Origin: Clostridiales bacterium
GTDB lineage: Bacteria; Bacillota; Clostridia; Oscillospirales; JAAYOS01
Reading direction: 5' to 3'
DNA length: 53,618 nucleotides
Assembly: GCA_012520195.1 (NCBI GenBank)
Contig: JAAYOS010000064.1
Coordinates: 1-53,618 of the forward strand
Shown here: piece after piece, positions 1 through 53,618 of the stretch
How the letters are laid out: each line of letters begins with the position of its first letter
How positions within the stretch are numbered: position 1 is the stretch's first letter
Notes under the pieces: generated by a model
The model's input: the letters and a program-made list of their open reading frames with translations, nothing else
The model's database searches: none
Told to the model about the DNA's origin: nothing
Translations under genes and position numbers: made by a program

Positions 1-38
1 AAGATCGCATTCACGCGTGTGTAATTGGCTGCCATTCT

Positions 39-98
39 AGCGAGCAGTAAGCGAGCTGTAAAATATTTCATTTTGCTACTTGACATTTATTGCTCGCT
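39..98. promoter_or_regulatory. Inverted repeat with one arm inside the ABC-exporter promoter
   Basis: AGCGAGCA at 39-46 is the exact reverse complement of TGCTCGCT at 91-98. The second arm lies between the -35 (80-85) and -10 (104-109) boxes, and a further partial copy (GCGAGC) sits at 51-56. The position would suit a repressor operator with DNA looping, but 8-bp arms 44 bp apart can arise by chance. Confidence 0.3.
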
Positions 99-109
99 GC
101 TATTATAAT
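80..109 (+). promoter_or_regulatory. Sigma-A promoter of the leader ORF and ABC exporter operon
   Basis: The -35 box is a perfect TTGACA at 80-85 and the -10 box a perfect TATAAT at 104-109, with an 18-bp spacer. Transcription should start near 116, giving about 30 nt of 5' leader before the leader ORF at 147. A promoter this good in front of an attenuator suggests that output is controlled mainly by termination downstream. Confidence 0.85.
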
Positions 110-146
110 ATCTTGGAAATGACAACAGTGAAAGGAGGCCGGAAAG

Positions 147-233
147 ATGAATAACTGCATGAAATATATGGAAGTTGATGTGGTATCATTAGTTGACAAT
201 GTGAATGACAACCGGCCTTGCAAATGTAAGTAG
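147..233 (+). CDS. 28-residue leader peptide ORF upstream of the ABC exporter
   Basis: An ATG at 147 follows a near-ideal ribosome site (AAAGGAGG, 131-138) and reads 28 codons to TAG at 231-233. The peptide starts MNNCMKYMEV and ends NRPCKCK, with three cysteines (4, 25, 27). It has no signal peptide or membrane segment. The last codons (Pro-Cys-Lys, 216-224) are also the first strand of a set of competing RNA helices that ends in a terminator at 289-317, so the ORF probably acts through its translation rather than its product. This resembles the arrangement of the B. subtilis bmrB leader in front of bmrC-bmrD, though I see no sequence similarity to BmrB that I can vouch for. A less likely alternative is a small cysteine-containing peptide exported by the transporter. 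Confidence 0.7.
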   Translation: MNNCMKYMEVDVVSLVDNVNDNRPCKCK

Positions 234-317
234 TTGATCTATTTTTGCAAGGGCGAGAACTGTGGCCCTTGTTCATCAGGAAGATTCAGCCGCAGGAAGT
301 ATACCTGCGGTTTTTTT
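212..317 (+). promoter_or_regulatory. Leader-peptide transcription attenuator (competing helices)
   Basis: Five segments can be paired by eye. Segment 1 (216-224) pairs with segment 2 (244-252) over 9 bp. Segment 2 (248-254) pairs with segment 3 (265-271) over 7 bp. Segment 3 (260-266) pairs with segment 4 (289-295) over 7 bp, one of them G-U. Segment 4 (290-296) pairs with segment 5 (304-310) to form the terminator. Each helix excludes its neighbour. A ribosome at the leader stop codon covers segment 1, so 2:3 and then the terminator form. A ribosome held up early leaves 1:2 free to form, then 3:4, the antiterminator. In addition 136-142, overlapping the leader ribosome site, can pair with 212-218. 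The helices are seen; the switching is inferred. Confidence 0.7.
289..317 (+). terminator. Rho-independent terminator within the exporter leader
   Basis: A 7-bp GC-rich stem (CCGCAGG 290-296 with CCTGCGG 304-310), extended by a G-U pair, has a 7-nt loop and is followed by seven T residues (311-317). It lies between the leader ORF and the TTG start of the first ABC gene at 380, so it must be overcome for the exporter to be made. Confidence 0.85.
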
Positions 318-379
318 CAGTCTATATTGAAAAAAGTCCGGATGTGGAAGACAGGGGCAAAAACTTAGGAGGAAAATGC

Positions 380-2164
380 TTGAACAGAGAGAGAATCAGA
401 GCATTGTTCGGATATCTAAAGGGCTATAGGCATCTACTGCTGATCAGTCTCTTCATAATGTTATCCGAGCTTATATTTGCTTTTATATCACCACTATTCT
501 TTTCGGTTACTATTGACTCGGTGCTCGACACCAAACCGCTGGACACTGCTCCCGACTTTATTGCTTGGTTAGTCGCTGCAGTTGGCGGTGTTGAGAACAT
601 TCGGAGAAATCTATGGATAGTAGCTGTAGCGATCGTCACCCTTCAGATTATTCGAGGTGCCTTAACCTTTAGTCGCAGTTATTCAACAAACAAGGCCTCG
701 GAGGGCACTATCAAGAAGCTTCGTGACAGGCTGTATTCGCATGTCCAGAATCTACCGTTTAAGTACCATGTGTCAGCTCAAACCGGTGACTTGCTTCAGA
801 GAGCCACAAACGATTTAGATACGATTCGCAGGTTTATAGCTGGTTCAATGCTTGAGCTTGTCCGTACGGTAATGCTTTTTGTAGTCGGAATCTTTGTAAT
901 GTCCAGAATCCATGTGCCTCTTACATTTCTTTCCCTTCTTTTTTCGCCTGCAATAGTGTTTACTTCACTCTATTTCTTCAGGAAGATCCAGAAGATGTTT
1001 ACAGAGGTCGAGGAGGCGGACAGTAAGGTATTTACGTTGGTTCAGGAGAACCTGACCGGGGCGAGGGTCGTTCGCGCCTTTGGGCGTCAAAAATTTGAAC
1101 TCAACAAGTTTAACGAAGGGAACGAGGAACTTCGTAATGAGATAATCAAACTCAATAACTTGTTTTCATACCTTTGGGGTTCGCTTGATTTCATAAGTGG
1201 GGCGCAGATTGTCATTGTTGCTGTATTTGGTATTATCTTTACAGTAAACGGAAGCCTGACACTTGGTCAGTACACTGCGTTTATGAGTTATGTGCACATG
1301 TTCATATGGCCTCTGAGGGGCTTTGGCCGTGTTCTATCCGATTTCGGAAGGACTCTGATAGCTGTTAGCAGAGTGCAGGAGATACTCAACGAAAAAGAGG
1401 AAGATTTCTACGAAGGACTAGAGCCTGATATAAGCGGCGACATTGTATTTGAAAATGTCTGCTTCTCATATGACGATAAAAAGGTCCTCGACAACCTCAA
1501 TATGATTGTCAAAGGTGGCCAGACCGTAGCAATTCTGGGCGGTACAGGCTCCGGAAAGTCGACACTGATTCAGCTACTGCAGCGTCTGTATGACATTCAG
1601 AGCGGCAGCATTAAGATAAGCGGCGTAGACATAAATGATATTAACAAGAAGTATCTGCGCGATAGGATAGGCATAGTGCTCCAGGAACCGTTCCTGTACT
1701 CAAGGACTATACTCGAAAACATTGCTATTAAGACAGATAAACCAGACATCGAAAGGGTACAGGAGGCCTCACGTATAGCCTCCGTACACGATGACATCGA
1801 GAGATTTGAACTTGGCTACAACACTGTTGTCGGAGAACGCGGAGTGACCCTCTCAGGTGGACAGAAACAGCGTGTTGCGATTGCTCGTGCACTTGTAAGC
1901 GAAAGTGATATCCTTATTTTTGATGACTCGCTGTCAGCTGTAGACACAAAGACCGACGCAAGTATAAGGGAGGCCCTGAAAAGCCGTAGACAGGGTACAA
2001 CTACATTCATTATTTCTCACCGTATTACGACCCTAATGGAAGCAGACAGGATATTCGTCCTTAAGGATGGCCGGGTCGTTGAACAGGGGACGCATGAAGA
2101 GCTTATGGATATCGGTGGAATATACAGAAAGACCTATGAAATTCAATCTTCACAGGTCGTTTAA
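380..2164 (+). CDS. ABC exporter half-transporter, degenerate-site subunit (BmrC/TM287-like)
   Basis: A 594-residue fused membrane plus ATPase half-exporter acting at the cytoplasmic membrane, probably for drugs or other amphiphiles. The TTG start at 380 is chosen because TTAGGAGG (365-372) lies 7 nt upstream; the same frame stays open further 5' but runs through the attenuator. The transmembrane domain occupies about residues 15-310. Walker A GGTGSGKST is at about 387-395, signature LSGGQKQ at 491-497, and Walker B ends in D515-D516, so the usual catalytic glutamate is aspartate. That substitution is characteristic of one partner of heterodimeric exporters such as BmrCD and TM287/288. The partner gene follows after 30 bp. 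Expression is probably set by the attenuator at 212-317. The substrate is not deducible. Confidence 0.92.
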   Translation: MNRERIRALFGYLKGYRHLLLISLFIMLSELIFAFISPLFFSVTIDSVLDTKPLDTAPDFIAWLVAAVGGVENIRRNLWIVAVAIVTLQIIRGALTFSRSYSTNKASEGTIKKLRDRLYSHVQNLPFKYHVSAQTGDLLQRATNDLDTIRRFIAGSMLELVRTVMLFVVGIFVMSRIHVPLTFLSLLFSPAIVFTSLYFFRKIQKMFTEVEEADSKVFTLVQENLTGARVVRAFGRQKFELNKFNEGNEELRNEIIKLNNLFSYLWGSLDFISGAQIVIVAVFGIIFTVNGSLTLGQYTAFMSYVHMFIWPLRGFGRVLSDFGRTLIAVSRVQEILNEKEEDFYEGLEPDISGDIVFENVCFSYDDKKVLDNLNMIVKGGQTVAILGGTGSGKSTLIQLLQRLYDIQSGSIKISGVDINDINKKYLRDRIGIVLQEPFLYSRTILENIAIKTDKPDIERVQEASRIASVHDDIERFELGYNTVVGERGVTLSGGQKQRVAIARALVSESDILIFDDSLSAVDTKTDASIREALKSRRQGTTTFIISHRITTLMEADRIFVLKDGRVVEQGTHEELMDIGGIYRKTYEIQSSQVV

Positions 2165-2194
2165 TAAACACACTACAAAGGGCGTGAAAAGAAC

Positions 2195-4030
2195 GTGAGC
2201 GTTATTCAGGAACAAGATTACAGTGCCCGCAAAGTTGATCTCAAAACATGGCGTAAAATCCTCGGATATGCCGCTAATAACAAGAAATATATTTTCATAG
2301 CTGTTTTCTTCGGTATGCTTACCGGAATACTTGACCTCTGCACCAATTATGTCTCTATGTGGGCTATAGACGGATTTATAAGTCCCAAGAATACAGAGCG
2401 CCTGCCCATCTTCATTATTGTGGCTGTGCTCATACAGATTGGGTTTGCACTCTTTACCATACTGTTTGTACAGGCTTGCGGTAAGCTAGAAGCACATCTT
2501 TCGGCGGATATCCGCAAAGAGGCATTCACCCGCCTACAGACCATGAGCTTTTCATACTTCGACAAGACACCCGTTGGCTATCTTGTAACAAGACTGACAA
2601 ACGATGTCTCGCGCTCTACCGAAACTGTGTCATGGAGCTTTATTGACCTAGGATGGGGAAGCATGGCAATTGTTGCAAGTCTTGTAGGTATGTTTTTGGT
2701 CAATACAAGGCTCGCGCTTATTATCATTGCTGCGATGCCGATCATGGTTCTGGTTTCAGTAGTATTTCAGAAGCAAATACTTAAGTACCAGAGAAAATCC
2801 CGTAGACTTAACAGCATGATAACTTCGTCCTTCAATGAAGGCATCATGGGTGCTCGTACAACAAAAACCCTTGTTAGGGAAGAACTAAACAACAGAGACA
2901 TGTTTGCTCTTACAGACAGAATGCGCCGTGCTTCAATGCGTGCCATAACCGTTTCGGCTCTATATATGCCTGTAGCATCGCTTGTGATCAGCATTGCAAT
3001 TGGTTTGGTTTTGAACAGAGGCGGCTTCTATGTATTGGGCGGCTATATCACGATTGGACAGCTAAACTTTTTCATAACAATCGGCAACTTTATGTTCGAG
3101 CCGATAAGAAACTTTTCAAGAATCTTTGCTGAGCTCCAGACTTCACAGGCTGCTGCAGAACGGGTAGCGGAGGTTCTCGATGCGCGCTCCGATATAATCG
3201 ATCCGGATGAGATTGTGGCAAAATACGGAGACATGTTTGAGGCCAAGACCGAGAACTGGGAACCAATAAGAGGAGATGTTGAGTTTAGAAACGTATCCTT
3301 TAGTTACAAGGACGGGGAAGAGGTTCTGAAAAACTTCAGCCTAAAGGTCAAGGCAGGAGAAAATATTGCCCTAGTCGGTGAAACAGGGAGCGGCAAGTCC
3401 ACCATCGTTAATCTCATCTGCAGATTCTACGAGCCCCAGGAGGGCACAATACTCATAGATGGTAAAGACATACGAGAGAGAAGTCAGCTCTGGCTTCAAT
3501 CAAACTTAGGGTACGTTCTGCAATCTCCCCAGCTTTTCTCGGGCACCATACGTGAAAACATCAGGTATGGAAAGCTGGATGCAAGCGACGAAGAGGTGGA
3601 GAATGCAGCCAAAATGGTCGGTGCCCATGAGTTCATAATGGATCTTCCCAAAGGATACGATACCGAAGTGGGAGAGGGAGGCGGCAGGATATCCACTGGA
3701 CAAAAACAGTTGATTTCCTTTGCCCGGGCTATCATCGCCGACCCGAAGATATTTGTCCTCGACGAGGCTACAAGCTCCATCGATACCGAGTCTGAGACGA
3801 AGATCCAAAAGGCGAGCGAGAGATTGCTTCGTAACAGAACAAGCTTTATTATCGCCCATAGGTTATCTACAATTAGAGATGCTGACCGTATCCTTGTAAT
3901 AGACAGTGGTGAGGTAATTGAGCAGGGTAGCCACAATGAGCTGATGGAGCTAAAAGGTTACTACTACGAACTGTATACAAATCAGTTCAAGACAGAAAAG
4001 ATACAGGAATCTGTTCAGGCTCTGGATTAG
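2195..4030 (+). CDS. ABC exporter half-transporter, catalytic-site subunit (BmrD/TM288-like)
   Basis: 611 residues, the partner of the gene at 380-2164. The GTG start at 2195 is the first usable codon after the upstream stop; the ribosome site (AAAGGG, 2178-2183) is modest. An N-terminal six-helix domain runs to about residue 340 and is followed by an ATPase with Walker A GETGSGKST (about 395-403), an unusual signature ISTGQKQ (499-505) and Walker B FVLDEATSS with the catalytic glutamate E524. In heterodimeric exporters the degenerate ATP site combines the aspartate-type Walker B of one subunit with a divergent signature in the other, and exactly this pattern is seen here. A terminator follows at 4076-4128, making these two genes and the leader one transcription unit. 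Confidence 0.92.
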   Translation: MSVIQEQDYSARKVDLKTWRKILGYAANNKKYIFIAVFFGMLTGILDLCTNYVSMWAIDGFISPKNTERLPIFIIVAVLIQIGFALFTILFVQACGKLEAHLSADIRKEAFTRLQTMSFSYFDKTPVGYLVTRLTNDVSRSTETVSWSFIDLGWGSMAIVASLVGMFLVNTRLALIIIAAMPIMVLVSVVFQKQILKYQRKSRRLNSMITSSFNEGIMGARTTKTLVREELNNRDMFALTDRMRRASMRAITVSALYMPVASLVISIAIGLVLNRGGFYVLGGYITIGQLNFFITIGNFMFEPIRNFSRIFAELQTSQAAAERVAEVLDARSDIIDPDEIVAKYGDMFEAKTENWEPIRGDVEFRNVSFSYKDGEEVLKNFSLKVKAGENIALVGETGSGKSTIVNLICRFYEPQEGTILIDGKDIRERSQLWLQSNLGYVLQSPQLFSGTIRENIRYGKLDASDEEVENAAKMVGAHEFIMDLPKGYDTEVGEGGGRISTGQKQLISFARAIIADPKIFVLDEATSSIDTESETKIQKASERLLRNRTSFIIAHRLSTIRDADRILVIDSGEVIEQGSHNELMELKGYYYELYTNQFKTEKIQESVQALD

Positions 4031-4075
4031 TTCATTAGGCCGTGATTTCTGTTAATATGGACACTGTAAGAGATG

Positions 4076-4128
4076 AATGGGACGGGTGTTTGTTTAGATG
4101 ATCACAAACAGATATCCGTCCCATTTTT
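4076..4128 (+). terminator. Terminator of the ABC exporter operon
   Basis: TGGGACGG (4078-4085) pairs with CCGTCCCA (4116-4123), extended outward by two A-T pairs. A second inner stem (TGTTTG 4087-4092 with CAAACA 4105-4110) is followed by a T run (4124-4128). Confidence 0.85.
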
Positions 4129-4206
4129 CTTATGTATTTGTCTATGACAGGAGGACAACTTCGATTTATTTACGCTTTAGCGCTTCACTTTCATAAAAAA
4201 ATATGG

Positions 4207-4240
4207 TATTATAGTTTATATAACTAGCGTACTAAACTAG
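4207..4240 (+). promoter_or_regulatory. Possible promoter and CTAG-type operator for the yerC operon
   Basis: A -10-like TATTAT is at 4207-4212; no strong -35 is seen. Just downstream are two copies of AACTAG (4222-4227 and 4235-4240) flanking GTACTA (4229-4234), and TAGTTTA (4212-4218) mirrors TAAACTA (4233-4239). TrpR operators in E. coli are built from CTAG half-sites, and the first gene encodes a TrpR-fold protein, so autoregulation is a reasonable guess. About 95 bp of AT-rich leader with no other feature separates this from the gene. Confidence 0.35.
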
Positions 4241-4335
4241 GATGGCTACAAGTATCCCTATCAATAATCGGTTAAAAAATTAGTAGAATTCAATAATGAA
4301 AAAAATAAAGAATGCAATAAAGTGAGGAATTACCT

Positions 4336-4623
4336 ATGAAATCAAGACTAAAAGATCCTAAGATGGATGAACTCTTTTTAGCTATTATGTCACTGGAGAC
4401 ACTCGAGGAGTGTTATTCCTTTTTTGACGATCTTTGCACGGTTTCGGAACTAAAAGCAATGGAGCAGCGCTATCAAGTAGCAAAGATGCTCAACAAGGGA
4501 TGCGTATACAGTGAGATTGCTGCTGAGACTGGTGCCAGCTCGGCCACTATAAGTCGTGTTAACCGCTCACTATTGTATGGGTCGGACGGCTATAAAATTG
4601 CTCTCTCAAGGCTGGAGGAGTAA
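4336..4623 (+). CDS. yerC: YerC/YecD-family TrpR-like DNA-binding protein
   Basis: 95 residues, ATG start with GTGAGG upstream. The protein matches the YerC/YecD family, small TrpR-superfamily helix-turn-helix proteins of Firmicutes: an N-terminal helical part (LETLEECYSFFDDLCTVSEL) leads into the recognition region (YSEIAAETGASSATISRVN, about residues 58-76). It is probably a dimeric transcription regulator; its ligand and targets are not known to me. The stop codon overlaps the ATG of the next gene (TAATG), so translation of the two is coupled. A CTAG-containing repeat just downstream of a possible promoter suggests self-repression. Confidence 0.88.
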   Translation: MKSRLKDPKMDELFLAIMSLETLEECYSFFDDLCTVSELKAMEQRYQVAKMLNKGCVYSEIAAETGASSATISRVNRSLLYGSDGYKIALSRLEE

Positions 4624-5402
4624 TGGCTTACGAAGTCTTAGCCGCTGCCTACGACCACCTGACGAGCGACGTAGACTATGAATCTACAGCATCTTCTGTT
4701 GTGGATTTGCTTCGCCGTAACGGCGTAAAAGACGGGATCGTTCTCGATCTGGCTTGCGGCACAGGGACACTGTCCTATCTTCTGGCTGAAGAGGGATACG
4801 AGGTTATCGGTGTCGATGCCTCTGCTGAGATGCTTTCTGTGGCCGAGCAGAAAAGGGACTCCAGGTCAACATACACGCAGCCTATATTTATTATGCAGGA
4901 TATGCGTGAGCTCGATCTTTATGGAACAGTCGATGCTTGCATATGTATGCTCGATAGTGTCAACTATATAACTGTACCTGAAAACCTTCTTGAGGTGTTC
5001 AGGCGCGTCCACTTGTTTCTGAATCCCGGGGGGATTTTTCTATTTGACATTAACACTCCCGTACACTTCTCAGAAGTAGAAGGAAGAACTTTTTATGATG
5101 AGGATGATCAGGAGGGAGTCTTCTGTGTATGGAGAGTAGCCCGGACGGATGAGGACGCTCTATTCCAATATTGCGTTGACCTCTTCTTCCGTGACGATGA
5201 GTCTCCAGATATGTGGCGGAGACAAAGTGAAGAGCACTACGAGTATGCATATAGTCCTGAAGCTGTAGAATCGATGCTTCGGAGGGCAGGGTTTATAAAC
5301 ATTGAGCTTCGTAGTAGTATCAGTGGTGATAAGCTTACAGGTACTGAAAGGCGAGCATACATTTTGGCTTTCAAGTCACCTGATCAACCTGAGGAGGTTT
5401 AG
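4623..5402 (+). CDS. Class I SAM-dependent methyltransferase
   Basis: 259 residues, starting in the TAATG overlap with yerC. The glycine-rich SAM loop is LDLACGTGTLSYLL (about residues 41-54), followed by an acidic residue at the end of the second strand (EVIGVDAS) and a motif-IV-like stretch (DACICMLDSVNYI). The N-terminus (YEVLAAAYDHLTSDVDYE) is typical of small-molecule or UbiE-like methyltransferases. No substrate-specific domain is present. The downstream gene follows after 3 bp, making it part of a yerC-methyltransferase-hslO-yihY operon. Confidence 0.85.
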   Translation: MAYEVLAAAYDHLTSDVDYESTASSVVDLLRRNGVKDGIVLDLACGTGTLSYLLAEEGYEVIGVDASAEMLSVAEQKRDSRSTYTQPIFIMQDMRELDLYGTVDACICMLDSVNYITVPENLLEVFRRVHLFLNPGGIFLFDINTPVHFSEVEGRTFYDEDDQEGVFCVWRVARTDEDALFQYCVDLFFRDDESPDMWRRQSEEHYEYAYSPEAVESMLRRAGFINIELRSSISGDKLTGTERRAYILAFKSPDQPEEV

Positions 5403-5405
5403 TAT

Positions 5406-6299
5406 TTGGGTAAAATAGTACGAATGCGCAGTGAAGACGGTTTTTTGCTTGCTAGCGCAATAGATAGCACAGACATCGTGGCTGAAGCCACAAGAATCCA
5501 CCAAACATCTGCAACTGCAAGTGCGGCACTGGGAAGAGCTTTGTCAATTACTTCTCTAATCGGGAAGACGATCAAAGCGCAGGATGGATCGGTTACTCTT
5601 CAGTTCAAGGGTGGTGGCCCCGGAGGTACTTTAATTACAGTATCCGATACCGAAGGCAACGTTCGAGGCTATATTCAGCACCCCAATGCAGATGTGGCAC
5701 GTAAGCCGAATGGCAAGCTAGATGTCGGCGGCCTTATAGGTACAGATGGCATTCTAACTGTCATTAAAGATCTGGGTATGGGAGAGCCATATATAGGGAC
5801 AGTTAGCCTCTTGAGCGGTGAGATTGCGGAGGATGTTGCCTTGTATTTTGCCGAGAGCGAACAGATACCAACTGTTTGCGCCGCGGGGGTGCTCGTAAAC
5901 CCGGACGGCTCAATACAGTGTTCTGGCGCTTATATTCTGCAGCTGATGCCCGGATATGATGAGCAAATAATCGACAAGCTCGAACGGCAGGTTCTGAAGG
6001 CAGAATCCGTTACAGATATGCTCAGAAAAGGATTTGGTCCCGAAGAGATGTTGAGGACTATCCTAAAGGAAGAGGACCTTGTTGAGCTTGAAGAGCTTTC
6101 AGCAGAGTACCGCTGCTATTGTAGCAAAGAACGTGTTACAGGAGCGCTTGTAAGCATAGGTGAAAAAGACCTCCGTGACATGATCTCTGAGCAGGGCAGT
6201 GCTGAAGTGACCTGCCAGTTCTGTGATAAAATATACAACTTTTCTGAGGATGAACTGACTCAAATTCTGCAGTTTGCTTTGAATAAGCAGGATGTGTAG
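5406..6299 (+). CDS. hslO: Hsp33 redox-regulated holdase chaperone
   Basis: 297 residues with a TTG start at 5406; GAGGAGG at 5391-5397 is 8 nt upstream. Hsp33 is a cytoplasmic chaperone activated by oxidation, which releases zinc from a four-cysteine centre. The N-terminal domain shows the family motif LQFKGGGPGGTL (about residues 73-84), and the C-terminal zinc module is CYCSKE plus CQFC near residues 238-275, so all four cysteines are kept. The length is usual for the family. It lies in the yerC operon, 33 bp before the YihY-like gene. Confidence 0.96.
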   Translation: MGKIVRMRSEDGFLLASAIDSTDIVAEATRIHQTSATASAALGRALSITSLIGKTIKAQDGSVTLQFKGGGPGGTLITVSDTEGNVRGYIQHPNADVARKPNGKLDVGGLIGTDGILTVIKDLGMGEPYIGTVSLLSGEIAEDVALYFAESEQIPTVCAAGVLVNPDGSIQCSGAYILQLMPGYDEQIIDKLERQVLKAESVTDMLRKGFGPEEMLRTILKEEDLVELEELSAEYRCYCSKERVTGALVSIGEKDLRDMISEQGSAEVTCQFCDKIYNFSEDELTQILQFALNKQDV

Positions 6300-6332
6300 A
6301 GAATAACAGTAATATGAGAGTGTGAAATTTGA

Positions 6333-7265
6333 TTGAAAAAGGATTCAAATGGGAGTAATGAGGTTTTTTCCGATAACCCTCTTGCACTCAAAATAAGAGG
6401 ATTTTTTCTTAGAGTTTCTGAGCGGGTTCGCTCTTTCTTGCGCAATGAAAAACGCCGCCGTTTGAGGGCGGCGTTAGAATTTTTACAATCCCTTGCGAGG
6501 GATAATATTATTGGGATAGCTGCACAGACAGCCTTTTTCTTACTGCTCTCACTGTTTCCGTTGATAGCAGTTGCAAGTGCCGTGCTTTCGCAATATTCCG
6601 ATGTTTTGGGAAATGAGCTTTTCAGCTATTTTCTGCCTGAACCTGTAGTCGAAGTTTTGATACCCCTAATTGATGAGATAGGTAATAGGGAACTCTCAGG
6701 TGAACCAATTTTGTCTGTGCTACTGTCACTTTGGTCAGGTTCGACTGGCATATGGGCACTAATGAAAGGAATCTGCAAAGCATATACCGGAGAGTACCCG
6801 CAGATGACGATAGTGAAAAGACTTATTGCTCTACTATTTGTGGTCGTTTTTCTGCTTCTATTGGCAATTGGGCTCTCCTTCTGGGTTATCGGCAGTGGCC
6901 TGATAAGTAAGACAGGTGGCATTATATCAACACTAATATATCCGTTGAAGTACCTCGGTGCATTCTTCGGGATACTGATATTTAACCTCGGTCTCTATTC
7001 GTATACACCAGGGTACGATCTCAGTAAAAGTAACTTGTTACCGGGAGCATTTGCGGCGTCAGCAGGCTGGATGGTCGCAAACGTGGGATTTGAGATATAC
7101 ATCAAACATTTCAAAAACTACTCCGCGATATATGGCAGCATCGGAGCTTTTCTGGGTCTTTTACTCTGGCTGTTTGTAATCAGTGCAGTAATACTCGTTG
7201 GTGCTGAAATCAATGCAGCCGTATTCCTCTTCAGAGCCAAGAGTGATGTCGGGCCAAAAGGCTGA
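6333..7265 (+). CDS. YihY/BrkB-family inner membrane protein
   Basis: 310 residues, TTG start directly after an in-frame TGA; the ribosome site (GAGAGTG) is weak, so the start is uncertain. The protein has a basic cytoplasmic N-terminus and about six transmembrane segments, with the family pattern AAQTAFFLLLSLFPLIA (about residues 62-78) and the later SGSTGIWALMKGICKAY and YGSIGAFLGLLLWLFV blocks. The family is widespread and was once misnamed RNase BN; its function is unsettled. It is the last gene of its operon and converges on pdxA with 6 bp between stop codons and no obvious terminator. Confidence 0.9.
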   Translation: MKKDSNGSNEVFSDNPLALKIRGFFLRVSERVRSFLRNEKRRRLRAALEFLQSLARDNIIGIAAQTAFFLLLSLFPLIAVASAVLSQYSDVLGNELFSYFLPEPVVEVLIPLIDEIGNRELSGEPILSVLLSLWSGSTGIWALMKGICKAYTGEYPQMTIVKRLIALLFVVVFLLLLAIGLSFWVIGSGLISKTGGIISTLIYPLKYLGAFFGILIFNLGLYSYTPGYDLSKSNLLPGAFAASAGWMVANVGFEIYIKHFKNYSAIYGSIGAFLGLLLWLFVISAVILVGAEINAAVFLFRAKSDVGPKG

Positions 7266-7271
7266 ATCGTG

Positions 7272-8285
7272 TTATTTCATATTGCTCACAAAGTATGGAG
7301 CATACTTAGCTGCGACGAGTATTGCTTCAATCATACTTACAGGGCTTGCGGTGCCCTTTCCAGCAATGTCGAATGCGGTACCGTGGTCTACAGACGTTCG
7401 AAGGAAGGGAAGTCCGTTTGTAACCGATACAGTTCGCTCAAAATCTAGTGTTTTTGTTGCAATATGCCCCTGGTCATGGTAGAGAGACAGAACAGAATCG
7501 AATCTTCCATTCAGTGCTAGGTGGAAGACGGAATCAGCTGCAATGGGGCCACAAACATTATAGCCCATTTCACGAAGAGTCTCTATCGCAGGTGCGATCT
7601 CCTCGACCTCCTCAGTTCCAAACAGTCCATGTTCCCCGCTATGTGGGTTGAGACCCGCAATTGCCATTTTGGGATTTTCCACACCTAGCTTCTCAAGTGC
7701 AGCAAAGCTCCGCATAACAGTGTCGATTATGCGCTCAGTGGTGACCAAATCACACGATTTTCGGAGCGAGACATGGCGTGACAAAAAGAACACCCGCATA
7801 CCGCGCACCTCAAACATTGTTAGCGGATCATCAGTCAGCGTAAGGCCTGCCATAATTTCTGTATGCCCGATAAAAGGGATGTTTGCGGCCTTAAGAGATT
7901 CTTTATTTATTGGGGTAGTAGCAATTGCGTCAATCTCCCCGCTCATGGCGATGGAAACACTTTTTTCGATATATTCATATGATGCACGTCCGCAGAATGC
8001 AGATACCTCACCTACTCTAAAATCTGCAGGATCGGCATTATTTAGGTCGATAACATTGATGATCCCATTTCGGAATACACCCATTGTCGGCGATTGAATG
8101 GTATGAAAGTCGGCTTTCAGACCGGACAGGCGCGCAGAATCTGACAGGCATCTGGTGTCACCAACGATAAAGCAGTCAGCAACCTCAGAGGTTTGTTGCT
8201 CAAGGAGTGCCTTGACTGCAATTTCAGGGCCAATGCCTGCAGGGTCCCCCATTGGGATAGCTATCAGCGGTTTTCTTTGAAACAT
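7272..8285 (-). CDS. pdxA: PdxA-family 4-phospho-hydroxyacid dehydrogenase
   Basis: 337 residues on the minus strand, ATG preceded by GGAGG. The family oxidises 4-phosphohydroxy-L-threonine in pyridoxal phosphate synthesis, using NAD and a divalent metal. Visible motifs are [12 protein letters not shown] at the N-terminus and the metal-binding histidines in [12 protein letters not shown] and HDQGHI. No other vitamin B6 gene is nearby; a lone PdxA in a Firmicute can instead be the related PdxA2 enzyme acting on 4-phospho-D-threonate or erythronate, so the substrate is open. Its own promoter is at 8333-8361. Confidence 0.88.
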
Positions 8286-8332
8286 TTGGATTTCCTCCGG
8301 CAGATATTTTGCCTCAAAAAATTATATATTGG

Positions 8333-8361
8333 ATTGTATCACTTTCTTTTCCTGTTTACAA
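8333..8361 (-). promoter_or_regulatory. Sigma-A promoter of pdxA
   Basis: Read on the minus strand, TTGTAA (8361-8356) and TACAAT (8338-8333) are separated by 17 bp. The pdxA ATG lies about 48 nt further on. Confidence 0.65.
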
Positions 8362-8412
8362 CTAAAATTGACATCTACCGCTGCTTCAAACAGAGTCTGC
8401 CAAACACTTACA

Positions 8413-8441
8413 GTATGATTCGAAAACCACCTGTCAATAAT
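8413..8441 (+). promoter_or_regulatory. Possible sporulation-type (sigma-F/G) promoter of sigG
   Basis: GTATG (8413-8417) fits the GHATR -35 box of sigma-F/sigma-G promoters, and CAATAAT (8435-8441) is a partial match to the sigma-G -10 box, at 17-bp spacing. No good sigma-A promoter precedes the gene. sigG is known to be read by sigma-F and sigma-G in B. subtilis; the assignment here is tentative. Confidence 0.3.
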
Positions 8442-8486
8442 TGATTCATATCCGGCAATCCAAAATGATGGACCGGAGGAGGAATC

Positions 8487-9260
8487 ATGTTGTATGGAAA
8501 GGTTGAGATTTGCGGCGTTAATACGTCCAAGCTAAAGGTTCTTCCGGGCAAGAGAATCCAGGAACTACTGGAAAGAACAAAGGAGGGTGATGTCAAAGCC
8601 AGAGAGGAACTCATTTATGGAAATCTTAGACTCGTACTGAGTGTTATACAGCGATTTGTTAACCGCGGCGAACCACTTGACGACCTGTTTCAGGTCGGCT
8701 GCGTCGGCCTAATCAAGGCAATCGATAATTTCGATACCTCACACGGTGTAAAATTCTCGACTTATGCTGTTCCGATGATTGTGGGGGAAATCCGTAGATA
8801 TTTGAGAGATAACAGCGCAATCAGAGTCAGCAGGTCACTTAGGGACACTGCTTATCGCGTTCTTCAGATAAAGGAAAGGATGACCGCAGAAAAGCATCGT
8901 GAACCAACAACCGATGAGATAGCTCAGGCCCTCGGGATTCGTCGTGAGGATGTTGTTTTCGCTCTTACTGCGATAACCGATCCGATTTCACTTTACGAGC
9001 CTGTCTACTCTGATAGTGGCGATGCAGTCTGTGTAATGGACCAGGTAAGGGATGTAAAAAATACCGATGAAAGTTGGCTCGAGCATATTGCACTGTCTGA
9101 AGCTGTATCAAAACTAGGGCAGAGAGAACGCGACGTTCTTGCCATGAGGTTCTACGACGGGAAGACACAGATGGAGGTGGCCTCTGAGATAGGGATCTCC
9201 CAGGCTCAGGTGAGCCGTCTCGAGAAAAATGCAATAAGTCAGATCCGTAAACACCTGTAA
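8487..9260 (+). CDS. sigG: RNA polymerase sporulation sigma factor SigG
   Basis: 257 residues, ATG preceded by GGAGGAGG. SigG directs late gene expression in the forespore. The N-terminus KVEICGVNTSKL is the SigG signature, followed by region 2 (NLRLVLSVIQRFVNRGEPLD, LFQVGCVGLIKAIDNFD, FSTYAVPMIVGEIRRYLRD), region 3 and region 4 with its helix-turn-helix (KTQMEVASEIGISQAQVSRL). The length matches B. subtilis SigG (260). In many Firmicutes sigG follows spoIIGA-sigE; those genes are not adjacent here. It converges on ypeB. Confidence 0.97.
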   Translation: MLYGKVEICGVNTSKLKVLPGKRIQELLERTKEGDVKAREELIYGNLRLVLSVIQRFVNRGEPLDDLFQVGCVGLIKAIDNFDTSHGVKFSTYAVPMIVGEIRRYLRDNSAIRVSRSLRDTAYRVLQIKERMTAEKHREPTTDEIAQALGIRREDVVFALTAITDPISLYEPVYSDSGDAVCVMDQVRDVKNTDESWLEHIALSEAVSKLGQRERDVLAMRFYDGKTQMEVASEIGISQAQVSRLEKNAISQIRKHL

Positions 9261-9268
9261 ACAATAAA

Positions 9269-9326
9269 GACGGTCCTTGGGTCCTCCGCGATTCCCCATA
9301 GGGGTGCGGAATCCGCAAGGACCGTC
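9269..9326. terminator. Long hairpin between convergent sigG and ypeB
   Basis: GACGGTCCTTG (9269-9279) pairs perfectly with CAAGGACCGTC (9316-9326), with a further inner stem (TCCGC with GCGGA). The plus side has no T run; read on the minus strand the stem is followed by TTTATTGTTT, so it best serves ypeB and may act on both. Confidence 0.7.
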
Positions 9327-9348
9327 GATTACTTCGTTCTGATTTCAG

Positions 9349-10689
9349 TCAGAGAGTCAGAACTCCGTTCTCGTCCTCAATAACGACCAGTATCTGCTCT
9401 TCGACACCTGTCTCTGCATTGATATATATTAGGGCGCGTTGTCCGTATTGGTCAACACAGTTAAGCTCATAGCAAAGTCTCTCGAACTTACCCATACTCG
9501 GGATAACAGCAAGACGAACGCTCTCCACAGTGAGATTGTCTGACAGTTTGCTTCGGACAGATTCCTCTGTCTCTTTTATCTCAGGAAGTGTACGCTCGCC
9601 ATGACTCATCAAATAACCTAAGAACTCAGCACCGACAATGCGGCCGTCATCCCGTGCGACAGATATCTTAACAAGGTCGGGGTAATATGTTATCCCATCA
9701 GCTGTATACGCGAAGTTAACAGTTAGGATATTGTCTTTGGAGATGTAATAGCTTGTCTCCATATCTTCTAACCCTATTCCGGACAGAAAATCGACGGCCT
9801 TAGTGATGCAGTCCTCAACTGACAGATTTGATTGACTTACTACACCCGAATGCATCATATCAAGGACAAATCCCCCTGACTTAGTGATGTCAATGTACAT
9901 TGTCCCACTATCAGTATCAGCCGAAAATGAGTAGACCGGAATATTTCCGTCGGATTCACCGTCATCCTTAACGCTAGAGAGGTCGAGTTTGAAAGTCTCA
10001 GCGGCTTTCTTTCTTGCATCCTCTCTGCTTACCTCTTTAGCATTTACTATCATCATCGGCGTCATTTTGTCTATATGATCGGAAAAGGGTCCGTCATAAA
10101 TGAGCCCTGCATATTCTGGAAACTGGGTTTCAATATCTTGAATGGTCTCTGCCATAATGTCTATCTGTTCTTCTGGGTTGGAAGCGTACACTGCAGATCC
10201 AATAGAGATGCCTTCATTGTAGATTCGAGCGTACAGTTCGTTCAAGTTTACAGAGAGCTGATATGCGGCATCTGAGAGCTCTACAATACTCTTCTTATCC
10301 TCTTCTGTCATTTCTACTCCAGACGCTTCTTGTCTTGCAAGATGATATGCGTAGTCACCAACTTGACTTAGGAACTTGGCAGTCCGCTCAAGCTCGGTAT
10401 GTGAAAAGGGGAGGCTGCCTAATGCATACGTCGCCATAGCTGACTGTCGTGCAACCTCAGAGGAGAGCGAAGCGAGCATGGGGGCAGTCGAGGCGTAGCG
10501 TCCCTTTTGCAGTGTTGTGCTAATCTGCTCAATACTTGTCGTAAGCTCTGCGAAGTTGTGTTGATAACCTGCCTCCAGCAGCCAACGATAGTGGTTTGCT
10601 TTTGAGTATCCTTTGTAGACAAAACCGCCCAATACCAATATCAGTGTGAGAGTGTAACTGATAAGTCGGATTCTGTTTCTTCTCTTCAT
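9349..10689 (-). CDS. ypeB: Germination protein YpeB
   Basis: 446 residues from the ATG at 10689 (GAGGGC upstream), close to the 450 of B. subtilis YpeB; the frame is open 27 codons further but without a ribosome site. YpeB is an inner-spore-membrane protein that stabilises the cortex-lytic enzyme SleB. A single transmembrane anchor (LISYTLTLILVLGGFVY) near residues 10-27 is followed by a helical N-terminal domain and C-terminal PepSY-like repeats ending near VIEDENGVLTL. The usual partner sleB is not adjacent. Spore expression fits with the neighbouring sigG, though no SigG promoter was identified. Confidence 0.9.
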   Translation of the reverse strand: MKRRNRIRLISYTLTLILVLGGFVYKGYSKANHYRWLLEAGYQHNFAELTTSIEQISTTLQKGRYASTAPMLASLSSEVARQSAMATYALGSLPFSHTELERTAKFLSQVGDYAYHLARQEASGVEMTEEDKKSIVELSDAAYQLSVNLNELYARIYNEGISIGSAVYASNPEEQIDIMAETIQDIETQFPEYAGLIYDGPFSDHIDKMTPMMIVNAKEVSREDARKKAAETFKLDLSSVKDDGESDGNIPVYSFSADTDSGTMYIDITKSGGFVLDMMHSGVVSQSNLSVEDCITKAVDFLSGIGLEDMETSYYISKDNILTVNFAYTADGITYYPDLVKISVARDDGRIVGAEFLGYLMSHGERTLPEIKETEESVRSKLSDNLTVESVRLAVIPSMGKFERLCYELNCVDQYGQRALIYINAETGVEEQILVVIEDENGVLTL

Positions 10690-10856
10690 ATTTGCCCTCG
10701 TTTCTTGGTTGCGCATAAATTCGATTATTTTCCAATTATTCCGCGCACCATGGAGTTGAATAATAAGCATATATAGCTTTTGTCTACAACAGCAAAATAT
10801 TCAGAGAAGTCACTCAAACCCACCTCTGCACACATCGACTTGAGTGAAATATTAAA

Positions 10857-10885
10857 TTGCCATATTTCATGCATTGTGGTATGAT
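10857..10885 (+). promoter_or_regulatory. Sigma-A promoter of the aminotransferase-trpS-tagO-wecB operon
   Basis: TTGCCA (10857-10862) and TATGAT (10880-10885) are separated by 17 bp. The first gene starts 68 nt downstream. No T-box or other riboswitch structure was recognised in the short leader, although trpS lies in the operon. Confidence 0.7.
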
Positions 10886-10953
10886 ACCTCTTAGAATTAT
10901 AGTCGCCGACGGCATCTAATAGGGAGCTGTCCGACATTTCCGAGGTGTGAGAA

Positions 10954-12147
10954 TTGTCGAATTTTAATTTTGCAGATAGGATAAAGACACTAGAACCCTC
11001 TACGATACGTGAGATGTTAAAGGCTCCAAGCGGACCCGATTCTATCTCCTTTTCGGCAGGCAACCCGTCACCTCTTACCTTTCCGGCAAGTAAGATGGCG
11101 GAATTTGCGGCCGATATTTTTCGGGATGATTATGCGACCGCTCTACAGTACGGAATCACCGAGGGTTATGCACCGCTCAGGCAAGCAGTAGAAGAGCGGT
11201 ACCGTAAGCATGCAATAGGCTCGGAAAACGATGAGCTGATCATCACATCAGGCGCTCAGCAGGCTATAGATCTCTCAATCAAGGTTCTCGTAAATGAAGG
11301 TGACACAATACTGTGTGAGTCCCCAAGCTTTATCGGAGCACTCAACTGTTTCCGCTCCTATAATACGCGCCTTGTGGGAATACCGGTGGACAAAGACGGC
11401 ATGGATATTGATGCTCTTGAGTATGCGCTTGTCAATGAGCCGAATGTACGCATCATCTATACAATTCCAACCTTTCATAATCCGTGCGGAAGCACAATGT
11501 CGCTTGAGAGACGTACCCGTCTGATTGAGCTTGCACAAAAGTACGACGTCTATATTATCGAAGACAGCCCCTACTTTGAGTTGAGATATTCTGGAGAGGA
11601 CCTCCCCACATTAAAGAGTATGGACACTGGTGGAAGGGTCATCTTTGCAGGCTCTTTCTCGAAGGTTATTGCTCCAGGAATACGTATTGGTTATGTTAGT
11701 GCACACCGTGACATCATAGCACGGATGACCATAGCAAAGCAGGTTTCGGATGTCCACACAAATTTGTTTTTCCAGATTCTCGTTGAGAGGTATCTCAGCA
11801 ATGGTCTACTGGATGATCATATCAGAGAATGCTGTGACCTTTACAAGCAAAAGAGGGACCGAATGCTATCAGCAATGGAAAAGCATATGTCGGACAAGGT
11901 GTCCTGGAATAGTCCTGGCGGCGGTTTGTTTATTTGGGCGGAACTTCCGGACGGCTATGACGGTCAAACACTATGTAACCTGTTAAGGGAAAGACAGATA
12001 ATTTGCGTGCCCGGGAATACATTCAATGTGGACAAAATGCAGACTTCATGCGGATTTAGGTTGAACTTCTCTCTTCCGTCGGATGAGCAGATTGACAGAG
12101 GTATCGCAACCATCGGCGAAGTGCTCTCCGAATATGTAGTTATGTAG
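10954..12147 (+). CDS. PLP-dependent class I/II aminotransferase (2-aminoadipate/LysN type)
   Basis: 397 residues, TTG start right after an in-frame TGA, with GAGGTG 6 nt upstream. It is a fold-type I aminotransferase resembling the MocR-type catalytic domain and LysN/KAT II enzymes but without an attached GntR domain. Visible features are ISFSAGNPSP near the N-terminus, ITSGAQQAIDL, TIPTFHNPCGSTMS, the aspartate of EDSPYFEL, and the PLP lysine in GSFSKVIAPGIRIGY. Members transfer amino groups of 2-aminoadipate, aromatic or branched amino acids; the substrate cannot be set from sequence. It is 52 bp upstream of trpS, which weakly suggests an aromatic substrate. Confidence 0.88.
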   Translation: MSNFNFADRIKTLEPSTIREMLKAPSGPDSISFSAGNPSPLTFPASKMAEFAADIFRDDYATALQYGITEGYAPLRQAVEERYRKHAIGSENDELIITSGAQQAIDLSIKVLVNEGDTILCESPSFIGALNCFRSYNTRLVGIPVDKDGMDIDALEYALVNEPNVRIIYTIPTFHNPCGSTMSLERRTRLIELAQKYDVYIIEDSPYFELRYSGEDLPTLKSMDTGGRVIFAGSFSKVIAPGIRIGYVSAHRDIIARMTIAKQVSDVHTNLFFQILVERYLSNGLLDDHIRECCDLYKQKRDRMLSAMEKHMSDKVSWNSPGGGLFIWAELPDGYDGQTLCNLLRERQIICVPGNTFNVDKMQTSCGFRLNFSLPSDEQIDRGIATIGEVLSEYVVM

Positions 12148-12199
12148 TATAGAAGCGATCAATTATCTGCGAAAAATAATCGTTTGAAGGAAGGATTTC

Positions 12200-13198
12200 A
12201 TGAGTGAGAAGAGGATATTTAGCGGTATTAAACCCACTGGAGACTTGACCCTTGGCTCGTACATCGGTGCCATTAAGAACTGGGTTGAGCTACAGAATGA
12301 ATATCTCTGTTTATACTGTATTGTAGACATGCATGCTATAACCATTAGAAACGACCCTGAGACTCTCAGGAGAAGATCTCTTGAACAGCTTGCACAGTAT
12401 GTCGCGTCAGGTCTTGATCCAGAACGTAACATCATATACATCCAGAGCCACGTGCCGCAGCATGCTGAGCTTTCTTGGATTTTGGGTTGCTACAGTATGC
12501 TTGGGGAGCTTAACCGAATGACGCAGTATAAAGATAAGGTCAGCAAAGGGGAGGAGAACCTGAACGCAGGGATTTACACCTACCCTGTATTAATGGCTGC
12601 CGATATACTGCTCTACCAGTCTGATCTCGTACCTGTTGGCGAGGACCAAAAACAGCATGTGGAGCTGTGCCGTGACATAGCAATAAGATTCAATCATGTA
12701 TATGGCGAAACGTTTAAAGTGCCCGAACCCTTTGTCCCAAAAGTTGGTGCGCGTATAAAGAGTCTTACCGATCCTGAAAGCAAAATGTCTAAGTCAGATG
12801 ACGATCCTCAGGGAAGCATATTTATTATGGACAGTCCTGACCAAATTCTAAAGAAAGTAAAACGTGCCGTGACCGACATGGAAAATAGGGTCACATTCGA
12901 CACCGAAAAGCAGCCGGGTATCTCTAACCTAATGACAATATACTCATCTGCTACTGGTAAAGACTTCGACGTAATCACCGAGGAGTTTGAAGGAAAGGGA
13001 TACGGAGCGTTTAAGAATGCTGTTGCTGAGGCGGTAATTGAACTGCTCAGACCTATTCGCGAAAAGAGCGAGGAGATACTCGCAGATCGCGCATATCTTA
13101 CTGAAATATATACTTCCGGAGCTAAACGAGCAGCTGAGCTCGCCGAACCGACGCTAAAACTTGTCGTTGAAAAGCTCGGATTTGTCCCAAGGGGATAG
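12200..13198 (+). CDS. trpS: Tryptophanyl-tRNA synthetase
   Basis: 332 residues, ATG preceded by AAGGAAGG. It charges tRNA-Trp. The class I HIGH-equivalent lies in FSGIKPTGDLTLGSYIGAIK near the N-terminus and the KMSKS loop is intact in ESKMSKSDDDPQGSI. The length is normal for the compact bacterial form. It is second in an operon with an aminotransferase and envelope genes. Confidence 0.97.
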   Translation: MSEKRIFSGIKPTGDLTLGSYIGAIKNWVELQNEYLCLYCIVDMHAITIRNDPETLRRRSLEQLAQYVASGLDPERNIIYIQSHVPQHAELSWILGCYSMLGELNRMTQYKDKVSKGEENLNAGIYTYPVLMAADILLYQSDLVPVGEDQKQHVELCRDIAIRFNHVYGETFKVPEPFVPKVGARIKSLTDPESKMSKSDDDPQGSIFIMDSPDQILKKVKRAVTDMENRVTFDTEKQPGISNLMTIYSSATGKDFDVITEEFEGKGYGAFKNAVAEAVIELLRPIREKSEEILADRAYLTEIYTSGAKRAAELAEPTLKLVVEKLGFVPRG

Positions 13199-13213
13199 GA
13201 AAGGAAACCGATA

Positions 13214-14347
13214 ATGCAGACAGACTCTATCATAATTATACTTCTGACACTCGGTGTCTCTTTTCTAGTGTCTTTTGCTACAACTCCACTTGTTAAGAAA
13301 CTCGCCACAAAAATCGGTGCAATGGACGTCCCAAAGGATGACCGCAGGATGCACAACATACCAATTGCACGAATTGGCGGTCTTGCGATATTCATCGGTG
13401 TTATTGTAGGCGTGCTCCTGTTTGCTGATGTCTCGACCGAGTTACGAGGGATTCTCTTTGGCTCTGTAGTTATCGTTGTTATGGCGCTTGTTGATGATCT
13501 TATTGATCTTAAATATTGGATAAAGCTTATTGTACAGATCGTTGCGGCTTTGATAGCCGTTAGCAGCGGTGTGGTTATCGAGGTAGTATCAAACCCAAAC
13601 ATTTTTAGTTCAAATCCATGGCTGATTCTTGGTGTTTTCTCGATACCGATCACTGTTATCTGGATTGTCGCGATCACAAACTCTGTTAACTTCATAGACG
13701 GACTAGATGGTCTTGCGGTGGGGGTCTCCTCAATTTCGGCAATATCTATGCTCGTAATTGCCGTTCTGGTATCCGAACCGAATGTCGCTATCATAATGGC
13801 AGCTCTTGCTGGCGGGTGCATCGGCTTTCTGCCATACAATCTAAATCCAGCGAAAATATTCATGGGGGATACAGGGGCGCTCTTTATTGGTTACATCTTG
13901 GCCACGGTCTCAATACAGGGACTTTTCAAGTTCTATGCGATAATGTCCTTTGCGGTCCCATTCCTTATACTGGGCCTGCCCATATTTGACTTTCTCTTTG
14001 CTTTTTTCCGCAGGCTACTCACTGGCAAGAATCCAATGAAGGCCGATAGAGGACATGTGCATCATCGCCTAATTGACATGGGCTTCAACCAGAAGCAGGT
14101 TGTTGCGATCATGTATATCATCAGTGGCATCCTAGGCCTGTCAGCAGTTGTTCTGGCGGCAAGCGGGGAGCTTCGTGCAGTAGTGATGTTTGTTGGAATC
14201 GCCATAATAGCAGCGCTAAGTGCGAGGTTATATTTATCCGGGAGACCGAATAACAATCGGCATAATGCAACTCCAGAGATTACGAAAGATACAATAGAAA
14301 ACAAAGATGTGAAAGAATCAAAAGCCGATAAGGGGCTTGAAAGTTGA
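13214..14347 (+). CDS. tagO: Undecaprenyl-phosphate sugar-1-phosphate transferase (TagO/WecA type)
   Basis: 377 residues, ATG 15 bp after trpS with AGGAAAGG as ribosome site. It transfers GlcNAc-1-phosphate (or a similar sugar phosphate) to undecaprenyl phosphate, the first step of teichoic acid or other wall-linked glycopolymers. It is a polytopic membrane enzyme of the MraY/WecA superfamily: DDLIDL and NFIDGLDGLAVG carry the metal-binding aspartates and GHVHHRL is the WecA/TagO histidine motif. A charged, non-conserved tail of about 30 residues follows the last helix. The next gene makes UDP-ManNAc, consistent with a TagO-TagA type linkage unit. Confidence 0.92.
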   Translation: MQTDSIIIILLTLGVSFLVSFATTPLVKKLATKIGAMDVPKDDRRMHNIPIARIGGLAIFIGVIVGVLLFADVSTELRGILFGSVVIVVMALVDDLIDLKYWIKLIVQIVAALIAVSSGVVIEVVSNPNIFSSNPWLILGVFSIPITVIWIVAITNSVNFIDGLDGLAVGVSSISAISMLVIAVLVSEPNVAIIMAALAGGCIGFLPYNLNPAKIFMGDTGALFIGYILATVSIQGLFKFYAIMSFAVPFLILGLPIFDFLFAFFRRLLTGKNPMKADRGHVHHRLIDMGFNQKQVVAIMYIISGILGLSAVVLAASGELRAVVMFVGIAIIAALSARLYLSGRPNNNRHNATPEITKDTIENKDVKESKADKGLES

Positions 14348-14370
14348 TTACGGTTGAGAGGGGATAAGTT

Positions 14371-15510
14371 ATGGAGAAAATCAAGATCATGGTTGTCTTT
14401 GGGACGAGACCTGAAGCTATAAAGATGGCACCCCTCGTTCTGGAGTTAAAGAGACGTGATAACATAGATTGTATCGTATGCACTACAGGCCAGCACAGAG
14501 AGATGCTTGATCCAATCGTCAAGATATTCAATCTCAGTATTGACTATGACCTGGACATAATGGAGCCGAGGCAGACGCTCTCCACAATTACATCAAAGAC
14601 TCTGATCGGAATGGAGCCTGTACTGAAAGTGGCAAAGCCGGATATGGTCCTGGTACACGGAGACACATCAACGGCATTTACCTCTGCGCTTGCGGCGTAC
14701 TATCAGAAAGTTCCCGTGGGCCACGTAGAAGCGGGTCTTAGAACCGGGAATAGGTATTCACCCTACCCTGAAGAGATGAACCGGAGGCTCATAAGTGAGA
14801 TTGCTCAATTACACTTCAGCCCTACTGTCTCGAATGCAGAAAACCTTTACAATGAGTCGATTTCCGGAGAAATCTTCATAACCGGAAACACAGTCATTGA
14901 TGCTCTGCACACAACAGTTTCAAAAGACTTCTCCTTTTACACCGATGCTCTCAAGAATATTGATTTTGACAACAATCGGGTCCTCCTTGTAACAGCGCAC
15001 AGGCGTGAAAACTATGGTAAGCCTCTCGAGAACATAATGAATGCGCTGAAGGACCTGGTATGTAATTATCCAGATGTAAGAATAATCTACCCGATGCATA
15101 TGAGTCCAGAGGTTAGGCGTACTGCTACCGACATACTCGGAGATATGCCGCGTGTAGAGCTTATTGACCCGATAAACGTTGATGAGATGCACAATCTGAT
15201 GGACAGATGTCATTTCATCCTTACAGACTCTGGGGGCCTGCAGGAAGAGGCTCCTGCATTGGGCAAGCCTGTCCTAGTTCTCCGTAATGAGACTGAAAGA
15301 CCGGAAGCGGTTACTGCTGGCACTGTAAAGGTCTGTGGAGTAGAGAGAGAAGCAATCTACTCAGCAGCAGCAGAGCTTTTGGATTCGCATGATTCATACT
15401 TGAGTATGGCAAATGCCGTGAACCCATACGGTGACGGAAACGCCTGTAAGAGAATAGCCGATGCCATACTGTGGCATTTTGGCATGGGTAAGCGGCCCGA
15501 GAACTTCTAA
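14371..15510 (+). CDS. wecB: UDP-N-acetylglucosamine 2-epimerase (non-hydrolysing)
   Basis: 379 residues, ATG after GAGGGGATAAG. It interconverts UDP-GlcNAc and UDP-ManNAc in the cytoplasm. Family motifs are FGTRPEAIKMAPLVLEL, VLVHGDTSTAF, GHVEAGLRTG, and the C-terminal DSGGLQEEAPALGKPVLVLR with TERPEA. Together with the upstream TagO-like transferase it supplies precursors for a wall glycopolymer such as teichoic acid (called mnaA in Bacillus). Confidence 0.95.
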   Translation: MEKIKIMVVFGTRPEAIKMAPLVLELKRRDNIDCIVCTTGQHREMLDPIVKIFNLSIDYDLDIMEPRQTLSTITSKTLIGMEPVLKVAKPDMVLVHGDTSTAFTSALAAYYQKVPVGHVEAGLRTGNRYSPYPEEMNRRLISEIAQLHFSPTVSNAENLYNESISGEIFITGNTVIDALHTTVSKDFSFYTDALKNIDFDNNRVLLVTAHRRENYGKPLENIMNALKDLVCNYPDVRIIYPMHMSPEVRRTATDILGDMPRVELIDPINVDEMHNLMDRCHFILTDSGGLQEEAPALGKPVLVLRNETERPEAVTAGTVKVCGVEREAIYSAAAELLDSHDSYLSMANAVNPYGDGNACKRIADAILWHFGMGKRPENF

Positions 15511-15528
15511 GTTGAAACGGGGATTCTG

Positions 15529-16332
15529 ATGAACAAGGGAAAGATGACGGTATTTGCAGTCCTGGCGGCTGTGCTTCTGACTGCCGCCATTTTTATCGTG
15601 TTCCTAAACACCACCGTTGCCGGCAATCTAAGCCCAGAAATATCATTACCGCCGGCGCCTTCGGAGGATCCGACCGGCGGTAACGATAGTGTTAAGATTC
15701 CCGATGTCCCATCCTTTCCCGTCGAGTACCTCGATATAACACCAGAAAATGTCCAGTCTGTTATCAAGAATCTTCGCCGGCCAGAAAATTACACAATTGA
15801 GATAGAAGTTGAATATCACTGGTCGAGCGGTAGTTCTAAAGTTACCAGGCGGACATGGGGCGCAGGTGGCGTTGTCCGCTGGCAGCAATTTGATCTATCT
15901 GGAAATCCCACTATAAACTATATTTGCACTGATGAAGCGATATATGTCTGGGAAGAAGGTGAAAAGAGTTATATCACCTATGACAATGGAGAATTCTCAA
16001 TCGATGATTACGGTCAGATTCCCACTTATGAGGATATATTAGGTGCAGATAAGGCAGATATAGTCTCTGCATCATATGAAGACCAAAACTCTGTGCCCTG
16101 TGTAAAAACTGTCATAGTTGACAGGGAAAGTGGATACACAAAGGTTTACTGGGTAGCCCTAGAGAGCGGGTTTCTATGGAATGCAGAGTTACTGGAAGGG
16201 GATCGCACAATTTACCGTATGTCCGTTATTCCAACTAGCTTTTCTACAGACAGACCGAATACTTCGATATTCAGTCTTCCGGATGGGTCTAACCCTTTAA
16301 TGAGTGAGGAAAGTCAACAAGGAACAGCGTAG
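15529..16332 (+). CDS. Membrane-anchored extracytoplasmic protein, function unknown
   Basis: 267 residues, ATG 18 bp after wecB. One hydrophobic segment (MTVFAVLAAVLLTAAIFIVFL, residues 6-26) has no lipobox cysteine, so it is a signal anchor or a signal peptide. A proline-rich linker (residues 38-66) leads to a domain rich in alternating polar and aromatic residues (YTIEIEVEYHW, YICTDEAIYVWEEGEKSY) that looks like beta sheet and could be a LolA/LppX-like half barrel. That fold is a guess. The operon position behind envelope sugar genes suggests a surface role. It converges on the small-gene cassette with 6 bp between stops. Confidence 0.75.
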   Translation: MNKGKMTVFAVLAAVLLTAAIFIVFLNTTVAGNLSPEISLPPAPSEDPTGGNDSVKIPDVPSFPVEYLDITPENVQSVIKNLRRPENYTIEIEVEYHWSSGSSKVTRRTWGAGGVVRWQQFDLSGNPTINYICTDEAIYVWEEGEKSYITYDNGEFSIDDYGQIPTYEDILGADKADIVSASYEDQNSVPCVKTVIVDRESGYTKVYWVALESGFLWNAELLEGDRTIYRMSVIPTSFSTDRPNTSIFSLPDGSNPLMSEESQQGTA

Positions 16333-16338
16333 GACTGA

Positions 16339-16695
16339 CTATATCCCCAACAAGAGAACAAGACCTAACACAATTATTAAGTCCATATCATCTTCCTCAA
16401 GGATCAATAGTATAACTATAAGCAGTAGTATAATGTCACCAATATCAATATTATTAAGTCCGCCAAAAAGGCCGTCCAGAATTCCCCCTGACTTGCCTTT
16501 TCGGCCACCGAACAGATTGCCAAGCAGTCCTTTGTTAGAGGACGCCGCAACTGTTTTTTCTTTTTCAGGAGTGCTTTCTGCGGGTTTTGTAAAGGGATTT
16601 TGCGGTTGAAGGGATATCTCCAATTCGGATAGCGGGGGAGCTGCCGGTACAAAGTCTTCATCGCTCCGCTGCCCGGACATATAGCGGTTATACAA
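16339..16695 (-). CDS. Small protein with C-terminal hydrophobic hairpin, cassette gene 3
   Basis: 118 residues if the TTG at 16695 is used; AGGGGGTGA lies 5 nt upstream. A GTG at 16704 and an ATG eight codons later are alternatives. It overlaps the preceding gene. The N-terminal half is polar and proline-rich. A glycine-rich middle (GLLGNLFGGRKGKSGG, GILDGLFGG) is followed by two very hydrophobic runs (DIILLLIVILLILEE and DLIIVLGLVLLLGI) separated by an acidic EEDDMD turn, suggesting a membrane hairpin. I do not recognise the family, but adjacency and overlap with two other small genes indicate a working unit. Confidence 0.65.
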   Translation of the reverse strand: MYNRYMSGQRSDEDFVPAAPPLSELEISLQPQNPFTKPAESTPEKEKTVAASSNKGLLGNLFGGRKGKSGGILDGLFGGLNNIDIGDIILLLIVILLILEEDDMDLIIVLGLVLLLGI

Positions 16696-17110
16696 GTGTG
16701 TCACCCCCTGAGAGACTGTTCAGAGCTGTTTTTACCGACTTTGCCAAGCGGAGAGCCTGTGAGGCCTTGTCGATACGTTGCCTTCTCTCGCTACGTAGAT
16801 GAGGTTTTAGGGCATTTAGTAGGGCGATTTTATCATCGTTTCGGGAATAGTCCTGTAATACCCTCATTGCGGTATTCATGACTCTCGGATCGATATTCGA
16901 AATCGCAGATAAGTCGGGCACACTAGATACGGGCATTTGCTGCACTGGCGCAGGCATAGATGGTGGGGCCTGCATTTGTAGTGAGGTCTCTTCCTGCTCT
17001 GCAGGCTGAGCTGATTGACCGCCTGACAGCTCCCTAATAGCTGATACTATTTTCTCTACGCCATCCGGAGATGACAGTAAATCTCTAATCTTATTATCAA
17101 ATTCGGCCAT
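16688..17110 (-). CDS. Small protein with LLSSPxG motif, cassette gene 2
   Basis: 140 residues from the ATG at 17110 (GGGAG 6 nt upstream). The N-terminus carries IRDLLSSPDGVEKIVSAIRE, matching a motif that occurs twice in the neighbouring gene at 17233-17508. A proline/glutamine-rich linker (about residues 33-75) leads to a helical, basic C-terminal domain (NDDKIALLNALKPHLRSERR then QRIDKASQALRLAKSVKTAL). No signal peptide or membrane segment is seen. No family is recognised; the basic helices might bind nucleic acid or a partner protein. Confidence 0.7.
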   Translation of the reverse strand: MAEFDNKIRDLLSSPDGVEKIVSAIRELSGGQSAQPAEQEETSLQMQAPPSMPAPVQQMPVSSVPDLSAISNIDPRVMNTAMRVLQDYSRNDDKIALLNALKPHLRSERRQRIDKASQALRLAKSVKTALNSLSGGDTLV

Positions 17111-17232
17111 CACGTACTCCCTTTCTCAGCGGCCTGTTTACGCGCTTAATCTGGTATGGCCGCTGTCACACCGATAAGTGCGCTTCAACAGAAATATACG
17201 TGTAGATTTCATGAATCAGTCTGTATCAGTTA

Positions 17233-17508
17233 TCACAATATTTCCGTAATTGCTTTTACAAGCTGAGTTCCTTCTGGAGTGGAGAGCAGGCCTGAAATCA
17301 GCCTCATCGCCACATCCTTATCTCCTTCCGCAGCTGCTGCAGCTGCTCTTTTCAGTGCGTCCCCACCTTTGCCCGACAGTAGCCGCATAAGATTGCGGCT
17401 TTCCGGCTTGTCTGCCAGTTGCTGAATTTTATCAAAATTCTTCAGTACAGCCGCACCTTGTGGTGACTGTAAGAGAGCCCTTGCTAAGGCTTCATATTCA
17501 TTGGACAT
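17233..17508 (-). CDS. Small alanine-rich helical protein with two LLxSPxG motifs, cassette gene 1
   Basis: 91 residues, ATG at 17508 with GGAGG upstream. The protein begins with ALLQSPQGAAVLKNFDKIQQ and ends with LLSTPEGTQLVKAITEIL, two copies of one motif, enclosing an alanine-rich helix (GGDALKRAAAAAAEGDKDVA). It is soluble and predicted helical. A weak sporulation-type sigma-E match (CATATCAT, with a -35-like TTATGTT 14 bp upstream on the minus strand) lies just before the ribosome site, too poor to rely on. I do not recognise the family. The gap to gene 2 (17111-17232) holds only a 7-bp inverted repeat. Confidence 0.7.
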   Translation of the reverse strand: MSNEYEALARALLQSPQGAAVLKNFDKIQQLADKPESRNLMRLLSGKGGDALKRAAAAAAEGDKDVAMRLISGLLSTPEGTQLVKAITEIL

Positions 17509-17557
17509 ATTCTTCCTCCACAGTAATGATATGAATTTCCGACGAAGAACATAACGT

Positions 17558-17588
17558 CAGATATCATTCAATATTATGCTGATATCTG
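17558..17588. repeat. 9-bp palindrome upstream of the small-gene cassette
   Basis: CAGATATCA (17558-17566) and TGATATCTG (17580-17588) are perfect inverted copies, flanked by AACGT and ACGTT. It lies about 50-80 bp before the cassette's first ATG, where a regulator could bind, or it may form a hairpin in the mRNA leader. Confidence 0.4.
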
Positions 17589-17610
17589 AAAAAACGTTCA
17601 TGGGGCGACA

Positions 17611-17668
17611 AAAAATGAAAAAAGTAGCAAAAACATTTCCCGTTGGCCGGAAAATTACGTTTGCTACT
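17611..17668 (-). terminator. Terminator of nth
   Basis: On the minus strand AGTAGCAAA (17668-17660) pairs with TTTGCTACT (17631-17623), with a second inner stem, and is followed by a T-rich tract (complement of 17611-17622). It separates nth from the small-gene cassette. Confidence 0.8.
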
Positions 17669-17726
17669 CTTTACTATTTGAGAAAATTTGCAGCGCTCGA
17701 TTGAGTGTGCCGGAAGATGTCCGCGG

Positions 17727-18380
17727 TTATCCGTCTTTCTTCACTATATGTTTTTGTGTATAGTAGTCACAATAATCACTTAATGTACATATTTCACATT
17801 TCGGTCTGCGTGCGATGCACACTGCTCTGCCGTGAAAGACCAGCCTGTGACAGAAGTCGTTTGACTCATCAGGCGGGAGAATATCTCTTAGTTGAAACTC
17901 AACCTTTGTAGGGTTCTTTGTTGAAGAGAGACCCAAAAGATTAGTAATGCGTATGCAGTGAGTATCGCATACGATAGCCGGTTTACCATAGACATCGCCT
18001 AATATTAGGTTTGCAGTCTTCCGGCCGACGCCTGGCAGTTCCAGAAGCTCTTCCATCGTATCGGGCACCCGTCCCCCGTGCTTTTCGAGTAGTATTTGAG
18101 CGGTTGCCTTAATATCTCTGGCTTTTGCGCGGAAGAAGCCTGTTGACCTGACGTAGTTTTCAAGTTCACTTATGTCCGCCTCAGCAAGAGATTGGAGAGT
18201 TGGATATACCTTATAAAGCACCTTTGTGACTTTGTTCACTCTCTCATCGGTGCACTGTGCTGCAAGCCTTGCGCCAAAAAGAAGTTCATAGTCCTTTTTG
18301 TAGTCTAATGAGGAGCTTGCGTCGGGGTATTCCTCCTTGAGGAGATCTATTATTTTGAGGGCCCGTTCCTTTCGATCCAT
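17727..18380 (-). CDS. nth: Endonuclease III
   Basis: 217 residues from the ATG at 18380, chosen for GGAGG 5-6 nt upstream. This DNA glycosylase/AP lyase removes oxidised pyrimidines. The helix-hairpin-helix is LPGVGRKTANLIL with the catalytic lysine, the catalytic aspartate is in VCDTHCIRI, and the iron-sulphur cluster ligands follow the C-x6-C-x2-C-x5-C pattern in CIARRPKCEICTLSDYC. It is a single-gene transcription unit ending at a strong terminator. Confidence 0.96.
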   Translation of the reverse strand: MDRKERALKIIDLLKEEYPDASSSLDYKKDYELLFGARLAAQCTDERVNKVTKVLYKVYPTLQSLAEADISELENYVRSTGFFRAKARDIKATAQILLEKHGGRVPDTMEELLELPGVGRKTANLILGDVYGKPAIVCDTHCIRITNLLGLSSTKNPTKVEFQLRDILPPDESNDFCHRLVFHGRAVCIARRPKCEICTLSDYCDYYTQKHIVKKDG

Positions 18381-18532
18381 TTTAACCTCCATGAGACTCA
18401 GATACATTTATCATATCATAGAATTTCGTTTTTGACATTAAACTCTTTCATATCGGCTCGGTTTAGGTGAAAATTCGTTGAGATATACAGTGCGACGGGA
18501 AAAAGCTTTTCTGAAGATGAACAATGTATGCA

Positions 18533-18561
18533 TTGTCTTTTATGCAAAAAGTAGTTATAAT
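18533..18561 (+). promoter_or_regulatory. Sigma-A promoter of glyA
   Basis: TTGTCT (18533-18538) and TATAAT (18556-18561) lie 17 bp apart; the glyA start is about 85 nt after the predicted transcript start. No riboswitch was recognised in this leader. Confidence 0.65.
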
Positions 18562-18652
18562 AATTAGGTGTTCAAGCAGTGTATTGAATAATTAAATAAG
18601 AAAACAGACCTATTTTTGCATAAAGGTCAATCTTGGATAAGGAGTACACCCC

Positions 18653-19900
18653 ATGATTAAGGACATCATAACATTTGTAGAGAAGTCAGATCCGGAAGTA
18701 GCAGAGGCCTTATCGAAAGAACTGGAGCGCCAGCAGTACGGCATCGAGCTAATAGCGTCTGAAAACTTGGTCAGTGAAGCCGTCTTACTGTCTATGGCAA
18801 ACGTATTTACGAATAAATATGCCGAGGGCGTGCCAGGGAAACGCTATTACGGCGGTTGCGAGAATGCTGACATAGTTGAGAACATCGCCCGTGAACGTGC
18901 ATGCCGACTGTTTGGAGCCGATCACGCAAATGTGCAGCCCCACAGTGGAGCACAGGCTAACATGGCAGTGTACCTGGCGTTTTGCAAACCCGGCGACACT
19001 GTTATGGGTATGAACCTTGATCACGGCGGACATCTTACCCACGGCAGTCCTGCAAATATCTCGGGACAATACTTTAACATTATCTCCTATGGCGTTGACG
19101 ATGATACTCATCTGATAAACTATGAGGAGGTAAGACGTCTTGCCCTCGAACACAAGCCAAAAGTCATCGTGGCAGGTGCAAGCGCTTATCCCAGAGTTAT
19201 CGACTTCAAAAAGTTCAGTGAAATTGCAGAGGAAGCAGGTTCAATACTCTTTGTCGACATGGCTCATATTGCTGGCTTGGTAGCTGCTGGACTTCATCCA
19301 AGCCCAGTTCCTTATGCAGATGTTGTGACAACAACTACACACAAGACACTGCGTGGACCACGTGGTGGAATTATCTTGTGTAAAGAGGAGCATGCCAAAG
19401 CTATCGATAAAGCTGTATTTCCGGGCACACAGGGGGGCCCCCTTGTTCACATTATCGCCTCAAAGGCTGTCTGTCTGGGTGAGGCATTGACTGATGAGTT
19501 TAAGATCTATCAGCAGCAGGTACTGAAAAACACTAAAGCACTTGCGGAAGGACTACTGAAGAAAGGGTTTGATCTTGTCTCGGGTGGAACCGACAACCAT
19601 TTGGCACTGGTAGATCTCCGCAACTTCAATATTACGGGAAGAACTTTGGAGAAGCGTCTAGACAAAGTTCATATAACAGTAAACAAGAACGCTATTCCAA
19701 ACGATCCTGAGAGCCCATTCCGGACTAGTGGGATAAGGGTAGGGTCTCCCGCTGTTACTGCTCGCGGAATGAAGGAAGAGGACATGCATAAAATCGCTGA
19801 CCTAATATATATGACTACTGCAGAGTATCCGGATAAGGCAGACGAAATAAAGGCCGAAGTTTTGAAGCTGTGCCGTAAGTATCCATTGTATGGCGGCTAA
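18653..19900 (+). CDS. glyA: Serine hydroxymethyltransferase
   Basis: 415 residues, ATG after AAGGAG. The enzyme converts serine and tetrahydrofolate to glycine and methylenetetrahydrofolate. Typical features are [17 protein letters not shown], the substrate loop [34 protein letters not shown], and the PLP lysine in [16 protein letters not shown]. The length is typical for bacteria. It is followed after 94 bp by rarA, probably on the same transcript. Confidence 0.98.
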
Positions 19901-19994
19901 TCAATGTCTTTATAGCCATTAAGATTCCACAGTGCAGTGTTTTTTGCAGAAGCTTTGGTTATGTAAACTTTGGATTGCAGTAAGGGGGGAGGAT

Positions 19995-21272
19995 GTGTAT
20001 AAACCATTAGCGGACAGGATGCGTCCGAAAGGCCTTGATGAAGTAGTCGGACAGGAAGAAATATTGGGAAGCAACGGACTATTGCGCAGACTCATTGAAT
20101 CGGGAGCCCCTACAAACATGATTCTGTTTGGTCCTCCCGGTACGGGAAAGACAACAATAGCTAACATTATTGCGGAAAAGACCAATCGGACGATGTACAA
20201 ACTGAACGCAACCACAGCTTCAATATCAGATATCAAGGAGATAATATCTGAGGTCGACACTTTACTTGCACCCGGTGGGATCCTTCTTTATCTGGACGAG
20301 ATACAGTACTTCAACAAGCGACAGCAGCAGTCACTTCTCGAGTTTATTGAGAACGGCAAGATCGTACTTATAGCTTCTACAACGGAGAACCCGTACTTTT
20401 ATGTCTACGGGGCAATCCTAAGCCGATGTACAGTTTTCGAGTTCAAATCTGTGCCTCCGGCGGAAATAGAAAAGGTCATCTACCGTGCAGCGGGCGAGTT
20501 AGAGAATGAGTTGAGTGCAGAGATTATTTTTGAGGAAGGCGTTGCACGTCAGATTGCCCTACGTTCGGGTGGTGATGTGAGAAAGGCAATAAATGCTTTG
20601 GAGGTCATTGCAGCAGCGTCAAATTCGATAGGCGGTACAATAACTATAACAGCTGAGGATGCTGCGATCACTGCTCAGCGCTCTGCAATGAGGTTCGACC
20701 GCGACGGCGATAGTCACTATGACTTGCTCTCAGCTTTCCAGAAATCGATACGTGGCTCAGATCCTGATGCTGCAATCCACTACCTGGCACGACTGCTTGA
20801 AGGTGGAGACCTCGCTTCTGCCTGTCGCAGGCTTCTGGTTTGTGCTGCCGAAGACGTAGGGCTTGCATATCCTCAAGTGATGTCAATTGTTGTTGCATGT
20901 GTAAATGCGGCTCTTCAGGTGGGGCTACCTGAAGCGAGAATACCGCTTGCTCAAGCTGTAATTCTATGTGCCACTTCACCAAAATCAAATTCCGCCGCGC
21001 AGGCGATAGACAGTGCAATTGCTGATATTAAGAGTGGCAAAATCGGAAATGTCCCCAACCATCTCCGTGATTCAAGTTACAAGGGTGCTGAGGAGCTGAG
21101 AAGGGGCATAGGGTACAAGTATCCACACAGTTATCCAAACAACTATGTACAACAAGAGTACCTGCCCGATGAGCTCAAAAACAGGAAGTACTATTCTTTC
21201 GGTTTCAATAAAAATGAACAAGCGAGCAGAGCTTACTGGGATCGTATTAAGAACAGTGACGACAGAGATTAG
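19995..21272 (+). CDS. rarA: Replication-associated recombination ATPase RarA (MgsA)
   Basis: 425 residues from the GTG at 19995, which gives the usual start YKPLADRMRPKGLDEVVGQ and has AAGGGGGG upstream. The frame is open 21 codons further 5' without support. RarA is an AAA+ clamp-loader-like ATPase acting at stalled forks. Walker A is FGPPGTGKTTIANII, Walker B LLYLDEIQYFNKRQQQ, sensor 1 ASTTENPYF, and the C-terminal tetramerisation part carries AQAVILCATSPKSNSA and NHLRDSSYKGAEELRRGIGY. Confidence 0.95.
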   Translation: MYKPLADRMRPKGLDEVVGQEEILGSNGLLRRLIESGAPTNMILFGPPGTGKTTIANIIAEKTNRTMYKLNATTASISDIKEIISEVDTLLAPGGILLYLDEIQYFNKRQQQSLLEFIENGKIVLIASTTENPYFYVYGAILSRCTVFEFKSVPPAEIEKVIYRAAGELENELSAEIIFEEGVARQIALRSGGDVRKAINALEVIAAASNSIGGTITITAEDAAITAQRSAMRFDRDGDSHYDLLSAFQKSIRGSDPDAAIHYLARLLEGGDLASACRRLLVCAAEDVGLAYPQVMSIVVACVNAALQVGLPEARIPLAQAVILCATSPKSNSAAQAIDSAIADIKSGKIGNVPNHLRDSSYKGAEELRRGIGYKYPHSYPNNYVQQEYLPDELKNRKYYSFGFNKNEQASRAYWDRIKNSDDRD

Positions 21273-21295
21273 ACTTTTGGAGAACGGAGTTTGCG

Positions 21296-22144
21296 ATGTA
21301 TAAGATTGTGGAGAAACGAGTACTAAACAAAGAAGTAAAATTGATGAGGGTCGAGGCCCCCCTGATTGCCGCTAAGGCAAAGCCGGGGCAGTTTATAATC
21401 CTTCGGGTGGATGATAAGGCGGAAAGAATTCCTCTTACAGTTGCAGATACCGACAGGGAGAGAGGCCTTGTGACGATTATATTCCAAGAGGTGGGTCTAA
21501 GTACGATCAAGCTCGGTGAACTCAATGAGGGGGATTCCATTCTGGATTTTGCCGGGCCACTAGGAAAAGCCTCTGAGCTGGACGGTTTCAAAAAGGTCTG
21601 TGTAATCGGAGGAGGGCTTGGTTGTGCAATTGCATGGCCGCAGGCAAAGTACCTCTTTGAAAATGGAGCAAATGTAGATGTAATTGCCGGATTTCGGACT
21701 CGCGATCTAGTAATTATTGAGGATGAGATGCGTCGGTGCTCCAACCGCCTGTTCATGATGACGGACGACGGAACCTACGGAGAGAAGGGGTTTGTCACCA
21801 ATAAGCTTAATGAGTTGTTATCAGGAGGGGAGAAGTACGATGCAATAATAGCCATCGGCCCCCTTGTAATGATGAAGGCGGTTGCCGATGCCACAAGGCC
21901 CTACGGCATAAAAACAATCGTGAGCATGAACACCATTATGGTAGATGGCACCGGAATGTGCGGCGGCTGTAGAGTGACAGTCGGCGGAGAATCCAAATTT
22001 GCATGTGTAGACGGACCTGATTTTGACGGACATCTTGTGGACTTTGACGAGGCTATCAGACGGTCTGTAATGTATAGGGATTCTGAAAAGAAGGATGTCG
22101 AGAACCATAACTGCAGATTGGGAGGAGGGATATTGAATGCCTAA
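21296..22144 (+). CDS. nfnA: NADP-ferredoxin transhydrogenase small subunit (NfnA/SudB-like)
   Basis: 282 residues, ATG 23 bp after rarA. It resembles the FAD- and [2Fe-2S]-containing small subunit of NfnAB (electron-bifurcating NADH-dependent reduced ferredoxin:NADP oxidoreductase) and dihydroorotate dehydrogenase electron-transfer subunits. Flavin-binding RIPLTVAD, nucleotide-binding CVIGGGLGCAIAWP and the cluster residues in VDGTGMCGGCRVTV plus FACVDGPDF (Asp and three Cys, as in NfnA) are present. It overlaps the large subunit by 8 bp. A sulphide dehydrogenase (SudB) role cannot be excluded. Confidence 0.9.
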   Translation: MYKIVEKRVLNKEVKLMRVEAPLIAAKAKPGQFIILRVDDKAERIPLTVADTDRERGLVTIIFQEVGLSTIKLGELNEGDSILDFAGPLGKASELDGFKKVCVIGGGLGCAIAWPQAKYLFENGANVDVIAGFRTRDLVIIEDEMRRCSNRLFMMTDDGTYGEKGFVTNKLNELLSGGEKYDAIIAIGPLVMMKAVADATRPYGIKTIVSMNTIMVDGTGMCGGCRVTVGGESKFACVDGPDFDGHLVDFDEAIRRSVMYRDSEKKDVENHNCRLGGGILNA

Positions 22145-23531
22145 CATGTCAAATGAAAAGGTCGGGATGCGAGTACAGGACCCGGCTGTTCGCAACCAGA
22201 ATTTTGAGGAGGTAGCTCTGGGCTATTCTCCCGATGAAGCAAGGGAGGAAGCCGAGAGGTGTCTCCATTGCAAGCATAGTCCTTGTATGAAAGGTTGTCC
22301 TGTGGGAGTTAAAATTCCAGATTTCATAAAAGAAATCGAAAACGGGGATTTTGAAAAGGCAAACAGTATCATAAAGGAGACCAATTCGCTTCCTGCTGTC
22401 TGCGGGAGGGTGTGCCCCCAGGAATCACAATGTGAGGCACTGTGTGTAAGAGGAATAAAGGGCGAGCCGGTGGCAATAGGGAGACTTGAACGCTTTGCTG
22501 CTGATTACGCAATGGGTATCGATAGCTCTGCCGAATCTATAAGCATCCCCAATAACGGTATTAAAGTTGGTATCGTTGGTGCAGGTCCTGCCGGGCTTGC
22601 TTGTGCCGGCGATTTAGCCCAGATGGGCTATCACGTGACTATATTCGAAGCACTACACGAGCCAGGTGGTGTATTGGTCTACGGAATTCCTGAGTTTCGC
22701 CTGCCAAAGGCCATTGTCCGTAAGGAAATCGACCATCTACTTAAGCTCGGTGTCGAAATCAAGAAAAACTTTATTGTAGGAAAGACAATGACGCTCGATG
22801 AGCTTTTTGAGTCTGGGTATTCTGCAATATTCATCGGATCGGGGGCAGGACTGCCCAGATTTATGGGAATCCCGGGAGAAAACTTAAACGGAGTCTATTC
22901 CGCAAACGAATTTTTGACCAGAGTTAACCTTATGAACGCCCACGATGAGGAGTATGACACCCCGATAAAGCATTTTGACAGAGTTGCTGTTGTAGGCGGC
23001 GGAAATGTTGCTATGGATGCAGCACGCTGTGCAAAGCGTATCGGCTCAAAAGAAGTCTTCATTGTCTATAGACGGGGAGTAGAAGAGATGCCAGCAAGGC
23101 TTGAGGAAATTCACCATGCGCAGGAAGAGGACATAGTGTTTAAGGTACTTACAAACCCTATAGAAATTCTCGCGACTGAGGACGGATGGGTACGTGGTAT
23201 GTTCTGTACAGAGATGGAGCTCGGTCAACCCGATTCAAGTGGTCGCCGTAGACCGATACCTGTTGAGGGTAGTGAGTTTGTACTGGATGTGGATGGTGTA
23301 ATAATGGCACTCGGGACCTCGCCAAACCCACTTATTGCATCTACAACCGATGGCTTGAAGACAAACCGATATGGGTGTATTGAAGTTGATGAGGACTCTT
23401 TGATGACATCCAGGCCAGGTGTATTTGCGGGTGGAGATGCCGTCACGGGTGCTGCTACCGTAATACTTGCAATGGGAGCCGGGAAAAAGGCTGCTGCAGC
23501 AATTGACGAATATATCAAGACAAAGAACTGA
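22137..23531 (+). CDS. nfnB: NADP-ferredoxin transhydrogenase large subunit (NfnB; often annotated gltA)
   Basis: 464 residues, ATG overlapping nfnA, with GGGAGGAGGG upstream. The N-terminal ferredoxin-like part binds two [4Fe-4S] clusters (RCLHCKHSPCMKGCPVG and CGRVCPQESQCEALC), followed by two Rossmann folds: FAD-binding GIVGAGPAGLACAGDLAQMG and NADPH-binding VAVVGGGNVAMDAARCAKR. The C-terminus has the FAD motif GVFAGGDAVTGAATVILAMG. Homologues are often labelled glutamate synthase small chain; no glutamate synthase large chain is present here, and the adjacent NfnA-like gene points to ferredoxin/NADPH balance instead. A strong terminator follows. Confidence 0.92.
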   Translation: MPNMSNEKVGMRVQDPAVRNQNFEEVALGYSPDEAREEAERCLHCKHSPCMKGCPVGVKIPDFIKEIENGDFEKANSIIKETNSLPAVCGRVCPQESQCEALCVRGIKGEPVAIGRLERFAADYAMGIDSSAESISIPNNGIKVGIVGAGPAGLACAGDLAQMGYHVTIFEALHEPGGVLVYGIPEFRLPKAIVRKEIDHLLKLGVEIKKNFIVGKTMTLDELFESGYSAIFIGSGAGLPRFMGIPGENLNGVYSANEFLTRVNLMNAHDEEYDTPIKHFDRVAVVGGGNVAMDAARCAKRIGSKEVFIVYRRGVEEMPARLEEIHHAQEEDIVFKVLTNPIEILATEDGWVRGMFCTEMELGQPDSSGRRRPIPVEGSEFVLDVDGVIMALGTSPNPLIASTTDGLKTNRYGCIEVDEDSLMTSRPGVFAGGDAVTGAATVILAMGAGKKAAAAIDEYIKTKN

Positions 23532-23582
23532 TACATCTTAATAGAACTATCTACGCAATTTGCGTCAAGGGACACTATAACT

Positions 23583-23623
23583 AAAGCCGCAGTGAAATGA
23601 AATGCATTTTACTGCGGCTTTTT
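23583..23623 (+). terminator. Terminator after nfnB
   Basis: AAAGCCGCAGT (23583-23593) pairs with ACTGCGGCTTT (23611-23621), extended inward to 16 bp with one G-U pair, and followed by T residues. Confidence 0.92.
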
Positions 23624-23727
23624 GAATATATATGGAGGGAAAATGGATCCAACTGTATTTTTCGGAAGTTCACAACACCTCATATAGATATGGAAAGGAG
23701 AATCCCGAAGGATGGGATGGGAGTAGT

Positions 23728-24786
23728 ATGATGGGCGGATACACCGGGCGAAGAGTTAGCTCACGGCGCAAAGCGAGTTCAGTACGAAAAAGGACTCCGG
23801 CAAGACGAATACAGGGACGTATACAAGAAAAAAGCTTTGATAGTTCTCGCTTGAACTCAATTAGGATGGCAGTATGTCTAGCTACCATTCCGATCCTACT
23901 TGCAATAAAACTTCTTTTCCCATCAAGCGCCCAGTCAGTTTCGGATTATCTGGCCGGCGGATTGGATTATAGAGCGGCATTTACGGCACTTGGACATGCA
24001 ATTACTGGCGAAGAGAAGATTATTGAGGTTATTAGAGGCATATCTTTAGGTGCATTCAATACTGATTCAAAAGAGTACAAAGAGGACGACCATAAGGACA
24101 ATAATGATTCGCAAAACGTCGATTCGGATATTAGTGCTGTAGAGGCAATGAGCCCTGTGGATATAATTGATGAATGTGACGTTCCGGGCATACATGAGCA
24201 GGACACTGGCCAAGATGCTGTCGAGGGGGGTCAAGGGGGTGAGAGCCCAGGTATTATTGATGTGAGAGATGGAGAGAGCCCCTACCTAGAGGAGCTTTTG
24301 TTAAGACTGCCATCTGCAGACTATGAGGATGAGTCTGGTAGGGATGCCGATGATCTGCCTGAAAAAGTTAGCTACGGGTATTACGTTATTGAGTTTGATT
24401 ATGAGTCTCCACTAAAAGGAGAAGTGACTTCCCCATTCGGATACCGTATTCATCCAATTACAAGGAAGAGGAGCTTTCATTACGGTGTCGATATCGGAGG
24501 CGCACGGGGTGACCCAGTAAAGGCGTTCTCATCGGGCACGATTGAGCTGACTGGATATAACTACACATACGGAAACTACATGTTTATAAGGCACAAGGAC
24601 GGGATCATTACCTTCTATGGCCATTTGAGCAAAATACTCGCTGAAGAGGGGCAGCTTGTACTTAAGGGAGAAACAGTCGCTAAAGTAGGCTCAACAGGGC
24701 TCTCAACCGGTCCTCATCTTCATTTTGAAGTTCATAACGGGGATACAATACTGGATCCTCTACACTATATATCGCCGGAGGGATGA
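23728..24786 (+). CDS. spoIVFA: SpoIVFA-like membrane protein with M23 (LytM) peptidase domain
   Basis: 352 residues from the ATG at 23728 (a second ATG follows; GGGAG sits 4 or 7 nt upstream). The frame is open from 23632 but that codon abuts the preceding terminator. A basic N-terminus, one transmembrane segment (about 47-66), a long acidic linker (about 110-220) and a C-terminal LytM domain are seen. The zinc ligands and active residues look intact: GYRIHP, HYGVDIG and GPHLHFEV. In B. subtilis, SpoIVFA restrains the protease SpoIVFB; the next gene here is SpoIVFB-like and starts one base after this stop. It may also act as, or derive from, a real peptidase like SpoIIQ-type proteins. Confidence 0.82.
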   Translation: MMGGYTGRRVSSRRKASSVRKRTPARRIQGRIQEKSFDSSRLNSIRMAVCLATIPILLAIKLLFPSSAQSVSDYLAGGLDYRAAFTALGHAITGEEKIIEVIRGISLGAFNTDSKEYKEDDHKDNNDSQNVDSDISAVEAMSPVDIIDECDVPGIHEQDTGQDAVEGGQGGESPGIIDVRDGESPYLEELLLRLPSADYEDESGRDADDLPEKVSYGYYVIEFDYESPLKGEVTSPFGYRIHPITRKRSFHYGVDIGGARGDPVKAFSSGTIELTGYNYTYGNYMFIRHKDGIITFYGHLSKILAEEGQLVLKGETVAKVGSTGLSTGPHLHFEVHNGDTILDPLHYISPEG

Positions 24787-25386
24787 GTGGGAGCTTATAT
24801 CAGATTTGGCAGAACTGAAATTAGTGCCGGTTTCTTCTTTGTGCTCGCTGTCATGATGTATCTAGACACCGAGTGCATTATAATTATGTTCGTAATTTCA
24901 GCTGCAGTTCACGAGCTAGCGCATGTAATTGTAGTAAAACTAGCCGGGGGCAGCATTGATAGATTACTATTAAAGGCAACTGGAGCAGAAATCAAGTACG
25001 AGTATCCTGGTGTTAGGACAGATGCATCGGAAGTAGCTATCTGCTTGGTAGGGCCCGCTGCTAATATTCTATTAGCGGTTATTTCTGCAACCATTAACAC
25101 GCATCTACAGTCTACGGAGTTACATACATTTGCCGGAGTCAATCTAACTCTGGGTCTTTTTAACCTACTACCAGTTAAGATGTTAGATGGAGGGGGAGTA
25201 TTACGGGGACTGTGCAGGATAGTGTTTGGGAGGGAAGTTATTATATTGGATGTACTGCATTACGGGACGATTATCGTACTTCTTGCTATTTGTGTGGTGT
25301 TGGCATTGGACTACGGATTCAATCTTTCGCTCTTCCTTGTGGCAACTTGGATGATTACAGGGATTTTTCGTGAAAACCGTACATAG
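24787..25386 (+). CDS. spoIVFB: SpoIVFB-like intramembrane metalloprotease (M50)
   Basis: 199 residues with a GTG start directly after the SpoIVFA-like stop codon; CGGAGGG is 4 nt upstream. M50 proteases cleave substrates within the membrane; SpoIVFB processes pro-sigma-K in the mother cell. The zinc motif is AAVHELAHVIVV (HExxH) near residues 39-50 and the third ligand lies in NLLPVKMLDGGGVLRG (NxxPxxxLDGG). About six hydrophobic segments are present. It lacks the C-terminal CBS domain of B. subtilis SpoIVFB. Pairing with a SpoIVFA-like gene supports the sporulation role. Confidence 0.87.
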   Translation: MGAYIRFGRTEISAGFFFVLAVMMYLDTECIIIMFVISAAVHELAHVIVVKLAGGSIDRLLLKATGAEIKYEYPGVRTDASEVAICLVGPAANILLAVISATINTHLQSTELHTFAGVNLTLGLFNLLPVKMLDGGGVLRGLCRIVFGREVIILDVLHYGTIIVLLAICVVLALDYGFNLSLFLVATWMITGIFRENRT

Positions 25387-25395
25387 CGGTGGGGA

Positions 25396-25424
25396 TTGTA
25401 AAAAAAGCAGTTATGAGGTAGAAT
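25396..25424 (+). promoter_or_regulatory. Sigma-A promoter of the radical SAM/DUF2344 pair
   Basis: TTGTAA (25396-25401) and TAGAAT (25419-25424) are separated by 17 bp; the gene starts about 47 nt after the predicted transcript start. Confidence 0.55.
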
Positions 25425-25477
25425 AACCGGTGAATATATAAGTAAAGAAGTTTTTTTCGCATGAAAGTGGGACATGT

Positions 25478-27307
25478 ATGGATATAAAAATGGAACGAAT
25501 TCTAAGCAGAGTCGAGAAACCGTCACGCTATACCGGTGGTGAGTATGGTGCGTACGTTTTTGATAAATCAACTATCGATACGAGAGTTGCATTTTGCTTT
25601 CCGGATGTATACGAGATTGGTATGTCTAACCTAGGAATGAAAATTCTGTATGGATTGAACAATCAGGTGCCCGGAGTGTGGTGTGAGCGTGTGTTTGCAC
25701 CCTGGCCGGATATGGAGGCGGAAATGCGTTCTGCGGAAATTCCTCTATATGGTCTAGAGAGCGGCGATCCGATAAAGGGATTTGATCTAATATGCTTTAC
25801 ATTACAGTATGAATTGAGCTATACGAACATACTCAATATGCTTGATTTAGCCGGCTTACCCGTAAGATCACAGGACAGAGCTGACCTAACACCTATTGTT
25901 ATGGCAGGTGGAACGTGTGCATTCAATGCTGAACCTCTTGCCCCTTTTATCGATCTGTTCGTGCTTGGAGAGGGCGAGGAAGTAAACCTAGAGGTTTTGG
26001 AGTGTTACCGAAACGCAAAGAGGGATGGGCTTTCCAAAAAAGAATTTTTGAAGCTCGCTGCAAAAATCAAGGGAGTCTATGTACCTGATTTCTATGAAGT
26101 GGAATACCACGCAGATGGAACAGTAAGTTCTGTGAGAGCTGTCGAAGGAGCACCCGAGCGAGTTGAAAAGAGAATCATACAAGATTTGGACAAGGTCTAC
26201 TATCCCGAAGACACTGTTGTTCCCTCTACAGAGATAGTCCATGACCGTGTGACACTAGAGCTGTATCGCGGATGTATTAGGGGCTGTAGGTTCTGTCAAG
26301 CTGGCTACGTCTATAGACCCGTCCGAACAAAAAGTCCCGATGTGCTCATCGAACAGGGGATAAACTCATGTATGTGCACTGGATATGAGGAAATTTCGCT
26401 TTCCTCCCTCAGTACAAGCGATTACCGTGAACTCAGCAAGCTGTGCGACGGTCTTCTCGACTGGTGTGAACCGAACTATGTGAATCTGTCTCTGCCCTCT
26501 CTCAGGGCTGATAATTTCTCATTTGAACTGATGGAGAGGGTACAGAAGGTGCGCAAGAGCGGCCTTACCTTTGCGCCTGAAGCGGGCTCCCAACGGCTTA
26601 GGGATGCAATCAATAAGAATGTCAGAGAAGAGGATATCGCAAATACGTGCCGAATCGCATTTGAGGGAGGGTATAGAACTCTTAAGCTGTACTTTATGAT
26701 TGGCCTCCCAACTGAAACAGATGAAGATGTGATTGAAATCGCCCGACTAGCCGACAGAATGCTAAAACTATCTAGAGAGACATCAAAGGGTAAACGTGGT
26801 GTGAAAATTACTGTATCTGTAGCCTGCTTTGTCCCAAAGCCGCACACTCCTTTTCAGTGGGATGCCCAGAATACCATTGAGGAGTTTGAAAGAAAGCAAC
26901 GGCTACTGCGTCAGCACATGCCGAAAGCCATAAATTTCTCATGGCACGATCCGCAAACGAGCTTTTTAGAAGCAGTATTTGCTAGGGGCGACCGCCTACT
27001 AGCAGATGTCCTTGAAGAGGCTTGGCGCTTAGGGTGCAAGTTTGACGGCTGGAATGAGCACTTCTCAATTGAGAAATGGAGAAAGGCATTTGAAAACACC
27101 CAGGTCGATCCGGAGTTCTATGCTTTTCGTGAACGGGAAGAGGATGAAGTGTTGCCATGGGATCACCTCAGCAGTGGTGTGTTGAAAAGACACCTCCTTT
27201 CTGAGCGTGAGGCGGCTTATAGGTCCGAGATCACCCCAGATTGCCGTATGAATTGTACAGGTTGCGGTGCGAATTTAATGTTGGATGGTGGTGTGTGCAA
27301 TGCGTAA
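25478..27307 (+). CDS. B12-binding-domain radical SAM protein (YgiQ-like, TIGR03960 type)
   Basis: 609 residues, ATG at 25478. An N-terminal B12-binding-like domain (FPDVYEIGMSNLGMKILYGL) is followed by a radical SAM core with the cluster motif in YRGCIRGCRFCQAGY (CxxxCxxC) and a C-terminal cysteine cluster (CRMNCTGCGANL). Such proteins are typically encoded next to a DUF2344 gene, and often RNase G and rplU, in Clostridia; the DUF2344 gene follows here with an 8-bp overlap while RNase G is absent. The substrate is unknown; tRNA or ribosome-related modification has been a common guess because of the usual neighbours. Confidence 0.9.
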   Translation: MDIKMERILSRVEKPSRYTGGEYGAYVFDKSTIDTRVAFCFPDVYEIGMSNLGMKILYGLNNQVPGVWCERVFAPWPDMEAEMRSAEIPLYGLESGDPIKGFDLICFTLQYELSYTNILNMLDLAGLPVRSQDRADLTPIVMAGGTCAFNAEPLAPFIDLFVLGEGEEVNLEVLECYRNAKRDGLSKKEFLKLAAKIKGVYVPDFYEVEYHADGTVSSVRAVEGAPERVEKRIIQDLDKVYYPEDTVVPSTEIVHDRVTLELYRGCIRGCRFCQAGYVYRPVRTKSPDVLIEQGINSCMCTGYEEISLSSLSTSDYRELSKLCDGLLDWCEPNYVNLSLPSLRADNFSFELMERVQKVRKSGLTFAPEAGSQRLRDAINKNVREEDIANTCRIAFEGGYRTLKLYFMIGLPTETDEDVIEIARLADRMLKLSRETSKGKRGVKITVSVACFVPKPHTPFQWDAQNTIEEFERKQRLLRQHMPKAINFSWHDPQTSFLEAVFARGDRLLADVLEEAWRLGCKFDGWNEHFSIEKWRKAFENTQVDPEFYAFREREEDEVLPWDHLSSGVLKRHLLSEREAAYRSEITPDCRMNCTGCGANLMLDGGVCNA

Positions 27308-27959
27308 TCTCCGTTTTGTCTTTGAGAAGAAAGGCCGGGCTGCTTATCTGTCTCATCTGGATGTTATGAGAACATTTTCGAGAAGCTTTCACCGTGCCGA
27401 AATACCCCTTCGTTATACTGAAGGTTTCAACCCCCATCCTTTCATTTCTATAGCACATCCTTTATCAGTTGGAGTTACGGGAAGCCGTGAAATACTAGAC
27501 TGTGATGTATTGACTGACGATGCTAATCTAATCGAAAGGGTAAATAAATATCTTCCTGAAGGCCTTAAGACTGTGCAGCTCAGTGATGCAACAAGAAAGG
27601 TCAATGAGATTGCATTTGCCAAGTACCAACTAACACTGTACTACGATAACAGAGATCGTTTGCTGGCCGCAGAATGGCTTTCCTCTCTATTTGAAAAGTC
27701 CTATATCCCGGTCATGAAAAAAAGCAAGAGAGGAATGGTAGAGATCAATCTTGCTGAGAGCATTGACAAACTGAAAATTGATGTTGTTGATGATGCTTTC
27801 GGAGACGAATTGAAGCTGTCGGTACTTATTAAGGCTAGTCCTGCCCCTCTTAATCCGAGATATTTGATTGAGTCCATCGTTGAAGACGACCTGAGACCTG
27901 ACTTTGTAAGATACCACAGGGAAGGGTTCCTTGATATGCAGAAGCAGTCGTTCGTATAG
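27300..27959 (+). CDS. DUF2344 (TIGR03936) radical SAM-associated protein
   Basis: 219 residues from the ATG at 27300, giving the family start MRNLRFVFEKKGRAAYLSHL. An ATG five codons upstream is an alternative. The family is found beside or fused to TIGR03960 radical SAM proteins and is thought to assist them; no catalytic motif is known to me. The overlap with the upstream gene implies coupled translation and a shared complex. Confidence 0.9.
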   Translation: MRNLRFVFEKKGRAAYLSHLDVMRTFSRSFHRAEIPLRYTEGFNPHPFISIAHPLSVGVTGSREILDCDVLTDDANLIERVNKYLPEGLKTVQLSDATRKVNEIAFAKYQLTLYYDNRDRLLAAEWLSSLFEKSYIPVMKKSKRGMVEINLAESIDKLKIDVVDDAFGDELKLSVLIKASPAPLNPRYLIESIVEDDLRPDFVRYHREGFLDMQKQSFV

Positions 27960-28146
27960 TATCCTTATTGCAGTATCTTTAATACAGAGTCATTAATGCA
28001 GAGCCTTTATACAGTATCTTTCATATAGTACCTAAAGAAATGACGATTAATGGCGAAATGAAATAACGATCATTAGCGAGCCATAACGATGACTCCGGTT
28101 ATATTCTACCGGGTATAAGGTTAAGCCTACAGGGTATACAGAGAAT

Positions 28147-28172
28147 GAGCGGCGCAACCATTTGCGCCGCTC
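28147..28172. repeat. 11-bp perfect inverted repeat, possible terminator without T tract
   Basis: GAGCGGCGCAA (28147-28157) and TTGCGCCGCTC (28162-28172) enclose a 4-nt loop. Neither strand has a T run after the stem (plus side AAAAAGTATGTTTT), so it may only partly terminate the convergent DUF2344 and monooxygenase transcripts. The bases from 27960 to 28146 before it contain no gene, only loose repeats of CAGTATCTTT-like words. Confidence 0.55.
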
Positions 28173-28217
28173 AAAAAGTATGTTTTGCTCTCGATCCTTC
28201 TGTATCGCGCTGATTCT

Positions 28218-28269
28218 AAGGATATCTCAAAGAGGATTATCTCAAAAGGATATCTCAAAGAGGATTATC
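28218..28269. repeat. 28-bp tandem duplication across the monooxygenase stop codon
   Basis: A 24-bp sequence (28218-28241) recurs exactly at 28246-28269, a 28-bp period. The second copy includes the last codons and stop (28265) of the minus-strand monooxygenase-like gene, so the duplication arose at the 3' end of that gene. Confidence 0.9.
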
Positions 28270-28546
28270 GCTCGATTAGAACTGTCGTAGTGTTTCCCTC
28301 AAAGAACGGTAGTAACTGTGGAATAAACTTTTGGAAGGTAGGGCTGTCCAAGTGTTTTTCTGCTTCAGCCTCTGTGTTCCAACGAACAATGTTGACTACA
28401 TTCGTATCACTATTTATGTCCTCGTAGACTCTAGCTTCAATCGCACCTTCGTCAGCAACAAGTGCTTCACAGAATTTTTTACTAATGAGAATATATTCCT
28501 CTTTGGTACCACTCTTAATCTTGTTTGATATGATTTGTGTTATCAA
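28265..28546 (-). CDS. Antibiotic biosynthesis monooxygenase (ABM)-domain protein
   Basis: 93 residues, TTG start at 28546 with AGGAGG 8 nt upstream. The ABM/YgiN fold is a small ferredoxin-like dimer that acts as a cofactor-free quinol monooxygenase or, in some members, a heme or signalling protein. The pattern IVRWNTEAEAEKHLDSPTFQ and the C-terminal FF segment fit the family. No pathway genes are adjacent. It stands alone in a repeat-rich region: a duplication covers its 3' end and an 18-bp tandem repeat lies in its leader. Confidence 0.8.
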   Translation of the reverse strand: MITQIISNKIKSGTKEEYILISKKFCEALVADEGAIEARVYEDINSDTNVVNIVRWNTEAEAEKHLDSPTFQKFIPQLLPFFEGNTTTVLIER

Positions 28547-28603
28547 TGGTTATTCCTCCTTACGTCGTCTGGTTATTGACAGAAATCTTTAGTACTCGAG
28601 AAG

Positions 28604-28691
28604 ACATCAGCACTGAAAAAACATCAGCACTGGAAAAAGCATTAGCACTGGAAAAAACATCAGCATGTGAGAAAACATTAGCGCTGGAAAG
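28604..28691. repeat. Five-unit 18-bp minisatellite in the monooxygenase leader
   Basis: Five units of 17-18 bp (28604-28620, 28621-28638, 28639-28656, 28657-28674, 28675-28691) share the pattern ACATCAGCACTGGAAAAA with one to five changes. It is non-coding on the minus-strand transcript and lies between promoter and start codon. A short plus-strand ORF through it is an accident of the repeat. Confidence 0.9.
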
Positions 28692-28721
28692 AATCAATTC
28701 CGGTTTTTGTCATCTTAACAG

Positions 28722-28749
28722 ATTATACAGGATTACTAATAAAACTCAA
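28722..28749 (-). promoter_or_regulatory. Sigma-A promoter of the monooxygenase-like gene
   Basis: On the minus strand TTGAGT (28749-28744) and a perfect TATAAT (28727-28722) are separated by 16 bp. The transcript would begin near 28715 and carry the 18-bp tandem repeats in a leader of about 170 nt. Confidence 0.6.
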
Positions 28750-28789
28750 GGCATTGTTGTAGTCTCGCCGCTCAAATAATAGTTGTGCC

Positions 28790-29310
28790 CGTATAATGAT
28801 GGCGTCCTGAGCTTAAGATAGCAAGCGTTTAGGCAAGTTATTTGACACATTAACCTTAACCGAATGAATTTACACACAATAATGGACCTGACACTTTTTT
28901 CGTGTTTTATGCGCATAATCTTGAGTTGTGTGTGGTTTTCCTTCTGATAATATCTCATACGCCGCATATTTATCTCATCAATGTGATTTTTTCACGCTTG
29001 AATTCACACAATACTTCGATTTTTGCACCAATTTTTCATTATATGTGGTAATGTATATAACATCCCTTATAACATCTCTCAACCGCTGCTTGGTAGGGAG
29101 TGGATTTTAACTTTTACAATTATGGACCAATTACAATTAAAGCATACTAACAGCTAAGGCATAATTATAGCGAACATGGGCCTTACGGGTTTTGCTCTTT
29201 TAATCGACATGTTTTTGTGGTATACTGTTTTGTGTTATATAACCATGACGTGTATCTGAGAAACCGCATACACATCCAGTTGAAACCGTTACGATTTTGG
29301 GGGTTTACGA
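28790..29310. other. AT-rich intergenic stretch without recognised gene
   Basis: About 520 bp with stop codons in all frames and no convincing ORF, RNA gene or riboswitch. A TATACT at 29221-29226 may be the -10 box for rlmB, without a good -35. It may be decayed sequence. Confidence 0.5.
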
Positions 29311-30078
29311 ATGGAAATCGAGAAAGGTGACGTATCCGCTGACGGTATTATTGAGGGGCGCAACCCTGTTATTGAAGCACTGAAAGCCGGGCGAAAGATA
29401 GATAAGCTATTTGTCATTCAGGACACAAAAAGTTCACTGATGCGTGAGATAGTAAACAGGGCAAAGGAATCAGGCGCTGTTATTGTCGAAACCGACCGAA
29501 AGAGACTCGATAAAATGAGTGTCACAAGAGCGCATCAGGGAGTTATCGCATACACTCCGATAAGAGAGTACTCGACAATCGAGGAGGTTTATGAAAGTAG
29601 CCGCAGTAAGGATAAACCCCTTCTCCTTATGGTCTGTGACCACATTGAGGACCCAAACAATTTGGGTGCGATCATTCGAACTGCTGAGGCCTCTGGTGCT
29701 GATGCAGTGATTATCCCCAAGCGTCGCTCTGCAGGGCTTACAGCTGCTGTCTCTAAGGCATCGGCTGGTGCACTGGAGCACATGAAGATTGTGCGTGTGA
29801 GCAATATAGCCGGGTTTTTGAGAAAGATCAAGCAGGACGGTGTCTGGATATTCGGGCTGGATATGGACGGAGATAGGACGATTTATAACGCCGACTTTAC
29901 ACTTCCGGCAGCTATAGTCGTCGGATCTGAAGGGGCAGGTATAAGCAGAACAGCACTGAGCGAGTGTGATTTTATTACGTCAATTCCTATTATCGGTACA
30001 GTTTCATCACTCAATGCCTCTACAGCAACGGCAATTGTTCTATATGAGGCGTTAAGACAGAGGATGACTAACAAATAA
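29311..30078 (+). CDS. rlmB: 23S rRNA 2'-O-methyltransferase RlmB (TrmH/SpoU family)
   Basis: 255 residues, ATG with TTGGGGG upstream. The SPOUT-family enzyme methylates the ribose of a conserved guanosine in 23S rRNA. The N-terminal substrate-binding part contains GIIEGRNPVIEAL; the trefoil-knot catalytic domain has DHIEDPNNLGAIIRTAEASG, VVGSEGAGISRTAL and PIIGTVSSLNASTATAIVLY. The usual neighbours (cysS, mrnC) are absent. Confidence 0.94.
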   Translation: MEIEKGDVSADGIIEGRNPVIEALKAGRKIDKLFVIQDTKSSLMREIVNRAKESGAVIVETDRKRLDKMSVTRAHQGVIAYTPIREYSTIEEVYESSRSKDKPLLLMVCDHIEDPNNLGAIIRTAEASGADAVIIPKRRSAGLTAAVSKASAGALEHMKIVRVSNIAGFLRKIKQDGVWIFGLDMDGDRTIYNADFTLPAAIVVGSEGAGISRTALSECDFITSIPIIGTVSSLNASTATAIVLYEALRQRMTNK

Positions 30079-30107
30079 GCATGTAGATAAAGATATATAT
30101 TTATTAG

Positions 30108-30137
30108 GACACATTAAGACACATTAAGACATATCAA
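30108..30137. repeat. 10-bp tandem repeat upstream of the pseudo-ATPase gene
   Basis: GACACATTAA occurs at 30108-30117 and 30118-30127, followed by the related GACATATCAA at 30128-30137. The 10-bp period places copies on one face of the helix; the gene start is 60 bp downstream. Confidence 0.7.
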
Positions 30138-30196
30138 GATATTTAGATAGTGAACAGCATTGGACTGTATTAAATTTTCGGCAATGGGTGAGACGG

Positions 30197-32707
30197 ATGT
30201 CTGAGAAAAACAACAAATACCATATGGATAAGGGATTTGATGAAGGACTAAATTCTCTTGATGCTTTTGGTAGTGATTTTTTTGACACAGTGAGCTCAGA
30301 GACTGTGTCGGTCGATTCATCAGAGCTTCTAATCGATGAGATACTCAGAGAGTTCGGTTCTCAGGAGAGCAGACACAGCCAACAAATCGACTCTATCGAT
30401 GATGAGGTTGCCAATATACTAAAGTCTGTTCGGCTGAGTTTAGAAGAGGAGATGGCCGAAACTTCTGAAGGTGTATTAGACGACGTCGAGAGTATATCGG
30501 AGACTCCTGTCCACAGAGATAGTGGAAAGGGGTCCGAACCGTTTGTAGAGAAAATTGCCGTCAATGAAGCATTGCAGCCACCTGCGGACGACGGCGAAAC
30601 TTTGGAAAATAGTGCACCTGCACAGAAGGTAAAGGTAATCTCGGAGGGTGACAGTAGTCCCATATTCGGGGATGATTTCGCAAAGTACTTCGGCCCAAAC
30701 GCAGGACTCGCCGCAGAGATAGAGATATTCGAACATGAGGACGAGATTCATGACGATGGCGGTAAAAGTCGGACGCTGTTCAGAAGAAGGCGTAAAGAGA
30801 AGAAAAATAAACACTCCCTTGATGAAGGAGTGGAATACATAAACTCAGACACCATCGATGCGAATACGTCAAAAATGGATACCATCGTTCCCGATCTTGA
30901 TGCAACTTCCCCCGATTTCGATGCAACCGGAGATGAGTCACCAAGTGTTGGCACAAGGAGAAAACGCTGGCGAAGAAGTAGAGTAGCCGAACAAGACGAA
31001 GTCTCCGATGGAGAGTTAGATCCAGATTTCGGGACTGAAGATTTTGAAGAGATTTCCGATATAGATCCTGAAGAAGCAGCAAAGGCCATTATTGAAGATA
31101 TGGGACTAATCAGGGTAAAGCTGTTTTTTGGTGCTATTCTCTGTGCAGTACTGCTTTACTTGAATATCGCCCCGAGAGCAGGCCTTTTCCTACCGAAATC
31201 GCTCTCATATGTGTCAAACCCGGGTGTATATCTTTTTATATGTGCATGCCTCCTTATATTCATAATGATTATGTGCATAAAAACTGTTGCAATAGGTATA
31301 AGAGACTTCCTACTCCTCAAACCTAACATGGAGTCAGTTGTGGCGCTTTCTTGTGTGTTATCAATTGCCCATACAATAAGCATTTTACTCATGCCACAAT
31401 GGGAGGGCTATTACCCATATACTGCTGTCAGTGCAACATCATTGATGTTTGCGGAGTACGCACGGTATAAGTCGCAGACAGCACGCGTTAGGACCTATAA
31501 GGCGGTTTCGGCGATGTCGCGGCCATACCTTGTGTCCTGTGAGAACAGTATCTATTCGGGACAGGATGCCGCTGTTAAGTACAGAGTAGCGGAACCTCTC
31601 TACTTTGTTCACCAGACCGAGAGGAAGGACATGGCGACCAAGGTGTGGACGTATGCGGCACCGTTAGTAATAGTGCTTTCTATTGTGTGTGCAGCCGTAT
31701 CTTCGATTGGTAAAGGTCAATCACATCGTTTTATATGGGCATTATCTGCGATGATGACAGTAGCCGCACCATTTTCTATATGTCTATCGTACAGCCTCCC
31801 TTTCTCTAAAACCGCAAGGTCTTTAGGATTGATGGGGCATGCGGTTGCTGGATGGAGCGCTGCCGAAGAGATGTCATCCATTGACAGCGTAATAATATCA
31901 GATACCGATCTATTTCCGCCGGGAAGCATAGTACTAAACGGACTAAAAATATATGGTGGTTACGCAGTAGATAAAGTTATATCATACTCAGCCAGTCTTA
32001 TTGCGGCATCTCACTCAGGTGCAACAAAACCTTTCCTTGATTTACTACATGACCAGGCCGCAACTCAGCATAAGGTAATTGGTTTCCAATACTACGAGAA
32101 CGGGGGTATCGGCGGTGAAATCGGAGGGGAGAGCGTCATAGCCGGTAACGCCACCTTCATGTTAAGGACGGGTATTCGGATACCTAGGGATGTAAGTGTT
32201 AAGAACGCCATATACATAGCTATAAACCATGAACTGGCAGGAATATTTGCAGTTAACTATAATGCTAATACTGGGATAAAAAAGGCCCTGAACATGCTCA
32301 TAAAAAATGGACTGAACCCAGTCCTTGCAATCCGAGATTTCAATATTACACCTGCAATGTTAGAATCAAAGTTTAACATTTCGTCTGACATAGCGGATTA
32401 TCCCCCGATTGAGGATCGTCTGTCACTTTCCAATCCCGACCGTATTTACACTTCAAAGCCTCTTGCGGCGATTGGAAGAGAAGGCCTCACACATTATGCG
32501 GAGAGCATCGTGCTTGCTAGAAACCTAAAGAGAGCAACTCGGATTAGTATTGGTATTACACTTGCGAGTATCATTATAGGCATGCTGCTAATGTTTTATC
32601 TGTTGTACTCCCATTCGCCTGTACAGGCATCGCCGTTTAACCTGCTGCTGTACATGGCATTCTGGTTAATTCCCAACCTGATTGCGGCTAGATGGGCCAA
32701 AATGTAG
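30197..32707 (+). CDS. Catalytically degenerate P1B-type ATPase homologue with long acidic N-terminus
   Basis: 836 residues from the ATG at 30197 (GGGTGA 4 nt upstream; a GTG three codons earlier is possible). Residues 1 to about 300 are polar, acidic and probably disordered. From about 305 the layout follows heavy-metal P-type ATPases: paired helices, a LLKPNMESVVALSC block like the usual GNMDTLVAL, an FAEYARYKSQ helix, then helices ending in AAPFS (523-527) where CPC is expected. The phosphorylation motif DKTG is DTDL (569-572), the AGNATFMLRTG block matches the nucleotide domain, TGD is replaced by AIRDFN, and GDGxNDxP is missing. The actuator domain is almost absent. It should bind but not pump; function unknown. 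Confidence 0.8.
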   Translation: MSEKNNKYHMDKGFDEGLNSLDAFGSDFFDTVSSETVSVDSSELLIDEILREFGSQESRHSQQIDSIDDEVANILKSVRLSLEEEMAETSEGVLDDVESISETPVHRDSGKGSEPFVEKIAVNEALQPPADDGETLENSAPAQKVKVISEGDSSPIFGDDFAKYFGPNAGLAAEIEIFEHEDEIHDDGGKSRTLFRRRRKEKKNKHSLDEGVEYINSDTIDANTSKMDTIVPDLDATSPDFDATGDESPSVGTRRKRWRRSRVAEQDEVSDGELDPDFGTEDFEEISDIDPEEAAKAIIEDMGLIRVKLFFGAILCAVLLYLNIAPRAGLFLPKSLSYVSNPGVYLFICACLLIFIMIMCIKTVAIGIRDFLLLKPNMESVVALSCVLSIAHTISILLMPQWEGYYPYTAVSATSLMFAEYARYKSQTARVRTYKAVSAMSRPYLVSCENSIYSGQDAAVKYRVAEPLYFVHQTERKDMATKVWTYAAPLVIVLSIVCAAVSSIGKGQSHRFIWALSAMMTVAAPFSICLSYSLPFSKTARSLGLMGHAVAGWSAAEEMSSIDSVIISDTDLFPPGSIVLNGLKIYGGYAVDKVISYSASLIAASHSGATKPFLDLLHDQAATQHKVIGFQYYENGGIGGEIGGESVIAGNATFMLRTGIRIPRDVSVKNAIYIAINHELAGIFAVNYNANTGIKKALNMLIKNGLNPVLAIRDFNITPAMLESKFNISSDIADYPPIEDRLSLSNPDRIYTSKPLAAIGREGLTHYAESIVLARNLKRATRISIGITLASIIIGMLLMFYLLYSHSPVQASPFNLLLYMAFWLIPNLIAARWAKM

Positions 32708-33373
32708 TCAGAGAATGTACTTCAGCAGTGCCAAAACTGCGAGATGCGCAGGATAGTATACGTAAAAGAAATATCTGGGGCCCTCTCCCTTCTTGCCGTT
32801 ATAGAGCGATAGAAGGGGGAGGGCTCCAATTGTTGCAGCTTCAATAAGAAAAGTAAAGTCTCTACTCGCGATGGCAGTCAGGGCGTACGAGAAAAGCTGC
32901 ACAAATACAGTAACTATAAATGCCACAGCCTGACGTTTGAAATTATTGCGAAATCTATAGAATACAAGCACATACAAAACGCCAAAGACGGCCCAGTCAC
33001 AGAATAGGGAGAGGTATAGAAGAGAAAGACCAAGTAGTAATCTTAGGTGCCTCTGGAGCTGGCTCTGTTCAATCGAGATAATTAAAACTGCTATTGCCAA
33101 GGTAAACATTATATTAAGGTTTGTCGATTTGAACGTGACCATAAATGGAACTTGTGATATTGAAGCAAAGATTAGTAACCTTAGCAAATACCTCTTGACG
33201 CTCCGTGTGTATTTGTATCCTTCAGCAACAAAAAACGCCATTATGGGCATTGTAAGTCTTCCAATCAGACGCATCCAGAGCTCCGTTGGAAAAAAGACAG
33301 CTGCTATGTGATCAACTGTCATTGCAGCGATAGCTATAATCTTAAGAGAGAATCCGTCCAGCTTTTGCTTCAT
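32708..33373 (-). CDS. TraX-family polytopic membrane protein
   Basis: 221 residues on the minus strand, ATG with AAGGTG upstream. The TraX family (named after the F-pilin acetyltransferase) shows LKIIAIAAMTVDHIAAVFFP at the N-terminus and RLIGRLTMPIMAFFVAEGYK; about eight hydrophobic segments follow and HLAVLALLKYIL closes the protein. In Firmicutes the role is unknown and probably acyl transfer to a surface molecule. Its stop codon directly abuts that of the convergent pseudo-ATPase gene. Confidence 0.9.
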   Translation of the reverse strand: MKQKLDGFSLKIIAIAAMTVDHIAAVFFPTELWMRLIGRLTMPIMAFFVAEGYKYTRSVKRYLLRLLIFASISQVPFMVTFKSTNLNIMFTLAIAVLIISIEQSQLQRHLRLLLGLSLLYLSLFCDWAVFGVLYVLVFYRFRNNFKRQAVAFIVTVFVQLFSYALTAIASRDFTFLIEAATIGALPLLSLYNGKKGEGPRYFFYVYYPAHLAVLALLKYIL

Positions 33374-33476
33374 ATGCGCACCTTCAAAAATCAGAGAGAT
33401 ATGTCTCCTAAATAATAACTATTATTACATCAGAAAGCAATACCCTATATAACTATCGGAACCCAGCTGTGGCTCT

Positions 33477-34577
33477 TTACTTTGGGGTATTCCTGTTAAG
33501 CGTATTATGCGCAGTTTCAAACTCGTCTACTGTCAGTATTTCTGCAAGTTCAAACAATGCTGAATCAAAACTGCTGCCCACAACGACCTCTTCCGCCTTT
33601 AGTGTGCGCGCCTTTTTTATCGGGAGAGATATCGTAACATCAGTCCCATCATTGACCTTGCTTGCCAATGCTGCGTTTCCTCCATGTAGGAGAGCTATCC
33701 TACGGACGACTGCGAGTCCGAGGCCAAAACCGCCTGAGAGTCTTGGAATTTTATGTGTCCTGTAGGTCCGAAAGATATCTGATATTTCCGATTGACTGAT
33801 TCCGCAGCCGTTGTCTGAAACTCTGAGAAAGCATTGGTCGGCAGAGAAACGCAAACTCACATAGATCCTATTTCCTTCTCTGGTATATTTTGCTGAGTTG
33901 CATATCAAGTTCATTACTGCTCGTCTGATTAGTTGGCAATCGGCCATTATTATGCAGGAGCTCTGTTTCGTATGAAACTCAATCGGAATCCCAACAATAT
34001 CAAGTATAGTCCGGGCTGAAGAGACGATCTCATTACAGAGTGATACTATGTCTGTGTTCATAAAAAACATCATGGGAGCCTGACTTCCAAGACGAACAAA
34101 ATCTGAGAGGTTACTAATCAGACGAATCATCTGGTAACCGCATTTTGTAACGTAAGGCGCATTTTTTCTATTCGAGAAAAGCAGGGGAGCGATTTGCTTA
34201 CGCACCTCTGTTGAAAAACCAAGGAGAGAGGAGGAAAAGTCTATATCGATTTCTTCATCCCCGTCTCGCAGTGGTGTAAAAATATATAGTGTTGGAACGC
34301 CTCCGTATGCATTAAGAATACAGTTTACCCCGAAAAAACAACAGTCTGCAAGCGAGAAGCACTCATGTAGATTGTGTGGTTCAATGCTTAACTCGGACGC
34401 TTTACTGAAGATATCTTCACCAATAATATCATATATCAGCTCCCCCTGAACATTTGTTCCGATTATCTCTATAGCTGATCTATTTGCATATATTATTCGA
34501 TTATTTTCGGTTGCGAGGACGAAATTGCTAGAAGTATTGTATCCTTCGAGAAGGTGTCTGTAATCAATGTTTTGCAT
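33477..34577 (-). CDS. Soluble PAS/HATPase sensor-kinase-like protein lacking the H-box histidine
   Basis: 366 residues, ATG with GGAGGATCT upstream. No transmembrane segment. A PAS-like N-terminus (FVLATENNRIIYANRSAIEI, residues 19-38) leads to a dimerisation helix and a well-kept HATPase domain: N box NLICNSAKYT, G1 DNGCGIS, G2 GGFGLGLAVV. Where SHEIRTPL is expected, STEVRKQI is found (S122-I129), so the phosphorylated histidine is T123; no other histidine lies in the helix. No response regulator is adjacent. It could be an ATP-binding sensor, an anti-sigma-like serine/threonine kinase, or a non-catalytic partner. A tail of about 50 residues follows the ATPase domain. Confidence 0.85.
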   Translation of the reverse strand: MQNIDYRHLLEGYNTSSNFVLATENNRIIYANRSAIEIIGTNVQGELIYDIIGEDIFSKASELSIEPHNLHECFSLADCCFFGVNCILNAYGGVPTLYIFTPLRDGDEEIDIDFSSSLLGFSTEVRKQIAPLLFSNRKNAPYVTKCGYQMIRLISNLSDFVRLGSQAPMMFFMNTDIVSLCNEIVSSARTILDIVGIPIEFHTKQSSCIIMADCQLIRRAVMNLICNSAKYTREGNRIYVSLRFSADQCFLRVSDNGCGISQSEISDIFRTYRTHKIPRLSGGFGLGLAVVRRIALLHGGNAALASKVNDGTDVTISLPIKKARTLKAEEVVVGSSFDSALFELAEILTVDEFETAHNTLNRNTPK

Positions 34578-34737
34578 AGATCCTCCGAAGCTTAAGAAAA
34601 CCTGTATGTCTTCTTTTGTTTTTCTACTATAGTATATTCAGCTATGTGAAAAGCAACCGAGGCACTGTGCACAGACAAAGTGAACTTACAATACAAATCA
34701 TATAAAAAGGATACCAAAAAGGGTGAAAATCTCGGTA

Positions 34738-34801
34738 GTTTAACAAAAGTTTAACAATCTAGTAAAATATACTTGTTTCCAAATCTACAGTGGTATATAA
34801 T
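34738..34801 (+). promoter_or_regulatory. Promoter of gap with upstream direct repeats
   Basis: TTGTTT (34773-34778) and TATAAT (34796-34801) have 17-bp spacing. Two copies of GTTTAACAA begin at 34738 and 34749, one helical turn apart, upstream of the -35 box, a possible activator or repressor site. Confidence 0.6.
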
Positions 34802-34839
34802 AACTGTGAGACATTTTGAACAAATGCAACTATCGATAA

Positions 34840-35880
<1,041 letters not shown>

Positions 35881-35905
35881 GCTAAATAGAATATCTTACA
35901 AACAA

Positions 35906-35936
35906 AAAGCTCCGGAAATCCGGAGCTTTAGTTTTG
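35906..35936 (+). terminator. Terminator of gap
   Basis: AAAGCTCCGG (35906-35915) pairs with CCGGAGCTTT (35920-35929), loop AAAT, followed by AGTTTTG. Confidence 0.9.
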
Positions 35937-35960
35937 TCAAAATGTAAATAGGCATAGAAA

Positions 35961-36006
35961 GACTAAAAGCCGCATTTTGCAAAGTTCTACTTTGCAGAAG
36001 GCGGCT
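35961..36006 (-). terminator. Terminator of the prfB-secG unit
   Basis: On the minus strand AGCCGC (36006-36001) pairs with GCGGCT (35973-35968), with an inner stem TGCAAAGT/ACTTTGCA and a 3-nt loop; the stem is followed by TTTTAGTC. Confidence 0.85.
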
Positions 36007-36045
36007 GTTCTTAGAAATAAGTCATGTTAAATCTAAAGATAGTAG

Positions 36046-36276
36046 CTAAACCAGGCTCAGTGAAAGAGTTAAGAGAATAAAGCCGATAGCGATCCATGTG
36101 GTCGCCTTTGCAAGTCGTGCATCCCATGTCTTTGCTTTATTTTTACTCATGAAGGTATCTGCAGCGCCTGAAATCGCACCTGAAAGTCCGGAACGCTTTC
36201 CAGATTGGAAAAGTACTGTGGCAATGAGTCCAGCAGCAGCAAGAAGCTGTAAGACAGTCAGTATTGTTTTTAACAA
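36046..36276 (-). CDS. secG: Preprotein translocase subunit SecG
   Basis: 76 residues using the TTG at 36276, which has GGGGGTG 5 nt upstream; this equals the length of B. subtilis SecG. The frame is open to 36321 but without a ribosome site. SecG is a small two-helix subunit of the SecYEG channel. The conserved cytoplasmic loop is VLFQSGKRSGLSGAISGAAD. It follows prfB by about 95 bp and shares its transcript. secA lies nearby on the other strand. Confidence 0.95.
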   Translation of the reverse strand: MLKTILTVLQLLAAAGLIATVLFQSGKRSGLSGAISGAADTFMSKNKAKTWDARLAKATTWIAIGFILLTLSLSLV

Positions 36277-36371
36277 GATTACACCCCCAACGGACAACGC
36301 TTTACAGCGATTATTATTCATAGTTCAGCAACATACGGTATCATATCATAAAAGGGAATGGAATTCAATAA

Positions 36372-37496
36372 TTATTTACCTTTTAGCTTGCCGGAAGCAG
36401 CCAATTTGAGATATGCGGTAATAAATCCGTCAATATCTCCGTCCATAACAGCGTTGATGTTACCAGTCTCGAAGTCTGTACGGTGGTCTTTTGCCATTGT
36501 GTATGGCATAAAGACATATGAGCGTATCTGGCTACCCCATTCAATCGACTTCTGTACACCTTTGATATCGTCAATTTTCTCAAGATGCTCCCGTTCTTTG
36601 ATTTCCACTAACTTTGAACGAAGCATCATCATTGCTACTTCACGGTTCTGGTGCTGGCTGCGCTCATTCTGACAGGATACTACGATCCCTGTTGGAAGGT
36701 GCGTGATCCTGACAGCAGACTCAGTTTTATTAACGTGCTGTCCGCCAGCACCACTGGAGCGGTAAGTGTCAACCCTAAGGTCTTCATCACGGATTTCAAC
36801 GTCCACATCATCTGTAATCTCAGGCATGATCTCTATAGCGGCGAAGGAAGTGTGACGGCGCCCGGAGGAGTCAAACGGAGAGATGCGTACGAGGCGATGC
36901 ACTCCCATTTCACCCTTTAGGTATCCGAATGCGTTATGGCCCTCAATCGACATAACAGCACTCTTCAGACCAGCCTCATCGCCATCCAGGTAGTCAAGTA
37001 CCTTAACAGTGAAACCGCGGCGCTCAGCCCAGCGGGAATACATACGAAACAGCATTTGAGCCCAATCCTGCGCCTCGGTACCGCCGGCACCTGCATGTAT
37101 GGATATAATGGCATTGTTGGAGTCGTACTCGCCGCTGAGAAGCGTCTGCAGCGTAGCTTCTTCAAGCATATTCTCCAGATTTGAGTACTCCTCCTCCAGA
37201 TCTGAAAGGAGGCTTGCGTCCTCCTCTTCGGTTGCCAGTTCATAAATTGTCACAACGTCGTCATATGCTGATTTCAAGTTGTCGTAAATTGAAAGTTTGT
37301 CCTTTAGCACTTTTAGTCGTTTGGAAACCTTCTGGGAGTTCTCTAAATCGCTCCAAAAATCCGCTGTTGCGGACTGTAACTCGAGTTCTTCCACCTCAGC
37401 CCGCGTTGACGCAAGGTTTAATGCGCTCTGGAGGTCTTCTATTCTAGGCAAAATCGCCTTTATCTTTTGATTATACTCTTCGAATTCAATGATCAT
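36372..37496 (-). CDS. prfB: Peptide chain release factor 2
   Basis: 374 residues on the minus strand, ATG with GGGG 6 nt upstream. RF2 recognises UAA and UGA. The codon-reading SPF tripeptide is in RISPFDSSGRRHTSF and the GGQ motif in SGAGGQHVNKTES. The gene is a single open frame: the programmed +1 frameshift site (CTTTGA near codon 25) found in most bacteria is absent, and the corresponding codons (GCA TTA AAC CTT) read straight through, so autoregulation by frameshifting is lost. Confidence 0.97.
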   Translation of the reverse strand: MIIEFEEYNQKIKAILPRIEDLQSALNLASTRAEVEELELQSATADFWSDLENSQKVSKRLKVLKDKLSIYDNLKSAYDDVVTIYELATEEEDASLLSDLEEEYSNLENMLEEATLQTLLSGEYDSNNAIISIHAGAGGTEAQDWAQMLFRMYSRWAERRGFTVKVLDYLDGDEAGLKSAVMSIEGHNAFGYLKGEMGVHRLVRISPFDSSGRRHTSFAAIEIMPEITDDVDVEIRDEDLRVDTYRSSGAGGQHVNKTESAVRITHLPTGIVVSCQNERSQHQNREVAMMMLRSKLVEIKEREHLEKIDDIKGVQKSIEWGSQIRSYVFMPYTMAKDHRTDFETGNINAVMDGDIDGFITAYLKLAASGKLKGK

Positions 37497-37571
37497 ATTT
37501 ACCCCAATCTTATCTTTTCCAATTAGACATAACCAAGATCAATAATAACTTTTCACATAAAACATACATTT

Positions 37572-37600
37572 ATTATACCTGCAAAATGCTTATCTGTCCA
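37572..37600 (-). promoter_or_regulatory. Sigma-A promoter of prfB-secG
   Basis: On the minus strand TGGACA (37600-37595) and TATAAT (37577-37572) with 17-bp spacing. It is back to back with the secA promoter. Confidence 0.7.
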
Positions 37601-37610
37601 TATCGCGTGT

Positions 37611-37639
37611 TTGTATTTGTGCTATAATAATGATATAAT
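37611..37639 (+). promoter_or_regulatory. Sigma-A promoter of the secA operon
   Basis: TTGTAT (37611-37616) and TATAAT (37634-37639) have 17-bp spacing; a second TATAAT at 37623-37628 lies in the spacer. Confidence 0.7.
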
Positions 37640-37690
37640 GAGTTTGTTTATATACACCAAATTTTGATTTTTAGAACCTCGGAGGTGCAT

Positions 37691-40447
37691 ATGGGGTTAT
37701 TTCAGAAAATATTCGGCACATACAGCGAGAGAGAACTCAGAAAGATAAATCCGATAGTTGATCAAATTGAGGCACTATCTGAGGAGTACCGCAATATGTC
37801 GGAGGACGAGCTAAAGGGTATGACAGCAAAGCTGAAGGCGCGCCTTGCCAACGGTGAGTCAACCGACGACATCCTTGTCGAGGCATTTGCCACAGCAAGA
37901 GAAGCGTCATACCGTGTTCTTGGCATGTACCCTTTCCGCGTTCAACTTATCGGTGGAATCGTGCTGCATCAGGGTAGAATTGCTGAGATGAAGACAGGTG
38001 AAGGTAAAACACTTGTTGCCGTACTGCCTGCGTATCTGAATGGTCTTACAGGCAGAGGTGTGCACATTGTTACTGTTAACGACTATCTGGCGCGGTACCA
38101 CAGTGAATGGATGGGCAAGGTTTATAGGTATCTTGGCCTGTCAGTAGGGCTTATTGTTCATGGTATTAGCCAGGAAGATAGAAAGAAGTCTTATGCCGCG
38201 GACGTAACTTACGGGACTAACAATGAGTTTGGATTCGACTACCTCCGGGACAACATGGCCATCTACAAGGAGCAGTTGGCACAGCGCGGGCATGTATTTG
38301 CCATTGTCGACGAGGTCGACTCAATACTGATCGATGAGGCCCGAACACCGCTTATTATTTCAGGGCAGGGTGACAAGTCCACCGAGCTCTATGAATTAGC
38401 TGACAACTTTGCATCTAGGCTGACCGCAACAAGGGTAAAGGAGCTCGACGACAAAAGCGACAATGAGGAGATCGACGGTGACTATGTCGTCGACGAGAAG
38501 GCAAAGACTGTTACTCTAACTGCAAGAGGAATTGAAAAGGCAGAGAGAGCGTTTAATATTGAAAACCTATCCGATCCCGAGAACTCGACAATTGCGCACC
38601 ATATCAATCAGGCGATAAGGGCATACGGACTCATGAAGCGGGACGTAGACTATGTTGTCAAGGACGGGGAAGTAATTATCATCGATGAGTTTACCGGTCG
38701 CATGATGTTTGGCCGGCGCTATTCGGAAGGACTACATCAGGCTATCGAGGCAAAAGAGAAAGTAAAGGTTGAGCGGGAGTCTAAAACGCTTGCTACTATT
38801 ACATTCCAGAACTACTTCAGACTCTATGAGAAGCTCTCCGGTATGACTGGAACTGCTCTGACGGAGAGGGAAGAGTTTGAAGAAATATATAAATTGGACG
38901 TAATTGAAATACCGACAAACCGTCCTATGATACGTGTTGACCATCCTGATGCAGTGTACAAGACTATAGCAGGTAAGGACAGAGCAATACTTGAGCAGAT
39001 CCGCAGATGCCACGAGAAAGGCCAGCCTGTACTTGTGGGCACTGTTTCAATTGAGAAAAGTGAAGAGATCTCGTCCATGCTTAGGAAGAACGGCATACAG
39101 CATAATGTGCTGAATGCAAAGCATCATGACAGGGAAGCAGAAATTGTCGCTCAGGCCGGTAAGCTCGGAGCAGTTACAATTGCTACGAACATGGCTGGCC
39201 GGGGAACTGACATTATGCTCGGCGGTAATGCCGAGTTTATGGCACGCCGAGAGTTGCGCAGGCTTGGCTATTCGGATGAGCTCATCGCAGAGGCTGATGG
39301 CCACAGTATTACCTATGACGAGAGCATTATTGAAGTGAGGAACAAGTTCAATGGACTTGTGGATCATTACAAGCTATCGATAAAGGAAGAGGCAAAGAAA
39401 GTCATTGAGGCTGGTGGGCTCTTTGTAATAGGCACCGAAAGGCATGAGAGCAGGCGTATCGACAACCAGCTGAGAGGTCGTTCAGGAAGACAGGGTGACC
39501 CGGGAGAAAGTCGCTTCTATATATCCCTCGAGGACGATCTGATGCGGCTGTTCGGCTCTGACAGAATCTTTGCAATGATGGATTCACTGGGTCTCGATGA
39601 AGATACACCGATTGATCAAAAGGTGTTGTCAAATGCTATCGAGTCTGCTCAGAAGAGAATTGAGAGCCGTCACTACCAGATGCGAAAGAACGTGTTAGAA
39701 TACGACGACGTGATGAACCAACAGCGTGAAATCATCTATGGCCAGCGTAAACAGGTGCTCGATGGTGAAGACCTGAAAGCATCAATAATGTCAATGCTCG
39801 AGGAGACCATTTCAAATGCTGTGGATATAGTAGCAGGTGAGCAAAGGACTATTACCCGGGCAATGGTTAGGGAGATTTCACTCCAGTTTGAACAGGTGTT
39901 TCTCCAAAGGGGCGAACTCTCCTATGGCGATATTGACCTTGACAGGATGTCAGCTGACGACCTGAAAAGTGATCTCCTTAGGCGCGCAACTGCGTTTTAT
40001 GAGGCAAAAGAGCAAGAGCTTACATCCCCTGTTATGCGTGAGATCGAGCGGTATGTGCTTTTGAAAATGGTTGATCAGAAGTGGATGGACCACATCGATG
40101 CAATGCATGAGCTTCGCCGCGGGATCGGGCTGCGTGCGTACGGTCAGCATGATCCTAAGCTTGAATACAAGCGCGAAGGCTTCGAAATGTTCGAAGAGAT
40201 GGTCAACTCCATACGTGAAGATACTGTCAGACTTGTCTTTGCTGCGAGGGTGCAGGGCCAGGCACCGAAGCGGGAGCAGGTAGCAACACCGCTAAATGCA
40301 ATCCATGGCGAAGACGTACCCGCAAGGAAGACAACGCCGGTTCGAAAAAAGAAGATTGGCCGCAACGAACCCTGTCCCTGTGGAAGCGGAAAGAAGTACA
40401 AGAGATGCTGTGGCTTTAACACAGCTTCGACAGCCGACGATGAATAG
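37691..40447 (+). CDS. secA: Preprotein translocase ATPase SecA
   Basis: 918 residues from the ATG at 37691, preceded by GGAGGTG. SecA drives protein export through SecYEG. Walker A is [18 protein letters not shown], the DEVD box is [20 protein letters not shown], the helicase arginine finger region is [15 protein letters not shown], and the C-terminal zinc/SecB-type motif is [13 protein letters not shown]. Length and domain order are normal. It overlaps or abuts pgeF. Confidence 0.98.
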
Positions 40448-41258
40448 GATAAGTAGAGGGAGTTCTTTTCGGTTTGGACCCAGCGGGAACAACATGTATA
40501 TTGTCTCAGAACAGTTTAGTGATTTACAAGGTATCCGACACGGTTTCACAACAAGAAACGGCGGTGTGAGTGAGGGATATTTCGAGTCACTTAATATTGG
40601 CATAAGGCGCGGGGATTTGAGAGAACATGTAGAAGAGAACTACCGGATCTTGGCTGGGAGTATTGGCTTTGAATATAACAATATTGCACTTACCTCACAG
40701 GTACATGGAAAGACAGTTCGCGTTGTCAAAAAAGGCGGAAGTATTTTCACACCTGTAGAGGACCCCTGTGATGCACTAATCACAGACGTATCCGGCATAG
40801 CACTTTTTGTGTTTACTGCTGACTGTGTACCGATCCTGCTATATGATCAGGTTGCCGGGTGCATTGGGGCTGTTCACGCAGGATGGAGAGGGACGGCTAA
40901 CGGGGTTCTGCGAGAAGCTGTTGAGATGATGGTAAGAGAGTACGGGGCTAAACCTGAAAATATCTATGCGGCGATTGGACCTTCAATAGGAAGATGCTGC
41001 TTCGAAGTTGATTATGAGGTATATAACAGATTAAGCAGTGTCTATCCAAGTATTGATCTTGTAACAGATGTTAAAGGTGAAAAATATTATCCGGACCTCA
41101 AGGAACTAAACAAAACGATGCTTTTGAAATGTGGATTGGCAGAGGACAGAATTTCAACTGTTGAACTCTGTACGAAGTGTGAAAACGATATGTTTTGGTC
41201 TCATAGGCGCGATGGAGAGAAGCGTGGGCTCCAAGGTGCCGTCATTGTTATGGAATAA
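40440..41258 (+). CDS. pgeF: Multicopper-oxidase-fold purine nucleosidase/laccase-domain protein (YlmD/YfiH, PgeF)
   Basis: 272 residues from the ATG at 40440, which overlaps the secA stop and would be translated by coupling; the ATG at 40494 (254 residues) is an alternative with a weak GGGA site. The family acts on purine nucleosides and in E. coli repairs mistakes in peptidoglycan precursors. Conserved metal residues are in [19 protein letters not shown] and [14 protein letters not shown], with [17 protein letters not shown] short C-terminal [16 protein letters not shown] motif is typical. Confidence 0.93.
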
Positions 41259-41274
41259 AGAGGGTGATGGCGCT

Positions 41275-42834
41275 GTGAAAAGAAGACCTAGAGGGTTTAT
41301 AGGGACCAAAGCTACTCTGCTTACACTTATCTTAACGACAATCATTTTCTTACTCTGTTCGTGTGAAACCGAAACACATGATGTGCACCCAATCCCATCC
41401 GACATCATTGATGAGACGCCTCCCCCCGAAATTGTAATCCCGTCTGGCGCTCCAACAATCAAAATATTCGGCCTTGCTTATGCGTCAACCGGCTCCCTAA
41501 ACCCCATAACATGCAAGAGTAGATTAAATCTCTCTCTTATACCTTTGATGTATGAGGGACTTTTTGAGATAGATGAGCGGTTTGAGGCGATTCCGGTCCT
41601 CTGTGAAAGCTTTGAACAGTGGGAGAACTCATATATAATCCGCATAAAGAGTGGGATACATTTCAGTGACGGCACCGAGCTGAAAGCAAGAGACGTAAAG
41701 TACTCTTTGGATATGGCACGTAGCAGCAACTCAGTGTACACAAACAGAATAAAACATGTTTCTGGTATAACGACTTTGAGTGAAAGTGAGATCAGGATAG
41801 ACCTGACAAAGAAGATAGGGAGGTTTGAACTGCTCCTTGATATTCCAATAGTCAAACAGGGTAGTGCAGATTTATCATCCCCTATCGGGACGGGGCCATA
41901 CGTGTATGTTGAAGACGGAGAGGATTATTTTCTCCGTTCAAACCCAAACTGGTGGCGAGACTGGTCGAGGCCCTATTCCCGTATAGATTTGATTAATACT
42001 CCTGAAGCCGACCTGCTCATTAACTTTTTTGAGGCCGGAGTCATCACTATGGTTGGAAACGATTATACAGCTACAGATCCGGTTGTATTTGGCGGAGACT
42101 ATGAGGAGTGGACTTTCACTACGAGTACAATGTACTATCTTGGTTTTAACGCAGCCAGCGGACCGATGCAGAATCCAAATCTAAGAAGAGCGATCGGATA
42201 TGCCATTGATCGGGAGTATATCTGCGAGGCTGAGATGGTGAGGTATGCAGACCCTGCAACCCTTCCGATCAGTCCACAAAGCCGTCTTTACAACGAAAAG
42301 GTTGCCGATAAATACCGCTTCTCACTTGATATGATGGAAGAGCTCTTATATGAAGCCGGGTACAGCGAAGAAAAACCCCTTGAAGTCAACATTATCGTAA
42401 ACTCTGAGAATGCCTTTAAGCTTGCCTGTTGTGAGAGGATAGCTGAGGACTTAAGGGCTATGGGCATAGTAGTGACCCTACAGAACTACAAGTGGGAGGA
42501 CTATGTAGCAGCACTAAACAGAGGGAGCTTCGACATCTACCTCGCTGAAGTAAAGCTTCAGAGTGATTTTGATATGACTGAACTTATCTCAGCGAACGGG
42601 TCGCTAAACTTTGGGAAGTACTACTCAGAGAATATGGAAGAGCTACTAGCTCAGTATCTTGCTGCAGATTCTGACAGTGTAGAGGAGCTTGCACCGCTGT
42701 TTTACGGGTCTCTTGCAGAGGAGGCACCGATAGTCCCAATCCTGTTTAAACGAAATGCTGTTCTGGCAAGGCGTGGAGTTATTAGTACCATAACGCCGAC
42801 ACAGTCTAACATCTATTACGGCATGAAGAACTGA
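41275..42834 (+). CDS. Lipoprotein solute-binding protein, family 5 (peptide/nickel type)
   Basis: 519 residues, GTG start 16 bp after pgeF (AGGGTG upstream). A basic N-terminus and hydrophobic signal end in a lipobox (IIFLLCSCET), so the mature protein is a membrane-anchored lipoprotein. The family 5 fold is recognised from LSLIPLMYEGLFEIDERFE, IRIKSGIHFSDGTELKARDV, SSPIGTGPYVYVE and NPNLRRAIGYAIDREYI. It would bind peptides or similar ligands outside the cell, but no permease or ATPase genes are beside it, so it must work with a distant transporter or as a sensor. Confidence 0.9.
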   Translation: MKRRPRGFIGTKATLLTLILTTIIFLLCSCETETHDVHPIPSDIIDETPPPEIVIPSGAPTIKIFGLAYASTGSLNPITCKSRLNLSLIPLMYEGLFEIDERFEAIPVLCESFEQWENSYIIRIKSGIHFSDGTELKARDVKYSLDMARSSNSVYTNRIKHVSGITTLSESEIRIDLTKKIGRFELLLDIPIVKQGSADLSSPIGTGPYVYVEDGEDYFLRSNPNWWRDWSRPYSRIDLINTPEADLLINFFEAGVITMVGNDYTATDPVVFGGDYEEWTFTTSTMYYLGFNAASGPMQNPNLRRAIGYAIDREYICEAEMVRYADPATLPISPQSRLYNEKVADKYRFSLDMMEELLYEAGYSEEKPLEVNIIVNSENAFKLACCERIAEDLRAMGIVVTLQNYKWEDYVAALNRGSFDIYLAEVKLQSDFDMTELISANGSLNFGKYYSENMEELLAQYLAADSDSVEELAPLFYGSLAEEAPIVPILFKRNAVLARRGVISTITPTQSNIYYGMKN

Positions 42835-42870
42835 GTACGAATAGGTTTGTACACAACTTTTATTTTCAAG

Positions 42871-42899
42871 TTGACAAATCAGTCAAAAATGATTAGAAT
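42871..42899 (+). promoter_or_regulatory. Promoter of tRNA-Arg
   Basis: TTGACA (42871-42876) and TAGAAT (42894-42899) with 17-bp spacing; the tRNA begins about 35 nt after the predicted start. Confidence 0.8.
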
Positions 42900-42940
42900 A
42901 TAGTGCGTTGACGTTTATTAGGAATGTCAAAACTTAATAT

Positions 42941-43017
42941 GCGCTTGTAGCTCAGCAGGATAGAGCGGCCGCCTCCTAAGCGGCAGGTCGGAGGTTCGAC
43001 TCCTCTCAAGCGTGCCA
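42941..43017 (+). tRNA. tRNA-Arg (anticodon CCT)
   Basis: The cloverleaf is complete: acceptor GCGCTTG with CAAGCGT, D arm around AGCTCAGCAGGATAGAGC, anticodon stem GCCGC/GCGGC with loop CTCCTAA giving CCT (reads AGG), T arm GGAGG TTCGACT CCTCT, and an encoded CCA end. Confidence 0.97.
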
Positions 43018-43018
43018 T

Positions 43019-43060
43019 AAAGCCCGTTTCAAAGTGTTTGACTACTTTGGAACGGGCTTT
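43019..43060 (+). terminator. Terminator after tRNA-Arg
   Basis: A 17-bp stem with one G-U pair: AAAGCCCGTTTCAAAGT (43019-43035) and its partner ending in GGGCTTT (43044-43060). The T tract is short because it forms part of the stem. The bases from 43061 to the pncB promoter hold nothing recognisable. Confidence 0.8.
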
Positions 43061-43144
43061 ATGGTGCTGCCCAACTAGACAGTGGAGAAGTGGTCTGTAC
43101 AGGCCTCGTATAAAGATGTCGATTTATGCCTGTCTTACTGAAGT

Positions 43145-43173
43145 TTGACAAATGCGAGTAACACATCTATAAT
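43145..43173 (+). promoter_or_regulatory. Consensus sigma-A promoter of pncB
   Basis: Perfect TTGACA (43145-43150) and TATAAT (43168-43173) with 17-bp spacing. A second TTGACA at 43186-43191 with TATAAA 15 bp on may be an additional start. Confidence 0.85.
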
Positions 43174-43241
43174 GACTCTGATATATTGACAAAGCGTTAC
43201 AAGAGCTATAAAGAACTATCTATGAAAGTAAGGAATCATGT

Positions 43242-44696
43242 ATGAAAAATAGAAATAGGTCAATGCTTTGCGACTACTATGAACTGACGATGGGCAATGG
43301 GTATTTTGAAAAAGGTATGGCCGACCAGATCGTCTACTTTGATGTATTTTACAGATCTGTCCCCGATGAGGGAGGGTACGCAATATTTGCCGGTCTTGAG
43401 CAGATCGTGGATTATATTAATGAGCTCCACTTTACAGAGGAGGATATCGAATTCCTCAGGGGTAAGGGCGACTTCAGTGAGGGCTACCTCGACTGGCTTC
43501 GCAATTTTAAGTTCACCGGTGACATATACGCAGTACCAGAAGGTACTCCAGTTTTCCCAAACGAGCCGATTCTGACTATCAGGGCTCCTGCCTGTGAGGC
43601 TCAATTGATTGAGACGTATGTTCTTCTTACTGTGAATCACCAATCGATGATTGCGACAAAGGCCAATCGAATTTGTCTGGCTGCACAGGGAAGAACGGTA
43701 TTGGAGTTTGGTTCCCGTAGGGCGCACGGTGCAGATGCAGCAACCGACGGCGCACGTGCCGCTTATATCGGAGGATGTGCAGGGACTGCCTGTACTCTAT
43801 CCGACATGGTATACGGTGTGCCTGCAGGTGGAACTATGGCCCATTCCTGGGTGCAGATGTTTGACTCGGAGTATGAAGCATTTAAGGCATACTGTGAGAT
43901 ATACCCTAATAATGCAACACTACTCGTTGACACCTACAATGTGCTAAAAAGCGGAGTACCAAATGCCATTAAGGCATTCAAAGAGATTCTGGTACCTAAA
44001 GGGATCACTAAATGTGGAATAAGGCTCGATTCGGGTGACATCACTTATCTCTCCAAGAAGGCCCGTAAGATGCTGGATGAAGCGGGATTTACCGAGTGTA
44101 AGATCGTTGCCTCAAATTCTCTTGATGAGTGGATCATCAGGGATTTGATCATCCAGGGTGCAGAGATCGATGTTTTCGGAGTAGGGGAGCGCCTAATAAC
44201 CTCGAAGAGTTCTCCGGTATTTGACGGAGTGTATAAGCTTGTTGCCACAGAGACTCCCGATGGAACTGTTGTCCCAAAAATCAAAATCAGCGAGAGCTCG
44301 GCTAAGATTACAACTCCTCATTTTAAGAAGTTCTATAGACTCTATGAACGCGATAGCGGCAAGGCTATTGCAGACCAACTATGTGTATTTGACGAAACAA
44401 TCGATGACACCAAACCCTTAGAGATATTCGATCCTATCGATACATGGAAGCGTAAGGTAGTAACGAATTTCATTGCAAAAGAGATGCAAGTTCAGATATT
44501 TAAGGACGGTAAACTAGTATATGACTTACCGCCTCTGCCCGAGATCCAGAAATTCTGCGCTGAGCAGGTCGGTACACTGTGGGATGAGGTCAAACGATTC
44601 GAATCACCACATAACTATTATGTTGACCTATCGCAAAAGCTATGGGATATCAGACATGGCATGCTAAGTGATATAACTGCTCCCAAGACACTGTAA
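43242..44696 (+). CDS. pncB: Nicotinate phosphoribosyltransferase
   Basis: 484 residues, ATG with TAAGGA upstream. It makes nicotinate mononucleotide in NAD salvage. The N-terminus has MLCDYYELTMGNGYFEKG, the phosphoribosyl/active-site region has EFGSRRAHGADAATDGARA and the phosphorylated histidine lies in AGGTMAHSWVQMF; IRLDSGDITYLSKKAR and FGVGERLITS are further family motifs. The gene has its own promoter and terminator. Confidence 0.96.
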   Translation: MKNRNRSMLCDYYELTMGNGYFEKGMADQIVYFDVFYRSVPDEGGYAIFAGLEQIVDYINELHFTEEDIEFLRGKGDFSEGYLDWLRNFKFTGDIYAVPEGTPVFPNEPILTIRAPACEAQLIETYVLLTVNHQSMIATKANRICLAAQGRTVLEFGSRRAHGADAATDGARAAYIGGCAGTACTLSDMVYGVPAGGTMAHSWVQMFDSEYEAFKAYCEIYPNNATLLVDTYNVLKSGVPNAIKAFKEILVPKGITKCGIRLDSGDITYLSKKARKMLDEAGFTECKIVASNSLDEWIIRDLIIQGAEIDVFGVGERLITSKSSPVFDGVYKLVATETPDGTVVPKIKISESSAKITTPHFKKFYRLYERDSGKAIADQLCVFDETIDDTKPLEIFDPIDTWKRKVVTNFIAKEMQVQIFKDGKLVYDLPPLPEIQKFCAEQVGTLWDEVKRFESPHNYYVDLSQKLWDIRHGMLSDITAPKTL

Positions 44697-44698
44697 CA

Positions 44699-44747
44699 AA
44701 AATCGCTCATTAGGTTGTGGTATGAACCTATTGAGCGATTTTCTTTA
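44699..44747. terminator. Bidirectional terminator between pncB and the yhaNO-type genes
   Basis: A long stem (44699-44716 with 44725-44742, one mismatch) containing ATCGCTCA is followed by TTTCTTT on the plus side and by T residues on the minus side. Confidence 0.88.
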
Positions 44748-44784
44748 TATAAGATAATATGACATCTGTGTTTCTTCGGAGACC

Positions 44785-47052
44785 TCATCCTTTTTGGATA
44801 GAGTCGAGAGAAAGTATGTTTACTCCCGGTCTACCTTTTAGATAAGCCCCTTCACGTCTGTGACATGTGAAAAGTATGATCTGTCTTTCCTTTGATTCCT
44901 GGTACAGATACTCCAGTGCATAGGCCATACGAGTGTCATCAAAGGTAAGCAATGCGTCATCGAGAATTATAGGAACACTTTTGCTCTGCGGAAGGACGAT
45001 TCTGCATATAGCAAGTCTGAGTGCGAGGTAGAGTTGGTCTGCTGTTCCGCTACTCAGCTCAAGTGATCTTCTGACACCTTCACTTGAGTCACTACCAGCC
45101 ATCGCCTCAAATTCCTTATTGATTATTACGCGGCTGTATCGGTTTGATGTCAGAGCTGAGAATATCTTTGCAGTCTCTTCATTCAAGCGAGGAGAGAACC
45201 GCTCACGAATCAGTCTGAATGCGTCGGACAGTGTATTGAGAGCAACTGTTATTGCAGAATACTGTTGCCGCATTTTCTTAAGGCGCTGGCTGATCTGACT
45301 TATCTCATACTCCAACTCGGTAGAATTACGCTTATGTGATAACCTGCCTTCAAGAAGAGCCTTCTGCCTGTTGAGGGCAGATAATTCTTTTTCCTTCATC
45401 GCAAGCTCGGCTCTATAGTCATCTGAAATGTATGTGAACTGAAGAGTGGCGTCCGAATCATCCAGCCAATTAGCTTTTAGAGTGTTGAGTAGTTCTTCAG
45501 CTCTGTGTATCTCTGACACCTTTCTATTGTAATCTTCTATGGCATCGACAGCTGATTGCACAGCATCGCTAAGACCGTTCTCAATATCAGTAGTGCATTT
45601 GAAGAAAGGGAAGATATCTTTTATCCTTGTGACTATCTCTTCCGAATACTGTACAGTCAGATTGATATCATGGTTTGACTCAATCTCCTCTTTTGTCTGC
45701 AAATACTCATTGACCAGAGATACATAGCCTTTGAGGGCATGTATTATCTCGTCCTGGCTCTTTACGCCGTACTTCTCCAATATCGACTTTGTAACTGCAG
45801 CGATATGTTTTCTGGCTTTTGAACGGGAGATGGCAAGCAATACTAGGGGAGAGAACAGAACCAGTAGTGCTGGTATAAGCCAAGAGGGAACGCCGCGAAT
45901 TATTTCGGGTGTCGTAACCGAAATAATGACTGAAAGGACAAGGGGGATTAATAGAAAAGGGGAGAGCTTACGGAAGAAAACTCTTGAAACACTGCCAACG
46001 GTTAAAGACTTTAGGTGGTTTGTATCCTTCAACACTAATTCCTTCGCCTTATCGATACTGCAGCCGCCAAAAGGTTTGTGCTCGGAAAGGAGTATCCTAT
46101 GCTCATCAGCGCGACGCTGCTTCTCTCGTAGCAGAGCAGATTGTGCCTGAGAAGTAAGTTTTCTCTCCTGTTCGGAAAAGAATCTCCGCTCCAATACCCG
46201 GAGCTCATCGGGTGTAGGTTTCGGGTTTCCGGACGGAAGGGTCCTAGAGGCAGCAAGCGCATCCTGTTGTGCTTTTTTCAACCGGTTTTCCGCTTCCTGA
46301 ATTCTTGACTGGATACTTACATTAAACTCTTTCTGCTTTTCTGCAATGCGGTCTAGCATCGCATTATATTCCGACTCAAGTGATGATATTTTCATCTGAA
46401 GTGCATCTAGCTCTGCACTGTTCTCTAGGAATGAGTCAAGCTCAGACTTTAGCGAAGCAAGACTCTGCTCCAGTTCAGGGATTCTTCCTCTGCCTCGGTA
46501 CTCCAGCTTCCTCTGCCAACCTTCGAGAGCTGAACGTGCTTCAATATATGATGACCTCTCATCGCCGGAAGATACAAGTGCCAGTATTCTACGTTCGAGC
46601 TCGCTTGTGCCTCCGGAAGGAAGCCTAGGGCTACCAATAAAAGCACTTCGTTCAAAGCAACTGAGATCAATGCCCAAGAGCAGCTCCCCGATATCCGTAT
46701 TTGACAGGGATACTTCCTCACCTAAAATACTGTAAGCCTGAAAATCTCTCATGGGAGCAGATTGATTTGACGTACGTCTCTCCAGAATCAATTCCCCGAG
46801 ATCTTCAGTGTAAACTTTCATTCTACCGCTCATAGGTGACCCAGACCAGGGACGGAAGCGGTTTTTTACTGCAAGAGAGCTTTTACTGTCCCTTTCAGAT
46901 GTGTTTATGCCATATAGCATAGACTTAATGAATACGCACCAGGTTGATTTACCTGTTTCATTTGAGCCTTCGATTATGTTTAACCCTTCAGAAAGAGAAA
47001 GGGAGCGATTTTCGAGGTTGCCAAAGGTGGCAGTCATATCAGAAATTATCAA
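44785..47052 (-). CDS. SMC/Rad50-like ATPase with coiled coil and membrane hairpin (YhaN type)
   Basis: 755 residues from the TTG at 47052, preceded by AGGAGAGGAGG; this gives the family start IISDMTATFGNLENRSLSL. Walker A is EGSNETGKST, followed by a long coiled coil (about residues 180-350 and 430-640) interrupted by two hydrophobic segments (SPFLLIPLVLSVIISV and LIPALLVLFSPLVLLA). Signature SLELSSGTADQLYLALRLA and Walker B VPIILDDALLTFDD close the ATPase. B. subtilis YhaN has the same membrane-interrupted layout and pairs with nuclease YhaO; the gene overlaps its YhaO-like partner by 14 bp. A role in DNA end processing is inferred. Confidence 0.92.
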   Translation of the reverse strand: MIISDMTATFGNLENRSLSLSEGLNIIEGSNETGKSTWCVFIKSMLYGINTSERDSKSSLAVKNRFRPWSGSPMSGRMKVYTEDLGELILERRTSNQSAPMRDFQAYSILGEEVSLSNTDIGELLLGIDLSCFERSAFIGSPRLPSGGTSELERRILALVSSGDERSSYIEARSALEGWQRKLEYRGRGRIPELEQSLASLKSELDSFLENSAELDALQMKISSLESEYNAMLDRIAEKQKEFNVSIQSRIQEAENRLKKAQQDALAASRTLPSGNPKPTPDELRVLERRFFSEQERKLTSQAQSALLREKQRRADEHRILLSEHKPFGGCSIDKAKELVLKDTNHLKSLTVGSVSRVFFRKLSPFLLIPLVLSVIISVTTPEIIRGVPSWLIPALLVLFSPLVLLAISRSKARKHIAAVTKSILEKYGVKSQDEIIHALKGYVSLVNEYLQTKEEIESNHDINLTVQYSEEIVTRIKDIFPFFKCTTDIENGLSDAVQSAVDAIEDYNRKVSEIHRAEELLNTLKANWLDDSDATLQFTYISDDYRAELAMKEKELSALNRQKALLEGRLSHKRNSTELEYEISQISQRLKKMRQQYSAITVALNTLSDAFRLIRERFSPRLNEETAKIFSALTSNRYSRVIINKEFEAMAGSDSSEGVRRSLELSSGTADQLYLALRLAICRIVLPQSKSVPIILDDALLTFDDTRMAYALEYLYQESKERQIILFTCHRREGAYLKGRPGVNILSLDSIQKG

Positions 47053-48163
47053 GATAGTCAGCCTCCTCTCCTTCAAGAGCATCCAGTCCGTATCGCGCTG
47101 CAAGGTCTATAATCTCTCTATCCTCATTGGAAGCACTCTCATCCATCTTTTCTCTCAATAGTGAAAGGAAAGTACCACGCAGTGTGTCCTCACTACAGTA
47201 ACTCCAGATGTCACGTGGAAGTTTTGTCCGGTTAATGATCTCGGCATAGAAGACAAGAGGTGAGATACTTTTACTAATTTCTTCAATTGAAATCAAATTA
47301 GGCTCAATTTCACCTGAGAGGGTTATTCTGAATAGATCTTCCTGTGACTGGGAAGGTAATGCATTTATTATTTCTTTAGCAGGGGAGTCGTTACCAGTTA
47401 GATTTACTGTGAGATCATAATATTTTGCCCCGCTCAAGGGGAGAAATGTCATGTTTACTCCTCTGCCCAACTCAACAAGATACATGCCTTTGCTGCCCGT
47501 TTCATCAAAGCCCCGGCCTTCAGGACATCCAGAAAAGGCGAATACAGTGTTTCCTACCTTCTGTGGCTCTGTACGGCTGTGAATGTGGCCTAGGGCAAGA
47601 TAATCCGCTCCGCAGGCAGCGATGTCGTTTGTGTAGACAGGATGGTAAATGGGCTCTCTCGGATTGAGTTCACCATGAAGCATAATAACCGAGGGCTTAT
47701 AAAAGCCCCCGGTATCAGAGTTATTACCCAATGAAAAGTTACTTAAGGTAGAGCGAAAAAGATTGGGAGATGTAAATCCCGCTCCATAGAGAGTCATTTG
47801 AGGAAGCTCTATTCGCTCAATTGCGGATGATTTGAAAATGTGTACATTTTCAGGCCAGACATTAAGATTGTAAGGAGAACCAAGATGGAAATAATCGTGA
47901 TTCCCTGGAGCTATAAACACAGGTATTGCGGTCGAAGACAGAATGTCTGAAACACTGCTAGTAACATCGAAGGAGATGTTTGGACTGTCAAACAGGTCGC
48001 CACATATAAGCAGAGCATCAACTCTATGATGCTCTGCTAATGTGACAATCTCTTCAAGAATGCCAAGCTGTCTTCTTCGCCTGAAAATGGCCTTTTCCTC
48101 CGGTAAGAAGGCAAAGGGGCTGTCGATATGCAGATCTGCAGTATGAAGAATTTTGATACTCAT
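47039..48163 (-). CDS. Metallophosphoesterase, SbcD/Mre11-like nuclease (YhaO type)
   Basis: 374 residues from the ATG at 48163, with GGAGG upstream. Two-metal phosphoesterase motifs are all present: LHTADLHIDSPF, LICGDLFDSP, APGNHDYF, MLHGE and ALGHIHSR. It forms an Mre11/Rad50-like pair with the overlapping downstream ATPase and probably trims DNA ends or nucleoprotein blocks. It lies downstream of oadB and the OadG-like gene, apparently on the same transcript. Confidence 0.94.
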   Translation of the reverse strand: MSIKILHTADLHIDSPFAFLPEEKAIFRRRRQLGILEEIVTLAEHHRVDALLICGDLFDSPNISFDVTSSVSDILSSTAIPVFIAPGNHDYFHLGSPYNLNVWPENVHIFKSSAIERIELPQMTLYGAGFTSPNLFRSTLSNFSLGNNSDTGGFYKPSVIMLHGELNPREPIYHPVYTNDIAACGADYLALGHIHSRTEPQKVGNTVFAFSGCPEGRGFDETGSKGMYLVELGRGVNMTFLPLSGAKYYDLTVNLTGNDSPAKEIINALPSQSQEDLFRITLSGEIEPNLISIEEISKSISPLVFYAEIINRTKLPRDIWSYCSEDTLRGTFLSLLREKMDESASNEDREIIDLAARYGLDALEGEEADYLDNF

Positions 48164-48226
48164 CCGATTCCTCCAATAATTCCTCTTCGGTTCCCGATAC
48201 TGCATCTCAGTTAGGAAAGGCCAGCT

Positions 48227-48346
48227 TTAGGTTTCGGGAAAAATTTTAGTTAGAAGTTTAATAATGAGATAGATTACTATCAGAACCGAAAATACTCCGA
48301 CTAAACCGTATCCCATAAGTACGAAAGCAGCACCTAGTTCTGTCAT
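48227..48346 (-). CDS. OadG-like small membrane subunit of a sodium-pump decarboxylase
   Basis: 39 residues, ATG at 48346 with GGAGG upstream on the minus strand, stop TAA at 48227-48229. It is a single transmembrane helix (ELGAAFVLMGYGLVGVFSVL followed by IVIYLIIKLLTKIFP), the usual OadG/gamma-chain pattern, without the periplasmic or cytoplasmic tail of longer family members. It starts 18 bp after the oadB stop. The gamma chain helps assemble the beta channel with the carboxyltransferase. Confidence 0.85.
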   Translation of the reverse strand: MTELGAAFVLMGYGLVGVFSVLIVIYLIIKLLTKIFPET

Positions 48347-48364
48347 AATATATATTCCTCCAGT

Positions 48365-49540
48365 TTATGCTATCAGAGTTGTAAGCCAAGGTACGAGTGC
48401 GAGCACCATACCCCCTGCTAACACAGACCCAAGTTGTCCAGAGACATTTGCACTTGTAGACTGCATAAGGATAAAGTTTGTTGGATCCTCCTTGGTCGCC
48501 ATCCTCTGTATTACGCGAGCAGACATTGGGAATGCAGAGATTCCTGCGGCTCCGACCATGGGGTTTATCTTTTCCTTTGTAAAGAGGTTTAGGAACTTGG
48601 CGAACAGTACACCGCCTGCGGTATCGAAAATGAAGGCTACTAAGCCGAGAGCGAGGATCAGCAGTGTAATCGGTTGCAGAAAGTTTTCATAGTGCATGGT
48701 AGCACCAATTGTAATACCTAGAAGTAGTGTGACAATGTTTGTCAACTCATTCTGGGCTGCGAGCGAGAGACGCTCAATAACACCTGAAACACGAATAAGA
48801 TTACCAAACATCAGCAGACCAATTAGGGGAACACTTATCGGTGCGGCAATGCCCGACACCACTGTTATGATAATTGGAAATGCAATGAGCACTATCTTTG
48901 ATATTTTTTTGTCGCGGTATGGCATACGAATGAGGCGCTCTTCACGCGTTGTCAATGCGCGAATAACGGGCGGCTGTATGATTGGAACTAGCGACATATA
49001 TGAATATGCGGCAACTGAAATTGGTCCTATAATTTTAGGTGCAAACTTCGTAGCAACAAAAATCGATGTAGGGCCATCAGCTGCACCGATTATGCCGATT
49101 GAGGATGCAACCTTAAGATCGATGTTCAGACCAAGATTGAATGTTTTATCAAGAACGGTACCAAGGGCGATTGCTGCAATAATAGTAAAGAATATACCGA
49201 ATTGAGCGGCAGCACCAAACAGCAGCATACGTGGGTTTTTTAGGAGCTCAGAAAAGTCTATCATTGCACCGACTCCGACAAATACTAACACGGGGAAAAT
49301 TTCAGTCAGAATTCCGATGTTGTAGAATATCTGGAGTACTCCTGCAGAACCTTCACTATCCCAGACTGTAGCCAGGGGTAGATTGACGAGGATGGCACCA
49401 AAACCGATTGGCAGGAGTAATGCCGGCTCATATTCCTTCTTAATGGCTAGATAAATAAGAAGTAGGCCGATGGCGTACATGATAACTTGCTGTATGTTCA
49501 AGCTAAAGACGCCGGGGAAGAGCTCTTTTAGGTTTACCAA
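48365..49540 (-). CDS. oadB: Sodium-translocating decarboxylase beta subunit
   Basis: 391 residues, TTG start at 49540 with AAGGAAGTG 8 nt upstream. The polytopic beta subunit couples decarboxylation of a carboxybiotin carrier to sodium export. Family motifs: VFVGVGAMIDFSELL, SSIGIIGAADGPTSIFVATK with the essential aspartate, AAYSYMSLVPIIQPP and AFPMSARVIQR. The gene is followed by an OadG-like gene, but the alpha carboxyltransferase and biotin carrier are not in this window; the decarboxylated acid (oxaloacetate, methylmalonyl-CoA or glutaconyl-CoA) cannot be told. Confidence 0.95.
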   Translation of the reverse strand: MVNLKELFPGVFSLNIQQVIMYAIGLLLIYLAIKKEYEPALLLPIGFGAILVNLPLATVWDSEGSAGVLQIFYNIGILTEIFPVLVFVGVGAMIDFSELLKNPRMLLFGAAAQFGIFFTIIAAIALGTVLDKTFNLGLNIDLKVASSIGIIGAADGPTSIFVATKFAPKIIGPISVAAYSYMSLVPIIQPPVIRALTTREERLIRMPYRDKKISKIVLIAFPIIITVVSGIAAPISVPLIGLLMFGNLIRVSGVIERLSLAAQNELTNIVTLLLGITIGATMHYENFLQPITLLILALGLVAFIFDTAGGVLFAKFLNLFTKEKINPMVGAAGISAFPMSARVIQRMATKEDPTNFILMQSTSANVSGQLGSVLAGGMVLALVPWLTTLIA

Positions 49541-49950
49541 GGCTTTTCACTTCCTTATTATGATGGTAGTGGCGGCAGCATCACTGTAGTATGTATCAAT
49601 CGTAAATCATTTTACCGGGTCGAAGATGCAACCACAGTGGTAAATAGTCATTTGCTACCATGCAAGCAATTTGCATACAGGACATATTATATGCTCAATT
49701 CTGACAAATTACAATAGTCTGAGTGCTCTTTTCACCCGTAAGGAAATACATTTCGTCACACTAGACTGGCTACTTATGACTGCTACTCAGTTTATTCAAA
49801 AGATGCTTACAGACATACGAAAACAGATCACTCCGAAGAAAAAGTGTCTATGTGGGCAGTGTTTACTCAGTAAATATAGCAAAATACAAAAAGTTTAATA
49901 TAAGTTAACACTTTTTTAATTATTTACAACAACTTTTTTAACAGATGAGG
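49541..49950. other. Intergenic stretch between oadB and the 50009 terminator
   Basis: About 410 bp. An inverted ATGCAA/TTGCAT pair lies at 49660-49676. A 75-codon plus-strand frame (49671-49898) has no ribosome site and an improbable composition, so it is not called. No clear promoter for oadB was found. Confidence 0.5.
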
Positions 49951-49952
49951 GG

Positions 49953-50035
49953 TAGAATAATAATTGCAAGAAGTGATTAATTTTTCATTTTTCCCTCCTA
50001 TTTTTTAACAGAGACGGTTTTCCGTCTCTGTTTTG
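49953..50035 (+). ncRNA. Candidate small RNA ending in a Rho-independent terminator
   Basis: TAGAAT at 49953-49958 could be a -10 box, although no good -35 is found. Downstream is an unstructured U-rich segment with CCCTCCT (49993-49999), complementary to ribosome sites, then a perfect terminator: CAGAGACGG (50009-50017) with CCGTCTCTG (50022-50030), loop TTTT, and TTTTGTTTT. No protein gene precedes the terminator on this strand, so it must end a short untranslated RNA or an unseen longer one. The terminator is secure, the RNA is not. Confidence 0.4.
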
Positions 50036-50038
50036 TTT
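50009..50038 (+). terminator. Rho-independent terminator without an upstream gene
   Basis: A 9-bp stem with a 4-nt loop and a T-rich tail. It also shields tRNA-Gln from upstream transcription. Confidence 0.88.
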
Positions 50039-50113
50039 TCCGTATCAAATATCGCGTCATGGTTGGTCTAGACTCTCATCGACAAAGATAAAAGTAAATT
50101 TTAAAATATGGAC

Positions 50114-50143
50114 TTGACAAGTAGCATAAAAATGTAGTAACAT
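50114..50143 (+). promoter_or_regulatory. Promoter of tRNA-Gln
   Basis: TTGACA (50114-50119) and TAACAT (50138-50143) with 18-bp spacing, ending 11 bp before the tRNA. Confidence 0.6.
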
Positions 50144-50154
50144 ACTGTACGTAT

Positions 50155-50228
50155 TGCGGGATTGTGTAACGGTAGCACGGCAGACTCTGACTCTGTTTGT
50201 GAGGGTTCGAATCCTTCTCCCGCAGCCA
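50155..50228 (+). tRNA. tRNA-Gln (anticodon CTG)
   Basis: Acceptor TGCGGGA pairs with TCCCGCA, D arm GTGTAACGGTAGCAC, anticodon stem GCAGA/TCTGT with loop CTCTGAC giving CTG (reads CAG), T arm GTTCGAATC, and an encoded CCA end. The U1-A72 pair at the acceptor end is typical of tRNA-Gln. Confidence 0.96.
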
Positions 50229-50231
50229 TAG

Positions 50232-50265
50232 AAAAAGGCTTTGGGTTTCTGGCTCAAGGCCTTTT
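50232..50265 (+). terminator. Terminator-like hairpin after tRNA-Gln
   Basis: AAAAGGCTTTG (50233-50243) pairs with CAAGGCCTTTT (50255-50265), one G-U pair, the T run being part of the stem. It may be leaky into the following foldase gene, for which no separate promoter is obvious. Confidence 0.65.
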
Positions 50266-50329
50266 CATTCAGATTGCATATGTCTGGGCTCGGAACTATA
50301 TGCAGTCGGTCAGGAAGGAAGTTTTTCGG

Positions 50330-51817
50330 ATGAGTTCTTCAAAAAAGAAAAACAACGCAAAAGGTGGCCTTAGTGACCGCTTTTATACAATTATTGCTAT
50401 CGTAATTGTCGTTGTGTTAGCGGCTTCGCTCATTACTGCTGTATCTCAGAATATTGTTAAGTCTGGCAGATTTTTTCCTGCAGTAAAAGTTGGAGATGAT
50501 AAAGTATACCCACACGAGGTCAATTTCTACTATATAAACTCTTACATGAATTTTGTGCAGAGTTACGGGGATTACTTAAGTTGGGTCGGCCTTGACCCAA
50601 GTTTGCCACTGAAGGCACAAAAACACTCCGAAGACAAGACTTGGCATGATTATTTCTTAGAAGCAGCGACAAACTCAGTGCACGAAATAAAGGCACTATA
50701 TAGAGAGGCCACTTTAGCAGGCAATACAATCAGTGAAGAGCATGTACAGCAAATCGACAGCGATATCGCTTCGCTTGAGGCTTCCGTAGAAGCGCAGAAC
50801 ATGAGTCTTGACTACTATCTCTCCTCAACATACGGTAAGCAGATGACGCTTGATGAGTATAAACGTATTATGACCGAGAGCTATATCGCACAAGAGTATT
50901 CCTTACAGAGATATAACGGGTTTGAGTACTCGGATGATGACATAATGGATTACTACCAGTCGAACAAGAGGAATTTTGATATAGTTGACTATCGAAGCTT
51001 TTTCTTCTCATCAGCGCCCGAAGGCACTAGCCCGACTCAGGAAGAGATAGACAATGCTAAAACATCAGCAAAGTCTTTGGCTGAAATAATGCTGTCCGCT
51101 ATTACTGATGAGCAATCTTTCATTAAGCTAAGTCTTCAAAACGCCACTGATGAACAAAAGTCACTGTATGAGGATGAGAGCTACACCCTTCGTGAAGGAG
51201 TTCCATATTCATCAACCCCAAATGTTGATGTTGGTGACTGGCTGTTCGACAGTAGCAGGGCTCCTGGCGATACCACAATGATAGAGACAGATTCCGGTTA
51301 CTATGTTCTGTATATGAAAGCTCGGTACCGCAACGACTATAACACGGTAAACGTACGACATATACTAATTCAGTTCGATTTGGACGAAGGGGCTACCGAA
51401 GCCACGGATGAACAGAAAAGCGCCGCAAAAGCTTCTGCTGAGGCAATTCTAAGTGAATGGGAATCTGGAGATAAGACTGAGAGTAGCTTTGCTGAGCTGG
51501 CAAAGGAGCACTCTGAAGATACCGGTTCTATCGAGAACAGTGGACTGTATGAGAACATCAGCAAGGGCTTAATGGTTAAGAATTTTGAAGACTGGTGTTT
51601 CGACAGTAGCCGTAGTGTGGGCGATACAGGAATTGTTGAGACAGAGTACGGTTACCATGTAATGTACTTCGTATCGCATGGAAGACCCTACTGGAAGGTA
51701 CAAGTAGAAACAGAAGTGCGTAACAATGACTTTACAGATTTTACTGACGAAACTAAGGACAAGTACCCACTAAGTAGAAATTCAATCGGTCTTATGGCTG
51801 TTGGACTACCGGGCTGA
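50330..51817 (+). CDS. Membrane-anchored PrsA/SurA-like peptidyl-prolyl isomerase
   Basis: 495 residues from the ATG at 50330, with AGGAAGGAAG upstream; the frame is open through the tRNA but that is accidental. A cytoplasmic lysine-rich start is followed by one transmembrane segment (TIIAIVIVVVLAASLITAV, about residues 20-38) and an extracytoplasmic SurA-like N-domain. Two parvulin-like regions follow: a degenerate one (about 220-340, with VGDWLFDSSRAPGDTTMIET) and a better one (NVRHILIQFDLDEG to VGDTGIVETEYGYHVMYF). It is a signal anchor rather than a lipoprotein, as no lipobox cysteine is present. It should help exported proteins fold. A terminator follows. Confidence 0.9.
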   Translation: MSSSKKKNNAKGGLSDRFYTIIAIVIVVVLAASLITAVSQNIVKSGRFFPAVKVGDDKVYPHEVNFYYINSYMNFVQSYGDYLSWVGLDPSLPLKAQKHSEDKTWHDYFLEAATNSVHEIKALYREATLAGNTISEEHVQQIDSDIASLEASVEAQNMSLDYYLSSTYGKQMTLDEYKRIMTESYIAQEYSLQRYNGFEYSDDDIMDYYQSNKRNFDIVDYRSFFFSSAPEGTSPTQEEIDNAKTSAKSLAEIMLSAITDEQSFIKLSLQNATDEQKSLYEDESYTLREGVPYSSTPNVDVGDWLFDSSRAPGDTTMIETDSGYYVLYMKARYRNDYNTVNVRHILIQFDLDEGATEATDEQKSAAKASAEAILSEWESGDKTESSFAELAKEHSEDTGSIENSGLYENISKGLMVKNFEDWCFDSSRSVGDTGIVETEYGYHVMYFVSHGRPYWKVQVETEVRNNDFTDFTDETKDKYPLSRNSIGLMAVGLPG

Positions 51818-51854
51818 TTGACGAAATAGTCAAAATATCAATCTAACTTATACT

Positions 51855-51884
51855 GGGATATCGTTAAACACGATATCCCTTTTT
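51855..51884 (+). terminator. Terminator of the foldase gene
   Basis: GGGATATCGT (51855-51864) pairs with ACGATATCCC (51870-51879), followed by TTTTT. Confidence 0.93.
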
Positions 51885-51990
51885 GCTGTCTAATAACGGT
51901 TAACTCCTGTCCTCTTTCCTGTGATCCTCTTTGATTATTATTTGTAATACTGGATAAAACCTGTATATGAATAATCTTATGGAGGAGCAC

Positions 51991-53487
51991 ATGAAGAGCG
52001 ATATTTTGCTTATTGCATTCTATAACCCCAAAGCATTGGGGGTGAGATATCTTGCAGAGGCGTTGAAGCGAGCAGGGTATATACCACATATCTTATTTCT
52101 AAAGGAGTATAACAGCAAGAAACCGAGTGAGGTAAGTGATTCGGAGCTCACTCTACTAAAAAAGCTTATTGATGATATTGACCCTAAATATATCGGACTT
52201 AGTGTAATGTCTTCGCTATATATCCAGCAAATCATCAGAACCAGCAATTATATAAGGGACAACACTGACTGCACTATAATATGGGGAGGGGTCTACAGTA
52301 CCCTTTTTCCGGAAGAGAGCCTCAATTATGCGGACTATGTTATACGAGGAGAGGGCGAGGGTGCCATCGTAGATTTGATAGATGCTCTATCAGAAGGAGT
52401 GGCCCCTACAAATATCAGAAATCTTGTGTACAAAGTGGAAGATAATCGATGTGTAGAAAATCCTGTGAGGCCTCTTGTTCAGGATCTTGATTTTTTGGGA
52501 TATCCTTGCATAGGGCAGCCGAATGTATACTATATTACCGGCAATAAGCTCATTGAGGGTGACCCGCAGCTTAGGTCGTTGACATATGAGACAACAGCCT
52601 CAAGGGGTTGTCCGTTTTCCTGCTCTTATTGCAGTACAGTAAATCTTAGACGAATATATCAGGGAAAGGGTAAATATGTTCGCTTTAGAAGTGTTGACAG
52701 CGTCATTGGAGAGCTTGTAGAGGCGAAGAAGAAAATGAGACGTCTCAAACTTATACATTTTTGGGATGAGATATTTTCCGACGAGAAGAGTTGGATAGAA
52801 GAGTTCAGTTTGCGTTATAAGAGGGAAGTTGGTATTCCATTCACGGTTTGGGGCCATCCGTTGAAGGTCAATGAATGGACGATTAAGGGACTTGTGAACG
52901 CAGGTCTATACCGAATGGTAGTAGGCATTCAGAGTGGCTCTGTGCATGTACGCAAACACATTTTTCACAGACCGGAAAGTCAAAAACAGATTATTGATTC
53001 AAGTAGAATAATTGCAAGGTGTGGCGTTCCTGAGGTTTGCTATGACTTCATGTTACAGCATCCGTTTGAATCCTTGCAGGATCTAGTGGACACATTTGAG
53101 CTATGTCTTACCTTGGAGCAGCCTTTTGAGTTGAACTTGCATGGCCTGAATTTTTTACCGGGTACCGATATTGTAGAGATTGCAGTATCTGAAGGCATAT
53201 TCACCCGTGAGGAAATGCAAAAACATGTATATGGTTCAATGCAAGACCAGTACGACAAGTACTGGGGATATAGTGGCTACAAAAACGAGAGTGAAGAAGC
53301 AAATGTTTGGTGTACACTAATATTTCTAACGCAGTTTAGAAGTTTGCACCCGCTCCTAAGGAGGATTGCCTCGCAGCTTGAAGCGGGGGCAATTCAGCGT
53401 ACTGCTGCATTGTCACTTTTGCGAAAGGTCTATGGCAACATTGTAAATGTAAGGAGAGTCTGGAACAAAGCAAAGTTACTTATGTGA
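51991..53487 (+). CDS. B12-binding radical SAM protein (BchE/class B type)
   Basis: 498 residues from the ATG at 51991, which follows GGAGGAG; an ATG eight codons earlier lacks a ribosome site. An N-terminal cobalamin-binding-like domain (LLIAFYNPKALGVRYLAEAL, YIGLSVMSSLYIQQI, WGGVYSTLFPEESL) leads to a radical SAM core with ASRGCPFSCSYCSTVNL (CxxxCxxC) and the later HFWDEIFSDEKSWIEE and RMVVGIQSGS blocks. Class B enzymes often methylate unactivated carbons or rearrange rings on lipids, pigments or natural products. No pathway genes are adjacent and the substrate is unknown. The gene is flanked by terminator and tRNA promoter, so it stands alone. Confidence 0.88.
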   Translation: MKSDILLIAFYNPKALGVRYLAEALKRAGYIPHILFLKEYNSKKPSEVSDSELTLLKKLIDDIDPKYIGLSVMSSLYIQQIIRTSNYIRDNTDCTIIWGGVYSTLFPEESLNYADYVIRGEGEGAIVDLIDALSEGVAPTNIRNLVYKVEDNRCVENPVRPLVQDLDFLGYPCIGQPNVYYITGNKLIEGDPQLRSLTYETTASRGCPFSCSYCSTVNLRRIYQGKGKYVRFRSVDSVIGELVEAKKKMRRLKLIHFWDEIFSDEKSWIEEFSLRYKREVGIPFTVWGHPLKVNEWTIKGLVNAGLYRMVVGIQSGSVHVRKHIFHRPESQKQIIDSSRIIARCGVPEVCYDFMLQHPFESLQDLVDTFELCLTLEQPFELNLHGLNFLPGTDIVEIAVSEGIFTREEMQKHVYGSMQDQYDKYWGYSGYKNESEEANVWCTLIFLTQFRSLHPLLRRIASQLEAGAIQRTAALSLLRKVYGNIVNVRRVWNKAKLLM

Positions 53488-53502
53488 AATCAAACTTCAT
53501 GC

Positions 53503-53531
53503 TTGACAGCAGTCAGATTATATTGTAGAAT
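53503..53531 (+). promoter_or_regulatory. Promoter of the partial tRNA (or tRNA/rRNA operon)
   Basis: TTGACA (53503-53508) and TAGAAT (53526-53531), 17-bp spacing, the same boxes as the tRNA-Arg promoter. The leader to the tRNA is about 60 nt. Confidence 0.75.
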
Positions 53532-53599
53532 AATAAAGCTTGCGACAGGCAAAAGAATAACAGTTGGCAGATTTCCCAATATCAGGGGTAATGCAATGT

Positions 53600-53618
53600 G
53601 GGGGTATAGCTCAGCTGG
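53600..53618 (+). tRNA. 5' end of a tRNA, probably tRNA-Ala, cut by the window edge
   Basis: The last 19 bases read GGGGGTATAGCTCAGCTGG, the acceptor strand and D-arm start typical of bacterial tRNA-Ala. The anticodon is outside the window. Confidence 0.75.

Follow-up and report, generated by a model that had tools for sequence, protein, structure and literature searches.

The window analysed here is the whole 53,618-nt stretch of DNA, which comes from contig C154 of a 2.45-Mb draft genome of a Clostridiales bacterium and which carries near its start, on the + strand like every leader feature described below, two adjacent genes for ABC half-transporters. The first, ABC1 (380..2164), starts at the TTG at 380 with an AGGAGG (an ATG at 376 lies in another frame), a start found also in relatives of genus g4, and combines a canonical LSGGQ signature with a degenerate catalytic site in which Asp replaces the catalytic Glu of Walker B (ILIFDD). 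The second, ABC2 (2195..4030), starts at GTG and combines a canonical Walker B (IFVLDE) with a non-canonical signature (ISTGQ). Both halves match the chains of TmrAB, TM287/288 and BmrCD, which are solved bacterial heterodimers, and share with that class the arrangement of two neighbouring half-transporters, one of whose ATP sites is degenerate. Judged by sequence and homology, ABC1 and ABC2 are a heterodimeric multidrug-type exporter, with no specific NCBIfam equivalog above cut-off among the matches listed. The ABC1 of one relative (L022, genome G214) contains an in-frame TAG, either an error of that draft genome or the mark of a pseudogene. On the 3′ side of the exporter (4336-6299) lie a YerC/TrpR-like regulator, an ORF that reads as methyltransferase-like and Hsp33, and two tRNA genes are found further on (42941-43014 and 50155-50225).

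Ahead of ABC1 lies a sigma-A/70-type promoter (80..109) that matches the consensus at 12/12 positions, with TTGACA at 80-85 and TATAAT at 104-109 separated by an 18-nt spacer, the best among 13 promoter-like sites in 4.5 kb; TTGACA-type promoters were also seen 5′ of the leader in several relatives. It is followed by a Shine-Dalgarno (SD) sequence (AAAGGAGG, 131..138) and a leader ORF of 28 codons (MNNCMKYMEVDVVSLVDNVNDNRPCKCK, 147..233), which is retained in relatives with a peptide that is weakly constrained at most; all complete leaders of relatives contain such an SD-led ORF. An intrinsic terminator (289..317) begins 55 nt past the leader stop codon and consists of a hairpin (289-311) and a run of seven T (311-317), with a similar hairpin in every complete leader. 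A short SD-led ORF between a promoter and an intrinsic terminator, 5′ of the regulated gene, is the layout of a ribosome-mediated attenuator. The earlier note had listed the promoter, the leader ORF with its SD, four helices (1:2, 2:3, 3:4 and 4:5), the T7 terminator and the two-gene ABC exporter, and all of them are present as it claimed.

A DNA search of the window's family with the leader matched nothing except the window itself, so that conservation was traced through the exporter instead; a contig search for related loci gave distant ABC proteins only, without useful leaders. ABC1 orthologues were found at 63–65% identity in six other genomes of family f1 and at 50–51% in five genomes of family f15, and all of these relatives (11/11) carry an SD, an ORF of 23–45 codons, a hairpin and a terminator 5′ of ABC1. 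At the level of the class, orthologues at 45–50% identity in families f46, f66, f74 and f29 are preceded by the same layout, and a search with an RNA model added f71. About 28 complete leaders from seven families of one class (f1 with seven genomes, f15 with five, f46, f66, f74, f29 and f71) all precede ABC1 orthologues; from one family to another the layout is retained, with peptides and helices of largely unrelated sequence. In the window's own order, exporter homologues with less than about 48% identity have no leader. In a tree of ABC1 it appears in the f46, f66, f29/f74 and f15+f1 lineages and is missing from the remaining branches, a distribution that fits descent with losses, though transfer may also have contributed. 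A plasmid search returned a single remote homologue, in a Subdoligranulum record that has no annotation. One ABC1 from family f13 (L020, genome G221) falls inside the f1 clade at 55% identity and has no leader, possibly through transfer and loss of the control region. In another locus (L085, genome G655, family f32), the start region GGAAGGAGGTCGTG is kept 5′ of ABC1 and proper terminators are missing, which looks from its sequence like a decayed leader.

The leaders come in two forms: in f46, f66, f71 and f74 a T run follows the 2:3 hairpin, so that these have tandem terminators, and no such T run is present in f1 and f15. Two tandem terminator-like hairpins were observed in L066-L070, L073, L075, L079, L081, L082, L084, L086, L089, L090 and L099, and in several tandem-terminator leaders segment 2 is a near copy of segment 4. 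The f29 leader L077 has no convincing second terminator. Pairing of segments 1 and 2 would give read-through in both forms, and the single-terminator form of f1 and f15 may be the derived one. A complete leader with SD GGAGGTTGTG, the tail CACAACC and two terminators also lies at about 130-400 of L098 (genome G524, family f48) as an orphan, the next gene being on the opposite strand and not an exporter.

Six segments can be arranged in a chain of five helices in the window. Segment 0 (GAGGCCGG, 135..142) overlaps the SD; segment 1 (212..224) lies within the last leader codons, with 212-219 used in 0:1 and 216-224 in 1:2; segment 2 (244..254) stands immediately 3′ of the leader stop and contributes 244-252 to 1:2 and 247-254 to 2:3; segment 3 (260..272) contributes 265-272 to 2:3 and 260-266 to 3:4; and segment 4 (289..296) is both the 5′ arm of the terminator and the 3′ arm of the antiterminator. 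Helix 1:2 thus pairs CCTTGCAAA with TTTGCAAGG, 2:3 pairs GCAAGGGC with GCCCTTGT, 3:4 pairs CTGTGGC with GCCGCAG (289-295) and competes as antiterminator for the terminator 5′ arm, and 4:5 pairs GCCGCAGG (289-296) with CCTGCGGT (304-311). In several relatives 2:3 and 3:4 share segment 3 entirely (e.g., L016-L018), but in the window 2:3 and 3:4 have only 265-266 in common, so that exclusion there is geometric (pairing of the 2:3 loop would form a pseudoknot).

Compared with dinucleotide shuffles, two regions of the window fold more stably than expected (z = -5.2 for 247-320 and z = -3.4 for 205-320), with p of about 0.004-0.014 for 1:2 and 0.006 for 3:4. Combined by Fisher's method, 3:4 reaches 1e-12 over 17 leaders (1.2e-11 without the window). 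For 1:2 both tests are given, as the choice between them affects p: with bulges allowed the combined value is 8e-10 over the 18 representatives (1.2e-8 without the window), with contiguous pairs only it is 6e-4, and one by one the helix is weak in several f46/f66 leaders. These combined values are approximate, because the representatives share kinship, though their segment sequences are largely turned over. Nearly every leader has strong 2:3 and 4:5 hairpins, and 12 aligned f46/f74 leaders show double compensatory changes at five pairs, all within the second terminator. The fold of minimum free energy of the whole leader is uninformative because it is dominated by 1:2 and a far 3′ hairpin. Terminators 5′ of genes are common, so a constitutive partial terminator or a set of chance hairpins that do not switch might be proposed; this is extremely improbable given combined helix p-values of 1e-8 to 1e-12 and given that seven families have retained an SD-led ORF and alternative helices while the sequences turned over. 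The earlier note would have been contradicted by relatives that conserve neither the leader ORF nor the alternative pairings, and the opposite was found, with both recovered across those families and the helices statistically supported.

The four-helix chain of the earlier note was recovered entirely, but it was incomplete, since a fifth helix (0:1) between the SD/start region (GAGGCCGG, 135-142) and the tail of the leader (CCGGCCTT, 212-219) had been overlooked, and this helix would turn the absence of translation into an OFF state. Its score in the window was matched by none of 500 tail shuffles and none of 1000 in a further set, and the combined Fisher value over 18 representatives, approximate like the others, is 1.5e-10 (3.6e-9 without the window). 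The pairing is kept despite sequence turnover, as seen in L069 (GAGGTCGTG with CACGACCTT) by comparison with the window, and is formed by GAGAGCCGGTT and GACCGGCTCTT in L015, GGGATCGGCAGG and TCTGCCGGTCTT in L016, GCGGGAAAAATG and TGTTTTTCCCGC in L021, and GGTTGTG and CACAACC in L098. A model of four helices only, under which the exporter would also be ON when translation is absent, draws on the strength of 1:2 by itself in the window (-18 kcal/mol); it is unlikely, given that 0:1 is the most significant helix of the window and significant in several families, and that in the untranslated fold of the window its presence lowers 3:4 from 0.87 to 0.03.

With 0:1 included, the chain 0:1, 1:2, 2:3, 3:4 and 4:5 (terminator), in which each helix excludes the next, would act as follows. 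Without a ribosome, 0:1 would hide the leader SD, 2:3 would form and the terminator would end transcription (OFF). A ribosome reading normally to the leader stop would cover segment 1, so that 2:3 and the terminator would form again (OFF). A ribosome that stalls or slows in about the first two-thirds of the leader would open 0:1 and leave segment 1 free to form 1:2, which would free segment 3 to pair with segment 4, prevent the terminator and allow transcription of the exporter (ON). The nascent RNA was folded up to segment 4 with the ribosome footprint masked, in an equilibrium and not a kinetic calculation. In the window, 0:1, 2:3 and 3:4 stand at 0.87, 0.75 and 0.03 with no ribosome, 1:2 and 3:4 at 0.80 and 0.87 with a ribosome near the start, and 2:3 and 3:4 at 0.77 and 0.15 with a ribosome at the stop. 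Masking the ribosome footprint yields the switch that the earlier note had predicted; its proposal that an early, slowed ribosome permits 1:2 and 3:4 and hence read-through is supported by the folding, with the amendment that the untranslated state would be OFF through 0:1. In the window, 6/200 leader shuffles equalled the contrast among the three states, as did 2/200 full shuffles. That the fold is set by whether a ribosome covers a segment within the leader ORF is indicated by 1:2 and by a scan of the ribosome edge. The window fold is sensitive to the exact position of this edge, and with the edge at +5 to +9 segment 4 is still held at 0.82-0.84. Among the relatives, L021 and L024 give states close to those of the window, L015 agrees for the first two (2:3 could not be scored in its stop-codon state), and L014, L016, L019, L022 and L025 show the pattern in part only. 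Scored on pairing of segment 4 with any upstream partner, the contrast is weak and the untranslated OFF state unclear in L015, L019, L021 and L022; in most leaders segment 4 is released and then sequestered again around the leader stop.

Purifying selection on the leader peptide is slight (pN/pS 0.34–1.7 in close pairs), with weak to absent conservation, so the case for translation lies in the SD-ORF layout, which is retained throughout with a stop codon usually 4–36 nt 5′ of the 2:3 hairpin, and not in codon conservation. Peptides from different families are unrelated, and some residues that recur (ARP, TRP and LPMP) do so because segment 1 pairs. An attenuator of the same type could instead respond to the level of an amino acid or its charged tRNA, as in trp or his, with the exporter relieving metabolite overflow, and the his operon leader follows the same six-segment logic (PMC4046918). 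This is improbable, however, because none of the leader translations examined contains a run of codons for a single amino acid, because amino-acid composition shifts freely among relatives, and because the genes under control encode a heterodimeric exporter of multidrug type; the missing codon run and the exporter target point to elongation stress as the signal. Neither an arrest peptide nor an amino-acid sensor would suit these leaders as well as a general elongation sensor does, and the natural inducers, on the most natural reading, would be ribosome-targeting antibiotics exported by the pump.

A different kind of effector is implied if the leader is a ligand- or protein-binding RNA (a riboswitch or the target of an antiterminator protein) and the ORF is incidental. 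The hairpin sequences GGCCATAGGT / CCTGTGG are conserved within f46 and f74 in the manner of a binding site, and such binding was raised by Naville and Gautheret (2010) for other ABC-leaders, among 205 predicted attenuator candidates 5′ of ABC transporters, one of which precedes a multidrug export operon in lactobacilli (PMC2965389). The main-text section on these ABC-leaders treats them as possible aptamers and does not describe a leader peptide or a five-helix chain. For the present leaders a binding RNA is very improbable: f1 and f15 have the same layout with unrelated sequences and hence no common aptamer, segment 1 lies inside the ORF and the SD belongs to the helix chain, and no Rfam family reached its gathering score for the window or for 20 leader-carrying loci.

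Ribosome-mediated attenuation remains the preferred reading, and two known systems resemble it. The closest in function is bmrB of B. subtilis, a leader ORF with terminator, antiterminator and anti-antiterminator that controls the heterodimeric multidrug ABC exporter bmrC-bmrD, whose induction requires leader translation and ribosome-targeting drugs (PMC4191407). Unlike bmrB, whose terminator lies inside the coding region and for which three structures are described (PMC4191407), the window has its terminator outside the leader ORF and five helices including one that hides the SD; its exporter belongs to the same broad class as BmrCD but is not a close orthologue (BmrC at 299.8 bits, below TmrB). 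The closest in logic is the his attenuator of Salmonella, with helices A:B, B:C, C:D, D:E and E:F, in which A:B and E:F form without translation (OFF), B:C and D:E upon stalling (ON) and E:F upon full translation (OFF) (PMC4046918). The six-segment chain and the three states are alike, including a first helix that gives an untranslated OFF state, whereas the window lacks a regulatory codon run, uses the SD region as segment 0 and precedes an exporter rather than a biosynthetic operon. The mef(E)/mel(msrD) and erm-type leaders also place resistance genes under leader translation in the presence of macrolides (PMC4335068, PMC10314930) and are likened here by function alone, their target genes and leaders being different. 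As read from the sequence, this is a known kind of control, like bmrB-bmrCD and his, set apart by a terminator placed outside the leader ORF and by the missing codon run; the element is undescribed in the literature searched, which comprised open-licence papers only and leaves its novelty unproven.

Computation gives the anatomy and its conservation, the significance of the helices and a predicted fold for each of three states; from these we infer that transcription is actually terminated in the leader and that in the cell the effector is a ribosome. It is very probable that the leader is a ribosome-mediated transcription attenuator of six segments and five helices that senses stalled elongation and controls the ABC exporter; since the position of the ribosome on the leader would set the fold, the pump would be produced only upon stalling of protein synthesis, for instance by a ribosome-targeting antibiotic. 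The wider proposal stands at about even chances: an ancient, class-wide RNA element that distinguishes absent, stalled and finished ribosomes, and that uses the SD-hiding helix to turn the exporter ON in the stalled state only, derived from a possibly tandem-terminator ancestor (as in f46, f66, f71 and f74) whose first terminator was reduced to a pure anti-antiterminator in the lineage of the window (f1 and f15). The attenuator reading leads to a clear-cut prediction, that elongation inhibitors would turn the exporter ON and a block of initiation would leave it OFF, and it would offer a model for attenuators that retain their logic as the bases of their helices change. Such an attenuator would provide a conserved link, outside Rfam, from ribosome stress to an efflux pump across a large bacterial class, many members of which were covered here as draft genomes only.

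Follow-up and report, generated by a model that had tools for sequence, protein, structure and literature searches.

The window, that is, the whole stretch of 53,618 nucleotides that was analyzed, contains a plus-strand gene for a protein related to P1B-type ATPases, hereafter called the pseudo-pump, which is preceded by rlmB (Table 1). Two start codons are available for the pseudo-pump gene, a GTG and an ATG. The ATG is the more likely start, because the methionine that it encodes, M4, is invariant across the full-length alignment of homologues and because a GGGTGAG stretch is located just 5' of it. Residue numbers are nevertheless counted from the GTG, such that residues 523–525 of the initial annotation correspond to 526–528 here; the coordinates proposed there, as well as the claim of a frame intact over 836 codons, were found to be right. 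No terminator-like site was found on the plus strand in the gap between rlmB and the pseudo-pump gene. A 10-bp tandem repeat, ATTAAGACAC, is present in 3.7 copies inside this gap (30103–30139), and an 18-bp tandem repeat, ACATCAGCACTGGAAAAA, is present in 4.9 copies upstream of rlmB (28604–28690). On the other side, a convergent gene encoding a TraX-like acyltransferase (32708–33373, minus strand) ends directly at the stop codon of the pseudo-pump gene. A PAS histidine kinase is encoded beyond it (33477–34577, minus strand), and a similar kinase is encoded downstream in L034.

Table 1. Genes and features of the pseudo-pump locus. Positions refer to the window and residues are counted from the GTG codon.
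Feature	Position	Strand	Basis or remark
rlmB, 23S rRNA Gm2251 2'-O-methyltransferase, constant upstream partner gene	29311..30078	+	TIGR00186, 224.7 bits, above cut-off
Intergenic gap between rlmB and the pseudo-pump gene, 118 bp to the ATG	30079..30196	+	Sequence
Pseudo-pump ORF, GTG start	30188..32707	+	839 aa
Pseudo-P1B-ATPase CDS	30197..32707	+	836 codons from ATG; GTG 30188 is the alternative start
N-terminal acidic arm (residues 4–290), predicted disordered	30197..31057	+	Charge, AF2
Conserved short motif LLIDEILREF (residues 47–56)	30326..30355	+	Family consensus FSLDDILAEF
Helices MA, MB, M1, M2 (residues 294–441)	31067..31510	+	AF2 secondary structure
Actuator-domain stub (residues 442–477), single beta-hairpin without TGE loop	31511..31618	+	AF2, profile alignment
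M3 and M4 (residues 482–549)	31631..31834	+	AF2 secondary structure
Site of the CPC metal motif, here A526-A527-P528	31763..31771	+	Alignment
Former phosphorylation loop S571-D-T-D-L-F-P-P-G-S580, replacing DKTGT(I/L)TEG	31898..31927	+	Profile alignment
N (nucleotide-binding-like) domain (residues 581–692), HP motif lost	31928..32263	+	2kmv match, conservation
P domain, second part (residues 693–766), GDGxNDxP hinge deleted	32264..32485	+	Profile alignment
I715-R-D-F-N (IRDFN), replacing TGDN	32330..32344	+	Profile alignment
M5 and M6 (residues 767–836)	32486..32695	+	AF2 secondary structure

The protein consists of a disordered acidic arm of about 290 residues at the N-terminus and a complete P1B-type core with membrane, P, and N domains. 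The ordered core (residues 296–839) was modeled with AF2 from 56 homologues (pLDDT 92.9, pTM 0.88), and the predicted fold is unmistakably P1B. The best match of the model among solved structures is CopA from L. pneumophila (4bbj, Z 24.6, 484 of 544 residues), with further matches to 3rfu (Z 24.1) and ATP7B (Z 22–23), and the N domain aligns with the isolated Menkes N domain (2kmv) at an rmsd of 2.0 Å over 113 residues. A Foldseek search with the core model returned copper P1B pumps (E 5e-19), and profile-profile alignment of the 56 homologues with real pumps covered 512 columns (prob 99.5, E 4e-22). No Pfam family matches the protein and NCBIfam yields P1B matches below threshold only, TIGR01525 scoring 31.6 bits (E 8e-8) at a cut-off of 346.25. 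All eight helices of the P1B membrane layout (MA, MB, and M1–M6), as well as the P and N domains between M4 and M5, are present in the AF2 model and its PDB matches, which together with the profile alignment upholds the proposal that the order and spacing of the helices are those of heavy-metal ATPases. A CopA-like P-x-N-M-[DE]-S-[LV]-V-A stretch was aligned in the MA–M2 region. Across the order, judged from the names of relatives to be Oscillospirales-type Clostridia, conservation among the cytosolic domains is highest in the N domain. None of the eight membrane helices has been lost and the break in M4 persists, with conservation about equal to that of the rest of the core.

It is established for P-type ATPases that loss of DKTGT, GDGxND, and TGE abolishes phosphorylation, Mg2+ coordination, and dephosphorylation, and that the HP motif serves in adenine stacking. 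The initial annotation had read the CPC motif as AAP, TGD as IRD, the GDGxNDxP hinge as missing, and the actuator loop as nearly deleted. Each of these readings was reproduced: AAP occupies residues 526–528 and IRD residues 715–717, the entire hinge that coordinates Mg2+ is deleted, and the actuator domain is cut down to two strands (residues 447–466) with TGE absent in both the AF2 model and the profile alignment. The annotation had also equated DKTG with DTDL; the motif is indeed lost, but the ungapped profile alignment with real pumps places DKTGT on S571-D-T-D-L575, which rules out D572 as a retained phosphorylated Asp. The column of the phosphorylated Asp, S571 here, holds Thr in most relatives and Asp in some deep families, including members L024 and L031, but the hinge is absent from these two. 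Relatives carry A/S/T-A/S-A/P/S in the CPC column, and the SEHP nucleotide motif is S-H-S-G in the pseudo-pump and SGSG or SGxx in relatives. Neither of the metal motifs CxxC and CPC is retained in the pseudo-pump. Among the roughly 120 members of the order that were inspected, none has an intact DKTG, GDGxND, or TGE in its core, and the sole DKTG string sits in the N-terminal arm of L024/L164. With no acceptor loop, no hinge to bind Mg2+, and no TGE loop, the classical phosphorylation cycle cannot run, and the pseudo-pump is therefore not a classical pump. It was not classed as a P1B ATPase because features that define this class were searched for and found to be missing. The P1B-1 copper-exporting ATPases (CopA; 3rfu and 4bbj) are its best match in both sequence and structure and share the MA, MB, and M1–M6 layout and the P and N folds. 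Unlike CopA, the pseudo-pump lacks the CxxC metal domain, CPC, TGE, DKTGT, HP, TGD, and GDGxND, and it has a hairpin actuator, a long disordered N-terminal arm, and linkage to rlmB.

Homologues were identified by searching genomes with a family profile. At E ≤ 1e-40, this search resulted in a homologue in 272 of the 295 genomes of the order (216 of 226 if only good-quality genomes are counted), essentially as a single copy per genome. Named relatives that encode the pseudo-pump belong to Papillibacter, Pseudoflavonifractor, Flavonifractor, Lawsonibacter, and Intestinimonas (Oscillospiraceae and related Clostridia). A sample of 197 genomes from the phylum but outside the order gave no matches at E ≤ 1e-35, and the best 18 matches outside the order, which were checked, are all true pumps with intact DKTGT and GDGxND. 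All of the pseudo-pumps fall on one side of a single branch (SH-aLRT 100), apart from the real pumps, and their clade sits on a long branch. The dN/dS ratios of close pairs, calculated by the simple counting method of Nei and Gojobori, are 0.03–0.08 for the core and 0.06–0.20 for the arm; one more distant pair gave 0.27 for the arm, with the core saturated. These low ratios mean that the gene is under strong purifying selection. One full-length homologue, L026 (G030, f22), contains a single in-frame TGA, which may stem from a genuine break of the frame, an error in the assembly, or recoding.

If the pump gene had died only recently in the Clostridiales genome under study, the missing motifs would be explained, and they are the only evidence in favor of this scenario. 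Its probability is negligible: homologues in about two dozen families lack the catalytic motifs, which refutes it, and the dead clade is order-wide, with intact frames, low dN/dS, and a conserved operon position. No intact DKTGT was found in the inspected homologues, and the view of a maintained pseudo-pump rather than a decaying gene is borne out by strong purifying selection acting across the order on one clade. On the basis of homology, loss of catalytic residues, and purifying selection across the clade, the protein is a pseudoenzyme derived from P1B-type ATPases. Given this selection, a new job is probable, likely one of holding or sensing partners.

The residues around the former active site were compared within the pseudo-pump's part of the order. 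In 76 homologues, D574, F576, P577, G653, Y691, R716, D717, N719, P722, and R744 are invariant, the set D572, D574, R716, D717, N719, and R744 is nearly invariant, and E637, G639-G640, and G653 are near-invariant along with the DxD/RDFN/R744 set, which argues that the old catalytic site was rebuilt rather than eroded. The invariant set is looser in the deeper families, where the DxD and R744 positions are lost. The retained D572/D574/R716/D717/N719/R744 set could represent a ligand site that has been kept, and nucleotide binding is predicted to be possible since the fold of the N domain is preserved, with GxGI-like and G-[NST] positions.

No bacterial precedent for a dead P-type ATPase family was found in the open-licence literature, the nearest parallel being human TMEM94/ERMA, which has a P-type fold in which DKQGI replaces DKTGT, GSSANL replaces GDGVND, and TGES is absent (PMC12134183, PMC13322241). 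One group observed neither ATPase activity nor Mg2+ binding for TMEM94, whereas AMPPCP was bound with micromolar affinity and not hydrolyzed (PMC12134183), and Mg2+ uptake by ERMA was reported by another group (PMC13322241); the functional reports concern Mg2+ and the ER only and are disputed (PMC12134183, PMC13322241). The pseudo-pump and TMEM94/ERMA have in common the kept P-type fold, the degenerate DKTGT and GDGxND motifs, the lack of TGES, and lasting conservation. TMEM94/ERMA, however, is eukaryotic, has ten transmembrane helices and a full actuator-like domain (CTD1), and is nearest to Ca2+ pumps (SPCA), whereas the pseudo-pump is bacterial and P1B-derived, with eight helices and no actuator domain.

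Two explanations draw on this parallel. The pseudo-pump could be a ligand sensor, with an N/P head that has kept the ability to bind a nucleotide or a ligand resembling phosphate and uses the arm for signaling, as might be suggested by the order-wide conservation of the N domain, the near-invariant residues described above, and the AMPPCP binding of TMEM94. This explanation is unlikely, as the HP motif is gone everywhere inspected and the loss of DxD and R744 from deep families leaves no single pocket across the order. Alternatively, the protein could still be a transporter or channel that is driven differently, as claimed for ERMA/TMEM94. Conservation of the full set of membrane helices, including the break in M4, would be in keeping with transport, as would the Mg2+ uptake reported for a protein with DKQGI and GSSANL (PMC13322241). 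Against transport, which we regard as improbable, M4–M6 show no obvious conserved transport site of polar or charged residues, the hairpin actuator leaves the classical cycle without its dephosphorylation arm, and for TMEM94 itself one group detected neither ATPase activity nor Mg2+ binding (PMC12134183).

Gene neighborhoods were compared across the homologous loci, and a locus was considered testable for rlmB linkage if at least 900 bp of upstream sequence was available. In all 89 testable loci, rlmB lies directly 5' of the pseudo-pump gene and on the same strand, with a median gap of 26 bp; the next-best conserved neighbor in the first survey was present at 21 loci. No gene downstream of the pseudo-pump is conserved across the loci surveyed. 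The initial annotation had raised the retention of neighbors in orthologues, which thus applies to the upstream side but not to the variable downstream side. Three genomes that contain rlmB and had seemed negative do have the pseudo-pump (3 of 3), linked to rlmB and present either as a divergent copy or as one truncated where the contig ends. In four good-quality members of the order (G351, G386, G374, and G413), neither rlmB nor the pseudo-pump was detected, for which an assembly gap or joint loss is possible, the latter because two of the four belong to one genus. In other Clostridia, different genes follow rlmB, and on visual inspection several of these resemble YacP or SigH. The tight spacing on the same strand leads us to infer that the pseudo-pump is co-expressed with rlmB. 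Conserved operons can mirror shared timing only, and the link to rlmB is a hint at translation or ribosome maturation and no proof.

A possible origin is suggested by a distant family of Clostridia (f43), 5 of whose 11 genomes (L222, L223, L241, L263, and L264) have a CopA-like P1B gene immediately 3' of rlmB. This gene has the same address and strand as the pseudo-pump gene. In the three genomes from which it was retrieved at full length, −3 to 10 bp separate it from rlmB, and these copies, unlike the pseudo-pump, encode all of the catalytic motifs and a CxxC domain and have no acidic arm. A direct sister relationship between the f43 CopA and the pseudo-pumps was considered and is unsupported, since this relationship is not resolved in the trees and the pseudo-pump clade is long-branched. 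Nor does the weakly resolved RlmB tree group f43 with the order, which leaves descent from an f43-type locus without support. Most likely, the ancestor was a CopA-type copper pump that became fixed beside rlmB before the order diversified.

Such an origin among the copper pumps would also suit a regulatory partner of active P1B pumps that pairs with CopA or ZntA, or competes for their regulators, and thereby tunes copper and zinc homeostasis. A true P1B pump is present above the cut-off in 116 of 118 genomes of the order, and the genome under study also carries true P1B pumps. P1B pumps are almost universal, so their co-occurrence with the pseudo-pump tells little, and one genome (G436, 97% complete) has the pseudo-pump with no P1B pump at E ≤ 1e-60. 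The gene is linked to rlmB rather than to copA or csoR, and both CxxC and CPC are absent, making such a partnership rather improbable.

The acidic region had been described as a tail of about 300 residues; its acidity (net charge −41, 25% D/E) and length were corroborated, and it proved to be an N-terminal arm instead of a C-terminal tail. In the full-length model its pLDDT is mostly 30–46, with the exception of a helix at residues 72–91 (about 77–80). The short motif in the arm has the family consensus F-S-[LIV]-[DE]-[DE]-I-L-x-E-[FY]; the strict regular expression matches 89 of 101 sequences, with near versions in several others, and the mean order-wide conservation of the motif is 0.49, compared with at most 0.41 for every domain. 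A degenerate DNA pattern for the motif matched in 15 of 59 genomes of relatives, mostly within the pseudo-pump gene. The possibility of a shared localization tag was rejected, as the matches are almost exclusively in the pseudo-pump and the few others are in unrelated proteins. Conservation of the motif fits a role of the arm in recruiting partners. The motif decays in families f16–f20 and is absent from f8 and f9, such that arm recruitment is not the whole function in those families. Arm length ranges from 13 to about 600 residues, with one f9 member almost armless, and acidity is not universal: of 49 diverse arms, 38 carry a net acidic charge. The arms of family f23 (L164, L181, and L183; about 440–600 residues) contain a second conserved stretch, D-D-I-Y-Y-G-L-[QK]-L-K-[SP]-L-E-E-Y-K.

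The death of the protein as a classical pump is well shown, and its present function can be proposed from sequence. Because the membrane platform, the P/N head, and the arm motif are kept and the gene appears to be co-expressed with rlmB, we favor a scaffold or receptor with recruitment through the arm, and on balance lean toward an ancient CopA copy that has become a non-pumping membrane protein of this kind, the arm recruiting a putative partner. A CopA-type copy next to rlmB would have lost the classical phosphorylation cycle, and pumping would have stopped. The membrane core and the rigid P/N head that it carries might then act as a platform or receptor, and the FSLDDILAEF-type helix of the flexible arm would recruit a partner or dock on the protein's own head. 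Production of the pseudo-pump would be tied to rlmB through co-transcription. More tentatively, the fixed rlmB operon and the lineage-specific arm motif raise the possibility that the family as a whole, ancestral to the order, consists of membrane receptors or scaffolds with a coupling to translation or to the maturation of ribosomes.

Aspartyl-phosphate chemistry is what defines P-type ATPases, and to our knowledge conserved dead members have hardly been described. The pseudo-pump family is order-wide and previously undescribed: throughout an order of abundant gut bacteria, a dead P-type member is retained as a single copy, is subject to strong selection, and occupies an operon position that does not vary. 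The family provides hundreds of natural sequences for asking what the P-type scaffold does without pumping, and, as a near-universal and lineage-specific membrane protein, the pseudo-pump offers a handle on the cell biology of the Oscillospirales.
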